Below are positions 1 to 64,000 of a stretch of 64,000 nucleotides of DNA, piece by piece. How positions within the stretch are numbered: the stretch's first letter is position 1; the number at the start of each line of letters is the position of its first letter. The position numbers and the translations under genes were made by a program. The notes below the pieces were generated by a model. That model ran no database searches and was not told the DNA's origin. It saw only the letters and a list, made by a program, of their open reading frames with translations. Source of the DNA: Rhizophagus irregularis (lineage: Eukaryota; Glomeromycota; Glomeromycetes; Glomerales; Glomeraceae); contig NC_089435.1 of assembly GCF_026210795.1 (NCBI RefSeq), forward strand, positions 62,001 to 126,000. Reading direction: 5' to 3'.

Positions 1-285
1 TTTGGTCAAATTAAGTGGGTGTTTGATTACCAGTTAGAATCGCAAGAATTATTAAAACGGGTAAAAATAGAAGATAAGTGAGATAGTCTTGTCTTGTTCG
101 AAAAATAATCGTATATATAGACAGTAGACACTAGTATAAAAAAAAAAGTTATGTATCCCGAGTAAAGTCCTTATCATTGTATTTATTTTAATTCTGCATT
201 AATAAGGCGATTCTTTACATTTACTACAAAACATTAAATAATTCACATTTTATTATTAATGTCAAATGCTTAATCCTTTGATTCA

Positions 286-560
286 TTTAGAGAATTAAAT
301 ACCAAGCTCTTAGCTGAGATTGCTGAGCTTAGAAAGAGATCAAGGGCAAGAATGTTGAGATTTCTAGGAGGTTGCTGAGAATGAGAAAACTGAGACAGGA
401 GCTTAACATTCAGGCCAAAAATGATTAGCTGGAGAAAACTATATTGCATTATTCATCAGTTGAGATTGGCAAACTTAATGCCATAATCATAAAACTAGAG
501 AAAAATTGGGCAGTTCCACTAAACTTAAATCCTAAGAATGCTGAGTTTGCATTATGCAAA
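286..560 (+). pseudogene. coiled-coil protein fragment
   Basis: A short reading frame with Leu/Glu/Lys heptads (for example LLAEIAELRKRSRARM) resembles the low-complexity coiled-coil proteins common in Glomeromycotina. It stops at a TGA near 385 and shifts frame after that. No start codon or second exon could be assigned. The rest of 1-953 is AT-rich DNA in which I see no gene. Confidence 0.3.
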
Positions 561-953
561 ATCGATTTTGAACTCATATTTATGTAAGTAAATTTTGAAC
601 ATATTTAAAATTAAAGATTTTTGGTTTTTTTAATAATTTTATTGTCATTTTTATTATTTATTAGTTTCATTTTACACTTTTCACATAATTTATGGTCATG
701 ATACCAATTATAATGACAATAATTTATAGAAAGCTTTGATTAATTAAATTATGATGCCATTTAATAGTTGTTAAAAGAATATTACATTGATTGTATTTAA
801 AAAAAGTAATTCAATTTATATAGTACTAATAAGAATGATAATACAATAATGCAGTACAATTATGATATAATGCATTTGTATTAATACATAATACAATTAA
901 TACATGTATACTGTAATAATTTTTATTTTTTATTTTTATTAACCAATATACGT

Positions 954-976
954 CACTAGTCGAAATAAGGCAAATC
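954..976 (+). repeat. left terminal inverted repeat of CACTA element
   Basis: Starts CACTAGTCGAAATAAGG and is an exact reverse complement of 7671-7693. The match extends one base outward (T at 953, A at 7694). Confidence 0.9.
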
Positions 977-1071
977 GGCTAAAAATCGGATATCCGATTT
1001 TAGGTCAAATTACGGCTGAAATATGTCCGATTTTTACAAAAAAATATATTCCGATTGTTATCCGATTGACT

Positions 1072-1205
1072 GCCAATCAGATGTACTTCGGAACTTAAAT
1101 CGGACATAAATCAGAACTAAATCATACTAAATTTGGACAGTCAATCAGATGTACTTCGAAACTTAAATCGGACATAAATCAGACTAAATCATACTAAATT
1201 CGGAA
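1072..1205. repeat. left subterminal repeats
   Basis: Two near-identical copies of a unit of about 70 bp containing CAATCAGATGTACTTCG and AATCGGACATAAATCAG follow the left TIR. Such subterminal repeats are the usual binding region of the accessory protein in CACTA elements. Confidence 0.6.
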
Positions 1206-1326
1206 AATTATTATATATAGAAAATTCGATTTAAATTTATTATCGTTATATATTAATTATCAGAAATATTTACGAATAATACATGAAAAAAAAAAATTTA
1301 AAATAAATGTAATTGATAGTCCCGCT

Positions 1327-3355
1327 TCATTCAGCTAAATCATCACCAGCTCCACTTTTTTGACTATCGATTAACACCTCTTCCGTTTCTTCACCATAGT
1401 CTTCATCTTCGTCGAAACCACTTCTACTATCGATTTCCGTATCATATATAAAATCCTCTTGCTCGACATATGACCATTGTGGAGCATTTTCAGAATGCAT
1501 TCGGTCGAAGTGTTGAACTTCATCATCATACTGGCGAGGTCGTTGTAATTTTGCCGTTTGAATATCTGCCGAATGTGAGTCGATGACGTTTCGAAGTAAA
1601 TTTTTTAGCTAAAAAAGACAATATAAATAAAATAAATACAAAATAAAGAAAGGAACAAGAGTGATATATCGAAGTATAAATATCGAAGTATAAATATCGA
1701 AGTATAAATATCGAAGTATAAATATCGAAGTATAATAAATATCGAAGTATAATAAATATCGAAGTATAAACCTCTTGTGATCGCCAAGAATAATCATAGA
1801 CGCATACGATCGTCTTATCTGGATTCTCTTCATCTGACTCACTGATTTCCGGCGAGTGGTAAGATCGATTTGCCAACATTTTTAATAATTGGCGTTTTTC
1901 ATAACCAATTATTCTTTCGTCACTTTTCCTATAAAGATCCTTTGCAGCCTTAATTCGACGCAATTTTTTCTTAAATGATAAATATATAAGAAAATTAGCA
2001 TAAATCATTAACATGATGATAAAGGAAAAAATTCGACAATTTTACATTTTGTACGCGACTGTTGTTGTGAACTCTGCGACTGTCCTCGTCGCTTTTTCCA
2101 CTTTTTTTCAGTTGTGTTTGTGATCTTCACGACTTATGGAGGGCGCTTAACCAGTTCGTCAATTGTGCTACTGAAGGTTTATAATTCGGAAACATCGCCC
2201 TTCGAAGTTCGGGAATTAATCTACTGCGAATTTCAACATTTTTTGGACTATTAAACGTTTCGTTATCATCCAAATTGTCATTAGGTTTAATAGTTTTGAG
2301 GATCATTTTCATTTCAATCTTTAAATCGGAACAATTAGTATAAAAGTATAAAGACTGTACAATTCTGCCTAAAATTACAAAATTACAAACCCTCGCCTCC
2401 TTTTCACGTTGTTCTTCTTGTTCTTCTTTTGGTTGATTTCGGCGTAGTGTACCGTCTTCTTTACTTTTTTTGACCCATCCGATTTGAACCGTTTTGCTAA
2501 CCGTTCTTCTGGAACATCAATAAAATCAAGGCTTTCAGATGATGATCGTATCTGGTATTGTTCGAGTTTCGTTTTTAATTCGTTAACCTCTTCTTTCAAG
2601 TCGTCATTTTCAGAACCGAATTCTGCGTTAACACCAGCAAGAAATTCGTTATCTTCTCGTAAGCGAGCTATTTCAGTGGCAACGACAGCTGTATGTTTGG
2701 TTGATTCATTATTTCGTCGTTTTAACTGTAAACACTTCGCACGCAAATTGGATACTTCTTGAGATAACCTCCGATTCTCTGTATAAAAATGTAAAATCAA
2801 CAAAAAAAAAATACTAAATCTAACTGACGATATATACACGATACAGACCTGTTGATGCATCATCATCATCGCAAATAGGTTCATTAGTTTGATATCTGAC
2901 CGGAAGCCGAAGATTTTTATATCTCTCTTTTACACTTTGGACTCGTTCATGACTTGGTGCAGCAGATGGTGGTTGAGTATTGGACGAATCCGGAAGCCGA
3001 AGATTTTTATATCTCTCTTTTACACTTTGAGCTCGTTCATGACTTGGCGCAGCAGATGGTTGTTGGATATTGGACAAATTTTTATTGATGTTAGTAGTTT
3101 GAGCTCGCTCATGAATTGGGTGGCAGTCCCTTCAACAGCTTGTTGGATATTGGACGAACTTTTATTGATGTTAGTAGTTTGAGCTCGCTCATGAATTGGC
3201 GTGGCAGTCCCTTCAACAGCTTGTTGGATATTGGACGAACTTTTATTGATGTTAGTAATCGTTTTATTTCGATTATCACTAGCCAAACCTTTTTCAGTAT
3301 TTTTATTTTTTCTATTTTGGATCATTATTTTTTTTGGTTGCGAATTTTGGCTCAT
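1327..3355 (-). pseudogene. accessory coiled-coil protein of CACTA element
   Basis: Multi-exon gene divergent from the transposase; I do not recognise a named family. The N-terminus (MSQNSQPKKIM) leads into coding tandem repeats, then a coiled coil (LRAKCLQLKRRNNES, NDDLKEEVNELKTKLEQY), a basic stretch (KNNVKRRRG), a conserved-looking block (IRSRLIPELRRAMFPNY, TNWLSALHK) and an acidic C-terminus ending GAGDDLAE at 1327. One intron (about 1611-1771) is well supported: it joins SWRSQE to LKNLLRNVIDSHS in frame and contains a TATCGAAGTATAAA microsatellite. Breaks: a 1-nt loss near 3119 seen against the neighbouring repeat, and an in-frame TGA near 2130 beyond which the frame stays open to a phase-matched intron (about 1998-2055). 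Its position suggests the DNA-binding TnpA role; that is inference. Confidence 0.55.
2895..3245. repeat. coding tandem repeats in accessory gene
   Basis: Two protein repeats occur back to back. One contains APSHERxQSVKERYKNLRLP (two copies, about 108 bp apart). The other contains SSNIQQAVEGTAT (two copies, 72-73 bp apart). The second copy of the latter lacks one base near 3119, which shifts the frame. Confidence 0.7.
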
Positions 3356-3379
3356 TATTTTTTTATTTTTTTTTTTGGT

Positions 3380-3935
3380 TTCGAAGAGTATTAGACGTTA
3401 AAACTCTAAAAAGAAAAGGTGAGAAAAAATGAAGTTTTATTTAAAAAATTAAACTTTAAGAAACTTTCGCCATCATACTGATCGAATAGTCTATTTTATT
3501 ATTAATATTATTAATCGAACGATTTGAACGCAAATCGACATCATGTAATATTTATAATTTAAGTGATAGTTGATGATTTTAATAAATTTAATATAATTTA
3601 AGTATTATATCGACAATTAAACTCTAAAAAGATTAAACTCTAAAAAGAAAAAGGTTGGTGAGAAAAAATGAAGTTGTTTAAAAAATTAAACTTTAAGAAA
3701 CTTTCGCCATCATACTGATCGATCGAATAGTCTATTTTATTATCAATATTATTAATCGAATGATTTATATTTATAATTTAAGTGTAGATTGATGATTTTA
3801 ATAAATTTAGTATTACATCGACGCAGTTGATGATTTTAATAAAATTTATTCTAATTTAAGTATTTTAAACGAATTATATTGATATTATTGATATATTATT
3901 AACAATTAACTTTATTTCGAAAAACGTTCACAAAA
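3380..3935. promoter_or_regulatory. divergent intergenic region with duplicated segment
   Basis: This 0.55-kb AT-rich region separates the two divergent genes and should hold both promoters. A stretch of about 150 bp beginning near AAACTCTAAAAAGAAAAGG at 3399 recurs near 3633, including TTCGCCATCATACTGATCG. No clear TATA box can be singled out in such AT-rich DNA. Confidence 0.4.
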
Positions 3936-6900
3936 ATGACGAGAAAAAGATCATTATCAAGTATACTCAATGAAGAATCAGATTCTAGACCTCATGCCAT
4001 ACCTTCATCATGTATACAAAGAACCAGATCAGTGTCAAATATAATTGACGAAGAATCTTCAAATCAATCTTATCCTACATCATCACGTATTGGAAGGTTA
4101 GTTGCATGTAATTGTTCTGAATGTAATGGACGATTAGTAGATCCTCGTACGAAAACTATCCATGAAATTAACCAAGATTCAGAAGATGATGATTCAGAAA
4201 GAACAGAAGTACATCTACCTGATGAAGCTGAATTGCCTAGTGACGAACCATACGAAAGTGCCTCAATATCAGATGAACCACGAATGAGAGAATCGGAAGC
4301 TGAATTGCCTAGTAGACAACGATCAAGAAAATATGTTCAACCGGTTATAATTGCTGAATTAGGAGATACAGTAGATGATAAATCTTCTGAATCTTCTGAA
4401 TATACTACGGAGGAAGATGCAAATATCGATGATAGAAATGAATCATCCGATAATGAACCATCCAATGATGACGAATATCACGAAATTTTTGAAGATTATT
4501 CATGTCCACCTTTCGAACCATTTCAAGATTCTGATACTGAACAATCAATAAATAATCGGTTCTTATGGATATTATTATGGATCATGAGCTTCCGAACCAG
4601 GTTTAACTTACCAGAAACAGCTACAGAATCATTGATAAAATTCTTGAAGCTTGTTCTAACAGAAATCGGTAGTCCTGATTTTGACACATTTCCTGACACT
4701 TTATATCTAGCAAGAAAAGCCCTTAATCTTGAAGACCGGTTTCGTAGTTTTGTGGCGTGTTCCAAATGCCACAAATTATACAACAAACAGGAAATAAAAA
4801 GTTTTCTCCAAAATGAGCAACCTGCCATCATGAAGTGTTGCCATGTCGAATTTCCTAATTCGACAACTCGAAGATTAAGGTTGTGCCAAACACCTTTGGC
4901 ACAGAAAACAACATTGTTAAATAACCAAATTTCAATCGAAACCTGAATTATTATTTCCGTTTGTGAGTATTAAGCAGCAATTGGAAGCAATGTATCGTCA
5001 ACCTAACTTTGAAAATTCTCTAAGGCATTGGATAAATCGTCCAACTTTCGATAATATCCTAACTGATATATACGATGGTGAAGTTTGGAAAACTTTTAAA
5101 GAAACGACAGATGAAAGTTCGAATAATTTTTTCCGATCTGATGTTGCTGATTCGCACCTCGGATTGATTTTGAATTTGGATTGGTTTCAACCCTTCGACG
5201 GCACAATCCACAGCACCGGAGTAATATACGCTGCAATCGGTAACCTTCCGAGGGATGTCAGATTCAAGCGCAATAATATCTTGATTCTTGGCTTATTACC
5301 CAGCCCAGATGAAGTAAGTTTACATAAGATTAACCACTATCTGGCGCCAATCATTGATGAGTTGAAGTCACTTTGGGAAGGAGTGACATTAAATAAAACG
5401 TATGAATGTCAAGAAGGAAAAAGAATTCGCGCAGCTCTGATTCTTATTTCATGTGACATACCGGCTGCAAGAAAAATTTGCGGACATATTTCCGCTTTGG
5501 TGTCGTGTCATAGATGCGAAAAGAAGGCGAATTATGAAAATCGGCAGCATAATTTTGCTGGGATAAATGAAATGGACGAATGGTTTACTTGCCGTGATTC
5601 GGCTCAACATCGTCAAGATGCTATAGGATGGAGACGCTGTAATTCGGACGCAGCAAGAAAGCGATTTGTAAAGCAAACTGGAGTTAGATGGTCCAAATTA
5701 TTGCGTCTACCATATTTCGATCCAATTCGGTTCATTACAATCGACCCGATGCACTGCTTATTTCTGGGCATCGCAAAATGGATAGTAAGAAGACTTTGGA
5801 TCGAAAATGGCGTATTAACAACACATATTTTGAAAACAGTTCAGAAAAAAATGGATGAATTTAAAGTTCCAGCTGACTTGGGTCGAATCCCGGAAAAAGT
5901 CGATTGTGGAGATGGGTTTTCAAATTTTACTGCGGATCAATGGCGAATATTTTTTACAATATATGCAACGGTTTCTCTCTGGGAACATCTTTCTGAGAAT
6001 GACCGGAAGATTCTCGTGAATTTTGTGAGAATTTGTTCAATTTCAGTAAGTCGAATTGTAGAAGTCGATTTCATGAGAGAGGCGCATCAGAGAGGTAATT
6101 AAGCCCAGTGAAGTTGATAGAAGAAAATTACGGTCGTGATAAAATCACACCGAATTTACATTTATCACTTCACTTATGTGAATGCTCACTCGACTATGGA
6201 CCTTTATATACATTCTGGTGTTTTTCCTTTGAGCGCATGAATGGCATGCTAGGTATAATATTTTAAATATTCTTGTTACTTTCTAAAATAATGCATTTTT
6301 ATCAACTTTTGTTTAAAATAAATTTAGGCTCTTTTCCGAATAGCAGAAGGAAAATTGAACCAGAAATTATGCGCCGCCTGATGTTTGATAATCAAATCAG
6401 TAATATCATTAATTCCGGCGTGGAATCAAAGGGCCTAGATTTGATTAGTAATAGACCATCTGTTGGCTCTCTATCAGAAGCCGACCAATTTTCTGCTGAT
6501 GAAATGAGGCGATTTTGGTTGACTTCAAGAAACATTCATGAATCGACCACCACAGGAAAAGAAGCATTTCCGGGCGAAATGCTCAGACCAGTATTTAACG
6601 ATATTGTAATGTCAAGTGATATGCTTGACTTAATAGTTGAATACTACATGGCGAGCTACGAAACGATGGAATTTCGTAAACCATTTGGAGAGGGTGCAGA
6701 AGATTCGATAATAGTTCAAGTTAAAATGAATCAATTTGGAAGGTGCCGAATTGGTTCTGAAATATTCGGCTCTTCGATATCATCACGTCATGTAAAAAGC
6801 TCATTTATCTTGGCAAAATTTATGACAGAAAGTGGTGATATCGATTGCTATCCTGGACAAGTCCAATACTTTTTTACACATGCCATTAATTTGCCGGATG

Positions 6901-7167
6901 GGTTATCCGAACATAATCTAGCATTTATTCGCTGGTATAAACCTGCAGAATCATCAAATATTCGGTATCATTTCAGAGTTAGAGATGACGAAATATGCAA
7001 TGTTGAATTATGGGGTACCGAGTTTTACCCAGAATCCCGCGACTGTATTATTCCAGTTCATCATATTCTTGGCCGATTTATACCAACGAAATACTGAATT
7101 TCAGGCAGGAGAAGTTCAAACGTCTATTTAGCGGTAAATCCAGTCAATAGAAAATTTCATATTCGCT
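3936..7167 (+). pseudogene. tnp2-type (CACTA/Plavaka-like) transposase, decayed
   Basis: Main transposase of the element. The N-terminus has a Cys-rich motif (CNCSECNGRLVDPRT) and a long acidic, Ser-rich linker. A Cys pair follows (CSKCHKLY), then the tnp2 core around FITIDPMHCLFLGIAK and the conserved C-terminal segments FERMNGML, EIFGS, YPGQVQYFF and ICNVELWGTEF. Parts: 3936-4943, then frame +1 from about 4940 after what looks like one extra A in 4939-4941; on to about 6094; a second frame change at 6095-6108; an intron at 6253-6327 that rejoins MNGML to GSFPNS exactly; and the last exon to a TGA at 7095-7097. A homologous copy at 22818-23610 suggests the protein once continued about 24 codons more, to 7167. 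It would act in the nucleus on the element ends. Not functional as it stands. Confidence 0.8.
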
Positions 7168-7204
7168 GAAATTAGTATCTTTTTCGAACTTTATTTTGAT
7201 GAAA

Positions 7205-7660
7205 TGACATATAATTTCAAATAATACAAATATCGGAATTTATTAAATTTCAAAATAATACAAATTTCAAATAATACAAATATCGGAATTTATTAAAATA
7301 ATACAAATATCGGAATTTATTAAATTTCAAAATAATACAAATTTCAAATAATACAAATATCGAAATTTATTAAATGTTAAAACAATACAATACAAATATC
7401 GGAATTATTAAATGTCAAATTTACATATAATATAATTATCGGAATGTCGAAATATTATAATGCGCAAACATCGGAATTTGAAACAAATATCGGAATTTGC
7501 ACCGCAAATCGGCTATGCCGAATGTCATCTGATATGCAGCCGATTATCGATCATATCCGAAATCGGAATTTTGCACCGCAAATCAGCTATGCTGAATGTC
7601 AGCCGATTATCGATCATATCCGAAATTTATCCGAAATTTGGCCGAAATTTGGCTGATTTG
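7205..7660. repeat. right subterminal repeats
   Basis: Multiple direct copies of AATACAAATATCGGAATTTA (7205-7445), then copies of GCCGATTATCGATCATATCC (7548 and 7603), lie just inside the right TIR. Confidence 0.65.
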
Positions 7661-7670
7661 CCTTACTTCT

Positions 7671-7693
7671 GATTTGCCTTATTTCGACTAGTG
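7671..7693 (-). repeat. right terminal inverted repeat of CACTA element
   Basis: Exact reverse complement of 954-976; ends CGACTAGTG. Confidence 0.9.
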
Positions 7694-9137
7694 ATACAGA
7701 CTCACAATTAACAGGGATTGTGTTTAAACTCACATATCTCTAGAATCAATATCAAATTAAACAAATCAAAATAAAAGAATAGTGATAGATGTCGAACTAG
7801 AAAGCTTAAGCACATGATTTTAAAATTTTACATTTAATAGTGCAGCATGAATTATAAGTATATGAGTATATTATTTTCATAAAAGATTATTTTAAAAGTC
7901 AAAATATTAGAAACATTAGTAGTTAATAAATAATTAGATTTAATGTGGTCATATTTCTTTTTTGTTCCAGCTGATGATTAGAATTTGGTTATAGTTTTTT
8001 AAACTTTAAAATTATGAATTACATTTTATTTATTTTATTTGAATATTGTGACAGATAGTACTGGTTAATAAAAGTCTGATTATAAATGAAGTTTTCTTTT
8101 TTATATGAAGGTTAGTAATTGCGCCAAATGTAGCTTGTGAACGTAATTTAGGGTTAATGATATTCCTCACATAAATTACCAGTAATTTAAAAATTGAAAT
8201 CTTATAAAGCGCAAGCTGGACATCAACATTACCCAAAAATTACATAAAAATATTTCTATATAAAGTTATGAATCCAAAAATATTTTCTGATTTGATACTG
8301 GTTACGAATGTCTCTAATCAAGCAAATATATCAAGACATCTTTACTTTCCTTTATTTTGCGGCGTATAGGGCTCTGATTAGTTTCAGTAATTACTAAACC
8401 AAACTGATCAGTTTTGGTAATTATCAAACTGAACCGATCAGTTTCAGTATCAGAACGGTTTCGGTATTCTGATTTACTGAATTGAACCTTTTGGTAAATT
8501 TACCAATCAGTTTCAGTAATTTTGGTTTCAGTATCAGTTTTGCGATTTACCGAACTAATTTACCAAACTGATATTTTCGGTATCAGTTTTGGTAAATTTT
8601 ACTGATCACTTCGGTAAATTTTACTAATCATTTTGATAAATTTGATAAATTTACTGAACTGATTTGCCAAACATTTCGTGATATTTTTTGATAAAAAATC
8701 ACAGGTCAAATGATGAAGAATTTCGATAAATTGATAAATTTACCGAACTGATTTGCCAAACATTTCTCGATATTTTCGATAAAAAATCACAAAGTCAAAT
8801 TACGGTTAATCAGTAAATTGAGAGCAGTTAAAAATTAGGACCAATCAATTTTGGATTTTGATTCGAGCCAACTCTTATTTTTTTTATCATTGAATAATCA
8901 GTATACCAATACTTATATATATTTTATCCTATTAAATATTGATAATTCTTAAATTACTATATTTTACAATTAGTAAATAATTGACAACAAATCAGTATTC
9001 CGATTATTGGCAAATAAAATTCTGATCCGTTATTAATCTATTAAAAAGCATCAGTAAATCATCAAATAATAATTGGTTATATGCGTAATATTTATTATTT
9101 TAATAAAATCAAATTTTACATATATTCTTAAAAATTG
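7694..9137. other. non-coding AT-rich DNA with degenerate repeats
   Basis: No gene seen. From about 8375 to 8640 the DNA is built from variants of ACTGATCAGTTTTGGTAAAT in both orientations. At 8640-8800 a unit of about 95 bp containing ACCGAACTGATTTGCCAAAC occurs twice. These look like subterminal DNA of a lost transposon. Confidence 0.5.
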
Positions 9138-9855
9138 AATTGCCGATTTGCATGTGATTGATAGAATTTATATAATAAAATGCGGCGCAACATTTATATA
9201 TAAGCCATATCGATCATGTTTTTATATCAAATAAAATGCAACCATATTGTTATACAATTACGTAATTTAACACCTGCAATATACGTTTAAGATCTTAGAA
9301 AAAAAAATTTTTTTATAAAAAGTTTTTTTTCTTTGCAATTTATAAAGTTTTATATGTGGGAAATGGAGATTTCATAGTATTTACTAGTATTTTACTTCTA
9401 TGGTATAAATGATTTCTAGCTCTTTAACTTTTCTTTGACGCTTATAAAACTTTTTTTGATTATTATTTATGTCAACTATTACATTTTTAATAACACTACG
9501 CACTTTTATATCTCTTTTTCTTTTACAAATATGTCCAGTTTGTAAAAAATATGAATATAATGAAATATATGAATAATAAAAGGACTTTTATTAAGTTTTA
9601 GCATAATCTCAAAATGGGAATAGTTATCTTGAATTTTTTTTTAAAAAATAATAAACAAGTCATATAAATATGGACATAATAATGAAGTTCTGATATAATA
9701 GCGCCAGTTGCAACAAGTTTTTTGGGAGTTATGTATGTATTTGACGTTATTGTTTCTTGGGAAAACAGAGATTTCAAACGGCATTTTTTTTATTAATTAA
9801 CATAACACCGCATTTTACTATATAAATTCTATCAATCACATGCAGATCAGCAATT
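9138..9855. repeat. inverted-repeat pair, possible small element
   Basis: About 50 bp at 9138-9187 (contains GCATGTGATTGATAGAATTT) is inverted at about 9806-9855 with few mismatches, enclosing about 620 bp of AT-rich DNA without an ORF. It could be a non-autonomous transposon; no target-site duplication was found. Confidence 0.45.
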
Positions 9856-11111
9856 AAAGCTCTGATTTCTTTTATGATACTTTAATAAAATAATCAAATA
9901 TACTACTACAAATAATTGACACTAGCTAGTAAATCTAAAATTATTAAATTTTTCTAAATTGCTATTAGTGAACTAACGGGAATATACTTCCTAACATATT
10001 TGTAATATCACATCACAATTCAAAGAAAAATTTCCCTTCTCACATTTTTCCGAAGTATGTAAGTAAACCTATATGGTTGCAAGTATTAATTTCATCAACC
10101 GAATTTCGCCTTTTTTGCAGCCATCAAAGCCAAATAAACGATTAAACTTGTCTATAAAATAAATAATAATTACAATAAACAATTTATTTTAGAAAAATAT
10201 TAATAATATAATATAACAAAATAAAATTACCTTCTAGTTTTTGTGTCATTTTTCGTGCTAAATGCTCTAACAGTAACTACTTTAAAAAAAAAATCTACAA
10301 ATATCAAATTATAATCACCTAACTCCTATTTTGTTTGATTTCCAATTGCCTGACTTTTTAACATAATCCTAACATAATTTTTAACAAATCTAAACAAAGA
10401 AATATCTTCTTAATAAAAAATTTTTTTTAAAACAATATCCGAAGTACAACAACCAATCACCAATTTAAATCAAACTTACTTCATTTCACGATCAATAGCC
10501 CTACATTATCATACGGCTGAGAACTTCTAGAGCGAAAATAAATTCCTCCCTTCTAAAAGTCAACCAATCAAATGTCACAATTATATATATAAACTTTTTT
10601 TACTAATAAACAATAAACCTTGGTCCCAGGTCGATTTTAAATTTCAATGTTATGTGAACCAAAAAATTGAATTTGTGTGGCCTAATAGAAATATGAAATT
10701 GCCACATTACCACCATTTAATATATTTTAATAAGATAAAGTTAACAAGCTATAATTTATTTATTTATGATCACTGGATGATTAGTTAAAATATTTACGTT
10801 CATAATGCTGGCCAAATTTACAAAATGGACATAAATGTCCATTTTTATAATTCTGGTCAAATTTGCAAACCAGACTTTATGTCCATTTTATAATTATGGC
10901 CAAATAATTTTGGCCAAATTTTGCTGTGCAAAATTATTTTAAACCTGGTCAAATTAATGTGTAAACTTGAAAAAAAATTGCCTTTTTTATTATAGTTATA
11001 AGGTGATATAAAATATTTATTAATGAAATTGGTAAATGAATATGCAGTCAAAAATTATAAAATTGCCTTATTTATAATTAAAATACTGGATAGTAGGTGC
11101 AAAAAATCAAA
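9856..11111. other. non-coding AT-rich DNA
   Basis: No gene seen. Around 10800-10935 short variants of TGGCCAAAT and ATGGACATAAATGTCC appear. The latter motif is the core of the minisatellite that follows. Confidence 0.4.
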
Positions 11112-11345
11112 AATCATGGACATAAATAATGTCTGTGTTTGACAAAGGTTATCACAAATATCATGGACATAAAAATCTGTGCTTGACAAAGGTTATCATA
11201 AATATCACAGACATAAATGTCTGTGCTTGACAAAGGTTATCATAAATATCATGGACATAAATGTCTGTGCTTGACAAAGGTTATCATAAATATCACGGAC
11301 ATAAATATCTGTGCTTGATAAAGGTTATCATAAATATCACGGACA
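11112..11345. repeat. minisatellite, 45-48 bp unit
   Basis: Five to six direct copies of a unit containing GGACATAAATGTCTGTGCTTG and ACAAAGGTTATCATAAATATC. Confidence 0.8.
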
Positions 11346-11660
11346 TAAATGTCCATACCTGACAAGTAGTATCATCATGAGCAATTGACAATAAATATCA
11401 TGGTCGTATATGACAAGGAGCATCATTAACAAATATCACAGACATAAATGTCCGTACCTGACAAGTAGTATCATTATAAGCAATTGACAACAAATATCAT
11501 GGTCGTATCTGACAAGGAGCATCATCAACAAATATTACAGACATAAATGTCCGTACCTGACAAGGGGTATCATCATGAGCAATTGACAACAAATATCATG
11601 GCCATATCTGACAAGGAGCATCATCAACAAATATCACGGACATAAATGTCTGTATATGAC
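11341..11660. repeat. minisatellite, 99-100 bp unit
   Basis: Direct copies start with GACATAAATGTCC at 11341, 11441, 11540 and 11639. The unit adds GACAAGTAGTATCATCATGAG and ACAAGGAGCATCATCAAC to the shorter upstream unit, so it is a composite grown from the 45-bp repeat. Confidence 0.8.
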
Positions 11661-11990
11661 TATAAGTGAGTATAATAATATATTGATTTGTTTCTATGAC
11701 ACAGCATGACAAGTTAAAGTATATCACGGACATGGGTTAAAACCATGGGCGGACCATGAAGGATATAACCTAGACACTTGAGACATGAAATGTAAGGTTA
11801 GAACCTTTGTTAATCGGTTGAATGGGGTGAGTCATTAATTATATTTCACTTAACCTTTTTTAGTTATATAGATAGATATTAGATTAGTTACTTTATTAAC
11901 GTGATACTTATATTTATAATACTAAGAAAAAAATAAAATAAAATAAAAAAAATAATATAATTTTAAAAATAAATAATTATTTATTCATTA
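11661..11990. other. non-coding AT-rich DNA
   Basis: No gene or clear repeat seen. Confidence 0.4.
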
Positions 11991-12351
11991 TTTAATAAAT
12001 AATTCCAGGATTTCAAACACATACTTATTTTTACTGTTTTTCCTATTAAACGGTTTCTATTGTTTGTAATTAAATTTTTCGAAATTGAAAAACACAGCTC
12101 TGATGGCACACTTGTAGCAGATATAGCTAAATAATCACGGGCCATCTTACTAAGTTGTGGATATTGAGTTTCATTAATTCGCTACCATTTGAGAGGATCC
12201 AAAGTTTCACCAGAAACAGTTGGTGAAGCAATATATGTTTTAAATTCATCTACATTTCCCACATAGCGACGTTTAAATATAAGTGATATTACTGATTTTT
12301 CTTTTGAGGTGGAGGAAATGTTAGAATTTAAGGAGGTAGTGGCATAATTAG
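11991..12351 (-). pseudogene. hAT transposase C-terminal dimerisation domain, relic
   Basis: Reads as the hAT C-terminal dimerisation region. Visible parts are ETLDPLKW, then YPQLSKMARDYLAISATSV, PSEL, RNRL and CLKSWNYL, ending at TAA 11991. Breaks: a TAG at 12182-12184 where the family normally has a second Trp, and Cys in place of the usual Arg in the PSE(R)xFS motif. The reading frame is interrupted at 12352 by a non-autonomous element and resumes at 13670-13735. It is on the strand opposite to the hAT gene at 15.4-17.6 kb and belongs to a different copy. Confidence 0.8.
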
Positions 12352-13669
12352 AGGACCCGGAAAATACTTATATAGGTAAGGTCCCAAAAATATTTTTTAT
12401 TAGTAGCTCTAAGCATAGGTTTTTACTATGATCGCTAAGCATTGTTGATATCTAACCTTAAAAATTATATAAAAATAAGCAAATTAATCTTCTAACCTAA
12501 TTAAATTTTTATTATAACACATATAATTTATAAAATATATTTATTAATTAATATATTTTATTAAATCCAATTTTAAATATGTTGTGAAGCTAAACTAAAC
12601 ATAATATACAAGTAGATTAACAATATTCAATTAATAAAGTTAATAAACAGTAAAAGAAAAATTCGAAATTAATACTATTACAAAAAATGTAAATTTCTCC
12701 ATAAGTATTATACTTACACCCATAAAAATTAATATGTAAGTAGTTTCGACCATGCTGAACATTTTTCAATTAATTTAGAAAGTCGATTTCATTTGGCTAA
12801 AGTGGTGTAATTACGCTCTGAAGTTGTAAACGGAGAATTGAAAAATTCGGAAGTTAGTACCGGTATGAAAAATGCACTTTTCTCCATAAGTATTATACCC
12901 ACACTCATGAAAATTAATATATAAGTAGTTTCGACCTTGCTGAACAACTTTCAATTAATTTAGAAAGTCGATTTCATTTGACTGAAGTGGTGAAATTACG
13001 CTCTGAAGTTGTAGACGAAAAAGTGAAAAATTTAAAAGTTATTACCGTTATAAAAATATGCTTTTCTATATAAATATCATACTTAGCCTTATGAGAATTA
13101 AAATACAAGTAGATTTAACTTGCTGAACAACCTTACTTAAGCATAAAAGACAATTTGATATAACCAAAGTGGTGAGTAGTGAAATTATATTTTAAAGTAA
13201 AACATATTTACAGTAATTTTATTTAACAAAATAAATAGTATCTTTTTAATTTTTATTAAACTCAGTGTATTATTTTTAATATAAAATTACTATATTATAC
13301 ATGTTGAAAGATAATTAATAAAACATTGAAAAAAAAAACTGAAATTTCATCAAAAAAAAATTTTTGTTTATGTATTTATATAAAATTGTGAAATGTAGTA
13401 CAAAATCAACACTCACCGTTAGTGAAAATAAAATAAAAATTAATTATAAATTCAATATATAATATTTTAAAAAGTTCTATAAATATGAAAAATAAGCAAC
13501 TAAAAACTCTTAGTATTTTAAAATAATACCAAAAATATGCAATTTAATTATCTTACATAGTATAAAATTTTCTCAAAATTAAGCATTATAAAATTCTTAC
13601 ATCATAAAATTTTTCTATGTTGGCTAAGCACCTTAGTACCTTACATATATAAGTATTTTCCGGGGTCCT
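12352..13669. mobile_element. non-autonomous hAT-like element, 1.3 kb
   Basis: Ends are inverted repeats (left AGGACCCGGAAAATACTTAT; right end matches its reverse complement with one extra G). They are flanked by a perfect 8-bp target-site duplication, ATAATTAG (12344-12351 and 13670-13677). Eight-base duplications are typical of hAT elements. There is no coding capacity. It lies inside the hAT relic described for 11991-12351. Confidence 0.85.
12660..13190. repeat. internal tandem repeat, about 184 bp unit
   Basis: Three degenerate copies inside the non-autonomous element. Landmarks CTCCATAAGTATTATA (12698, 12882), AAGTAGTTTCGACC and AAGTCGATTTCATTTG recur at the same spacing; the third copy is the most diverged. 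Confidence 0.7.
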
Positions 13670-13784
13670 ATAATTAGAATTAAAAATATTCACAAAACTA
13701 AATAAAAAATTAATGATTAATATAATTATTAAATAAATATATCAAAAACTTTAGTAGTATGAAAATCCCAGTTCTGGCTCAATG

Positions 13785-13925
13785 CCACCATATAATCTAA
13801 TTACTACCACTTTTATATAATCTAATTACCACATCATATAACCTAATTACTACCATATAATCCACCTACCACTTTTACTATAATTTAACTACCACTTTCA
13901 TATAATCTAGTTACCACTTTTCATA
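13785..13925. repeat. short tandem repeat ATATAATCTAATTACCAC
   Basis: About six degenerate direct copies of CATATAATCTAATTACCAC, 17-30 bp apart. Confidence 0.6.
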
Positions 13926-13931
13926 TTTAAT

Positions 13932-14038
13932 AGTTACTCAGGAGTAACTGTTGTATTTGCAATAAGCAATATGATTGGTGGGATTTACTGAGCGCAGCTC
14001 AGTAAATTTTACTGATCATATTGCTTATTGCAAATACA
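13932..14038. repeat. nested perfect hairpins
   Basis: An 18-bp palindrome (13932-13949, arms AGTTACTC) is followed by 23-bp perfect arms (13952-13974 and 14016-14038, TGTATTTGCAATAAGCAATA...). A second 10-bp hairpin with arms TTTACTGAGC lies inside (13984-13993, 13997-14006). It could be a small foldback element. Confidence 0.7.
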
Positions 14039-14569
14039 TGTAAGTAGAACTCCGAATCTAACCCGATAGGTCAGGTGACCCATCAGGTTGATCCATAATT
14101 TTCAGGTTGGGTCAGTACATTAGTAAGATATCATCAGGTCGGGTTAATGATTTGAATAACCCAAGTCAAATTTGGGTCACTATATAAATTTTATTTATAG
14201 AAATCTGATATATACTTCTCAGCGTAATTGATTCATTAATTACGGTATTATATCCTGTCATATTAATTACAGTGACACAATTGAAATTATGGCTGATCAT
14301 ATGATTTTTAAAAAACTGAATATGGAGATCGATAAATTTTATCAATCTCATTTTATTTTTCTTCGGTAAAAATAATTTTATTTTTTTAAATTTAAAAAAA
14401 AATATTTTTTTATCGGTTATTTAAACCGAAATTATTTAAATTTTATTTATTTTCTTTTTTTAAAATAAACTTTTTTTCGGTTATTTAAACCGAAATTATT
14501 TAATTTTGAAATAATTTTTAAATTTATTTTTTTTTCGGTAAAAATATTTTACCTTTTTAATTTTTTTAT

Positions 14570-14960
14570 GAAAAGCGTTTACTAACATTCTTTAATAACT
14601 TTTTTTTTTTAGATTTCGGACTGCAACTCAGTAGGTATGGCTTTAAAGGCGGGATATATTTCTTTTTTATATATAAGAACGTTTATTAACGTTCTTTAAC
14701 TTTTTTTTATAAGTTTTGGACTAGAACTTGGAATTAAAGACGAGATATTAGGTAAGGTTTTAAAGAGAGTGGGAGGGGTGGGAGCGGGATTATTGTTTTT
14801 AATATATAAAAACGTTTCAGTTACTAATGTTCTTTAACTTTTTCTTGTAGATTTTGGACTGCAATTTGTGGGTGTAATAAAGGGAGAGGAAGCAGGATAT
14901 TGTTCTTTTTATATATAAGAACGTTTACTAACGTTCTTTATCTTTTCATTTGTAAATTTT
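14570..14960. repeat. tandem hairpin/poly-T/AG repeat
   Basis: Four units about 110-120 bp apart. Each has a small palindrome such as GAACGTTTACTAACGTTC, a T-rich run, AG or a similar acceptor-like end, then a GC-richer piece containing TTTTGGACTGCAA, often followed by GGTA. The layout imitates repeated intron ends with short exons. Related DNA occurs at 17900-19340. Confidence 0.6.
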
Positions 14961-15463
14961 GGATAGAGCTTGTGAAACTGGAAATTTGAATAAATATAGA
15001 TCTTCAACATTAAATATTTGAATATATTGTAATATAATACATTAATTAAAGTTGTAAAATTTAACTTAAATTTTAAATAAAGAATCAATAATAAAGTGTG
15101 TATTAGTAAATTGCGTCAGATACGTTAGTATAAATAATTACGCCAGTATAAATCAATTACGTTAATAAAATTCAATTAGTATAATCTGATAAATCATTTC
15201 AGTTAGCCAATTGAAAAGTTTTCTTAAAAAATAAAATTTCAGGTCCATTAGAAAATATAAAAAAAAAAATTGGCTTTACTGCCTTTACATCTTTTGATAA
15301 TTTATATTAAAATTAAAAATTGTTTTTCGTTATTTAATTATTATTTAAATTATAAAAAAAAGGAGTTTTTACCGTGATCTGCTATATTTTACCAAATATA
15401 TATAATAAGATGGATTATCAGATCCAAAATCTCTTTTCTATTTTAATACCATATGAAAATAAA

Positions 15464-17640
15464 ATGTTTCAAAAAAACAATAATGAAGAATTTGAATTTA
15501 ATCATCGTTCAAAATGAACTCATTATATTAATATTACGGATGAAAAGGAAGAGCCTGAAGAAATACTTGATAATAAGAAAATCGGATTAGAAAACCATCA
15601 AAAAGGAGGGTCTCAGCTTGAAAATAAAGATGATACTTCAAGTGCCTTAAGTACATTAGACGAAAAGGATGAAAAAGGAAGCGTAGTATGGAAACATTTT
15701 GACAGATTTGTAGATAATAAAGGTACTTCATGGGCAAAATGTCGATATTGTAGGTAAGAAATGAATAAAGTTTTTAAAATATGAGATATACAAAATAAAG
15801 TCAAAATCACTGAAAAAAATATTTTTAAATTTGATAATTTGATAGAAATGGTAAATATAATATGGACAGTGGTTCAACAGGAAACTTACTCTGTCATCTT
15901 AATAAATTACATCCAAATAAAGTTAATCCTTCTATTGCGTAATAAGCAGAAATTATAAAGAATTTTTTACAGTCTGCCAATAATGTAAAAATTGTGAGTA
16001 TAAATTTTTTATAATTTTTTTAAGAATTATGTTAGAAAAAAAATTTTTCAATTTTACTAAAAACAAGATATTAATTTAATAAATTATAAATTTATTTATA
16101 GAAATTTTCTAATGAACTTTTTCGTGCAAAGCTTGTTGAATGGATTGCTACAGATGATCAGCCATTTACAGTTGTTAAATTACCTGAATTTCGCTATGTA
16201 ATACAAATTTGTAATGCAGAAGCACAAATTTCAATGGCGGATACTATCAAAAGTAATATCTTAAAACTGTATAAAAGTTACCATATTAATATACAAAATA
16301 TATTACAGGTTAGTAAATAATTTATGTTTAAAGTTAAAATTAATATTTTTAATAAAATTAACCTATTTTTAATTAAAGAATACTCCAGGAAAGATAAGCT
16401 TTGCTTTGGACATATGGACTTCACCAAATGTCATTGGATTTCTCGGCATAACAGGTCATTATATTGACGCTGATTGGAATATTAAAGATATTCTTGTCGA
16501 TTTTGTAAATCTTTCAGGTTCTCATTTGGGTGAAAATATGGCAAATATGTTCGTAACATGCCTTAAGGAAAAAAAAATATTAACTAAGGTTTGTACTTTG
16601 TAAACAAATTAATTATATATTAATAAAAGTCAGTAAACATAATAAATCTATTTATCATTAGATTCTTGCAATTGCAGCAGATAATAATGTGGCCAATAAT
16701 AATACTTTTTTAAAATCACTTGAACAAACTTGTGTTGAAAATCATATTGCTTTTCACCATAAAGAAAATCATGTTAGGTGTATTGCGCATATCATGAACC
16801 TTACAGTTCAGGAGATATTAAAACATATTAGAGTTGGAGAAGCACAAGATGAGAATATAATTTTAGAAGAACTTTTAGAAAAAAATAACAAAACAAATGA
16901 CATAATCCCTAAGGTAAATTAAATTATGATTAAAAATAATTTATATAAAAAATCTAACTAATATAAAATAATTATTGTTGAGAAAACTTATAGTTAAAAT
17001 TCGGGCTTCACCACAGCGTCAAGACAGATTTTCACGCCAATGTGATCTTTATCCAACTGTTAGAGATTTAAATCTTATATTGGACGTTAAGACTCGCTGG
17101 AATTCTACGTATTTAATGATAGAATGTGCTCTTCAACTTCAAAAAATAAGTAAAATTTTTAATCATTAATAAATACTAATAAAATAGTAATAAATTATTA
17201 AATTTTATTTAATTTTATAGCCTCTTGACGAAACAATTAGAATTGAACCCGAATTGGAAGGATTTTCAATTTCCTTAAATGAATGGCAAACATTAAAAGA
17301 ATTATGTTGTGTATTTGCGATAATGGTTTTTTATTAAATTTTATTGCAATTGGTTCTTTTTATTTATTTTTAATTTAAAATTTAGGTTTTTTATAAAGCA
17401 ACTGAAGAAATGTCAAAGTCAAAATTTATTACACTTTCATCTTCCATTCCAATATATAATATTTTACTTAATCATTTAGAAAATCTTCTTGATAAAAATA
17501 ATGAAGACCATTATTGCTCAATTTCGGAATTAAGATCTGCTATAAAAAAAGGATAATATGAAAAACTTCAAATATACTATTCTAAGACAGATAGATGAAT
17601 CAATTGTATACCCAATTGCAACAAGTAAAAATTAATTTTT
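15464..17640 (+). pseudogene. BED zinc-finger hAT transposase, decayed
   Basis: Exons recognisable at 15464-15753, 15846-15993, 16102-16308, 16379-16588, 16662-16913, 16981-17149 and 17221 onward; the first splice junctions are in frame. Domains in order: an acidic N-terminus; a BED-type zinc finger (VVWKHFDRF, CRYC, then HLNKLH); the hAT catalytic region with KLVEWIATDDQPF, FALDIWTSPN and a D near LAIAADNN; CIAHIMNL; and TRWNSTYLM. The C-terminal dimerisation domain is missing. Breaks: TGA at 15515, two TAA codons near 15942 and a TAA near 17554. The acceptor of the sixth exon does not keep frame. It would have been the transposase of the surrounding element. Confidence 0.8.
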
Positions 17641-17899
17641 AAATCTTATATTTATATTTTTGATGATAATTCAAATTATTACTTATTTATATGCATAATA
17701 TATTATAATTTTTAACTTACAGATCGGCCGTAGTGTACCTGACCTGATCTGAAATACTAACCCATGGGTTGGGTCAAGTTAAAACTTTTTATAATCAGGT
17801 TAACATTCAACTCGACCCAAAAAAAATGAAATGGATCAGGTCAGGTCAATTACCTGACCCAACCTGACCCATTCGGAGCTCTAGTTTCGAAAAAGAATT

Positions 17900-19340
17900 C
17901 GAAACTATTTAAAAAAAAACATTTATTAACATTTTTTTTTATTATTTTATTGTAAGGAAACGGTTCTGACTTGGATACAAAATCCCATTGGTTAGTTTCA
18001 AAAAAAAATTAAAAAAACGTTATATTAATGTTTTTTTTATTTTCTTTTGTAAGTAAGGTTGCTTGTCTAAACCTCTTCAAAATCCTACGATTAGTTTCGT
18101 CAAAATTTTACTATAGATTTATTATAGTTTTGGCAGAGTTTTGGCAGTTTCAGCATTTATAATAAGTTTCGGCAGTTTCGCCTTTCTCCAAAGTTTCACC
18201 AGTTTTTTAATATAACTTTAATATAGTTTCAGCAAAATTTCGCTTTTCGGCGAAACGCCATCTTGCCTAAACCCCTAGGTTTCGGCAAGTAACCTTATTT
18301 GTAAGGAATCAGTTCTACCGTTTCTCTAAGTAATGTTTTGATAGATTTTTGAAACTTACTTAAAAAAAAACGTTTTTAGCTAAAAAACGATTTTTTTATA
18401 TTTTTTTTATAGAAAATCAGTTCCGGTATGGATAACGATATTCCAGGTAAAATTTTGAAAAATTTTCGAAACTTTATTTTTTTTATTAAAAGAAATGGTT
18501 GACCAACCATTTCTTTACTTTTTTTGTAGGTTTTCCCTTCAGATTTTATCAGATCGGGTAAATTTCTTTCAAACCCAATTTTTTTATTTAAAAAATGAGT
18601 TATTGGCCATTTCCTCCTTTTTTTGGTAGTTTTCTTTGGACTTTTATCAGGTTAGGTGAGGATTATGGGTGGATGATAGATGGTGGATGGTAAATGGTGT
18701 ATATAAATGATAGATAGATAATGATTTAATATGCAATTTTTAATAAAACGAATTAATAAAATTTAATCAATAAATTGTTATTATAAAAATTAAAATCAGC
18801 TAAATGTACAAAAATCGGTAATAATTATTAGGTTTATTAACAATTGTCAATTTGATTTTACCGATTTGTTGCTAATTTTACTGATCGATTTGTTGACGAC
18901 AAGTGGCAGGCGTTACAGTGCAAATCGTTTATAAAATTAATTGCCGATTTTTTTGGTACTGATTGGCTAAGGTCAATTTCGTCCAACATTTGGCAATTTA
19001 AAATTTTGCCGAAATGGACTATTCTGACCAGTAAGATACTGGCTTCCTTTCTTTGGATTTGGATGGATAATAATTAAAACTTACATATTTTTTTTCTTTT
19101 TTAAATTTTTCTCTTCTTTTTGTAGGTATTATACTTTTAGCTTTAGGTCTTGGAATTGGTAAGTTTTAAGGTATCAGTTCAGACATTGGCGACTTTTCAG
19201 TAGGATTTTTTGATTGAAATAAATTGGTAAGTTTTGAAGCAATTTATTTCAAACTTTTTTTTAAGTTTTTTTTAATTTTATTTTTTTTTTGTCTATTTTG
19301 TAGGTATCATTGTAAGTATCATCGGTTTTTAGGTTGACTT
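17900..19340. repeat. hairpin/poly-T/AG repeats, second block
   Basis: Irregular units, each with a perfect short hairpin (AGAAATGGTTG/CAACCATTTCT near 18495; GAAATAAATTG/CAATTTATTTC near 19215), a long T-rich run ending TAG, then 20-35 bp of richer sequence and GTAA. No continuous ORF joins the pieces. A MITE (18054-18297) interrupts the block. Between 18720 and 19060 the DNA is AT-rich with TTTGCCGAAATGGAC-like motifs. Confidence 0.55.
18054..18297. mobile_element. 244-bp hAT-like MITE, copy 1
   Basis: Begins TAAGGTTGCTTG and ends with its near inverse (CAAGTAACCTTA). It is flanked by a perfect 8-bp target-site duplication TTTGTAAG (18046-18053, 18298-18305). No coding capacity. About 94% like copy 2 by eye. 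Confidence 0.9.
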
Positions 19341-20690
19341 TATTTTTCAGATAGCATTCGGATAGTAAATACTATAGTAATAAATTAGTAATAGATGTAA
19401 ATTAAATTACATTTAAAAGAATAAAATATAAATTCAGAATTTAAATAATTAAAAATTGGCTAAAATTAGAACAAAATTCCTTCAACATTCAGCAATTCGA
19501 AATTTGGACGAAATGCATTATTATTTACATTCAAACTTGAGCAAAAGTTATTTTGAATGCTAACCAAACTTTGGTCAAAATTCTAAGCTGAACTTTAGGC
19601 AAGTGGCAGCGAACTGTAGCTAAAAAATCAGCTAAAGTTCATCTAGCTTTAGAATAAAATTTAGCCTAAAATCAGCTGGCCAAATTTTGGCCGATTTGGA
19701 TTATTTTGTCCAGTGAATTGGATGTAATTATAGTCGTGATATAAAAAGGGAAAAAGAAAAAAGGAATAAAAAATATAAAAATTAAGTATAAAAGTGGAAA
19801 ATGAACATGGAAATATCAAGTAAAGAATGTGGAAATGAGAAATGAATTAATGGAAATAAAATGTAATTTGGTTACCATATTGCCTTATCATATAAATTAA
19901 AATACATAACTTGAAATACCCTGTTTTGTACCAGTATTGATGATATTGTATAGTAATGTGATGCATATAAAAGATGACTATTCAAGTTACAAGAGAAATA
20001 AAACCAAGCATTATTTTTGGATATAGTCACAATTTGTGACAACAGATTATTGTTCAGTCTAGAGGATTCCGTGACAACGCAAAAGAAAAAATCAGTTTCA
20101 TATAGGAATGTTATGGATGACTGATAATAAGAGTATTATTATTACAGCTATTTTCTAAATTATTAAAAATTTTTCAGACACAGTCAGACACAGTAATTCG
20201 GGCTGACTTATAGTGCCGGCCGGAATTATGAGTCATGGTTACACAAATTCCAAAAAAAGAAAATTTTGAATTTGCAAAAATCACAAAAAATATTTTTTTG
20301 TGAAATGGATATCGCACAAAAGGAAATAATATCAAACCTTAAGCACGTAGGCTTTCAACCCTAAGTGGTTTGACCAATCAAAAGTTTTTCCGCTTCTGTC
20401 ACGTGCTCTAACCCTAAGTTTAGCCAATCAAAAGTTTATCTGCGTGATCACGTAATCAAGCAAAGGGATAAAAATTTAGCCGAGGGCGCAGTATTTGCTA
20501 ACCCTAACCGATCCGAAAAAATTGTGGCGCAGTATGGGGTTGTATTACGTAAAAGGCCAGTCACGTAACTTTTTGCACGTGGCTGGCTGTTTTACGTTAG
20601 GTTACTCAAATCACGTGACAATTGTCAAATAATCTCTCCCCACCTGGGGTGAGACAATCAGTTGAAGTTAACGCAAACGATCTGCATGGC
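19341..20690. other. intergenic DNA, no gene recognised
   Basis: 19470-19720 carries AGC- and GGCCAAA-type short repeats (possible transposon subterminal DNA). 19960-20040 has CATATAAAAG followed by AAATAAA and the palindrome GTCACAATTTGTGAC, possibly a fragment of an LTR or a promoter. 20340-20690 is less AT-rich, with two CCAATCAAAAG boxes and several CACGTG/TCACGTGA motifs, as expected of a fungal promoter; no gene follows clearly. Confidence 0.35.
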
Positions 20691-20933
20691 TAAGGTTGCT
20701 TGTCTAAACCTCTTCAAAATCCTACGATTAGTTTCGTCAAAATTTTACTATAGATTTATTATAGTTTCGGCAGAGTTTCGGCAGTTTCGGCATTTATAAT
20801 AAGTTTCGGCAGTTTCACCTTTCTCCAAAGTTTCGCCAGTTTTTTAATATAACTTTAATATAGTTTCGGCAGAATTTCGCTTTTCGGCGAAACGCCATCT
20901 TGCCTAAACCCTAGGTTTCGGCAAGCAACCTTA
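20691..20933. mobile_element. 243-bp hAT-like MITE, copy 2
   Basis: Same sequence family as 18054-18297; ends TAAGGTTGCTTG and CAAGCAACCTTA. Flanked by TGCATGGC (20683-20690) and TGCATGGT (20934-20941), an 8-bp duplication with one C-to-T change. Confidence 0.88.
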
Positions 20934-20941
20934 TGCATGGT

Positions 20942-22158
20942 GCAGTTTAGACGCAGCTAAAACTGCAGCTTTGCCGCAGTTTCACGTAATTTCGGATAAA
21001 TATTACACCGGTTTCAGATAAATATTTAGCCGTTATAAATTTGGATTTGCTGAGACTCCAGTTGATCCAACCATTTTCACTTTTTTGTATTAATTAATTA
21101 AAATTAAGTGAAACCGCGTGTCATGCTACAAGCGACGCCAAGTTTCATTCTACAATAAAGTTTAAGGGGTTTAAGTTTCAAAGTATTTTTAATACTTCCA
21201 AGTTAAGTTAATAGTTTCCACATGGAACTTTCTGACGTAATATTCAGCGTTTACTCCTTTGATAGGTTTAGGCTCGGCTTTGCGTTTCATAATGTTTCGG
21301 AAGTTTAATTAACTTTTGCATGTGTATTTCTTCATACAATGAATGGCATGCCACCTTTAGAAATCATACGATTTTTGGTGCTTGGCAATAAAGTCCACAT
21401 GTATGGACTTTGGGTTTTATTTGGAAAAGATTCAAAATTATAAGTTTCATTGATTTGTCGCAAGTATAAATAGGAGGAACGCGAACATAGACATCCAGTA
21501 GTTCACAGAAGTTGGCTGAATGACGTCGCTTGTTCAAATTCTGTTTTTTCTTTGCATTTTTTTATTCAAAAAATTTTGCAAATTGCCTAATCTAACATTG
21601 ACCCTAACCCTAATCCTAACATGAATTCAAAACAACATATTTCATAGCAAAAATACCTGCAGCTGCTAATAAGTTTGATGATTCATCAGTAACACCAGTA
21701 CTGTCAGTAACATCAGTATAAGCTCATTCATTTACATTCATATTAGAAGTGGTGTTATTGTAATTAAGGTAGTAAATTATGAGTAAAAATATCAGTGTTT
21801 TTATAAGGAATAGTTAGATAAAAAGAGTAAAAATGAATGAAATAACTTTATAAATACTTGTGTCAGTTAAAATGCTAAAGGAGGGAAAAAAAGTTTCGTA
21901 AGAAGGATAAAAAAGTTTCGTGGAAAGTATAAAAAAAGTTTAAGGATAAAAAGAAAGCGTAAGAAGAGATTTAATAATTATTACTTCATATCACGTGACA
22001 TATCACATGACAAATGGATACTAGCGATGAATCGCATACGCGATAAATGATAATTTTCTTTTTTTAATATTTACATATTAAAATTTAAAATAATTTTAAT
22101 CGAGGCCAAGCCTATACAATTTTAATATAACCCGAATACTAAATTTTAATATATAATT
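20942..22158. other. intergenic DNA with promoter-like and telomere-like motifs
   Basis: A TATA box (TATAAATA, 21465-21472) lies 60 bp before an ATG in GAATGACGTCGC, but no ORF of note follows. 21602-21620 reads CCCTAACCCTAATCCTAAC, three degenerate TTAGGG-type repeats. 21650-21725 has a short coding-like piece (AAANKFDDSSVTPVLS). The rest shows nothing. Confidence 0.35.
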
Positions 22159-22500
22159 CTACGTTTTTTCATTTGAATTATCATCAAAACGTGAGATAAT
22201 CGGATTTACAGTAGCTTCTAATATAGAAATGAAAGATTGTGTCCTCTCGGCATCGCCTGTTTCTTTAACATGCCAATACCTGTCACACATTCTTTCAGTT
22301 AATTCACCCACAGCAATTCTTCGATCTTCAGCTCTTTTCTGTTGCTCTGTTTGAACATATTCTATAAACGACTCTTGACTTTCATACACTTCAAATCCGC
22401 TTTCTTCAAAAATTTCACGAAATATTTGCCATACGTCAGAAGTCAACAATTTATTGCCATACATGTGTTCGTGAAAAATGTGTTTACACGGCACAGGTAA
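22159..22500 (-). pseudogene. SWIM zinc-finger protein C-terminus, truncated
   Basis: Frame of about 114 residues. PCKHIFHEHMYGN fits the second half of a SWIM-type zinc finger (final Cys-x-His). It is followed by GFEVYESQESFIEY, a Glu/Arg-rich helix and FISILEATVNPIISRFDDNS before a TAA. In Glomeromycotina this tail is known to me from MULE-associated SWIM proteins. Everything upstream of the zinc finger is gone: at about 22500 the sequence changes to repeats of another element, so the 5' part was lost or displaced by insertion. Confidence 0.55.
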
Positions 22501-22559
22501 AACGCTGACCAATTGGGTATCTACCCGATTGGTAACTTTTTTTTGATCAGTCACCTGAT

Positions 22560-22790
22560 TTATTCAATAGTTAGAAATTGGTGTACACTTCGATCAGATA
22601 TCAATCAGATTAATACCCGATTGATAACTATCTTTTAGTTTAAATTTACCGATTGATAACTATCGTTTAGTTTAATTTACCGATTGCTCTCTTTAAAACA
22701 AATAGTGACCGATTGTTAGTAATATATAAATTTAAAACAAATTGTAATCCGATTGTTAGTAAATTATAAATTTATTTATCAGATAACTTA
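22560..22790. repeat. subterminal repeats ACCGATTGATAACTATC
   Basis: Direct copies of ACCGATTGATAACTATCGTT and of ACCGATTGTTAGTAA lie downstream of the tnp2 remnant, as expected for the 3' subterminal region of a CACTA-like element. The palindrome ACCAATTGGGTA/TACCCGATTGGT at about 22508-22533 may mark its end. Confidence 0.55.
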
Positions 22791-22817
22791 TTTTAAACGT
22801 AAATGAACTCTGTTTTA

Positions 22818-23610
22818 TTACAAATGAAATTGTCTATTAATTGGTATGACTGCCATATAAGTAGTTGGATTTCGTGTGCCAACTGTAAATTTGCTAGGTA
22901 AGAATCGACTGTATATGTTATGAATCGGCATGATGGCATCTCTAGATAATTCGTGGAAATCATATTTTCACAATTCAACGTTGCAACTTTTATCATTCCA
23001 ATTGCCGATTCTGCAATGAAACCTTATTTTCTCATTTGGTGCCCATAAATACCAGTTGACAAAAGCGAGCCGATGCGTCTTAGGACCGATTGACAGCTGA
23101 ACTGTATGCTTGAAATAATACTGAACATGACCAGGGTAAATATCTATAGACTCATCGTCCTGTATAAATTTGGCTAGAATATATGAACTTCTTTGATATC
23201 GGGGTGCACTTTTTGACCCAAAAATTTCGGCAGCAATCTGAATATGACCAAACTGGATTATGATTGGCAATACAACGATTGATTGATTGGAATCTCCTGA
23301 CGATAAATCACTTGAAGCTAAATCAGCAATTGATGTAAAATTCCAATCGTATATATCATTATAATATTTCACCAATAGTTCATATGTGGCATTTGGTAAC
23401 GATACTCGATTTCTTGGAGTAAGCATCTCTCCCGGAAATTCTTCGCTACCAGTAGTAATCGTGTTATCGATATTTTGATGAAAATTTTGCATAAAATGGT
23501 AAAGTTCATTAAAATCAAACCCATCATAAGCTGCCAAACTTCCAGTTGTTAATCGAGATTGAACTAAAGGTAATGCATTCATCAATTTTGCATTATCCGA
23601 TTGGGCGGAT
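22818..23610 (-). pseudogene. tnp2-type transposase, C-terminal remnant
   Basis: About 255 codons homologous to the last exon of the CACTA transposase at 6328-7167. Shared blocks: TTGSEEFPGEML, AAEIFGS, SSYILAKF, YPGHVQYYF, LAFVNWY and CNVEL. The frame runs from about 23610 (possible acceptor TATAG just upstream) to a TGA at 22968-22970. It then stays open for 49 more codons (RDAIMPIHNIYSRFLPSKF, NRQFHL) to TAA at 22818. The TGA falls exactly where the other copy has Trp (VELW). All 5' exons are missing. Confidence 0.8.
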
Positions 23611-23629
23611 ATTAAGCCCTATAAAAAAT

Positions 23630-24000
23630 ATGCACACTGTTTATATACTGTATATTCGCATCTTTGATACTGTTCGCAATTTTATATACTGCACATCAGT
23701 ATTATGTATACTGTTCGCAAAATGCCAATAATAAAAAATGTAACAAAGTATACGGTGAATAGACTGTATGATACGGTATTTTAATTTCATACATTTGTAA
23801 CGTATATTGTATAAATATCTTTCTACTGTATATCGGTATTTTGTATACTATTCGCAAAATATGGATACGGTATATTAAATTCATACGTCTATAACGTATC
23901 ATTCATTTCTGCTATAGATACGGTATATTAAATCATACGTTTATAACGTATTTTACTGTGAATAATAGATACGGTATATTAAAATCCTTATATTCTACTA
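23630..24000. repeat. ATACGGTAT/ATACGT palindromic repeats
   Basis: Repeated pieces such as TAGATACGGTATATTAAAT, CATACGTTTATAACGTAT and GTATACTGTTCGCAAAAT. Similar DNA precedes the palindromic array at 35700-35900. Confidence 0.55.
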
Positions 24001-24010
24001 CTTGATCTAC

Positions 24011-24050
24011 CATTGCACGAACTTTTCTTGCTATTGTTCGAAGTAGTCAT
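24011..24050. repeat. solitary half-unit of the 82-bp palindromic satellite
   Basis: CCATTGCACGAACTTTTCTT and GCTATTGTTCGAAGTA match the right arm and spacer of the units in the arrays at 28.5-29.4 and 36.0-37.2 kb. Confidence 0.6.
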
Positions 24051-24172
24051 CAGCAAATTTAATCGGGCATAATATTACGTAAGTTACGATGTCCGTAAAT
24101 TTACGGAGTAAACATACGTAAGTTTACGGGTATCGTAAACTTCTGGAATATTATAGCATATACTTTTGCAAA

Positions 24173-24420
24173 TTTTACGTACCGTAATCGTTGCGGAATA
24201 TTACGCTCAAAATCCTTCGAAAATTTACGTACCGTAATCGTTACGAAATATTACGCTCGAAATCCTTCGAAAATTTACGTACCGTAATCGTTGCGAAATA
24301 TTACGCTCGAAATCCTTCGAAAATTTACGTACCGGAATCATTACAAAATATTACGCTCGAAATCCTTCGAAAATTTACGTACCGTAATCGTTGCGAAATA
24401 TTACGCTCGAAATCCTTCGC
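24173..24420. repeat. 50-bp tandem repeat, five copies
   Basis: Copies start with ACCGTAATCG at exactly 24181, 24231, 24281, 24331 (ACCGGAATCA) and 24381. The unit also holds ATTACGCTCGAAATCCTTCG. Short overlapping ORFs here are artefacts of the 50-bp period, which changes frame each copy. Confidence 0.9.
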
Positions 24421-24479
24421 ACCTAGAGTTTCAAACCGGATTTATTTTTAAATCCGGATTAGATATGAATAAACCGGAT

Positions 24480-24590
24480 GCCTTCGGATTTTTCAAAAAG
24501 GTTGGGACACTTAGCAAAATTTAAAGAACTCGGAAATATTCGGTAAAGTTAAAATTATACGCTAATTCTGCGGCTTATATGAAAAGTGTT
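24480..24590. repeat. dispersed repeat shared with 33430
   Basis: ACTTAGCAAAATTTAAAGAA, CTCGGAAATATTCGGTAAAG and following bases recur with few changes at 33430-33500, upstream of the second tnp2 gene. Confidence 0.5.
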
Positions 24591-24719
24591 ATGCTCAGTT
24601 ATACATGCGCCATATTGTGCGCATAAATCGGGTATAGTTTATGATAATCTTAATCTTTGAATCTTACCTGTCTTTACTAATAAAAAAATTTTTTTTTCAG
24701 CGAGACTTTTCCCAATTTA

Positions 24720-24975
24720 ACATCTAAAAAGCTTTCTGCAAGATATAAAGAACGTTTTTGTTAATGCTCCTACACGAAGACGTACACAGTTCACTTAAAA
24801 GAACATGGAATTGCATCACCACGTAAAATTCCGTTACCTAATGCAACACGGTGGAATTCTTAGTTTCGACTGATTTTTATGCTAAAGATTATATGAAGCT
24901 GAATTGCGAGTTAATACCAGAAATGAAAAAAATAGCGAAAATTCATGCTATTTTACAAGATAATCAACAAAGGGG
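24720..24975 (+). pseudogene. hAT-like transposase fragment
   Basis: Pieces in three frames together resemble the internal hAT region: FVNAPTRRR, then HLKEHGI and LPNATRWNS, then TDFYAKDYMKLN and LIPEMKKI. There are at least two frameshifts plus TAA and TAG codons (the TAG follows TRWNS, where Trp is expected). Fully decayed. Confidence 0.5.
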
Positions 24976-25374
24976 TAATTACCATCAGGGTAGTAATTAC
25001 TACCATTTTTCATTTTATTTCACCTTTTTCAAAAGAATTTGTTCATACTCTCGATTTTTTTCAACAAAAAAATTCGCCTATTTTCCCCTTTATTGACCAC
25101 GACTTCAGCATCTTGATTCTTACTTACAGCTAGTTTTTTGTTAATTTAGTTTTTTTTTCATATTTTTTGCTTTATTAAGCTAATTAACCAACAAAATATC
25201 ACCAATAAACAAAATCAAAATACTAGTTTATTACAAACATATTTTATAAATTTTATCACAACAAAAAATCATCGTCCCTGGTACGTATATGTGATATCTG
25301 CTTCGAATTTTACTGAATAACTACATATGTATACTTTTTTAGTATTCGCATCAGGATTTAATCAGATTTATCAA

Positions 25375-26440
25375 AAAATTTGCCGACGGGCTTTAATTTA
25401 TTGGTTTTTATATTTTATGTTTATTTTACTGAAAATTTTTGGATACTTTTAAAATATATCGTGTTTTTCTGCGGTTTCGATCTTTGTTCCACGTACCATT
25501 TTAGACCCTGATCGATATTTGTTTCACGTACTATTTTAGACCCTGATCGATATTTGTTTTACGTACTATTTTAGACTCTAATCCACATATATTGATATTG
25601 GTTCCACGTAGGTACATTTATAATAACCCGAGTATGATTAATACTTTTTCTTAGATTTTTTTTATATCCACATATGTAGACCCAAATCCACGTGTTCTTC
25701 TCCACATACATCGATATTGGTTCCACATAGGTACATTTATAATAACCCGAGTATGATTAATACTTTTTCTTAGATTTTTTTTATATCCACATATGTAGAC
25801 CCAAATCCACGTGTCCTTCTCCACATACATCGATTTGATTCCACGTAGGTACAAAAAATTTGCTGACGGGCTTTAATTTATTGGTTTTTATATATTATGT
25901 TTATTTTACTGAAAATTTTTGGATACTTTTTAAATATATCTTATTTTTCTGGGGTTTCGATCTTTGTTCCACGTACTATTTTAGACCCTGATCCACATAC
26001 ATTGATATTGGTTCCACGTAGGCACATTTAATAACTTCTGGGTATGATTTATACTTCTTCTTAGATTTTTTTATATCCACATATATATTTAATAATTCGT
26101 AACCATTAGTATTGATTGAGCTCAGGGGATTTGTTTTTATTTTTTATATTGGCATTAACAGGTCGCAGGAAAAATGAAAATTTTCGTATATTTTCAAAAT
26201 TTATCGTTTTTTCCGACTTTTACAGTACTATTTTAGTCCCTGATCCACGTATGTACATTCATATTAATTCATAACCATTAAATATTATTAAGCTTTTCCA
26301 CATACATCGATATTGGTTCCACGTGGATACATTTATAGCAACTTCTAAGTTTTTCCTAATTTAGATTTTTTTATATCCACGTATGTACATTTAATATTCA
26401 TAAATACCGTAAAATAAAGACTTGCTCAATATTTTTTTTC
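25375..26440. repeat. duplicated non-coding blocks
   Basis: A segment starting ATTTGCCGACGGGCTTTAAT (25378) recurs at about 25858. Within the interval a 119-bp unit (TAATAACCCGAGTATGATTA, 25621 and 25739) is tandemly repeated. TTCCACGTA, TTTTAGACCCTGATC and TTTTTATATCCACATATG recur to about 26390. No gene seen. Confidence 0.7.
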
Positions 26441-26500
26441 GTGAGGATTCTTACCTTATCATAAATTTTATAATTCTTTATTATCATCAACATTACAAAC

Positions 26501-27689
26501 ATGTCCGGAGATAGATCAGAATTTCGAAATAAAATTCAAAAACTTCTATCGGCGGGTGAAGAAACATCAAACAAACGCCGAGGTATTGAAAGTAGTATGA
26601 GTAGCACGAGTAGCATGAGCGAAAATAGCTATGAAGTTTTTAATGGTATGCAAATATTTGAATATTATCGTTTTTTAAAATTATGATAATTTATATTTTA
26701 TAACAAAAATTTATTTTATTAGAACAACTCATAAAACTCAACAAAAAGGTTGATAATATGATAGAACAAAATAAACAGTTCAACACTAAATTAATCGAGG
26801 AGAACGTAAAAACCAATAAACATTTGGAATTTTTATGCAATAGAATGAAGCATATTGAGGAGATGGTCGAATCTGATAATTCCGGTGATAATAACTTCAT
26901 AAAGGTTAGTCTAGCTTTTTTAAATTTTAAAGTCATATACATATTATAACTCAAATTATATTTCTTTAGACCATAATAAAAGATGTTGCTAAAGCAACAT
27001 TTAATATAAGTATATACCCTACCAAAGAAGAATTATGAGAAGCAACTGAGGAATTTCTCAAAATTCGACATCAAGACTTTTACAACAAATTCACTACTAA
27101 AACGCAGTGGATTTCATATTTTAACAACAAAATTTGTCCAGAAGTAAATTTTTTATATTTAATATTTACGTTTTAGAAAACTAATAAATAATAATAATCT
27201 TTTTTTTTAATAAAAGCTTCTATCAAAACAAAGATCCCTACGAAGTTGCTTGACAACTAAAGCTAGAGATGCTTTATTCAGCTATTTTGGAGAAGTAATT
27301 TTGCCACCCATCAATACTAACACTTCATCAGCAGGGATAATTGAATGGAAAAATCATCCTGCAGTGGCTGAATGTTACAATAAACTTTTTAATCAAAATG
27401 GAAGTTTGGGCGTGCTTACGCGAATACTTGAAAGAGTATTCGCTGGAGAATATCCATCTTCTTTGCATCTCGCCTTCGTAACAGCCACGTTCGCAGTATT
27501 ATTGGACCCAAAGTCTAAAACAATACAAACAAATGAAAATACAATGAAAAATAAAATAGAATATTATATGGTAAATTTCATAATTTTGAACTTAAATTGT
27601 AATAATGGTATCTATTTATTAACTAATTTATTTAAATTATTAACGGTCAGAATTTATTAGATGATGATAGAACAAACGGCAAAAACTAA
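26501..27689 (+). CDS. hypothetical protein, five exons, one in-frame TGA
   Basis: Exons 26501-26645, 26723-26904, 26970-27143, 27217-27570 and 27651-27689 join without a phase error (298 codons including the stop). No known enzyme domain is seen. Residues 1-50 are Ser-rich. Exon 2 is a Lys/Asn-rich coiled coil (LIKLNKKVDNMIEQNKQFN). Exon 3 has KDVAKATF and WISYFNNKI. Exon 4 has SLRSCLTTKARDALFSYFG and VILPPINTN. The type resembles an expanded Glomeromycotina family; function unknown. The only defect is a TGA at 27036-27038 (KEEL-stop-EATEEF), which could be a decayed CGA. AT-rich DNA with small repeats flanks it. Either a recent pseudogene or a gene with one nonsense allele. Confidence 0.65.
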
Positions 27690-28367
27690 AAAATATATTA
27701 ATTCCGTAAGTAAAAAAATTCTTCTTTTTCGATAATATTATATCCTTTTTCCTTTAAAGGTTCTGACTAATTAATATAATTCTTTTCTATATTACTAAAT
27801 TTAACAAGTGTGCATGTTTTTCAATTTTGAATGGGGGAGGTGCTGATGGAAATATGTTTTTTTTAAAGTAAAGGGCTTAGCAAGAATTTTATATATAAAA
27901 ATTTGCAAATTTTTTGTAACAAACCAAATAAAATTTTCAATTCAATAATAAATTTAAGGCAAATTTGACTTTTTACTTCATGTGCCGATCTCTGGAAATA
28001 ATCGAAATATGATCGGCTTTTATCGGCCGATCATTTATCCAATTCTAGTAAAATTTTATTCAATTTGGCTGATCCGGGATCAAAGATTTTTAAAGAAAAC
28101 TTCAATAAAATAAAAACAATAAAATAAAAACGTATTTTGTGGTGAAAAAACATATTTTTTATTAATTACGTGCAAAAAAAAAGATCAAAGTAACAAATTT
28201 TTGTGGATCGGCTGATCTTAATGAGATTCACGGCCGTATGATAAATAATTTTATATGTAAATATGGCCATTTTTACTGAAGGAAATAAAAATTTGCGTAT
28301 AAATACGGTCATTTTTACCAAAGGCAATAGCAAGTAAATAATTCAAATCCTATACAAATACCTTAAA
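27690..28367. other. non-coding DNA with GATCGGC repeats
   Basis: No gene seen. GATCGGCTTTTATCGGCCGATC (around 28012) and related GATCGGCTGATC (28206) suggest transposon subterminal DNA. A TATGGTCATTTTTAC-like piece recurs at 28262 and 28302. Confidence 0.4.
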
Positions 28368-28511
28368 ATGATACCCCAGGAATGCCCATATTGCTCAAGA
28401 ACATTTTCCTCCAAATCTGGATATACTCAACATGTTAAACATTGTGTTCCTCCTGTAATTGTTAGTGATAGTGAATCGGATCTCGTAACTGATATTAATA
28501 TGTTTATTTAA
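28368..28511 (+). pseudogene. C2H2 zinc-finger N-terminus, truncated
   Basis: ORF of 47 codons with one classical C2H2 finger (CPYCSRTFSSKSGYTQHVKH) followed by an acidic tail (VSDSESDLVTD). Such a single N-terminal finger begins many fungal tnp2/Plavaka-type transposases. The frame runs straight into the palindromic array and stops there, so the rest of the gene is absent or displaced. Confidence 0.55.
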
Positions 28512-29362
28512 AGCAATTGATTAAACAATGGTAAGAAAATTTCGAGCGAATTTTTCTTGCCATTGTTCAAAGTATACAATTGTTTATTTTTAAAGCAATT
28601 GATTAAACAATGGCAAGAAAAGTTCGCTCGAAATTTTCTTGCCATTGTTTAATCAATTGCTTTAAAAATAAACAATTGTATACTTTGAACAATGGCAAGA
28701 AAAATTCGCTCGAACATTTCTTGCCATTGTTTAATTCAAGTCTATTGTTTTTTTTTAAAGCAATCGATTAAACAATGGCAAGAAAAATTCGCGCGAATTT
28801 TTCTTGCCATTGTTCGAAGTATATCATTGTTTATTTTTAAAGCAATTGATTAAACAATGGCAAGAAAATTTCGCTCGAACTTTTCTTGTCATTGTTCAAA
28901 GTATACCATTGTTTTTTTTTCAAAGTAATTGATTAAACAATGGCAAGAAAAATTCGCTCGAACATTTCTTGCCATTGTTTAACTCAAGTCTATTATTGTT
29001 TTTTTTTTTAAAGCAATTGATTAAACAATGGTAAGAAAAATTCGCGCGAACTTTTCTTGCTATTGTTCGAAGTATACCATTGTTTTTTTTAAAGCAATTG
29101 ATTAAACAATGACAAGAAAAATTCGCGCGAACTTTTCTTGCTATTGTTCAAAGTATACCATTGTTTTTTTTAAAGCAATTGATTAAACAATGGTAAGAAA
29201 ATTTCGCTTGAACTTTTCTTCTTGCTATTGTTCAAAGTATATCATTGTTTTTTTTTAAAGCAATTGATTAAACAATGGCAAGAAAAGTTCGCGCGAACTT
29301 TTCTTGCCATTGTTCAAAGTATACCATTGTTTATTTTTAAAGCAATTGATTAAACAATGACA
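28505..29362. repeat. palindromic satellite array A (82-bp unit)
   Basis: About eleven units, mostly direct, with a period of 80-87 bp. Each unit has a near-perfect palindrome: arm AAACAATGGCAAGAAAAATT, centre TTCGnnCGAA, inverse arm. A spacer CAAAGTATACCATTGTTTTT and AAAGCAATTGATT follows. The unit at 28771-28814 is a perfect 44-bp palindrome. Arms vary together in several units. The same unit builds array B on the other side of the tnp2 gene pair. Confidence 0.92.
28520..28735. repeat. 216-bp long palindrome inside array A
   Basis: At 28627/28628 the array flips orientation. Roughly 108 bp on each side are near-perfect inverse copies, a long potential cruciform made of one and a half units per arm. 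Confidence 0.85.
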
Positions 29363-29844
29363 AAGAAATATTTATTGAATAAATAAAACATAAATTTGTT
29401 AACAAGATATCCATTATCTTAATTAATTTAACGAAATTTGGCCAAAAACCAAAATTTTTACCATTATCAGACACGCAAATTTAATGATTACATATTTATA
29501 TCTGTGTACCCGCCGTAACGTATACCTATATGTATAAAATCGATAACATTTAACCGTAGTACCGATCACGTGTATGTTTATCGCAACTGGTTCAATTACG
29601 TCAAAAAAATTATTATTTTACGACAAAAAAAAATTTGAAATTCTCGTTTATTTATTATGAAACCAATATAAAGATTTATTGAACTCGAAAATATTAGCGA
29701 TTGAAACTTAATTTTCCTTAAATTTAGGCCTTTATAAAGTTAAAAGTAAATTGACATTCCCGATCATCAAAATAAATAAAAATTTACAAAAACTTTATTC
29801 TTATAAAGATGAAAAAATGTTATTTTATTATCAGCTTGCAGTTA
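29363..29844. other. non-coding AT-rich DNA
   Basis: Lies between array A and the 3' end of the transposase gene. No ORF or clear repeat; probably the 3' untranslated and subterminal DNA of the block. Confidence 0.35.
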
Positions 29845-32800
29845 TTACCAGTTTGCATATTTGTCTATTATATAATAATTTTTTTTATCATACACTTCAA
29901 AAAATCCAACAGTTCTATCAATACCAATTACTTCCACATATTGTAGAGGACCGAAGCAATCAAAAAATTTTAAATTTCCAATATTTTTCTCAAATTTTTT
30001 GATTTTTCAAATATATGCAAACATTCGTTCTTGATTTTGCATATTATGGAGCATGAAATATTCAACTTGTCCAAAAGTCTCCTCTTCTTGTTCATCAATA
30101 GTTAAGTTAATCTATAATAAAATTTTCTGTTTAATATTTGAATGATATTTATAATAATTATAAAATCTAATTATCAATTTCTTACAGCGACACAATAATC
30201 ATTTCGACTACTATCATTTTCTTTTTTCCACCATTTAGAAGATACAATATTGCCATCTTTTGTACGAAGTTTCCCATACTTCATATAACTTTCTTCAATG
30301 TCCTAAATAATAAATAATGATATTACATCTGTAAAAGTATTCAAAAATAAATAAATATACAATGCAAAGTAGTTATAATTAAAAATTACTCTAATATCCC
30401 TGGCGTTTTTTTGGAATATAGCTGCATAGCATTGCTTTAATTTTATAGCCTCATTTTTTGTTAGTTTACAATTAACACACGGAGAATAAAATTCATACTG
30501 ATTATCATATACAATACTAGACTTTACCCTATGCGATGGCCATGTTTTTTCCTTTTCTTTGAAATTGGAAAAAACTTTTTCATCATACGTTGGTAAAAAT
30601 TGTAGATACTTAAACCTTTCTTGCAGCAACACATTATTAATTAAATTCACATATGGAAGTTTTCGAGAGCTAATAAGTGGAATTAACATTCCACAATACC
30701 TTTCCATCGGAAATTGCCAAAATCCACGACAAGGACTAAGATCTTCAATACAATCTCCTATATGCAGAGAGTAATGAAAAGAAATTAAATACACCGGCAA
30801 TCTTTCTCCTTCTAACCCGTATGAACTATTATTATAAAAAGACATGTTAATTAATGTATAAAATATTATTATATAATTCCATAAAGATGATACCTTGCAT
30901 AATGATTATAAAATTGTATCAATAAATTTCGGATTTTATCTAGATCTTCAAAATCTATTCGAGGTTGAATACATAACTGAACAGCTTCAACAAAATTTGA
31001 CCATCCTAAGAAGTAACTATTATTTTAAATTATTTAAATAAGCTTTCCTTTATTATCAATTTTTTAACAATTAACTCTTTTTATTTATTATTACCTTTGT
31101 GGCAGCCTTCCTTTTAATAATGGTAAAGAAAATAAAATAATCCAATTTGCCCATTCCACAGCTTTAAACCCAGCCGAATGTTTAATGATATTGCGTGGAG
31201 GACGTCCAATATCAGATGGCATATTAGATCTATTTTTTTCCATGATTTCACCAATTTCAATCCATGTTTTAGAACTTATTGTATAATTATTTGAATTCCG
31301 TTCATCATTTTTTGGATAGAATTTTCCTATTCAATGTCGAAACATGTGAGGTGCAATGTTTTTGAAAAAAAGGTGCATTATATCCACTGGAAATGAACGC
31401 GGAAATTTTATAGAAGATAACTCAAATAATATACTCTTTCCTTTAATTCCTAATTTTTTTTTATTAAACAAGAATTTTAAAAATTCAGAAAATATATTAA
31501 TCAATTTTACTATGAGTTTATTTAAAATATTGAACTAACCGCAGTTACGTATATAAGTTTCTCTACAATCTCCTTTCAGATGTTCTATTTGATTTATGCT
31601 AGTCAGCATCTCATCATGTGTTCGAATTGGTAATCGTATAGGATCAATATTTTGTTGTAATGGATAATATACATGTCTATTCATTTCATTTAAAGTTCCT
31701 CGAAGATTACAGAATCTGCAACCTGAATATGAATTATGTCCCGTTAAATATAAAATTTTTGAAAGAACAGGAAGATCTCCAGTCCAAGCTAATATGTGAG
31801 CACGTAAAGTAAAATATTCTTTTTTGTTTCCATCATAACATAATATTCCATCTGTAAATACAAAAATATGATTAATAAATATTATATTAATTATTATTTT
31901 TCATATTTTTTAATATACCTTGTAATATTTTCATCTCTTGAATTAATGGATAGAGAAATGAATTAAAATCTTGAGGTTGTTTTGGCCCTGGGATTATTAA
32001 TGTTACCATTAAATTTTCTTTTTTTACCCTTAATTCTTGAGGCAAATTATTATTTATAAAAAGAAATACCCAACAGTCATCAGTTTTTTGTCGAAATATT
32101 TGATAACCGTCACAAGATGCAGTAAATGCAACATCTCTAGGATCGGGAAAATATGCATCATTTAATAACTCTTTATAAATCAGCCCATCAAAAATATCAC
32201 CTATGTCCCTATGAACAAGATCTCCTATATTATTAGTATAGTTATGCCTATATAATAATTCTTTGGATCTTTTAGAGTTTTTAAATTGAAGCTTTAAACG
32301 CTCAATTATAGAGACAAAAGGTAAATTTTTTCTTGATTTACCATTACTATAATATCGGTTCTCTTTACAAAATTTACACTTTCTTTCATTTTCTAAAACT
32401 CCTACGAACGCATAACATGAATTGACACACATATCGTATATTTTTGGTTCAATTCCTACTATCGAACCAAGTATTTTTTTTATTTTATTTAAGCTCATTT
32501 TATTTCTATTGAAAGCTTTATATATATTATTAAATGCAGCTTCAGAAAAATTAAAATTTGATTTCACATATAAAAGCCTTAATCCTTCAAGTAATTCATC
32601 AGAAATAATTGTATTATCTAAAAAATTTATCATTATTGTTAATAAATAGTTAATGTATTTAAATACTATTAATAATTTATTTTGGAATTCACCTTCTTCA
32701 TTATCAGCATTAGAATTTATGTTATCAGATTCTGATTCATTTTGAGAATCAGAAATTGAATCATCATTTTCATAATAATAATAATGATCATTTTCATAAT

Positions 32801-33173
32801 TATTAGTTTTCTCATTTTCTTCATTTTGGAAACTAAAATCATCATTAGTTTCTTCTGGAATTTCTTCATTATCACACATTTCCATATATGATCGTTTATT
32901 TTCTTCTTCATTATCACTTGTCACCATAAATGATCGTTCATTTTCTTCATACAAGTCTTCTTCACGTAAGTTTTCTTCACGTAAGTTTTCTTCGTATAAA
33001 TTTTCCTCTTCAGAATGATAAAAATTTTCTTCAGGATGAAGTCTTTGGTATTCATCTTCTAGAGCTTGTGCCTCTTTTTCTTCTAATAAATGTCGAGCTA
33101 CTGTTGTCCTATGAAGTACTCTTCCCTTACCATTTGATAAATTTAAACAATGTTTACATTCACACTTAGGCAT
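29845..33173 (-). CDS. tnp2-type transposase, seven exons, two in-frame TGAs
   Basis: Exons (-): 33173-31919, 31851-31540, 31449-31095, 31016-30894, 30825-30390, 30302-30186, 30111-29845. All junctions are GT-AG and keep phase; total 955 codons. Order: Cys-rich N-terminus (CECKHCLNLSNGKGRVL), an acidic Glu/Asn region (about 60-165), a Cys cluster (CKFCKENRYY), then the tnp2 domain with DVAFTASCDGYQIF, LPQELRVKKENL, IIPGPKQPQDFNSFL, TLRAHILAWTGDLP, GCRFCNLRG, FPVDIMHLFFKNIAPHMF and FWQFPMERYCGML. Defects are only two TGA codons: 31331-31333 (after HMFRH, where I expect Trp) and 30007-30009 (after MFAYI). It is divergent from the accessory gene at 33897 and flanked by satellite arrays. The best-preserved DNA transposase in the window. 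Confidence 0.85.
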
Positions 33174-33896
33174 AATTTCAATTAGGAAAAAAATATATTT
33201 ATTTAATGGTTTTTTAATTTAATAAAGTTTATTATATGTATTTGGAGAGTTTTATCACATATAATTTGTTAGTACTTTCTTTGAATTCGCTTTCTTTATA
33301 TATATATTCGAGAGTTTGGTATATTATCCCGACATTCTAAATCCCGACATTTCATAAGCCCGACACTTAATAAGCTCGAAATACAAATATCGAAATGAAA
33401 AATCTTGAAATTTATTATAACTGATTTCATAATGTACGGGACTTAGCAAATTTTAAAGAACTCGAAAATATTCGGTAATATTCGGTAAAGCTCAAAATAA
33501 ACTCTAAAATTAACGTATAACATAATTACATTATATAGTATATACAATTATACTTTATACTACGCCATCATATATATGTGTATATATGTCCCGTGTTATA
33601 TATCTTTTCTACAATAACCCGACTAGCTGAGTAACCTGAGTACCCGACAATCCCGACAATAAATGATGGGCTGAGATCCGTCCTTTTAAAGTGTTTGTGC
33701 CCCTATGATCGCTACATATAGGCAGGTCATGTTTCACATTGTTTCACGTATCTGTTTACACGGGGGGACGTACGTGATTTTAATTTATCACCTGATGTTA
33801 ATAAACCCCAGTCATCATAAAAATCCACGTATTTTTCCTACTTTTTTCTCTTTAACATTTATACGTTTACGATACGTTCGATACTTTTACGTGACT
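33174..33896. promoter_or_regulatory. divergent region between transposase and accessory gene
   Basis: Holds several CCCGACA/CCCGACAA motifs (33334-33373, 33635-33660) and the dispersed repeat also found at 24480. Both genes start at its edges, so both promoters must lie here. The same divergent arrangement is seen in the CACTA element at 3380-3935. Confidence 0.45.
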
Positions 33897-34318
33897 ATGA
33901 GCAATAATAATGATCTCCAAGAACAATTGGACCTTATCAAGAAACAAAATGAAGCTTTATTGGAAAAAATAAAGTATGTGTATGAAAAATAAGGATTTTT
34001 ATGCAACTCTTCATAAATTTTATTAAAAAAAAATTTATTTTCAGTTCTCTGGATAGTACTTTTTCGTTTCCCACAACAATAACAAGTTATAATAGACCTT
34101 CTACAGCGTTAAGTTTCCAAAGGCCTTCCTCCACAGTGAGTACGCGAAGACCCTCCACGTCATTCACAGCGAGTACGCGAAGACCCTCCACGTCGTCGTC
34201 CATAACTTCTGTTGCTGTAAGCCCTTCCACATCATTCACAGCGAGTACGTGAAGACCCTCCACGTCGTCATCCATAACTTCTGTTGTTGTGAGCCCTTAT
34301 TATTATTACTGTATTTAA
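33897..34318 (+). pseudogene. accessory protein N-terminus with STRRPSTS repeats
   Basis: Exon 1 (33897-33973) encodes a coiled coil, MSNNNDLQEQLDLIKKQNEA. An intron with TTTTCAG at 34041-34044 joins in frame to a Ser/Thr/Pro-rich exon with repeats of STRRPSTSFTA. The third repeat has TGA (34250-34252) exactly where the two preceding repeats have CGA (AGTACGCGAAG versus AGTACGTGAAG). The frame then stays open to TAA 34316. Low complexity; function unknown. Probably the 5' part of the gene whose exons continue to 35652. Confidence 0.6.
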
Positions 34319-34374
34319 TTATTTAAGTTATTTATTTATTTTTTAAATATATCATTAAAAGACACATAGTTTTA

Positions 34375-35652
34375 TACAAAAGCCAAAAAAGAAGTATATT
34401 TCAAAAGCTGATATGTTAAACGCGTTAAATATTTCGAATGAAGTGTATACGACATGTGTGGTGCGTATATACATAAATAATTTGGTTATACAAAACAAGA
34501 CTTTAATAATCAATAAAACTAGGCTGCAATGCGCATATGCGCTGATTATCAGCTTGAATACAATTATGCCTATAAAGACATTCCTAAGAACATTTTATTC
34601 AAAATAATCGAAAAGGTAATTTTTATTTGTTTTATAGATTTTTTTTTATAAATATAATGAAATAATAACCTTTTCTTAGTTTAAATTAAGAACGAAAGAC
34701 TTACATATACCATTCGGCTTTAATGATTGGTTTGCGTATGAATTGTTAAAAAAACACGTCCAACATGTCCGTGAGTATATTTGTTTTTTTCTTTTTTTTT
34801 AAAAAAAAAAGAAAAGATCAAAAATCTAATTTATATTTAATTTATATTAATGAAAGGCGATCATAAAGCCAAGAATAGAAATGGATATTTTAAGAAAAGG
34901 AATCAAGACGAGGAAGAAGAAGAAGTTAGAAATGAGGAACAAGAAGAAGAGGAAGGAAGTTAAGAAATGAGGAACAAGAAGTAGAGGAAGAGGAAGAAGT
35001 TAGAAATGAGGAACAAGAAGAAGAGGAAGAGGAAGAATTAGAAATGAAGAACAAGAAGAAGAGAAAGAGGAAGAAGTTAGAAATGAGGAACAAGAAGAAG
35101 AGGAAGAGGAAGTTAGGAATGAGGAACAAGAAGAGGAGATTAGAACTGTAATAATCAGAATTGAAGGAAACGAAGAAATCCGAAATAGAAATGAAGAAAA
35201 TGATGTTGAAGACGAAGATCAAGGTATAATTATATTGTAACAAATCAACCATAGGAAATGACTTAATTTAATGTTTGTGATTAATGTTTGTGATTTTTAT
35301 TATTTAGCAAAAAAACGAACCGGAGAACCTATGAAAAGTAAAATTTTTTTTTATAAAATGATTATATTTTAATTTAAATAAAAATAATTAAATGTATTTT
35401 TTTTTTCTATTAATAGAGGATTCAAACAACAAACGATTGAAAGTTACAAGTAAAATTACAAGTAAAAAAATTTTTTATAATTAATTAATTTAAATAAAAT
35501 AACTTCTAATATTTTTTCTTATTTATTACATTAGACGGACGAAGCCTGCGTAGAAGACCTATGGCCGTTAATAAAGAAGAGGTCAATCGTAGTGCCAGTG
35601 GGGTTGTTAGTACCAGTAATAAGAACAATAAAAAGAAAACCAAGAAAAAATA
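34375..35652 (+). pseudogene. accessory protein, central and C-terminal exons
   Basis: Pieces in order: ISKADMLNALNISNEVYTT with RIYINNLVIQNKTL (about 34389-34530), YAYKDIPKNILFKIIEK (to 34615), FGFNDWFAYELLKKHVQHV (34680-34775), an acidic exon with RNEEQEEE repeats (34855-35220), two very short basic exons, and a basic C-terminus (SLRRRPMAVNKEEVNRS, KKKTKKK) ending TAA 35652. A frameshift lies in 34530-34555 and more lie in the acidic repeats. I know similar proteins from Glomeromycotina but no function. Acidic and basic tails and the position opposite the transposase suggest a DNA-binding partner. Confidence 0.45.
34905..35145. repeat. purine-rich coding minisatellite (RNEEQEEE)
   Basis: Units GTTAGAAATGAGGAACAAGA plus variable GAAGAG/GAGGAA codons, 40-65 bp apart, five copies. 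Length changes between units cause frame slips. Confidence 0.75.
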
Positions 35653-35659
35653 ATCATTT

Positions 35660-36030
35660 ACTTTTTTTTATAAACTAAAATAAAAAATGTTTTAAATTTG
35701 TAATGTTCGCAAATAATCACCAGCCTCTATAAAAAATTTCATACGTTATAGCGTATTTTCTATAGATACGGTATTTTTTTATATTATTTTTATTATAAAT
35801 TTTACAACTTTATGAACTTTATATTAAATACTACATTTTAAACCCATATGTTTATAATGTATACTTCGACACTAGTATGCACTACCCAAAAATTTACTGA
35901 TGTAAAGAAAAATTCACAAGAATTTTCATTAATACTGTTTAATTTTTAAGTTCAAAGTCCGATTGATAATACTGTTATACTGTTTAATTTTTAAAGCTCA
36001 ATTATAAACAAATTTAATAAATTAGTATTA
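35660..36030. repeat. ATACGGTAT/ATACGT repeats next to array B
   Basis: CATACGTTATAGCGTATTTT and CTATAGATACGGTATTTTT match the repeat family at 23630-24000, where a satellite half-unit also follows. This points to a common parent element. Confidence 0.5.
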
Positions 36031-36039
36031 AGATTTTAA

Positions 36040-37175
36040 TTTAAAGATTAAGCAGTATCAAGGAATATTCTCGCGAATTTTTCTTGATACTGCTTAATTC
36101 TAATTAGCTAATTTAGTACTAATGTTTTAATTTAAAAATTAAGCAGTATCAAGAAAAATTCGCTCGAACTTTTCTTGCTATTGTTCGAAGTATATTATTT
36201 ATTTAAAGCAATCGATTAAACAATGGCAAGAAAAATTTGCTCGAACTTTTCTTGCCATTGTTCGAAGTATACCATTGTTTTTTTTTAAAGCAATTGATTA
36301 AACAATGGCAAGAAAAATTCGCTCGAACTTTCTTGCTATTGTTCAAAGTATATCATTGTTTTTTTTAAAAGCAATTGATTAAATAATGGCAAGAAAAATT
36401 CGCGCGAACTTTTCTTGCTATTGTTCAAAGTATATCATTGTTTATTTAAAGCAATTGATTAAACAATGGTAAGAAAAATTCGCTCGAACTTTTCTTGCTA
36501 TTGTTCAAAGTATACCATTATTTTTTTTCAAAGTAATTGATTAAACAATGGCAAGAAAAATTAGTTCGAATATTTCTTGCCATTGTTTAACTCAAGTCTA
36601 TTATTGTTTTTTTTAAAGCAATTAATTAAACAATGGCAAGAAAAATTCGCTCGAACTTTTCTTGCTATTGTTCAAAGTATATCATTGTTTTTTTTTAAAA
36701 GCAATTGATTAAATAATGGCAAGAAAAATTCGCGCGAACTTTTCTTGCTATTGTTCAAAGTATATCATTGTTTATTTAAAGCAACTGATTAAACAATGGT
36801 AAGAAAAATTCGCTCGAACTTTTCTTGCTATTGTTCAAAGTATACCATTGTTTTTTTTCAAAGTAATTGATTAAACAATGGCAAGAAAAATTCGCTCGAA
36901 CATTTCTTGCCATTGTTTAACTCAAGTCTATTATTGTTTTTTTTAAAGCAATTGATTAAACAATGGCAAGAAAAATTCGCTCGAACTTTTCTTGCCATTT
37001 TTCAAAGTAGCATTTTTTTTTTAAAGCAATTGATTAAACAATGGCAAGAAAAGTTCGCGGCTCGAACTTTTCTTGCTATTGTTCGAAGTATAGCATTGTT
37101 TTTTTTAAAGCAATTGATTAAACAATGGCAAGAAAAATTCGCTCGAATTTTTCTTGCCATTGTTCAAAGTATATT
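36040..37175. repeat. palindromic satellite array B with higher-order repeat
   Basis: About fourteen units of the same 82-bp palindrome as array A. Four-unit blocks repeat with a 330-bp period (GCAATTGATTAAATAATGGC at 36371 and 36701). The first unit (36050-36095) has different arms, AAGCAGTATCAAG/CTTGATACTGCTT, that still pair perfectly. The next unit is a hybrid of both arm types. Peptides translated from the array (xLKQLIKQWQEKFA) are by-products of the repeat, not proteins. Confidence 0.92.
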
Positions 37176-37978
37176 TTTTGCAAAAACCGAAGCCCTTTAA
37201 AACGAAATATAGCCAAAGCGCAATTAATCCGCAGTACTGTGATACCACAATTAATTGCATTATTGCGGAATTGCGAATATCTGATATATGAACTTTAAAC
37301 TCCATAATATCTGCAATCAATACCCAGAACAAATGTTATGCCAATTACTGTAAGCCAAAGATACCGCGGTTCTATATGATCATGTGAAATTTATTTTTGA
37401 AATTTATTTATACATACAGTTTACAGTAGGATCGGGGAATTAGAAACCGTGCCTAGAAAACGGGGCTGCTTAAAAACTGCGCCCAGAAAACGGGGCTGCT
37501 TCTTTTGTGCCATTAATTTGAGGCTGCTTAAAAACCGCCCCAGAAACGGAGCTGCTTAAAAGGAAACCTATTACATCATGATTTAAACAAATTATGTATA
37601 TATATATTCTTTGTGCCATTAAAAATTAATAACAACTTTCGAACAATACATACGCTCAATACAATACATTCTTTTGCTATTTAAACTGTCTTCCTGGAAA
37701 TAATTAAATAATTTTCTTTTTTCATAATTTTTCATAAATTTTCCTCTATCATAAAATTTTTTTCCATCATAATCATAAATTTTCCTCTATCATAATCATA
37801 AATTTTCCTCTATCATAAATATAAATTTTCCTCTATCATAAATTTTCCCCTTTCATAAATTTTCCCCTTCATAAATTTTCCTCTTTCATAAATAAATTTT
37901 CCTTTTTCATAAATTTTTCTCTTTCATAAATAAATTTTCCTCTTTCATAAATTTTCTTCCGAACATTCTTACTTACAA
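37176..37978. repeat. short repeats upstream of next gene
   Basis: 37450-37560 has three variants of AGAAAACGGGGCTGCTTAAA. 37725-37960 is a minisatellite of CATAAATTTTCCTCTAT (17-23 bp, about ten copies) that ends 20 bp before the gene start, so it forms its promoter or 5' leader. Confidence 0.65.
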
Positions 37979-39324
37979 ATGATGAATGTTAATCAAGAAG
38001 TCGATCAAGAAGTAGCAACAAGTCAACATCAAGAGGTGAATATTCAAGAAGTAACATCAAGTCAAAATAGTATGTAGAATCATATATATAATTTTTATAA
38101 TTATTAAATAAAATTTTTATTAAGAATAAACGTTTATTTCTGTTTCAATTCTAGAATCGAACATTGTAAAATTTGTTGTAGATATAAATAAAAATATGGA
38201 AAGCCTTGGTATAAATTCTCTTAATATATCATCAAACCAAGAAGCAATTTTAGATAGTAAAGAATTCGGAATTTTTAAAATACTTTTCAATAAAGAAGAA
38301 AATACAATTTTACAAGCAGCAAATGTAGCCCCGGGATCTAGTTCAGTAAGTTCATCAACAGCAAGAACCACTGATTTAAGATCATTCTTAACCGCGCCGG
38401 CAATCGAAATGGCAAAAAATCTACACAAACTCCTATTATATTTTGATAATCTACCAACTATTCCTCCTACAATGAATCCAAACAATATTGACGTTAAATT
38501 GTATATTAAAAAGTTGTTAGAAAAGTTAAGTACTTTAACAAAGGAGGAGTTTGAAGCTGAAATTGAGAATCAAAATAACAAGGATTTTTTAAAAGTTTAT
38601 TATTCAGAGAAGGAAGAAGAGAAAGTAGTAATTGATTTTCAGAATGAACTAAATTTTCCTGAAATCATTTCAGAAACAAACCTCTTAAAGCTTGATTCAG
38701 ATTTTGATATTATAAAAGAAAATACTATAAAAACATTAGTTAATCATTTAATAAAAGTTTATGACAAGATTCTTGAAGAGCATATCGAAACGGAAATAAG
38801 AAGAAGAAGAAAGTTTAGGGGATATGTAAATTTTCTTATGATATATCAAAAAATAGAGGTTTATTGTAATTTATATAAGACTAGAGCTAGGGGAGAGACG
38901 ATTAAAAATCAAACAAATAAAAAAATAATTGAATATAGCAGTTCTAGCAAATTTAAAACTCAAGATATATCAATTTTTATAAAAACAGGAAAGAGAATTG
39001 AAAAGTTAATTAGTCTTTCAAATCGTGAATGGGGAATTATTGACGCTTTTCCAAATTTAGACATAAATTTTTTTCAAATCTACAACAAGTAATGCCGCGT
39101 ATGAAGTTTGGCTCAAACTCATTGAGACTGGACTCATTATGACCAAAGAAGAGGGACAAACAATTTATAATTATAAAAAAATTGAAGAGAATTATTTAAG
39201 GGAATATAAGCTTCGGAGAATATATAAATCGATTCAAGCGAGCGATCATGATGATACTGGTTCTCCGAGATACTACTTCAACGAAGATGACGACGGTGAT
39301 AATGATGAAATGATGATTGACTAG
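37979..39324 (+). pseudogene. hypothetical Glomeromycotina-type family protein, one frameshift
   Basis: Exon 1 37979-38069 (MMNVNQEVDQEV) and exon 2 from 38155 join in frame through an 85-bp intron. About 340 residues are open to a TAA at 39090-39092. The frame then continues in another phase with NAAYEVWLKLIETGL, MTKEEGQTIYNY and an acidic tail to 39324. The family is recognisable from IFIKTGKRIEKLISLSN and the segment DINFFQIY, which in relatives is continuous with the W-L-L-x-T-G region; this is recollection. A single base gain or loss near 39085-39091 explains the break. No catalytic motif; alpha-helical, Lys/Glu-rich. Function unknown. Confidence 0.6.
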
Positions 39325-40237
39325 TGATTTCATTTTTTTTTCTTCTATTTTCATTTTTTTTTGGTTTTTTGAATATCTCTATCTATTAGAGATCCTTTTT
39401 TTTTTATAATTCTAATAATTTCAACTGGGTTTTGTCGGGCGATTTTTTTTTTGGAAAAATCTATTGTGTTATAGTTAAGGTCAGTGTGCGTTGGCATTAT
39501 AATTGCGTTTAGGGACAGTACGTTGAATTATAATTACGTTAGGATTAGAGTCAAGATGTTTGGTTTATGGGATTATGTAATAAAATCATTGTATTTTAAC
39601 AGTTAGATAATTTCTTTATTAATATATAATAAAATACATTGCTATAGTTGAAATTTTATAGTGACAAATAGTTATTCATCACCATCTGATTATGGTGATA
39701 AATGGTAATTTATATAAATGACGTAATATAGAATTTGTTTATTTTATTTTATTTTATTTTAAGGATTTTAAGGTAAGCCAGGAGAATACATTGATAATTT
39801 TAAGCTAATAAATTATAAAAACACACAATGTAGAATTGTCGCCCAATAAATCGAGCCCTGACTAGAATTATATAAAAACTATTCTAAAACCCAACCGAAG
39901 TAGAATAGGTAATAAAAGTAATAAAACGCACAAATAAACAATCGAACAACAAGTGCAGACCCGTATTTTCCTTTCAACCCATAAGATAAGGTTGCCACCT
40001 GTGAATACTGTAAAAGGTGGAGTGGTTAACGCTATTTTAAGTTGTTAAATTTGTAAAAACAAAAAGAGAACAAATTTCATAATAGTGAAAAAAAAAGAAA
40101 AACCTAAGTTATTATATAACTATAATACTATATATATAAAAATACGAAAAATTTCAATACTATAAAGTGGTGAAAAAAGAGGACCAATATATCTATAAAT
40201 ATAAAAAAGAGGGAGAGCATCTAATAAAATGAAATTA
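39325..40237. other. non-coding AT-rich DNA
   Basis: No gene seen. Runs of TTTTATTTTATTTTA near 39740 and ATATATAAAAATACG near 40130 are low complexity. Confidence 0.4.
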
Positions 40238-41622
40238 TTAGTTCGAACAAAAATTAGTAACCAAGGCTGAATCTTCAGTAAAATGATGAAACCTTTTCCT
40301 CATATGGAGATTGTAATGCAAGTCCAAATTAAAATTCCTAGTGGCTGACCGTTTAAGTTGACGAGGCGCCTGATGAGTAACATATTCCGGTTCATATAGT
40401 TTATTATGCCGTACTGTGAGAGCAAGATGGAGACCGCTTTCGTCCATTGTTTCTTCTAAAATTTGTAACTGTTTGATATTGAAATCAGGATCGGTAGCGC
40501 GACCTTTTTGTTTCTTTTTTCCTTTTGTCGGAGGTAAGGAAGATGATGCAATAGGAGAATGTTGTCGTCTCAAGTATGTGTGATAATCATAACAAACGTT
40601 TTGATAATGAGTAAGAGCGATAGTCAAATTATCGCGATAGAGAGCGATTTCAGTAGTAGTCTTCCCATTGAACTTTCAAATCATCGATGCATGTCACAAG
40701 TTGAGTTTCGCGATCTCGTGTAGCTTTATAGCTCTTATTGCAGCAATCCACTGTTTACTACCCACTGTTTACTACCCACTTGTCTTGTAAGGGTCGAAGG
40801 GTTTTCTTTTCATTATGAGATAACGAAGAATGTAGCTTGCCATCCTTATAGATGGGCTCTTCGAGAACAAACGGATAGGAACGGGATTAGAAACCGTATT
40901 AGCTTTATCCGATTTTTTTTAGATTTCTTGGTCGTGGCGGCTTTAATGGCCTCAATTTCAATAATCTACTGTTTGCTACCAACTTTCAACGGTTGAAGAT
41001 TTTTCTTATCTTTCTTAGATAATTTAGAATATGTAAGACCACCCTTGTAGATAGGTTCATCAGGGATAAATGGGATAAGATGGAGGGGAAATTGACCATC
41101 TTTCGAAGTAGTATTAGATGAAGAAGAACCAGAGGGATCAGCAAAAGCAACTGAAGTATTGACGACAGGTGTTGAATTATTGTCGTCCGTTGGAGATTTA
41201 ATAATGTTGTCCTCGATCGATGATGATGCCATTTTGTTATCTCATAAGACGGATCAAATATAGATCCATGGACATTTGAATCGAAGTATTTAGCAATATA
41301 GTAGTACTTCTCGTTGCACTTCGGGTAGTGTTGAGGATTCAAGGAACGGTAGCTGAAAAGTATAGTAACGCTGTAGTGGAACCTGAAATTTCTTCTTATA
41401 TTTCAAATGCATAATCGGCTTTCTGAAATTTTGTGATTGTTGAAATAGGAAACCTTTTCTTTTTGACGCTAAAAGTTTATCTTCAAGTGAGGCGTCAGCT
41501 GTAAGATCAGACTTATGAAAAACTTGCCTACATTTGCGTTCAAATCGTGCTTGTTGTCTTTTCCGGACATTTGGATTGTCGCTGTTTTGAAGATTAAAGT
41601 TGAAAAAACGACCTTTTTTCAT
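40238..41622 (-). pseudogene. hypothetical protein with duplicated domain, decayed
   Basis: Three frames in order on the minus strand. 41622-41290 starts MKKGRFFNFNLQNSDNP and is Lys/Arg/Gln-rich. 41232-40966 starts MASSSIEDNI and holds FIPDEPIYKGGLTYSKLS plus KKNLQPLKVGSKQ. 40627-40238 has ALTHYQNVCYDYHTYLRRQH, a basic linker and a C-terminus ending LVTNFCSN. Between the last two, 40870-40770 reads FVLEEPIYKDGKLHSSLS and KKTLRPLQDKWV, a second copy of the EPIYKxG domain. A 14-bp tandem duplication (40748-40775, CCACTGTTTACTAC twice) and other shifts break the frame. No known function; a family I associate with Glomeromycotina genomes. Confidence 0.5.
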
Positions 41623-41639
41623 GATATTGTCGATACTGT

Positions 41640-42513
41640 TAGCGCAATATTGCGATTGAAAAGAAATAAAATCCTTTTAACTCCATAATGTCCGTATTCG
41701 TTTCATTTTCCACATCTGCTATTTCTTCTCTAGTTTCTCGATTGATTGTACCCTTATTTCACTTTATTTTATATTGAATACCTTCGAGTAATTTTTGAAT
41801 TTATGAATTGTACAATCGTACAATCGTTATTTTCGTTCGTTTCTCTCTTTTCTATCTTCTCTTTTGCATAATGCAAGGTCGCCTCGTCCTTGAAACATAA
41901 AAACATTCTATCTATTGTAATGATTTAATAAAACTATATATTTTTGTGAAAATTTTACTATTACGTTTCGAATCAGTTCTAACGTTCTTTATACTTGGCA
42001 TTTTTGATCACATGTTTTATTGTTGGTGTAACCCGATCAGCAAATCAATCAATCAATTCACTCCACTCCGCCACAATGCATATTGGCGCTGTGAAACAAA
42101 AATAGCCATTTGCTTACATGCATCACCCCCAACTTCTGGCGTTGCATATGCAACATATCATTTAAAAGAGCAGTAAAAGGCTTATGCATATTCTTATGCT
42201 TCGACCCAACATATCATTATGCTCGACCCAACATATCATTTAAAAGAGCAGTAAAAGGCATATTCTTATGCATATTCTTATGCTTCGACCCAACATATCA
42301 TTATGCTCGACCCAACATATCATTTAAAAGAGCAGTAAAAGGAGCTTCGGTGACTTTTAATTGTTTACTGTATTCATATTGTATATCTTATATATCAATA
42401 CGTTTTTCTCTAATAGTTTTTATAATGTCATGTTTAGTAACAGCTAAGGTTGAAAAACTTTTACTAGAAGGACTCTTGATGCTATATGTTCTGCTACCGT
42501 TATATACCAGACA
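41640..42513. repeat. intergenic DNA with 75-90 bp tandem repeat
   Basis: 42156-42345 holds three copies of ACATATCATTTAAAAGAGCA with GTAAAAGG and ATTCTTATGCTTCGACCCA, spaced 74 and 89 bp. Short ORFs across it are by-products. 41640-42100 shows nothing else. Confidence 0.65.
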
Positions 42514-43844
42514 ATGAACAGAAATGACTTACTTCCATATGAAGAAGTTATAAAAATAGTAGAAAGTGCGGTTAAATCATCGTTAGAAAGAATAAGAGAT
42601 TTCCAACGAAAAGAAAGTGTGATGGAGGTTTTAACGGAGGTTAGTAATAATAGGCGCATTAATATTCGTTATTGTGCAAACTGATGAATTTACGGCAGTG
42701 TAATGTGTTATAGTAGTTTTGGTTGTCACTGCTGAAGGTTGGGGGATGCCGGCCCAGAAGAGCGATGTTGTTAGGAACAAATCCTTTAGATGTCGAGGGT
42801 TTCTGCTCTCCTCTAGCTGTGCGTGATTATCTTAGCTATTACATGATTGTACACGTGCAGCAAAATTTAATATTCATAAAATTAATGTGGTCACTAACTT
42901 ATATTATATCGATATTTGCTAATTAACTGTCATAGATGAAAAGCGGATATAAAAGCATATTAGGATTAAATAAGATCAAGGTGTTGGATACGGTACAGTA
43001 TTTCTTAATATATATATATATATGGATTGGAAAATCTTATCACGATCTAATCAATCATAATTTCAGAATAAGGAATCAACGCCAGATACTACAGAGGAAG
43101 AAATAAAGAAAAATATTGAGATGTTAAATGAAAAGCTTAAAGTATGTGTTTTTCTATTTTTTATAATCATACGTACCAATACTTATAAAGGTATTCTCTA
43201 TATAGCATCCTTTGGGTGATGATGATGGGCCTCTCTATAGCGCCCTTAAGAAAACAGTTGAGAATATCGTTCTTTCAGATCTTACGTGGCGAGATCCTGT
43301 AGCAAACATGGTTCTAAGCGATAACTCGTATATAGTAACAGGATTACATCGCAAATTAAAACCAATCTTTATGGTGAGAAGCAATTTAGTGTTATTGGAT
43401 GAATTGCATTCATATACTCATTCTTTTTCATTATAACAACAGGAACCATGCAATAAAATGAAATGTACTCCCCCCAAATTAGTTGTAAAAAAATGTGAGG
43501 ATTTCTTAGAAAATTTTGAAGTATTGTCTACTCATAAAATCGTGGAAAATGCCAAACATGATAATAAATGGAAAGAAGATGATTCTGATCTATTAAAAAT
43601 AACAGGTCGAATTTTAGATGTACTGTAAGTTTTTCAATAATAACTTCATTATATAAATAGTAATTGTATGATAACATTTTCCGATATTTATTTTACCTAG
43701 TGGCAAAATATGGAGTAGTCCAATTTATGCGACAAGTACTTCCCGTAATAAACAGAGCGAAGGAACTTATATTACCGATGTTATAGTCCCTTTACTTCGT
43801 GCAAGCCTGGCGAACCTACCAAATGGTTATATCTGTACAAGCAT
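42514..43844 (+). CDS. hypothetical protein, 3' end cut off by retrotransposon
   Basis: Six exons with clean GT-AG joins and no stop: 42514-42639, 42936-42992, 43067-43141, 43206-43373, 43443-43624, 43701-43844 (250 codons, partial). Visible blocks: MNRNDLLPYEEVIKIVESAV, LIWRD-like DLTWRDPVANMVL, VVKKCEDFLENFEVL and EGTYITDVIVPLLRASL. The last block is a signature I recall from a large Glomeromycotina family of unknown function, in which more exons follow. The 296-bp first intron is unusually long and GC-richer, perhaps an insertion. The donor at 43845 (GTAAGT) is followed only 32 bp later by the LTR of gypsy element 2, so the remaining exons are at least 20 kb away or lost. Confidence 0.65.
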
Positions 43845-43876
43845 GTAAGTAGTCACGTGATTACTATTTTAACCAT

Positions 43877-44970
43877 TGAGATCCCCCAATTCCCTCTGTC
43901 ATCAATTTATAGAGTTGCCACATCGAACGGGCATTCTCATGGTCGAACGAACGAATAAACGAACGAACAAACATTTAAACGAACGAACGATCAATTAAAC
44001 AAACAAGTAAATAATCAACGGCATAATTAACAAACAACATAATCAACGGACAACATACAACAACATTCTTGGTTCACGACATAAATAGCGTTAGTAATAT
44101 AAAACATTGGACGATATAAAATAAATTTTACTTCTCTAAATTTTTCCCAAATTATATCCACTTTTACCTTAAATTACAAACTTCAATAGCTCTCGCTACG
44201 AATAATTACTTTTCAAAATTGTATATTTAATTCATCTTAAATTTCCATTTTATTCAATTAAAATTAATTAAGCGAACAGTAATTAAAGTTTAGGGCGAAC
44301 CTATTACCTTTAATTAATATTATACTTCATTAACAAATAATTAAATGAAACTTATATTTTATTGAGTTCTGTGGATGTGAACTGTGGAATTATTTTGAAT
44401 TCCGTTCTCTTTTTATACAAATTTTATGCTACTTTCTATTCTATCTATATACTATCTTTTATGTTCTTTTTACATATTATCTTTGAACTATCTTTCTAAT
44501 ATACTATCTATATTTTAAATACGCTATCTTTTATATATATATTATCTTTTATAATATCTTTGTATAATCTTTTTATATTATCTTTTATATTATAATCTTT
44601 TTATATTATCTTTTATATTATTTTATGTTCTTTAATCTTTCTAACGTTATTTTATATGTTCTTTCAATCCGCTTTAGGTGTTTTGCTTATAATCTATCTT
44701 TTGTGGCTTATAATTATTCTTTCTAATCGTTCTTATTGTTAAAGATCGCTAAGCCCCAATTGATCGACTCTATTTATCCTATTGGTTCTTTGTCAATCAT
44801 TTGATAAATATTACATCATGTAGATCATTACTCTTCCTAAATGTTTATCCTTTTCGGCTAATTATTTATCCATCCACGCCAATTCACAATCAATTTGTTC
44901 GTTCTTAATATTTGGCAATTACATTTGGTGATTGAATTTTATCATCTTTTCATGCTTGATATTTGGCCGT
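43877..44970 (-). repeat. main part of 3' LTR of element 2
   Basis: Reverse complement of the LTR at 54669-55823 with moderate divergence. Ends TGAGATCCCCC (43877, inverse of the LTR 3' terminus) and GGCCGT (44970). A GAACGAACGAAC tract is near 43940. Confidence 0.85.
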
Positions 44971-45933
44971 TGTAGGATAAATAGAGTCGATCAATTGCGG
45001 CTTAGCAATCTTTAATAATAAGAACAATTAGAAAGAATAATTATAAGCCACAAAAGATAGATTATAAGCAAAACACATAAAGCGGATTGAAAGAACATAT
45101 AAAATAATGTCAGAAAGATTAAAGAACGTAAAATAATATGAAAGATAATATAAAAAGATAGTATAAAGATGGAACATAAAAGATAACATGTTAAAAAGAA
45201 CATATATAAAAAAAATTGAAAAGAACATATATAAAAAGATAACATATATAAAAAGATAGTATATTAAAAGATAGCGTATTTAAAATATAGATAGCGTATT
45301 AGAAAGATAATTCAAAGATAATATGTAAAAAGAACATAATATGTAAAAAGAACATAAAAGATAGTATATAGATAGAATAGAAAGTAGCATAAAATTTGTA
45401 TAAATAGAGAACGGAATTCAAAGTAATTCCACAGTTCTCATCCACAGAACTCAATAAAAATATAAGTTAAATTTAATTATTTGTTAATGAAGTATAATAT
45501 TAATTAAAGGTAATAGGTTCGCCCTAAACTTTAATTAATGTTCGCTTAATTAATTTTAATTGAATAAAATGGAAATTTAAGATGAATTAAATATATGCTT
45601 TCGGAAAGTAATAATTCGTAGCGAGAGCTATCGAAGTTTGAAATTAAAGGTAAAAGTGGATATAATTTGGGGAAAATTTAGAGAAGTATATTTTATTTTA
45701 TATCGTTCAACGTTTTATATTACTAACGCTATTTATGTTGTGAACCAAGAATGTTGTTGTATATTGTTGTTGTATGTTGTTCGTTGATTATGTTGTTTGT
45801 TAATTATGCCATTGATTATTTGCTTGTTCGTTTAATTGTTCGTTCGTTCGTTCATTCGTTCGTTCGACCATGGAAATGCCCGTTCGATGTGGCAACTCTG
45901 TAAATTGATGACAGAAGGAATCGGGGGATCTCA
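44971..45933 (+). repeat. 5' LTR of element 1, internally deleted
   Basis: Starts TGTA and continues directly with GGATAAATAGAG. Compared with the 3' LTR, 192 bp (54673-54864) are missing, removed at a 2-bp TA microhomology. Ends GGGGGATCTCA. The deletion may remove U3 promoter sequence. Confidence 0.85.
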
Positions 45934-45935
45934 TA

Positions 45936-45952
45936 TGGTGCATGCTCACGAG
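45936..45952 (+). promoter_or_regulatory. candidate primer-binding site
   Basis: TGGTGCATGCTCACGAG starts two bases after the LTR. TGG is the complement of a tRNA 3' CCA end. I cannot say which tRNA. Confidence 0.5.
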
Positions 45953-47403
45953 AAAGGAAATGATCATCATCACATGATTATTAATATGAAAATTTAATTT
46001 CGTTAGTAAGTCACTAATAGGTATTATTAATCAATATTTTATTTTAGAATTTATTTTTAGATTTCAGGTTTTGACGAGTTCAAAAGGAACCAATAAATCA
46101 ATAAGGATTTAATCGAGTTAAAAACCTGAAAAGGTGAAAGATTGGAGTTTGTTGTTGTGCAAGTAATCACTTAATTGATAGAAAGCACAAGAATATTTCT
46201 TTCGGGAATAAAGTACCTGAGAAATTTCATAAGGAGATGTGGAAGTTAAAGATGAATTTTGAAATAAAGATTAATAATGTGAGAACACCAATGTATTATC
46301 TGGGGTTCATCTGTGTGGTATGGGTTACCTCTGAGTTTGAATTTTGGATAAATGCTCGAGATTGGAAAATTTTTATTCTTCGACATTAAAGATTATAACG
46401 TATGGGTTACGTCAAATCTGGATACCCAGCTCAATAATGCGCAAATTGCTTTGGGGACGGGGAATGAAGATTGTAAAGACACCTACTATCAAGAAATATT
46501 GAATGGATAAAATAGGACAAACCTGTAAACTATCATGCTTTTACCCAATGGGAAAAAGATAGAGATAAGCCCAGTATAGGTCCACCAATTTGAGGAAAGA
46601 TAAGTTGGTTTAGATTAGTTTTATGGATAGCTGATGACTTTTGGAACTGGATTTCGGAAGGTTAGATTCACCCGTTAAGAGACAAGTCAGCCAACGAAGG
46701 AGGAAAAGATGGATACGTTGTATTGTTACAGGTCCTAGGCTACATTTCAGATGAGGGTTCCTGGTGTAGTGTGCTAGGTCACGCTTTCATTACAGTGTTC
46801 TGTTAAAAGAAGATGAAATAGAAGGATATTTACACATTAACGAGCCGTATAATGAACATTACGTGCAGTATTTAATAATAGAGTAAAATCCGAGAAGAAG
46901 GACATTTATTTGAAAAGAATGACATTTTGCATATTATAGATTAATTTATACAATATAGAATATATAGTAAGAAAGACTTATGTGGACGATAAGAAAGATT
47001 GAAGATTCACAAACTTTAAAAGTTATGAAAATTTTGGAGTTTGTGATATGTGATATGTGAAATTATGGATCACGGTGATAGGAGATAAATTTTAGAATGT
47101 GATATGTGAATTACGAATATCGGTGATAAAAGATAAACTTTGTGGCGCAGTAAAAAACCTCTGCAGTCTGAGGAGATCGTTGACTTAGAATAATTTTTGA
47201 AATTTTAAGGCGCAGTAGAAATTAATAGTAAAATATGGCGTAGCGAATATATAAAACTGGAAGATGGAATCTAAGGATTGAAAGAAGCAATCTATTTAAA
47301 GATAAAAGAATGTTTAGAAGATTGAAAATAGAAACGATAAGAGTGAAATATATATAAAAGGAGGAGAGGTTTTAGTTAAGATTCTGGATGAACGATTACA
47401 ACG
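45953..47403 (+). other. long leader of element 1
   Basis: 1.45 kb without a long ORF between primer-binding site and gag. GGCGCAGTAG-type motifs occur at 47140 and 47210. The last 200 bp are also found, diverged, upstream of the element 2 gag (63768-64000). Confidence 0.6.
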
Positions 47404-50400
47404 ATGGAATGGTACGAAACTTGGAGGGTTGATTACGAAAATCACAAATTAAGACATGATGAAAATATCGGAAATGTGGATATAGACGAATTAAGAGGAG
47501 AAAATATAGCATGTGAAATATGTTATCCAATAGGAGATACACCAGAAGTTTTCAAGAAATTTTGGAAGATATTGCAAAAATTTGAATATACGATAAGAGA
47601 TTATAATGCAGAAACTATAAGAGCGTTATTAAATTTATTAAGTATAGATAGTGAAGAAAGAAATAATTATACAAAGGGAAGGACTAGAGAAGCGTTAGAT
47701 GTAATGGTCGAATCGATAAGATACTTGAAACAACCGGTATTAAGAGAAAAAGGATTAAAGATAATAATAATAGTGATTGCGAACGATTGTATAGAAAATG
47801 ATAAAGAAGATGAAACAATGGACAGATTGATAGGGAATGAAGAATTAATAAGATATGGTTATATTTTGGAAGATTGGGATGTGAATATAAGATTTGGGGA
47901 ATTTTATGAATGGTATAAAGAAGCTATAACAAGTTTTGTAGAATGTAAAGATAGCACTATTAGAAGATACAAAAATATATTATATGAAGAGGCTGAATTA
48001 AAAGAAGATGAGTCAACAGAAAAGATAGAAGCGTTCAAACAAAAGATTAGATTAATGTTACACACAATGCACATAAAAGTTCCTAGACATGGTTGGGGAA
48101 TTAGTAAAGAAATAACTGAAAAAGTTTATGATAAGATTAGGGGATTTGAGCAATTAAATATAGATGAAACAGATAGTGATGACACACCAAGAAGCTATAC
48201 TATAACAGAAACAGACGATGGGGAAGAAGAAAATTTGCCGATTAATAAAAATGAAGAAATGTCAGATGAGGAATCTAATGAATCTAATAATGTTGAAGAA
48301 ACGGAAACGACAAAGATATTTGAAGAAATAATTAGAATGGATTTGAAAAGAATGGGATATGATGTAGAAATAACGGAAATTGAAAGAATAAGAAAATTTG
48401 GAGTAATTGCAAAGATAATAACAACATATGAATTTATGAAGAAATATTTAACAATATGGAATCTTGAAGATGAAGAATTAGATGAGCAAATATTACAATG
48501 GAGAGTTGAAAACACCAAAGAATGCGAAAGATGTGGAACTGAAAGATTAAAGAAAGAATTTAAAATTGGAGAAGAAATTTGCATAGAATGCGAGAAAGAT
48601 GTTGAAAAAGAAAATCCAACAGATGACGAAGAGGAAAGGGAAGAGGATATAAAAGGGCCCGAAATTGGCTCAAGTAAAAAATCAAAAGGCAAAAAGGAAA
48701 ACAAAGAATTGAAGAAAACACCTATAATACCAATAGTACCAGTACCACCAATAAAACTAAAGTTAACGATGGCAGCATCAAGAGATGAAGTCAGAGCAGA
48801 TCTAAGGGCATTAACGATGATTACGCATAATCATGATATTGGGGGAAATTGGAACAATTTAGTACCACCACCAATAACATTGACAGGATTACAAGGAGAA
48901 ATTCAAGCGAATACTAATGCAATAGGAAATTTAAACGCAAACAGGGGGGCTATTGTGGAAATACCAGCATTTTATGGTACCAGTGGAGAAGATCCAGAAG
49001 AATGGGCAGATAAATTTGAGGAGACATTTACAGCGAATGGTTTAGGGAATGATGATGCACAGAGATTTAGAATAGCAAAAGCGAAATTAATGGGAGGAGC
49101 AGCAGATTGGTTAAAGACTGAAGGAGTAAATATTGTCGATTGGAATGTTAATGGAGATCAAAATTTAAGATTAAGAGTAAGAATAATTGGAAAGTATGCA
49201 AGTGATGAAATTAAAGATAGATGGCTAGAACAATTAGAAAAGATTAGACAGGGAGACGAGAATGTGACTCAATACCTCACGAGATTTAAGTATATGTTAA
49301 AGAGAGCGGGAGGTGATGCAGCAGTAGCAGCAAATCAGCAAAAGAGAATTTTTAATAGAGGATTAAAACCAGACTTTACTAAAGACGTAGTAATGGGAAA
49401 TCCAGCAGATTTAAATGCAGCATTTCAGATAGCAAAGAACGTAGAAAGAGGTTTAGAAGCATTAACAGATAAATTACAACCAAAAGAAATTAATGATGAA
49501 CAAAGAAGACAAGAACCTACTGTTCAAGGGAATGTAAGGAATAATAAAGAGATAAGTGTAGATGAATTAGCGGATAATTTTGCGAAGTTACAAATTAAGA
49601 TGTTAGAAGATGAGAATGAAAGATTAAGATATTTAGCGAGTCAGAGTTATAGGCGATTGCCACAAAGAAACCAACCAATACAAAGAAATCAACCAATTCA
49701 AAGAAATCAGTCATTCCAAAAAAGGGTACCAACATGTTTTAGATGTAATAGAGTGGGGCATTATAAGAATAATTGTCCTGAAGAAAGGAATGCAAGAGTA
49801 AATATGATGGACGAGTATTGTGATCAAGAAGAATATGATTATGATGAATATGGATACGAGGAACCACAATATAACGAAATGTACTATACACAAGGTTATT
49901 ACGATGATTATGAAGATAGAGAATTAAATTATTATAATGAATTATACGCAAAAGATAACGCAGTAAAAGGAAGAAGACAAACGAGGAGAACGAGTCCGAT
50001 AGTGGGATATAAAAATAATAATAAAGAAGGAAATTTACAAGAAGAATTAAGAGAAGCGGGAAATAGAATGGATGATAGAAAAATACCAAGTGGAACAACA
50101 ACACCAAGATATACGCCCGAAAGGACAGAACAAAACAATGTACACAGAGATAGTCAAAATTGGGATAATCCAATAGGACCAGAAGACTATAATTATGGTC
50201 GTCGACCCATGACAAAAGACGGAAGATTTTATAGACCAATGTTCACTAGAGAAGGCAAAGTATTTTACCCTGGAATGCGGCAAGATGAATCCGGAAATTG
50301 GGTTAGAACAAAGCCATCAGGAACAGGAAAGCCCAGAGAATATGGACCAAGATTAACTGACGGAATACCACCTTATGATATTGTGGAAGACGTGAAAAAT

Positions 50401-50508
50401 TGTAGAGCGAATATAACATATGGACAATTAATAAATGGGAATAACAAATATCATAAGCAATTGAGGGAAGGAACGTATAAGCCAAGAAGTATAAATGAGA
50501 AAAATTGA
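47404..50508 (+). CDS. gag: Gag polyprotein of element 1, with long N-terminal extension
   Basis: 1034 codons. Residues 1-490 are an extension without gag similarity: it opens MEWYETWRVDYENH, contains EICYPIGDTPEVFKKFW and YILEDWDVNIRF, and has a zinc-ribbon-like pair CERC...CIEC near 374-394. Residues about 515-690 are a retrotransposon gag domain (PAFYGTSGEDPEEWADKF, ADWLKTEG, VTQYLTRFKYMLKRA). About 777-790 is a CCHC zinc knuckle, CFRCNRVGHYKNNC, followed by a Tyr/Asp/Glu-rich tail. It would form the virus-like particle and bind the RNA. It ends at TGA 50506-50508, which is followed by CTA and by protease in the same frame. Confidence 0.9.
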   Translation: MEWYETWRVDYENHKLRHDENIGNVDIDELRGENIACEICYPIGDTPEVFKKFWKILQKFEYTIRDYNAETIRALLNLLSIDSEERNNYTKGRTREALDVMVESIRYLKQPVLREKGLKIIIIVIANDCIENDKEDETMDRLIGNEELIRYGYILEDWDVNIRFGEFYEWYKEAITSFVECKDSTIRRYKNILYEEAELKEDESTEKIEAFKQKIRLMLHTMHIKVPRHGWGISKEITEKVYDKIRGFEQLNIDETDSDDTPRSYTITETDDGEEENLPINKNEEMSDEESNESNNVEETETTKIFEEIIRMDLKRMGYDVEITEIERIRKFGVIAKIITTYEFMKKYLTIWNLEDEELDEQILQWRVENTKECERCGTERLKKEFKIGEEICIECEKDVEKENPTDDEEEREEDIKGPEIGSSKKSKGKKENKELKKTPIIPIVPVPPIKLKLTMAASRDEVRADLRALTMITHNHDIGGNWNNLVPPPITLTGLQGEIQANTNAIGNLNANRGAIVEIPAFYGTSGEDPEEWADKFEETFTANGLGNDDAQRFRIAKAKLMGGAADWLKTEGVNIVDWNVNGDQNLRLRVRIIGKYASDEIKDRWLEQLEKIRQGDENVTQYLTRFKYMLKRAGGDAAVAANQQKRIFNRGLKPDFTKDVVMGNPADLNAAFQIAKNVERGLEALTDKLQPKEINDEQRRQEPTVQGNVRNNKEISVDELADNFAKLQIKMLEDENERLRYLASQSYRRLPQRNQPIQRNQPIQRNQSFQKRVPTCFRCNRVGHYKNNCPEERNARVNMMDEYCDQEEYDYDEYGYEEPQYNEMYYTQGYYDDYEDRELNYYNELYAKDNAVKGRRQTRRTSPIVGYKNNNKEGNLQEELREAGNRMDDRKIPSGTTTPRYTPERTEQNNVHRDSQNWDNPIGPEDYNYGRRPMTKDGRFYRPMFTREGKVFYPGMRQDESGNWVRTKPSGTGKPREYGPRLTDGIPPYDIVEDVKNCRANITYGQLINGNNKYHKQLREGTYKPRSINEKN

Positions 50509-50511
50509 CTA
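50506..50511 (+). promoter_or_regulatory. gag-protease TGA CTA readthrough site
   Basis: Gag and protease lie in one frame, divided only by TGA and then CTA. The identical arrangement exists in element 2 (59797-59792). UGA followed by CUA is a known high-readthrough context in eukaryotes including fungi, so a fraction of ribosomes could make Gag-Pro. Confidence 0.7.
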
Positions 50512-51021
50512 CACTCGGTGGGAACTATGAAAAATGAAGAAAAAAGAACTACAGCAATGAGAACAGAATTAGAAGTTGAAGATCAATTAGTGAATGTAAT
50601 AATAGATACTGGAGCAGCAGTAAGCGTGATAACAGATAAATTAAGAAGAAGATTGAATATACCTATGTTTGAAAAAAGTAAATTTAGATGTACGATAGCA
50701 AATGGGCAAAAGATAGCAGCGTTAGAAAAGGCGAATATAACTTTAAGGTACAAAGATGAATTAGAAATACTGAAAGAAGTTGAAGTAATCAATTCAGAAG
50801 AAGAGGATCTAATTTTGGGAAATGACATATGGAAGTTGTATAATGCAAAAATAAATTTTGAAGATCATACCTTAAGAATAGAAGAACAGGGAGAAATAAT
50901 AACAATTCCAGTAGGATATGAAAGAGAAGTAGCATATGAAAGTGAGGAGAGCGAGGACGATGAAGAATATGAAAGCAATGATGAAGGAGAGGTATTCAGA
51001 ATGCACCAGAATTTTAAATAG
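50509..51021 (+). CDS. aspartic protease of element 1
   Basis: About 170 codons after the gag stop; the first ATG is at 50518. The active-site motif is IIDTGAAVSV (DTGA at residues 30-33 from that ATG). The second conserved hydrophobic-Gly motif is LILGNDIW near 98-105. The C-terminal 30 residues are acidic (SEESEDDEEYESNDEGE). It would cut the Gag and Pol polyproteins. It ends TAG 51019-51021. RT lies in the -1 frame, open from 51018, so RT is reached either by a shift at AAATAG or by a new start at ATG 51057; the arrangement is the same in element 2. Confidence 0.85.
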   Translation, partial: LHSVGTMKNEEKRTTAMRTELEVEDQLVNVIIDTGAAVSVITDKLRRRLNIPMFEKSKFRCTIANGQKIAALEKANITLRYKDELEILKEVEVINSEEEDLILGNDIWKLYNAKINFEDHTLRIEEQGEIITIPVGYEREVAYESEESEDDEEYESNDEGEVFRMHQNFK

Positions 51022-51056
51022 AGAGTCTTGGCTCTGAAGAGAGAGAGACGGAAAAG

Positions 51057-52507
51057 ATGCTCGAACCAAGTGAAAAATTTATGCAAAAACTAAGTATAGG
51101 GGAAGTAGAAGAACCAATTTGGGAAAACATGGTAAAATTACTATTAAAATACCAAGATATTTTAGAATATGACGAGGAAATAGAGGGAAGAACAAAAGCA
51201 GCTCAACATGAGATAAAGATAAAAGAGGGGGTAGAACCAATAAAGCAAAGAAGATACAAAGAAACAGATGAAAAGGCAAAATTTATAAGCGAAGAAGTGG
51301 ATAAATTGTTAAAACAAGGAAGGATAAGGAAATCGAAAAGTCCATGGAGTTCACCTGTTACATTAGCAGGAAAGAAAACGGGAAAATATAGATTCTGTAT
51401 TGATTATAGAAAGTTAAACAAGATAACTATAATGGATAGTTTTCCTTTACCAAGAATGGATGAATTATTAGACAAATACAGAAAAGCAAAATGGTTTTCA
51501 AGTATAGATTTAGCGGCAGGATTTAATCAAGTAGAAATGAAAGAAGAAGACAAAGAAAAAACAGCATTTGTATGTTCAAAAGGATTATTTGAGTATAATG
51601 TAATGCCATTCGGTTTAACGAATGCACCAGCAACATTTCAAAGATTAATGGACGAAATATTAGAAGAATACATAAACGATTTTGTAGTAGTATATATCGA
51701 TGATATTATGATATATTCAGAAAATTTGAAAGATCATATGGAACACGTGGAAAAAGTATTAAAGAAGCTACAGGAGAATAATTTAATAGTAAAATTAAAG
51801 AAATGTAGATTTTTGGAAAGAAACATAGAATTTTTAGGACATATAGTAGGGAATGATGGATTAAGGCCAGACGATAAAAAGATAGAAAAGATAAAAGAAA
51901 TGAAGGCACCAACAACGGTGAAAGAAGTAAGATCATTTTTGGGACTTTGTTCATATTACAGAAAATTTGTGAAAAATTTTTCAAAGATAGCAAGACCAAT
52001 AAGTGATTTGAGAAAGAAGGGAATACCTTTTATTTGGGGAAAAGAACAACAAGAAGCGTTTGAAAAATTGAAAGAAAAGTTGATACAATATCCAATATTA
52101 CGACATCCAGATTGGAAGAAAGAATTTCTATTAATAACAGATGCATCAGGAAAAGGATTAGGTGCAGTATTAAGTCAAAAAGATGAAAAAGGAAAAGAAG
52201 TAGTAATAGCATATGCAAGTAGAAGTTTATTACCAGCAGAAGAAAATTATCCGATAACAGAATTGGAATGTTTAGGAATAGTATGGGAATTCAACATTTT
52301 CATAAATATTTGATCGATAGAAAATTTAAAGTAATAACAGATCACAGTGCATTGAAAGGATTAATGAATGCAAAGATACCAAAAGGAAAAAGAGCAAGAT
52401 GGGTAATGGAATTACAACAATATAATTTTGAAGTAATACATAGATCAGGAAAAGAAAACACGAACGCTGACGCGTTAAGTAGGTTATTAAAGATAGTAGA
52501 AGACCAA
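51057..52507 (+). pseudogene. pol: reverse transcriptase-RNase H of element 1, one frameshift
   Basis: RT fingers and palm: CIDYRKLNKIT, SSIDLAAGFNQVEM (catalytic D151), MPFGLTNAPATFQRLMD, and VVVYIDDIMIYS (YIDD at 213-216). A connection follows (GLCSYYRKFVKNFSK). RNase H: LLITDASGKGLGAVLSQ, ELECLGIVW, VITDHSALKGL and NADALSRL supply the acidic residues. The frame breaks at 52285-52287, where GGG stands for GGGG in element 2, and resumes from 52288 in the next frame. The enzyme would copy the element RNA in particles. Typical Ty3/gypsy pol in content and order. Confidence 0.9.
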
Positions 52508-53135
52508 CCAGAAATAGTAATAATCGACGGAGTGGATGGATTAGGGAAAACAAGTATAGTACAAAATTTAATTAAAGAATGGGAAAAGCAAGGATTAAAA
52601 GTAAGATTCAACACTTATAAGAGAAGAAGAAAAGATAAAGACGAATTTTATGAATCAAAGATGGAGACAGAATGGAAATTCAGAAAAGAAGTAGTGGAAC
52701 AAATAAACAGAAGAATGTTAGAATATGATGAAGATACAGATATAATAATTTTAGATAAATCACCATATTGTGAATATTATTATCAAAAGATGAAAAGTTT
52801 TGATAGAGGATTAATTACTCCACATGGAAATCATGAGATAAAAAGAAATATTCAGATTGAAAGAAACAATAGATAAATCAATAGTGATATTTCTAGAAAA
52901 AGATGGCGATGTGTGTTGGAAAAATTACATCGGAAGAGAAACGAAGAAAATGGAAAAGTCATCATACCCAACATTAAAGAAGGACGAATATTTAGACATG
53001 GTTAAGATGTTTGAAGAAAATCAGAGCGTGTACAAAGATACCAAAAGATACAGTCGAGTAAAAGTTAAAAATGACAATAGTAGTTGGAGAAAAGTATTTA
53101 AAGAGGTGGAAAAATGGAGAAAAGTACAGAATTAG
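52508..53135 (+). pseudogene. thymidylate kinase-like P-loop domain in pol, element 1
   Basis: Follows RNase H directly with no linker to speak of. P-loop IIDGVDGLGKTSIVQNL matches the EGxDGxGKTT signature of dTMP kinases. DKSPYCEYYYQ corresponds to their DRYxxSxxAYQ motif. IVIFLEKDGDVC followed by IGRETKKME fits the core strand and the Arg-containing lid. Length, about 205 residues, equals a whole TMP kinase. A two-base loss near 52839 splits this copy; element 2 carries the domain uninterrupted. Predicted role: phosphorylating dTMP or a similar nucleotide to help reverse transcription. This is inference; the Asp in place of Glu before the P-loop and Lys in place of Arg in the DR motif leave substrate open. 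Confidence 0.75.
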
Positions 53136-53138
53136 AAT

Positions 53139-53393
53139 ATGGAACAAATAATAAAAACAACGAATTCAGAAATAGAAGCATTGATTGAAGCATTAAAAAT
53201 TATTCAGGAAGAAATTATCAGATTAAGGGATAAAAACAGAAGGTTAGGTAACATAAAAATTAACGATTGGAACAAAAGGGAAGAATCATCAATTAAAGAA
53301 ATACAGGAGGAAATAATAAAAATAGAGATAGCCATAGGTAGAACGGAAATATACAAAGAAATATTATGGAAGAAAATAATTACAAGAGAATAA
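53139..53393 (+). CDS. small coiled-coil ORF between kinase and integrase
   Basis: 84 codons, highly charged: ALIEALKIIQEEIIRLRD and EIQEEIIKIEIAIGRT predict two helices. It lies three bases after the kinase stop in the same frame and overlaps the integrase start. Most of it is deleted in element 2 (57135-57175). It may be an N-terminal helical extension of integrase reached by frameshift, or dispensable spacer. Confidence 0.45.
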   Translation: MEQIIKTTNSEIEALIEALKIIQEEIIRLRDKNRRLGNIKINDWNKREESSIKEIQEEIIKIEIAIGRTEIYKEILWKKIITRE

Positions 53394-54577
53394 TTGACAA
53401 TATCGAAAAAGAAAATAAGTATGAATTGAAAGAGGGAATTTTATATAGAGTGAAGGGACAAAACAAATTTAGAGTAATCAGGGATTATGAATACGAGGGA
53501 TTAATGTACATGATGCATGATAATGAATTATCAGGACATTTTGAAATAGAAGCGACATTAGATAGAATAAAAGAAAATTATTGGTGGAAAAATATGAAGG
53601 AAGATGTAGAAGAATATGTAAGGACATGTTGGAGTTGTCAAATGAGAGGAAAACCAAGAGGAAAGAACGAGTTAACGTCGATAAAGATAAATGAGCCATT
53701 CGAGATGATTGGGATAGATATAGTTGGACCATTAAAAGAGACAGAAAAGGGAAATAAGTACATTGTAGTAGCAATGGATTATTTTACAAAATGGCCCGAG
53801 GCCGCACCACTAAAAGAAGCTACAGCAAAAGAAGTGGTAGAATTTATTTGGAGAGACATAATTTGTAGACATGGATGTCCAAAGAAAATAATTAGCGATA
53901 GAGGGACTCACTTTAACAATAAAATGATGGAAGAATTAGTAGAAAGATGTGGGATAAATCATAGATTAAGTACACCATATAGGCCACAAACAAATGGTTT
54001 GGTCGAAAGATTCAATAAAACTTTATGCGAAGGATTAGCCAAATTAGGAGAAGAAAATTGGGATAAACATATACCATCTGTATTATTTGCATATAGAACA
54101 AGAAAGCAATCGTCAACAAAAATTAAACCTTTTTACGTAACATACGGGAGGAGAGCGAAACTACCATTGGATAAAGATGAAAATAAAATAACATTAGCTG
54201 ATAGAGTAAAAATATTAATTGAGGAGCTACCAGTAATAAGAAGAAAAATGAAAGAAAATGTGGAAGAAGCTCAAGAGAGACAGAAACAACAACATGACAA
54301 AAGAGGAATTAGAAAACCTAAATTTGAAATAGGAGAAAAAGTATTATTATATGAAGCATGGAGAGAGAAACAATGGTCTGGAAAATTACAGAACAAATGG
54401 AAAGGACCATATTTAATTCACGAAGAATTTGGAAATGGGGCTTATAAACTCAAAGAATTGGACGGAAGAATACTAAAGACACCACAAAATGGGGAATGGT
54501 TAAAGAAATTTTACAATCGAGGGAGATTTACACCAAAAATAGTAATTAAAGGAAAAGAGGTATTCGATAAGACCTGA
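53366..54577 (+). CDS. integrase of element 1
   Basis: 403 codons, first ATG at 53366. HHCC zinc domain H51, H58, C88, C91. DDE core: D118 (GIDIVGPL), D178 (ISDRGTHF) and E214 (NGLVERFN). C-terminal GPY/F module at NKWKGPYLI (347-349) and AYKLKELDG, typical of Ty3/gypsy. Residue 60 is Glu in GHFEIEATL, where element 2 and most integrases have Gly. It would insert the cDNA. The frame is intact. Confidence 0.92.
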   Translation: MEENNYKRIIDNIEKENKYELKEGILYRVKGQNKFRVIRDYEYEGLMYMMHDNELSGHFEIEATLDRIKENYWWKNMKEDVEEYVRTCWSCQMRGKPRGKNELTSIKINEPFEMIGIDIVGPLKETEKGNKYIVVAMDYFTKWPEAAPLKEATAKEVVEFIWRDIICRHGCPKKIISDRGTHFNNKMMEELVERCGINHRLSTPYRPQTNGLVERFNKTLCEGLAKLGEENWDKHIPSVLFAYRTRKQSSTKIKPFYVTYGRRAKLPLDKDENKITLADRVKILIEELPVIRRKMKENVEEAQERQKQQHDKRGIRKPKFEIGEKVLLYEAWREKQWSGKLQNKWKGPYLIHEEFGNGAYKLKELDGRILKTPQNGEWLKKFYNRGRFTPKIVIKGKEVFDKT

Positions 54578-54654
54578 GTTCGATTCGATTAAAATTATTA
54601 TGAATGAGACACGAGTTCGATTCTATCAAAGTTATTTGTGAGGTCACAAATAGC

Positions 54655-54668
54655 GAAGGGGGGGATAA
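54655..54668 (+). promoter_or_regulatory. polypurine tract of element 1
   Basis: GAAGGGGGGGATAA directly before the LTR start TGTAAACGG; the expected primer site for plus-strand synthesis. Confidence 0.8.
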
Positions 54669-55823
54669 TGTAAACGGTCGAATATCAAGTATGAAAAGAT
54701 GATAAAATTCAATCACCAAATGTAATTTTCAAATATTAAGAACGGACAAATTAACTATGAATTGACGTGGATGGATAAATAATTAGCCGAAAAGGATAAA
54801 CATTTAGGAAGAGTAATGATCTACATGATGTAATATTTATCAAATGATTGACAAAGAACCAATAGGATAAATAGAGTCGATCAATTGCGGCTTAGCAATC
54901 TTTAACAATAAGAACAATTAGAAAGAATAATTATAAGCCACAAAAGATAGATTATAAGCAAAACACATAAAGCGGATTGAAAGAACATATAAAATAATGT
55001 CAGAAAGATTAAAGAACGTAAAATAATATGAAAGATAATATAAAAAGATAGTATAAAGATGGAACATAAAAGATAACATGTTAAAAAGAACATATATAAA
55101 AAAAATTGAAAAGAACATATATAAAAAGATAACATATATAAAAAGATAGTATATTAAAAGATAGCGTATTTAAAATATAGATAGCGTATTAGAAAGATAA
55201 TTCAAAGATAATATGTAAAAAGAACATAATATGTAAAAAGAACATAAAAGATAGTATATAGATAGAATAGAAAGTAGCATAAAATTTGTATAAATAGAGA
55301 ACGGAATTCAAAGTAATTCCACAGTTCTCATCCACAGAACTCAATAAAAATATAAGTTAAATTTAATTATTTGTTAATGAAGTATAATATTAATTAAAGG
55401 TAATAGGTTCGCCCTAAACTTTAATTAATGTTCGCTTAATTAATTTTAATTGAATAAAATGGAAATTTAAGATGAATTAAATATATGCTTTCGGAAAGTA
55501 ATAATTCGTAGCGAGAGCTATCGAAGTTTGAAATTAAAGGTAAAAGTGGATATAATTTGGGGAAAATTTAGAGAAGTATATTTTATTTTATATCGTTCAA
55601 CGTTTTATATTACTAACGCTATTTATGTTGTGAACCAAGAATGTTGTTGTATATTGTTGTTGTATGTTGTTCGTTGATTATGTTGTTTGTTAATTATGCC
55701 ATTGATTATTTGCTTGTTCGTTTAATTGTTCGTTCGTTCGTTCATTCGTTCGTTCGACCATGGGAATGCCCGTTCGATGTGGCAACTCTGTAAATTGATG
55801 ACAGAGGGAATCGGGGGATCTCA
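54669..55823 (+). repeat. 3' LTR of element 1, full length
   Basis: 1155 bp, TGTAAACGGTCG to GGGGGATCTCA. The terminal CGTTCGTTCG tract near 55730 and the AT-rich ladder of AAAGATAGTATA/AAAAGAACATA are part of it. Antisense ORFs with Phe/Leu/Tyr-rich peptides inside it are by-products. Confidence 0.88.
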
Positions 55824-55832
55824 CCATTTACA
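55824..55832 (-). repeat. first 9 bp of element 2 3' LTR
   Basis: TGTAAATGG in minus sense, right after the polypurine tract of element 2. Its first 4 bp on the plus strand (CCAT) pair with CCGT at 44967-44970 as target-site duplication of element 1. Confidence 0.75.
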
Positions 55833-55847
55833 TTATCCCCTCTTCGC
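55833..55847 (-). promoter_or_regulatory. polypurine tract of element 2
   Basis: GCGAAGAGGGGATAA in minus sense, equivalent to 54653-54668 of element 1. Confidence 0.75.
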
Positions 55848-55907
55848 TATTTGTGACCTCACAAATAACTTTGATAGAATCGAACTCGTGTCTCATTCAT
55901 AATAATT

Positions 55908-57134
55908 CTAATCGAATCGAACTCGGGTCTTATCGAATACCTCTTTTCCTTTAATTACTATTTTTGGTGTAAATCTCCCTCGATCGTAAAATTTCTTTAA
56001 CCATTCTCCATTTTGTGGTGTCTTTAGTATTCTTCCGTCCAATTCTTTGAGTTTATAAGCCCCATTTCCAAATTCTTCATGAATTAAATATGGTCCTTTC
56101 CATTTGTTCTGTAATTTTCCAGACCATTGTTTTTCTCTCCATGCTTCATATAATAATACTTTTTCTCCTATTTCAAATTTAGGTTTTCTAATTCCTCTTT
56201 TGTCATGTTGTTGTTTTTGTCTCTCTTGAGCTTCTTCCACATTTTCTTTTATTTTTCTTCTTATTACTGGTAGCTCCTCAATTAGTATTTTTACTCTATC
56301 AGCTAATGTTATCTTGTTTTCATCTTTATCCAATGGTAATTTCGCTCTTCTCCCATATGTTGCATAAAAAGGTTTAATCTTTGTTGATGATTGCTTCTTT
56401 GTTCTATATGCAAATAATACAGATGGTATATGTTTATCCCAATCTTCTTCTCCTAATTTGGCTAATCCTTCGCACAAAGTTTTATTGAACCTTTCGACCA
56501 AACCATTTGTTTGTGGTCTATATGGTGTACTTAATCTATGATTTATCCCACATCTTTCTACTAATTCTTCCATCATTTTATTGTTAAAGTGAGTCCCTCT
56601 ATCACTAATTATTTTCTTTGGACATCCATGTCTACAAATTATGTCTCTCCAAATAAATTCTACTACCTCTTTTGCTGTAGCTTCTTTTAGTGGTGCGGCC
56701 TCAGGCCATTTTGTAAAATAATCCATTGCTACTACAATGTATTTATTTCCCTTTTCTGTCTCTTTTAATGGTCCAACTATATCTATCCCGATCATTTCAA
56801 ATGGTTCATTTATCTTTACTGGCATCAATTCATTTTTTCCTCTTGGTTTTCCTCTCATTTGACAATTCCAACACGTTCTTACATATTCTTTTACATCTTC
56901 TTTCATATTTTTCCACCAATAATTTTCTCTTATTCTATCTAATGTTGCTTCTATTCCAAAATGTCCTGATAATTCATTATCATGCATCATATACATTAAT
57001 CCTTCGTATTCAAAATTCCTGATTACTCTAAATTTGTTTTGTCCTTTCACTCTATATAAAATTCCCTCCTTCAATTCATACTTATTCTCTTTTTCGATAT
57101 TGTTTATTATTCTCTTGTAATTATTTTCTTCCAT
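55908..57134 (-). CDS. integrase of element 2
   Basis: 408 codons, nearly identical to the element 1 integrase, with HHCC (H51, H58, C88, C91), D118, D178, E214 and the GPY module, and the normal GHFGIEATL. It runs five codons further because TGA of element 1 is CGA here (TRVRFD). The upstream 57135-57175 shows the scar of a deletion of about 180 bp relative to element 1. The frame is intact. Confidence 0.92.
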   Translation of the reverse strand: MEENNYKRIINNIEKENKYELKEGILYRVKGQNKFRVIRNFEYEGLMYMMHDNELSGHFGIEATLDRIRENYWWKNMKEDVKEYVRTCWNCQMRGKPRGKNELMPVKINEPFEMIGIDIVGPLKETEKGNKYIVVAMDYFTKWPEAAPLKEATAKEVVEFIWRDIICRHGCPKKIISDRGTHFNNKMMEELVERCGINHRLSTPYRPQTNGLVERFNKTLCEGLAKLGEEDWDKHIPSVLFAYRTKKQSSTKIKPFYATYGRRAKLPLDKDENKITLADRVKILIEELPVIRRKIKENVEEAQERQKQQHDKRGIRKPKFEIGEKVLLYEAWREKQWSGKLQNKWKGPYLIHEEFGNGAYKLKELDGRILKTPQNGEWLKKFYDRGRFTPKIVIKGKEVFDKTRVRFD

Positions 57135-57174
57135 AATAGTTCTTTAATTGATTTTATTTCTGAATTCGTTGTTT

Positions 57175-58553
57175 TCATGCTTGTCTCCATTTTTCCACTT
57201 CTTTAAATACTTTCCTCCAACTATTATCATCATTTTTAACTTTTACTCGACTGTATCTTTTGGTATCTTTATACACACTCTGATTTTCTTTAAACATCTT
57301 AACCATATCTAAATATTCGTCCTTCTTTAATGTTGGGTATGATGATTTTTCCATTTTCTTCGTTTCTCTTCCGATGTAATTTTTCCAACACACATCGCCA
57401 TCTTTTTCTAAAAATATCACTATTGATTTATCTATTGTTTCTTTCAATCTGAATATTTCTTTTTCCATCTCATGATTTCCATGTGGAGTAATTAATCCTC
57501 TATCAAAACTTTTCGTCTTCTGATAATAATATTCACAATATGGTGATTTATCTAAAATTATTATATCTGTATCTTCATCATATTCTAACATTCTTCTGTT
57601 TATTTGTTCTACTACTTCTTTTCTAAATTTCCATTCTGTCTCCATCTTTGATTCGTGAAATTCATCTTTATCTTTTCTCCTTCTTTTATAAGTGTTGAAT
57701 CTTACTTTTAATCCTTGCTTTTCCCATTCTTTAATTAAATTTTGTACTATACTTGTTTTTCCTAATCCATCCACTCCATCTATTATTACTATTTCTGGTT
57801 GATCCTCTACTATCTTTAATAACCTACTTAACGCGTCAGCGTTCGTGTTTTCTTTTCCTGATCTATGTATTACTTCAAAATTATATTGTTGTAATTCCAT
57901 TACCCATCTTGCTCTTTTTCCTTTTGGTATCTTCGCATTCATTAATCCTTTCAATGCACTGTGATCTGTTATTACTTTAAATTTTCTATCGATTAAATAT
58001 TTATGAAAATGTTGAATTCCCCAAACTATTCCTAAACATTCCAATTCTGTTATCGGATAATTTTCTTCTGCTGGTAATAAACTTCTACTTGCATATACTA
58101 GCACTACTTCTTTTCCTTTTTCATCCTTTTGACTTAATACTGCACCTAATCCTTTTCCTGATGCATCTGTTACTAATAAAAATTCTTTCTTCCAATCTGG
58201 ATGTCGTAATATCGGATATTGTATTAACTTTTCTTTCAATTTTTCAAACGCTTCTTGTTGTTCTCTTCCCCAAATGAAAGGTACTCCCTTCTTTCTCAAA
58301 TCACTTATTGGTCTTGCTATCTTTGAAAAATTCTTCACAAATTTTCTGTAATATGAACAAAGTCCCAAAAATGATCTTACTTCTTTCACTGTTGTTGGTA
58401 CCTTCATTTCTTTTATCTTTTCTATCTTCTTATCATCTGGCCTTAATCCATCATTTCCTACTATATGTCCTAAAAATTCTATGTTTCTTTCCAAAAATCT
58501 ACATTTCTTTAATTTTATTATTAAATTATTCTCCTGTAACTTCTTTAATACTT
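57175..58553 (-). CDS. pol: RT thumb, RNase H and thymidylate kinase-like domain of element 2
   Basis: One open frame; numbering is from the ATG at 58494. Residues 1-105: RT connection (FLGHIVGNDGLRPDD, FLGLCSYYRKFVKN). About 106-224: RNase H (LVTDASGKGLG, ELECLGIVWG, TDHSALKGL, NADALSRL). About 234-437: an unbroken P-loop kinase domain with GVDGLGKTS at 240-248, DKSPYCEYY at 315-323, SIVIFLEKDG at 357-366, and the Arg-rich lid IGRETKKME at 374-382. The uninterrupted RNase H-kinase fusion shows the kinase is translated as part of pol. Differences from element 1 are few and mostly conservative, consistent with selection on the domain. Upstream, 58545-58555 has one A fewer than element 1, which separates it from the RT palm frame. 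Confidence 0.82.
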
Positions 58554-59249
58554 TTCCACGTGTTCCATATGGTCTTTCAAATTTTCTGAATATATCATAA
58601 TATCATCGATATATACTACTACAAAATCGTTTATGTATTCTTCTAATATTTCATCCATTAATCTTTGAAATGTTGCTGGTGCATTCGTTAAACCGAATGG
58701 CATTACATTATACTCAAATAATCCTTTCGAACATACAAATGCTGTTTTTTCTTTGTCTTCTTCTCTCATTTCTACTTGATTAAATCCTGCCGCTAAATCT
58801 ATACTTGAAAACCATTTTGCTTTTCTGTATTTGTCTAATAATTCATCCATTCTTGGTAAAGGAAAACTATCCATTATAGTTATCTTGTTTAACTTTCTGT
58901 AATCAATACAGAATCTATATTTTCCCGTTTTCTTTCCTGCTAATGTAACAGGTGAACTCCATGGACTTTTTGATCTCCTTATCCTTCCCTGTCTTAACAA
59001 TTTATCCACTTCTTCGCTTATAAATCTTGCCTTTTCATCTGTTTCTTTGTATCTTCTTTGCTTTATTGGTTCTACTCCATCTTTTATCTTTATCTCATGT
59101 TGAGCTGCTTTCGTTCTTCCTTCTATTTCATCGTCGTATTCCAAAATATCTTGGTATTTTAATAGTAATTTTACCATATTTTCCCAAATTGGTTCTTCTA
59201 CTTTCCCTATACTTAGTTTTTGCATAAATTTTTCACATGGTTCGAGCAT
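58545..59249 (-). pseudogene. pol: reverse transcriptase palm of element 2, ends in frameshift
   Basis: 234 codons covering the RT fingers and palm, including CIDYRKLNKIT, SSIDLAAGFNQVEM and VVVYIDDIMIYS. At MEHVEK the run AAAAA of element 1 is AAAA, so the frame stops four bases later. The remainder of pol continues in another phase from about 58553. Confidence 0.88.
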
Positions 59250-59284
59250 CTTTTCCGTCTCTCTCTCTTCAGAGCCAAGACTCT

Positions 59285-59794
59285 CTATTTAAAATTCTGG
59301 TGCATTCTGAATACCTCCCCTTCATCGTTACTTTCATATTCTTCATCGTCTTCGCTCTCCTCACTTTCATATACTTCCCTTTCGTATCCTACTGGAATTG
59401 TTATTATTTCTCCCTGTTCTTCTATTCTTAAGGTATGATCTTCAAAATTTATTTTTGCATTATATAACTTCCATATATCATTTCCCAAAATTAGATCCTC
59501 TTCTTCTGAATCGATTACTTCAACTTCTTTCAGTATTTCTAATTCATCTTTGTATCTTAAAGTTATATTCGCCTTTCCTAACGCTGCTATCTTTTGCCCA
59601 TTTGCTATTGTACATCTAAATTTACTTTTTCCAAATATAGGTATATTCAATCTTCTTCTTAATTTATCTGTTATCACGCTTACTGCTGCTCCAGTATCTA
59701 TTATTACATTCACCAATTGATCTTCAACTTCTAATTCTGTTCTCATCGCTGTAGTTCTCTTTTCCTCGTTTTTCATAGTTCCCACCGAGTGTAG
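59285..59794 (-). CDS. aspartic protease of element 2
   Basis: First ATG at 59785, 166 codons, in frame with gag across TGA CTA. Active site IIDTGAAVSV, then LILGNDIW, and an acidic C-terminus one residue shorter than element 1. Ends TAG with RT in the -1 frame, as in element 1. Confidence 0.85.
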   Translation of the reverse strand, partial: LHSVGTMKNEEKRTTAMRTELEVEDQLVNVIIDTGAAVSVITDKLRRRLNIPIFGKSKFRCTIANGQKIAALGKANITLRYKDELEILKEVEVIDSEEEDLILGNDIWKLYNAKINFEDHTLRIEEQGEIITIPVGYEREVYESEESEDDEEYESNDEGEVFRMHQNFK

Positions 59795-62700
59795 TCAATT
59801 TTTCTCATTTATATTTCTTGGCTTATATGTTCCTTCCCTCAATTGTTTATGATACTTAGTATTTTCATTTACCAACTGTCCAACTGTTATATTCGCTCTA
59901 CAATTTTTCACGTCTTCCACAATGTCATAAGGTGGTATTCCGTCAGTTAATTTTGGTCCATAAACTCTGGGCTTTCCTATTCCTGATGGCTTTGTTCTAA
60001 CCCATTCTCCAGATTCGTCTTGTCACATTCCGGGATAAAATACTTTGCCTTCTTTTGTAAACATTGGCTTATAAAATTTTCCGTCTCTTGTCATAGGTCG
60101 ATGACCATAATTATAATTCTCTGGTCCTATTGGATTGTCCCAATTCTGTTCAGTTCGTTCAGGTGTATATCTTGGTGTCAATATACCACTTGGTATTTCT
60201 CTATCATCCATTCTATTTCCTGCTTCTCTTAATTCTTCTTGTAAATTTCTTTCTTCATTGTTATTTTTGTATCCCACTATTGGGTTCGTCCTTCTCGTTT
60301 GTCTTCTTGGTTTTACTGCGTTATCTTTTGCGTATAATTCATTATAATAATTTAATTCCCTATCTTCATAATCATCGTAATAGCCTTGTGTATAGTATAC
60401 TTCGTTATATTGTGGTTCCTCGTATCCATATTCATCATAATCATATTCCTCTTGATCATAATACCCGTTTATCATATTTACTCTTGCATTCCTTCCTTCA
60501 GGACAATTATTCTTATAATGCCCCACTCTATTACATCTGAAACACGTTGGTACCCTATTCTGACTTGGTTGATAACTATTCCTATTATCATTATTTAATC
60601 TCCTTCCTCTATCTGATTGATACCTATTCCTATTATCATTATTTAATCTTCTCTCTATATTCGATACCAGTCCTTCTAATTTACTAATTCTTGCCTTTTC
60701 TTCAAATGCTTTAACTAATTCATCCTCATAATTATCGCTCAATGGTTTTGCAAACATATTTTGTCTATTATCATCTTTTCCGATGTCTATTCTCGCACTA
60801 ATTGGTGTACCTATCGCTTTCCTAATAAACTCGTCCTTTGCACCTTCTTCCCTTACTGCTATGTCTATTGCCCCATTTAAGTTCGCTGGGTTTTGTCTTC
60901 TAACTTGATAACCTATTGTTGGTTCTAATCCTTCAATATAAAAATCTACTTGATATTCGTCTGCCAAGGCATGTCCTCTAGTTGCTATTCTTAATATTTG
61001 TCTAAATCTTCTTGTGTATTCTTCAACACTTTCATTTACTTCTTGTCGAGTTTTTCTTAATTCTAGCATTTTCTTTCTTCTAACATCCTCTCTAGTAAAT
61101 CTCTTTTTTATTCTATGTTTTAAATCATTATCATTATCTACATCTGCCCAATTCACTAAGTGACCTGCATTCAATTCTTTCATTTCAATATACCATTGTG
61201 CTGCTGCTCCTCTTAAATGTGCTGCTGCGTATGCCGCTTGTCTTACACCATTAGCTCCTGCTGCTTTTCCGACTGCTGTGAATGCTACCTCAAATTGTCT
61301 AACCCAATCGTTAACATCTTCATCTTCTTTTCCATGAAAGAGTGGTATACTAATTGTTCCTCCTGCTTCATTCCCTGCATTTTCAATCCTATCTATCAAA
61401 CTCGCTCCTACTCCCACTGCTGCATTCAAAGTATTAGCTGGATAACCTAAAGCATTCTCTATTAATCTCTTTACTTGATTCTCTGTTGCCATATTTTCTT
61501 GAAATAAATCTTGTAAATTGTAATCAGATAATTCACTTTCGTTGTCAGAATTTTTAATATTTAATGAACTATTCGTGTCTGAGTTTTGACTTAAGTCGCT
61601 ACCTCCTCTATTTATATCATTTTCAATTTCATCTTCAAACTCATCTTCGTTAAAATTTTCAATATTCTCATCCCATATTTCATCTGGACTTAAGATTTCT
61701 CCAGTTTTTTCTGAATCATCTGTATTATCTTCTTCTGATTCTTCATTATCACTCTTTTCACCACTTTCTTCACTTTCTATTATTCCTGCTTGTTCTTTCA
61801 ACAACTTATTTAACTTTTTCTTCAATTCTTTTTCTGACTCATTTTTATTTTCTTGAAAGATTTCAATGAATTCTTTATCTAAAAGTTCTCCATCTGTATA
61901 TCCCATGCTAGTTAATCTTAACAATTCTTCTTCAGTTATTATTGTTCCGATATCTTCAAAAATCTTTTGTAATCTTTTTACTCGATCATCAATTTCATCA
62001 ATATCTTCTTCTTCACAATCTTTGCATACAGTTTTTCCTAATCTAAACATATAATTCATCCATCTTATTTCGCATCTTTCACACCAAGTTGTATTCTCAT
62101 TTAACCACTTATGAATCTCTCTTCTTAACTCTTTATCTCCTAATTCTATTATTCTCATATACCTTTCTATGAATTCTTCTGTTACCATTATCCGATTATT
62201 AACTCCAAAATTCTTTATTCTTTGAATTTCAGATACATCTATTGTGTATCCTAACTTTTCTAAGTTGTTTTTTAATTCTATTAATTCATCTTGTTCTTCT
62301 TCCCGTATTTCCTGATTACACTCTTCACATCTGCCATTTTCTTCTGATATCATATAATCTAATTTCTGTTTATTGCATCTATTACATATTTTCGTACTCA
62401 AATCCATCCATTCCTTTATGTCTTCAGACTTATCAAATCTTCCTTCCTGAAAAATATAGTATCTTATAAAATCACTTGTTAACAGTATTCCCGTTTCTAT
62501 CTTTTCTTTTATTCCAAATTTCATTATTTCTCTGACGAGCTTTTCTTTTGGGTTTACTATTAGTTGTCTTAATCCTGTCCTTATCTCACTTAATTTCCAC
62601 GTTTTGTCCTCTACTATTATTTCTATTTCTTCTTCGGAATCATATATTTCATTATCTTCTTCTTGCTCTATCTCTATAAGCTTGAATTTTTGTGTTCTTT

Positions 62701-62806
62701 CCATCGCTCCTTTTAACTCTGTTACAATCCATTCTATTACTCCATCATCTATTTTCAATATAATAGAATCTCTTACGTCTATATCTTCGCTATCCTTAAA
62801 TGTCAT
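59795..62806 (-). pseudogene. gag: Gag of element 2, interrupted by TGA
   Basis: From ATG 62806 the frame is open for 927 codons to TGA 60023-60025, where element 1 has CGG (YPGM-R-QDESG). It then stays open to the normal gag end at TGA 59795-59797. The N-terminal half carries two zinc-ribbon-like Cys pairs (CNRCNKQKLD...CEEC near 143-163; CERCEIRW...CKDC near 238-258) and an acidic Ser/Glu region. A gag domain follows (IPLFHGKEDEDVNDWVRQF, AAQWYIEMKEL, EEYTRRFRQILRIA), then the knuckle CFRCNRVGHYKNNC. The gag core is clearly a different subtype from element 1, whereas the stretch from the knuckle onward is nearly identical. Confidence 0.85.
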
Positions 62807-62807
62807 A

Positions 62808-63767
62808 CTATCTGTCAGTTTTTTTTACAGTATCTTCCTGCAAATTCTCTCCCTCAGATAACATCTTTTCGAACCATTCTAATGAATCATTTCCATGATA
62901 CGTATATATTTGTTTACCTTCATATTTGTCATTCCACCAGTACCTGAATCTTTCAAATCTAAGATATAAACTCGTGTTAAAATTCTTTTTCATTTCGTAA
63001 CTTTCTAAGCTATCTTCGCTTTCTGAATCTTCTGGTTCTTTTGTAAAGCCCCTAGTATCTATAAATATTCTTATTATCTTTTGTACCATATTCCTGTGAT
63101 ATTCGTGAACATTTTCTATATCTATGTTCCCATATTCCATATTGGACATTAATTCCTTTACTTTCTTCTCGTTCGTAGCTATTCCTTCTTCTTCATATAG
63201 TAATTCCCTGAATGTCTTTATTGCTCCCATCTTTATTCGTAATGGTTCAACTTCTTTCGATATGATTTTGTACCATTGCCAAAACTTCTCAAACCTTCTT
63301 TCAACATCCCAATCTTCTAAAATATATTTGTGTTCTATTAATTCCAGATTTCCAATCAATCTATCAAATACTTCATTCCCCAGATTTCTTTCAATACAAT
63401 CCCTCACGATCACTAATATGATTGTTCGTAATCCCTTTTCTTTTATTTTCGGTTGTATTCTATATCTTATTGATTCCGTTATTCTATCCATTGTGTCTCT
63501 ACATTTCCCCTTATGTATTGTATCTTCTCTTTCTGAATTATCCATACTTAATAAATCTAATACTCCCTTAATTGTTACATCATTATATATTATTATTGCA
63601 TCTTCAAATTTAAATAATGCGTCCCAAAATTTCTTGAATACTATTGGTTCATTTACTATTGGATAACATAATTCACAATTTAAACATTCGTCCAATTCTT
63701 CCGTTCCTAGTTCGTGTTCCTCTTTATGTGTTCTATATTCGCTTTCCCATTGATGGTACCATTCCAT
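62808..63767 (-). CDS. N-terminal gag-region ORF of element 2
   Basis: 319 codons starting MEWYHQWESEYRTHK, homologous to the first 250 residues of the element 1 gag (shared CELCYPI, VFKKFW, YILEDWDV, RFEKFWQWYK). It ends at TAG 62808-62810, and ATG of the following gag frame begins one base later (TAGTATG), in another phase. In element 1 the equivalent regions are one continuous ORF. Either a frameshift mutation or a termination-reinitiation or frameshift arrangement. No function known for this domain. Confidence 0.7.
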   Translation of the reverse strand: MEWYHQWESEYRTHKEEHELGTEELDECLNCELCYPIVNEPIVFKKFWDALFKFEDAIIIYNDVTIKGVLDLLSMDNSEREDTIHKGKCRDTMDRITESIRYRIQPKIKEKGLRTIILVIVRDCIERNLGNEVFDRLIGNLELIEHKYILEDWDVERRFEKFWQWYKIISKEVEPLRIKMGAIKTFRELLYEEEGIATNEKKVKELMSNMEYGNIDIENVHEYHRNMVQKIIRIFIDTRGFTKEPEDSESEDSLESYEMKKNFNTSLYLRFERFRYWWNDKYEGKQIYTYHGNDSLEWFEKMLSEGENLQEDTVKKTDR

Positions 63768-64000
63768 TGTACGCTTTAGTTAAGTTATTATGAATATCCA
63801 TCCAGAATTTCAATCGGATTCCCATCTCTATATATATATATACATTTTACTCTTTCTATTTTCGATCTTCTAAATATTCTTTTATCTTTAAATAGATTAT
63901 TTCTTCCAATCTTTAAATTCCATCTTTCATTTTTATATATTTACTATGCCATATTTTACTATTAATTTTTACTGCGCCTCAAAATTTCAAAAATTATTCT
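63768..64000 (-). other. leader of element 2, cut by window edge
   Basis: Matches 47170-47403 of element 1 (GGCGCAGTA, AAAATATGGC, TATTTAAAGATAAAAGAAT). Its 5' LTR must lie beyond 64000. Confidence 0.7.

Follow-up and report, generated by a model that had tools for sequence, protein, structure and literature searches.

A predicted nucleotide kinase domain between RNase H and integrase in Ty3/gypsy elements of arbuscular mycorrhizal fungi

Arbuscular mycorrhizal fungi (Rhizophagus, Glomus) harbour a group of Ty3/gypsy retrotransposons in which RNase H and integrase flank an additional catalytic domain of the superfamily of thymidylate kinases (TMPK) and deoxynucleoside kinases (dNK). We consider it slightly better than an even bet that this domain acts as a deoxynucleoside monophosphate (dNMP) kinase. 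In this position, the domain has the predicted fold and the conserved catalytic motifs of such kinases, is present in several element families and species, and is attached to RNase H in families A to C and to integrase in family D. Its membership of the TMPK/dNK superfamily, together with its location in a retroelement, is close to certain.

The window, i.e. the whole stretch of DNA analysed (64,000 nt, C7:62001-126000), belongs to a genome of 146.7 Mb in 32 contigs. The proteins P0002 and P0003, 100% identical to the kinase domain, carry the name Rhizophagus irregularis DAOM 181602, and we accordingly assign the DNA to this arbuscular mycorrhizal fungus.

Organization of the two elements

Two related elements lie tail to tail within about 45-64 kb of the window. 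Pfam families for gag with Ty3 capsid and zinc knuckle, aspartic protease (PR), reverse transcriptase (RT; RVT_1), RT_RNaseH and integrase (H2C2, rve) identify the element as Ty3/gypsy. The order gag - PR - RT - RNase H - integrase with its matching domain families agrees with Ty3/gypsy (Metaviridae), as does the pair of long terminal repeats (LTR) of element 1.

Element 2:
62808..63779, minus strand: N-terminal part of the long gag frame; L032 to L034, which are full copies, have it in a single frame with gag
60023..62824, minus strand: gag (Retrotrans_gag, Ty3_capsid, zinc knuckle; Pfam)
59785..59797, minus strand: TGACTACACTCGG ahead of the protease frame, a TGA stop followed by CTA
59285..59794, minus strand: aspartic protease frame (Pfam)
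58545..59288, minus strand: reverse transcriptase (RVT_1), in a frame different from that of RNase H
57175..58602, minus strand: open frame with RNase H and kinase, 475 codons from stop to stop
57178..57804, minus strand: kinase domain of 209 residues with P-loop GVDGLGKTS, NTYKRRR, FR..VV..INRR, DKSPYCEYYYQ and lid R146-E147
57175..57177, minus strand: TGA stop that closes the RNase H-kinase frame, just past the last helix
55908..57143, minus strand: integrase frame (Integrase_H2C2, rve), apart from the kinase frame

Element 1:
44973..45933, plus strand: 5' LTR with its 5' part missing, 99.7% identical to the 3' LTR over 961 nt
47392..50508, plus strand: gag frame, ending TGA CTA; PR (50509-51021) then follows in the same frame
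52502..53123, plus strand: kinase domain with one change of frame (pieces 52502-52852 and 52836-53123)
53342..54577, plus strand: integrase frame, an inverted copy 95% identical to the integrase of element 2
54673..55823, plus strand: 3' LTR, the end of which abuts the 3' end of element 2

The first-pass annotation had placed a kinase-like domain in an unbroken frame behind RNase H of element 2. This reading is borne out: the frame 58602-57175(-) is open and runs from RNase H through the kinase-like domain to the stop, the motifs GVDGLGKTS, DKSPYCEYYYQ and IGRETKK quoted for it are all found in the domain, and the domain is sited between RNase H and the integrase, which forms a separate frame of the Ty3/gypsy pol. 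The same domain, also noted in that annotation, is present in element 1 in two pieces that lie in two frames, with one change of frame between them. Element 2 has RT (59288-58545) in one frame and RNase H-kinase (58602-57175) in another; in many other copies RT, RNase H and kinase form one frame of 706 aa.

At the gag/protease stop, TGACTACACTCGG is found in both window elements (50506-50518(+) and 59785-59797(-)). TGA CTA C, as a single stop, also separates gag from protease in L031-L034, one copy from each of four families, in the same frame each time. Since UGA-CUA is a strong readthrough context, Gag-Pol is probably made by readthrough of the gag stop.

Element 2 extends past the window edge, and its own 3' LTR is absent within the window. 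A single LTR (54673-55823), oriented as element 1, lies between the tail-to-tail elements. The 5' LTR of element 1, the first part of which is missing, is joined to an inverted LTR copy (43876-45933). Both coding strands, 47392-54577(+) and 55908-63779(-), show a strong excess of purines (A 0.45, G 0.22, C 0.09-0.10), with even-stranded surroundings.

Copies of the domain and expression of integrase

The kinase domain is not a product of chance, since the same genome yields at least 151 matches to it, three of them inside the window (173 candidates, 150 scored; some matches are pieces of one copy). Among the 150 matches listed, 131 cover at least 190 aa, and 122 of these have no in-frame stop. 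By their identity to the window copy the matches form four blocks: family A at ~96%, family B at ~88%, family C at ~62% and family D at ~58%. We read 55 copies closely, 30 from A, 12 each from B and C and one from D; those of A, B and C were the best-scoring ones, so that the sample leans towards intact copies.

The kinase ends the RT-RNase H frame in families A, B and C, while in family D (L033) it opens the integrase frame, beginning MGPKIIIICGVDG. In L031 and L032, copies from B and C, a linker of 75-80 residues separates RNase H from the kinase; there is almost none in A (L034). In element 2 the integrase ATG lies ~44 nt past the kinase stop. The length of the spacer between kinase and integrase is specific to the family: in A, 24 of 30 copies have 32-52 nt; in B, all 12 have 472-507 nt; and in C, 11 of 12 have 127-133 nt. 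At least two stops stand in the kinase frame ahead of the integrase in 50 of 50 measurable copies (A 26, B 12, C 12; 54 fetched). Of these, 28 have the integrase in the frame of the kinase and 22 have it in a different one, the same frame being commoner in A and C. In the copies measured, the repeated stops and the varying frame rule out expression of the integrase of families A to C by readthrough of a single stop or by a simple frameshift; a separate start or a spliced RNA would be the likelier route. Metagenome relatives include kinase-only frames of 264 aa, and kinase-integrase proteins are found in R. irregularis and R. clarus.

Identity of the kinase

The fold predicted across the whole domain is that of the TMPK/dNK superfamily of P-loop kinases, and in the structure comparison thymidylate kinases are tied with deoxynucleoside kinases (dCK, dGK and Giardia dAK). 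The first-pass assignment stands for a P-loop nucleotide or nucleoside kinase, for which a match was obtained, while the narrower class of thymidylate kinase is a candidate: TMPK is not separated from dNK, the window copy remains below the Pfam cut-off, and DK is found in place of DR.

For Thymidylate_kin (PF02223) the window protein reaches 18.8 bits with the domain and 20.5 bits with the whole frame, below the gathering score of 27, which is exceeded by the relatives P0038 (30.2 bits) and P0088 (29.4 bits). On the window copy the Pfam family AAA_14 equals Thymidylate_kin (both E 0.0014), and in some relatives other P-loop families pass their own Pfam cut-off where Thymidylate_kin fails, namely NB-ARC in P0025, cobW in P0043, AAA_28 in P0045 and KTI12 in P0116; P0050 has no Thymidylate_kin match at E <= 0.01 in Pfam. 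The best NCBIfam match to the window domain is dTMP kinase (E 2e-4), over residues 5-43 only. With the family profile against PDB sequences, the SRP receptor FtsY came out best and thymidylate kinases appeared only at E >= 0.03. The FtsY alignment lies around the P-loop and the stretch ahead of it, and we take it as a match of a common motif.

With cellular thymidylate kinases (PF02223: S. aureus TMK, human TMPK and the intron-bearing C13 gene) the element kinase shares the fold, a GVDGxGK-type P-loop, the lid arginine and a D-[RK] motif, which is followed by YQ in the element family and in E. coli TMK. It differs from them by an identity of only ~12%, by its fusion to RNase H or integrase, by the sub-threshold Pfam score of the window copy, and by DKS, present in 55 of 55 copies, where thymidylate kinases have the DR[YH] motif.

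The best-placed alternative is a deoxynucleoside kinase, which would act on nucleosides (salvage) and not on monophosphates. Besides the tie of dCK, dGK and Giardia dAK with TMK in structure, the element kinase has the fold and a [DE][KR][ST]xx[SC]-like motif in common with deoxynucleoside kinases (PF01712: human dCK, the C28 gene). In the profile comparison the genome's own dNK, taken alone, gave the highest probability (96.7 over 92 columns), and its DRTPLSSYF is similar to DKSPYCEYF; PF01712 spans P0036 end to end, although weakly (E 0.0026). For the window domain, however, Pfam gives no PF01712 match at E <= 0.1, and in all three relatives that show it the scores (18.0, 18.6 and 20.8 bits) are below the gathering score of 27. 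The catalytic base of deoxynucleoside kinases is a glutamate in the ExxxW region; at this position the element family has no acidic residue but NTFKRRR, in an alignment that is not certain at ~12% identity. The P-loop is also of a different type, GVDGxGK as in TMPK and not GxIGxGK as in the three dNKs compared. We regard a deoxynucleoside kinase as unlikely.

The basic NTFKRRR, at the stretch of the dNK glutamate, is like the FPER/REPG stretch of TMPK, and on these sequence grounds favours a monophosphate acceptor. Taken separately, it appears quite probable that the domain is an active enzyme on a nucleotide or nucleoside; an acceptor that is a monophosphate rather than a nucleoside is moderately favoured, and dTMP as the specific acceptor is a tentative assignment, somewhat short of an even chance.

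Conservation and selection

Residues K16, D85, K86, S87, R146 and E147 are kept in all 55 copies, and the P-loop residue G15 in 54. For the kinase, mean pairwise pN/pS is 0.073 in A, 0.148 in B and 0.102 in C (mostly best-scoring copies). The corresponding values for A, B and C are 0.052, 0.045 and 0.073 in RT, 0.143, 0.149 and 0.063 in RNase H, and 0.135, 0.163 and 0.146 in the integrase. Between families, kinase dN/dS is 0.07-0.19, with dS near saturation. Judged by these ratios, none of which is near 1, the kinase domain is under purifying selection in several families. None of the three results that the first-pass annotation had named as refuting (no significant match to P-loop nucleotide or nucleoside kinases, absence from all other copies, dN/dS near 1) was obtained, and the domain recurs in other copies, families and species.

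The conserved residues also bear on the possibility that the role in nucleotide metabolism has been lost and that the domain now serves in the particle or integration complex as a structural, RNA-binding or 5'-end (polynucleotide) kinase domain. Its fusion now to RNase H and now to integrase would suit such a role, and P0119 weakly matches a phage polynucleotide kinase family (E 2.6e-4). A purely structural role would not need K16, D85-S87 and R146, which are invariant, and polynucleotide kinases are absent among the 50 structures listed, which makes that variant somewhat less likely. We consider this explanation improbable, and more so than a deoxynucleoside kinase.

Exchange of the kinase cassette between families

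Families A and B are 89% identical in DNA over 597 nt inside the kinase, compared with 74% in RT-RNase H and 69% in the integrase (one copy of each). Their 5' part, most of gag, is 86% identical over 3.1 kb (one copy of each); the closeness of this part as well as of the kinase indicates that more than one segment was exchanged between A and B. The kinase protein tree joins A and B (97/97; 17-19 rows per tree), a grouping that is rejected by the RT-RNase H tree (p-AU 1e-11, lnL difference 85) and by the integrase tree (p-AU 2.8e-5, lnL difference 54). In these trees B is joined with C and E (98/97 and 100/99, respectively). For the kinase tree it is B+C that fails (p-AU 1.6e-35) and, less clearly, B+C+E (0.03). 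As E joins B in the RT-RNase H tree, B+C without E fails there too (p-AU 4.7e-10). The AU p-values are optimistic, as the groups were named after the identities had been seen, but the lnL differences of 54-85 are still large. The trees reject the closeness of the A and B kinases through constraint alone. Their conflict shows that the kinase cassette has moved between gypsy families.

This exchange, together with pN/pS of 0.07-0.15 within families, separate families that are still open at ~58% identity and the presence of the domain in three fungal species, makes it highly improbable that a host kinase gene was inserted once into a retroelement and has been carried as a frozen passenger without function, a view for which the broken frame of the element 1 copy could be cited.

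Proposed role in the retrotransposon

Given its attachment to RNase H or integrase, we would expect the kinase to be produced along with Pol and to reach the particle. We propose that, as part of Pol, it would enter the virus-like particle and there phosphorylate deoxynucleoside monophosphates to diphosphates, with dTMP as the first candidate. A host diphosphate kinase would perform the last step to dNTPs, which would then not be limiting for reverse transcription in non-dividing hyphae or spores. As the genome has a TMPK and a dNK of its own, the activity is in principle present in the cell, and the need would be local or in stages low in deoxynucleotides. In its fullest form, the proposal is that of an exchangeable metabolic cassette: an undescribed 'DKSPY' nucleotide kinase subfamily that is packaged together with reverse transcriptase or integrase, supplies deoxynucleotides in the particle, and is handed on as an exact domain from one gypsy family to a competing one within the same fungal genome. 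We give this an even chance.

With ~45% A in the coding strand of the kinase elements, synthesis of the first DNA strand would call for much T, and the first-pass annotation had suggested a local supply of dTTP for a very AT-rich genome. Relatives that lack the kinase speak against such a simple rule. L039 and L040, two copies of the nearest kinase-less group in the same genome, are ~40-63% identical to the kinase bearers in PR, RT, RNase H and integrase (RT ~49%) but have no kinase match at E <= 1; in L040 the integrase begins ~200 nt past RNase H. By hand comparison, none of the 21 RT matches listed at 46-53% identity has a listed kinase match within 5 kb. From PR to integrase the A content is 0.49 in L039 and L040 and 0.44-0.46 in five kinase bearers. 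A-richness alone hence does not explain the kinase, as the kinase-less relatives are more A-rich. The integrase tree joins the kinase-less group (L039, L040) with family A (90/88), and the RT-RNase H tree does not; this grouping possibly reflects a further exchange of modules.

Retroelements are thought to depend on the host for deoxynucleotides, and dUTPase is the main known exception among pol domains. Some retroviruses and lentiviruses carry dUTPase in pol; it is, like the element kinase, an enzyme of the nucleotide pool, but enzyme, fold and hosts differ. In the seven window frames scanned with Pfam, no dUTPase family was matched.

Fungal Ty3/gypsy elements that bear dUTPase are described from Postia placenta (PosPlaTy3), and also from Phanerochaete and Tuber; depending on the family, dUTPase is found at one or the other end of Pol or else between PR and RT, its role and origin are given as unclear, and it is argued to be useful in non-dividing cells (PMC2864245). 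These elements share with ours an added domain of nucleotide metabolism with a place in Pol that varies between families, whereas the added domain here is a P-loop kinase, which in the copies examined follows RNase H and precedes integrase. By analogy, the element kinase would be the counterpart of these dUTPase domains.

In the open full-text literature, none of the titles listed is on a kinase in a retroelement; the word 'thymidylate' was not found in the portions consulted of the main text of two papers on R. irregularis transposable elements, nor 'kinase' in those of a survey of fungal LTR elements. On the cassette reading, if true, this domain would be the first known case of a nucleotide kinase carried in a retroelement pol. 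That selection keeps it in several families of one fungal genome points to nucleotide supply as a limiting factor for some retrotransposons and offers a testable case in an important plant symbiont. The elements also show the exchange of a single domain between retroelement families.

Distribution and host kinases

Every organism-named protein among the matches listed (55, from 554 candidates; 94, from 8000 scored) belongs to R. irregularis, R. clarus or Glomus cerebriforme, and most other matched proteins are unnamed metagenome proteins. Some family proteins bear the automatic UniRef and JGI names 'thymidylate kinase' or 'thymidylate kinase-like', in which the link to a retroelement is absent. 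Some gene models named as host genes are parts of elements, e.g. '1-phosphatidylinositol 4,5-bisphosphate phosphodiesterase-like'.

The most distant relatives found, P0052 and P0119 from metagenomes, have a NUDIX domain fused to the same kinase subfamily. Like the element kinase they contain FR..VVQ..NRR and DKSPYSE..YQKT, but no retroelement domain was found in either protein. As to an origin of the domain outside the fungi, scans of IMG/VR with the family profile A2, P0119 and P0052, which see short exact patterns or close relatives, gave no relative, nor did a short-pattern scan of prokaryote genome contigs with P0119 or phage records at E 1e-5. At E 10 phage records gave partial matches only, mostly to phage kinases, and P0119 at E 1 likewise gave partial matches only, mostly to phage kinases and NUDIX proteins (best 25 of 40).

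The genome's own TMPK, intron-bearing and of human type, is located on C13 and its dNK on C28. The TMPK was considered as a close donor of the domain and rejected because of its distance from the element kinase; the dNK, a presumed host gene, is also distant. L036 (C24:3288271-3288729), a further gene of thymidylate kinase type, has the P-loop GCEDTNTT without the Walker lysine and is possibly a dead or regulatory paralogue. L037 (C28:1224005-1224616) is an open frame of 336 aa, in which ~130 residues of N-terminal extension precede a clear deoxynucleoside kinase domain.
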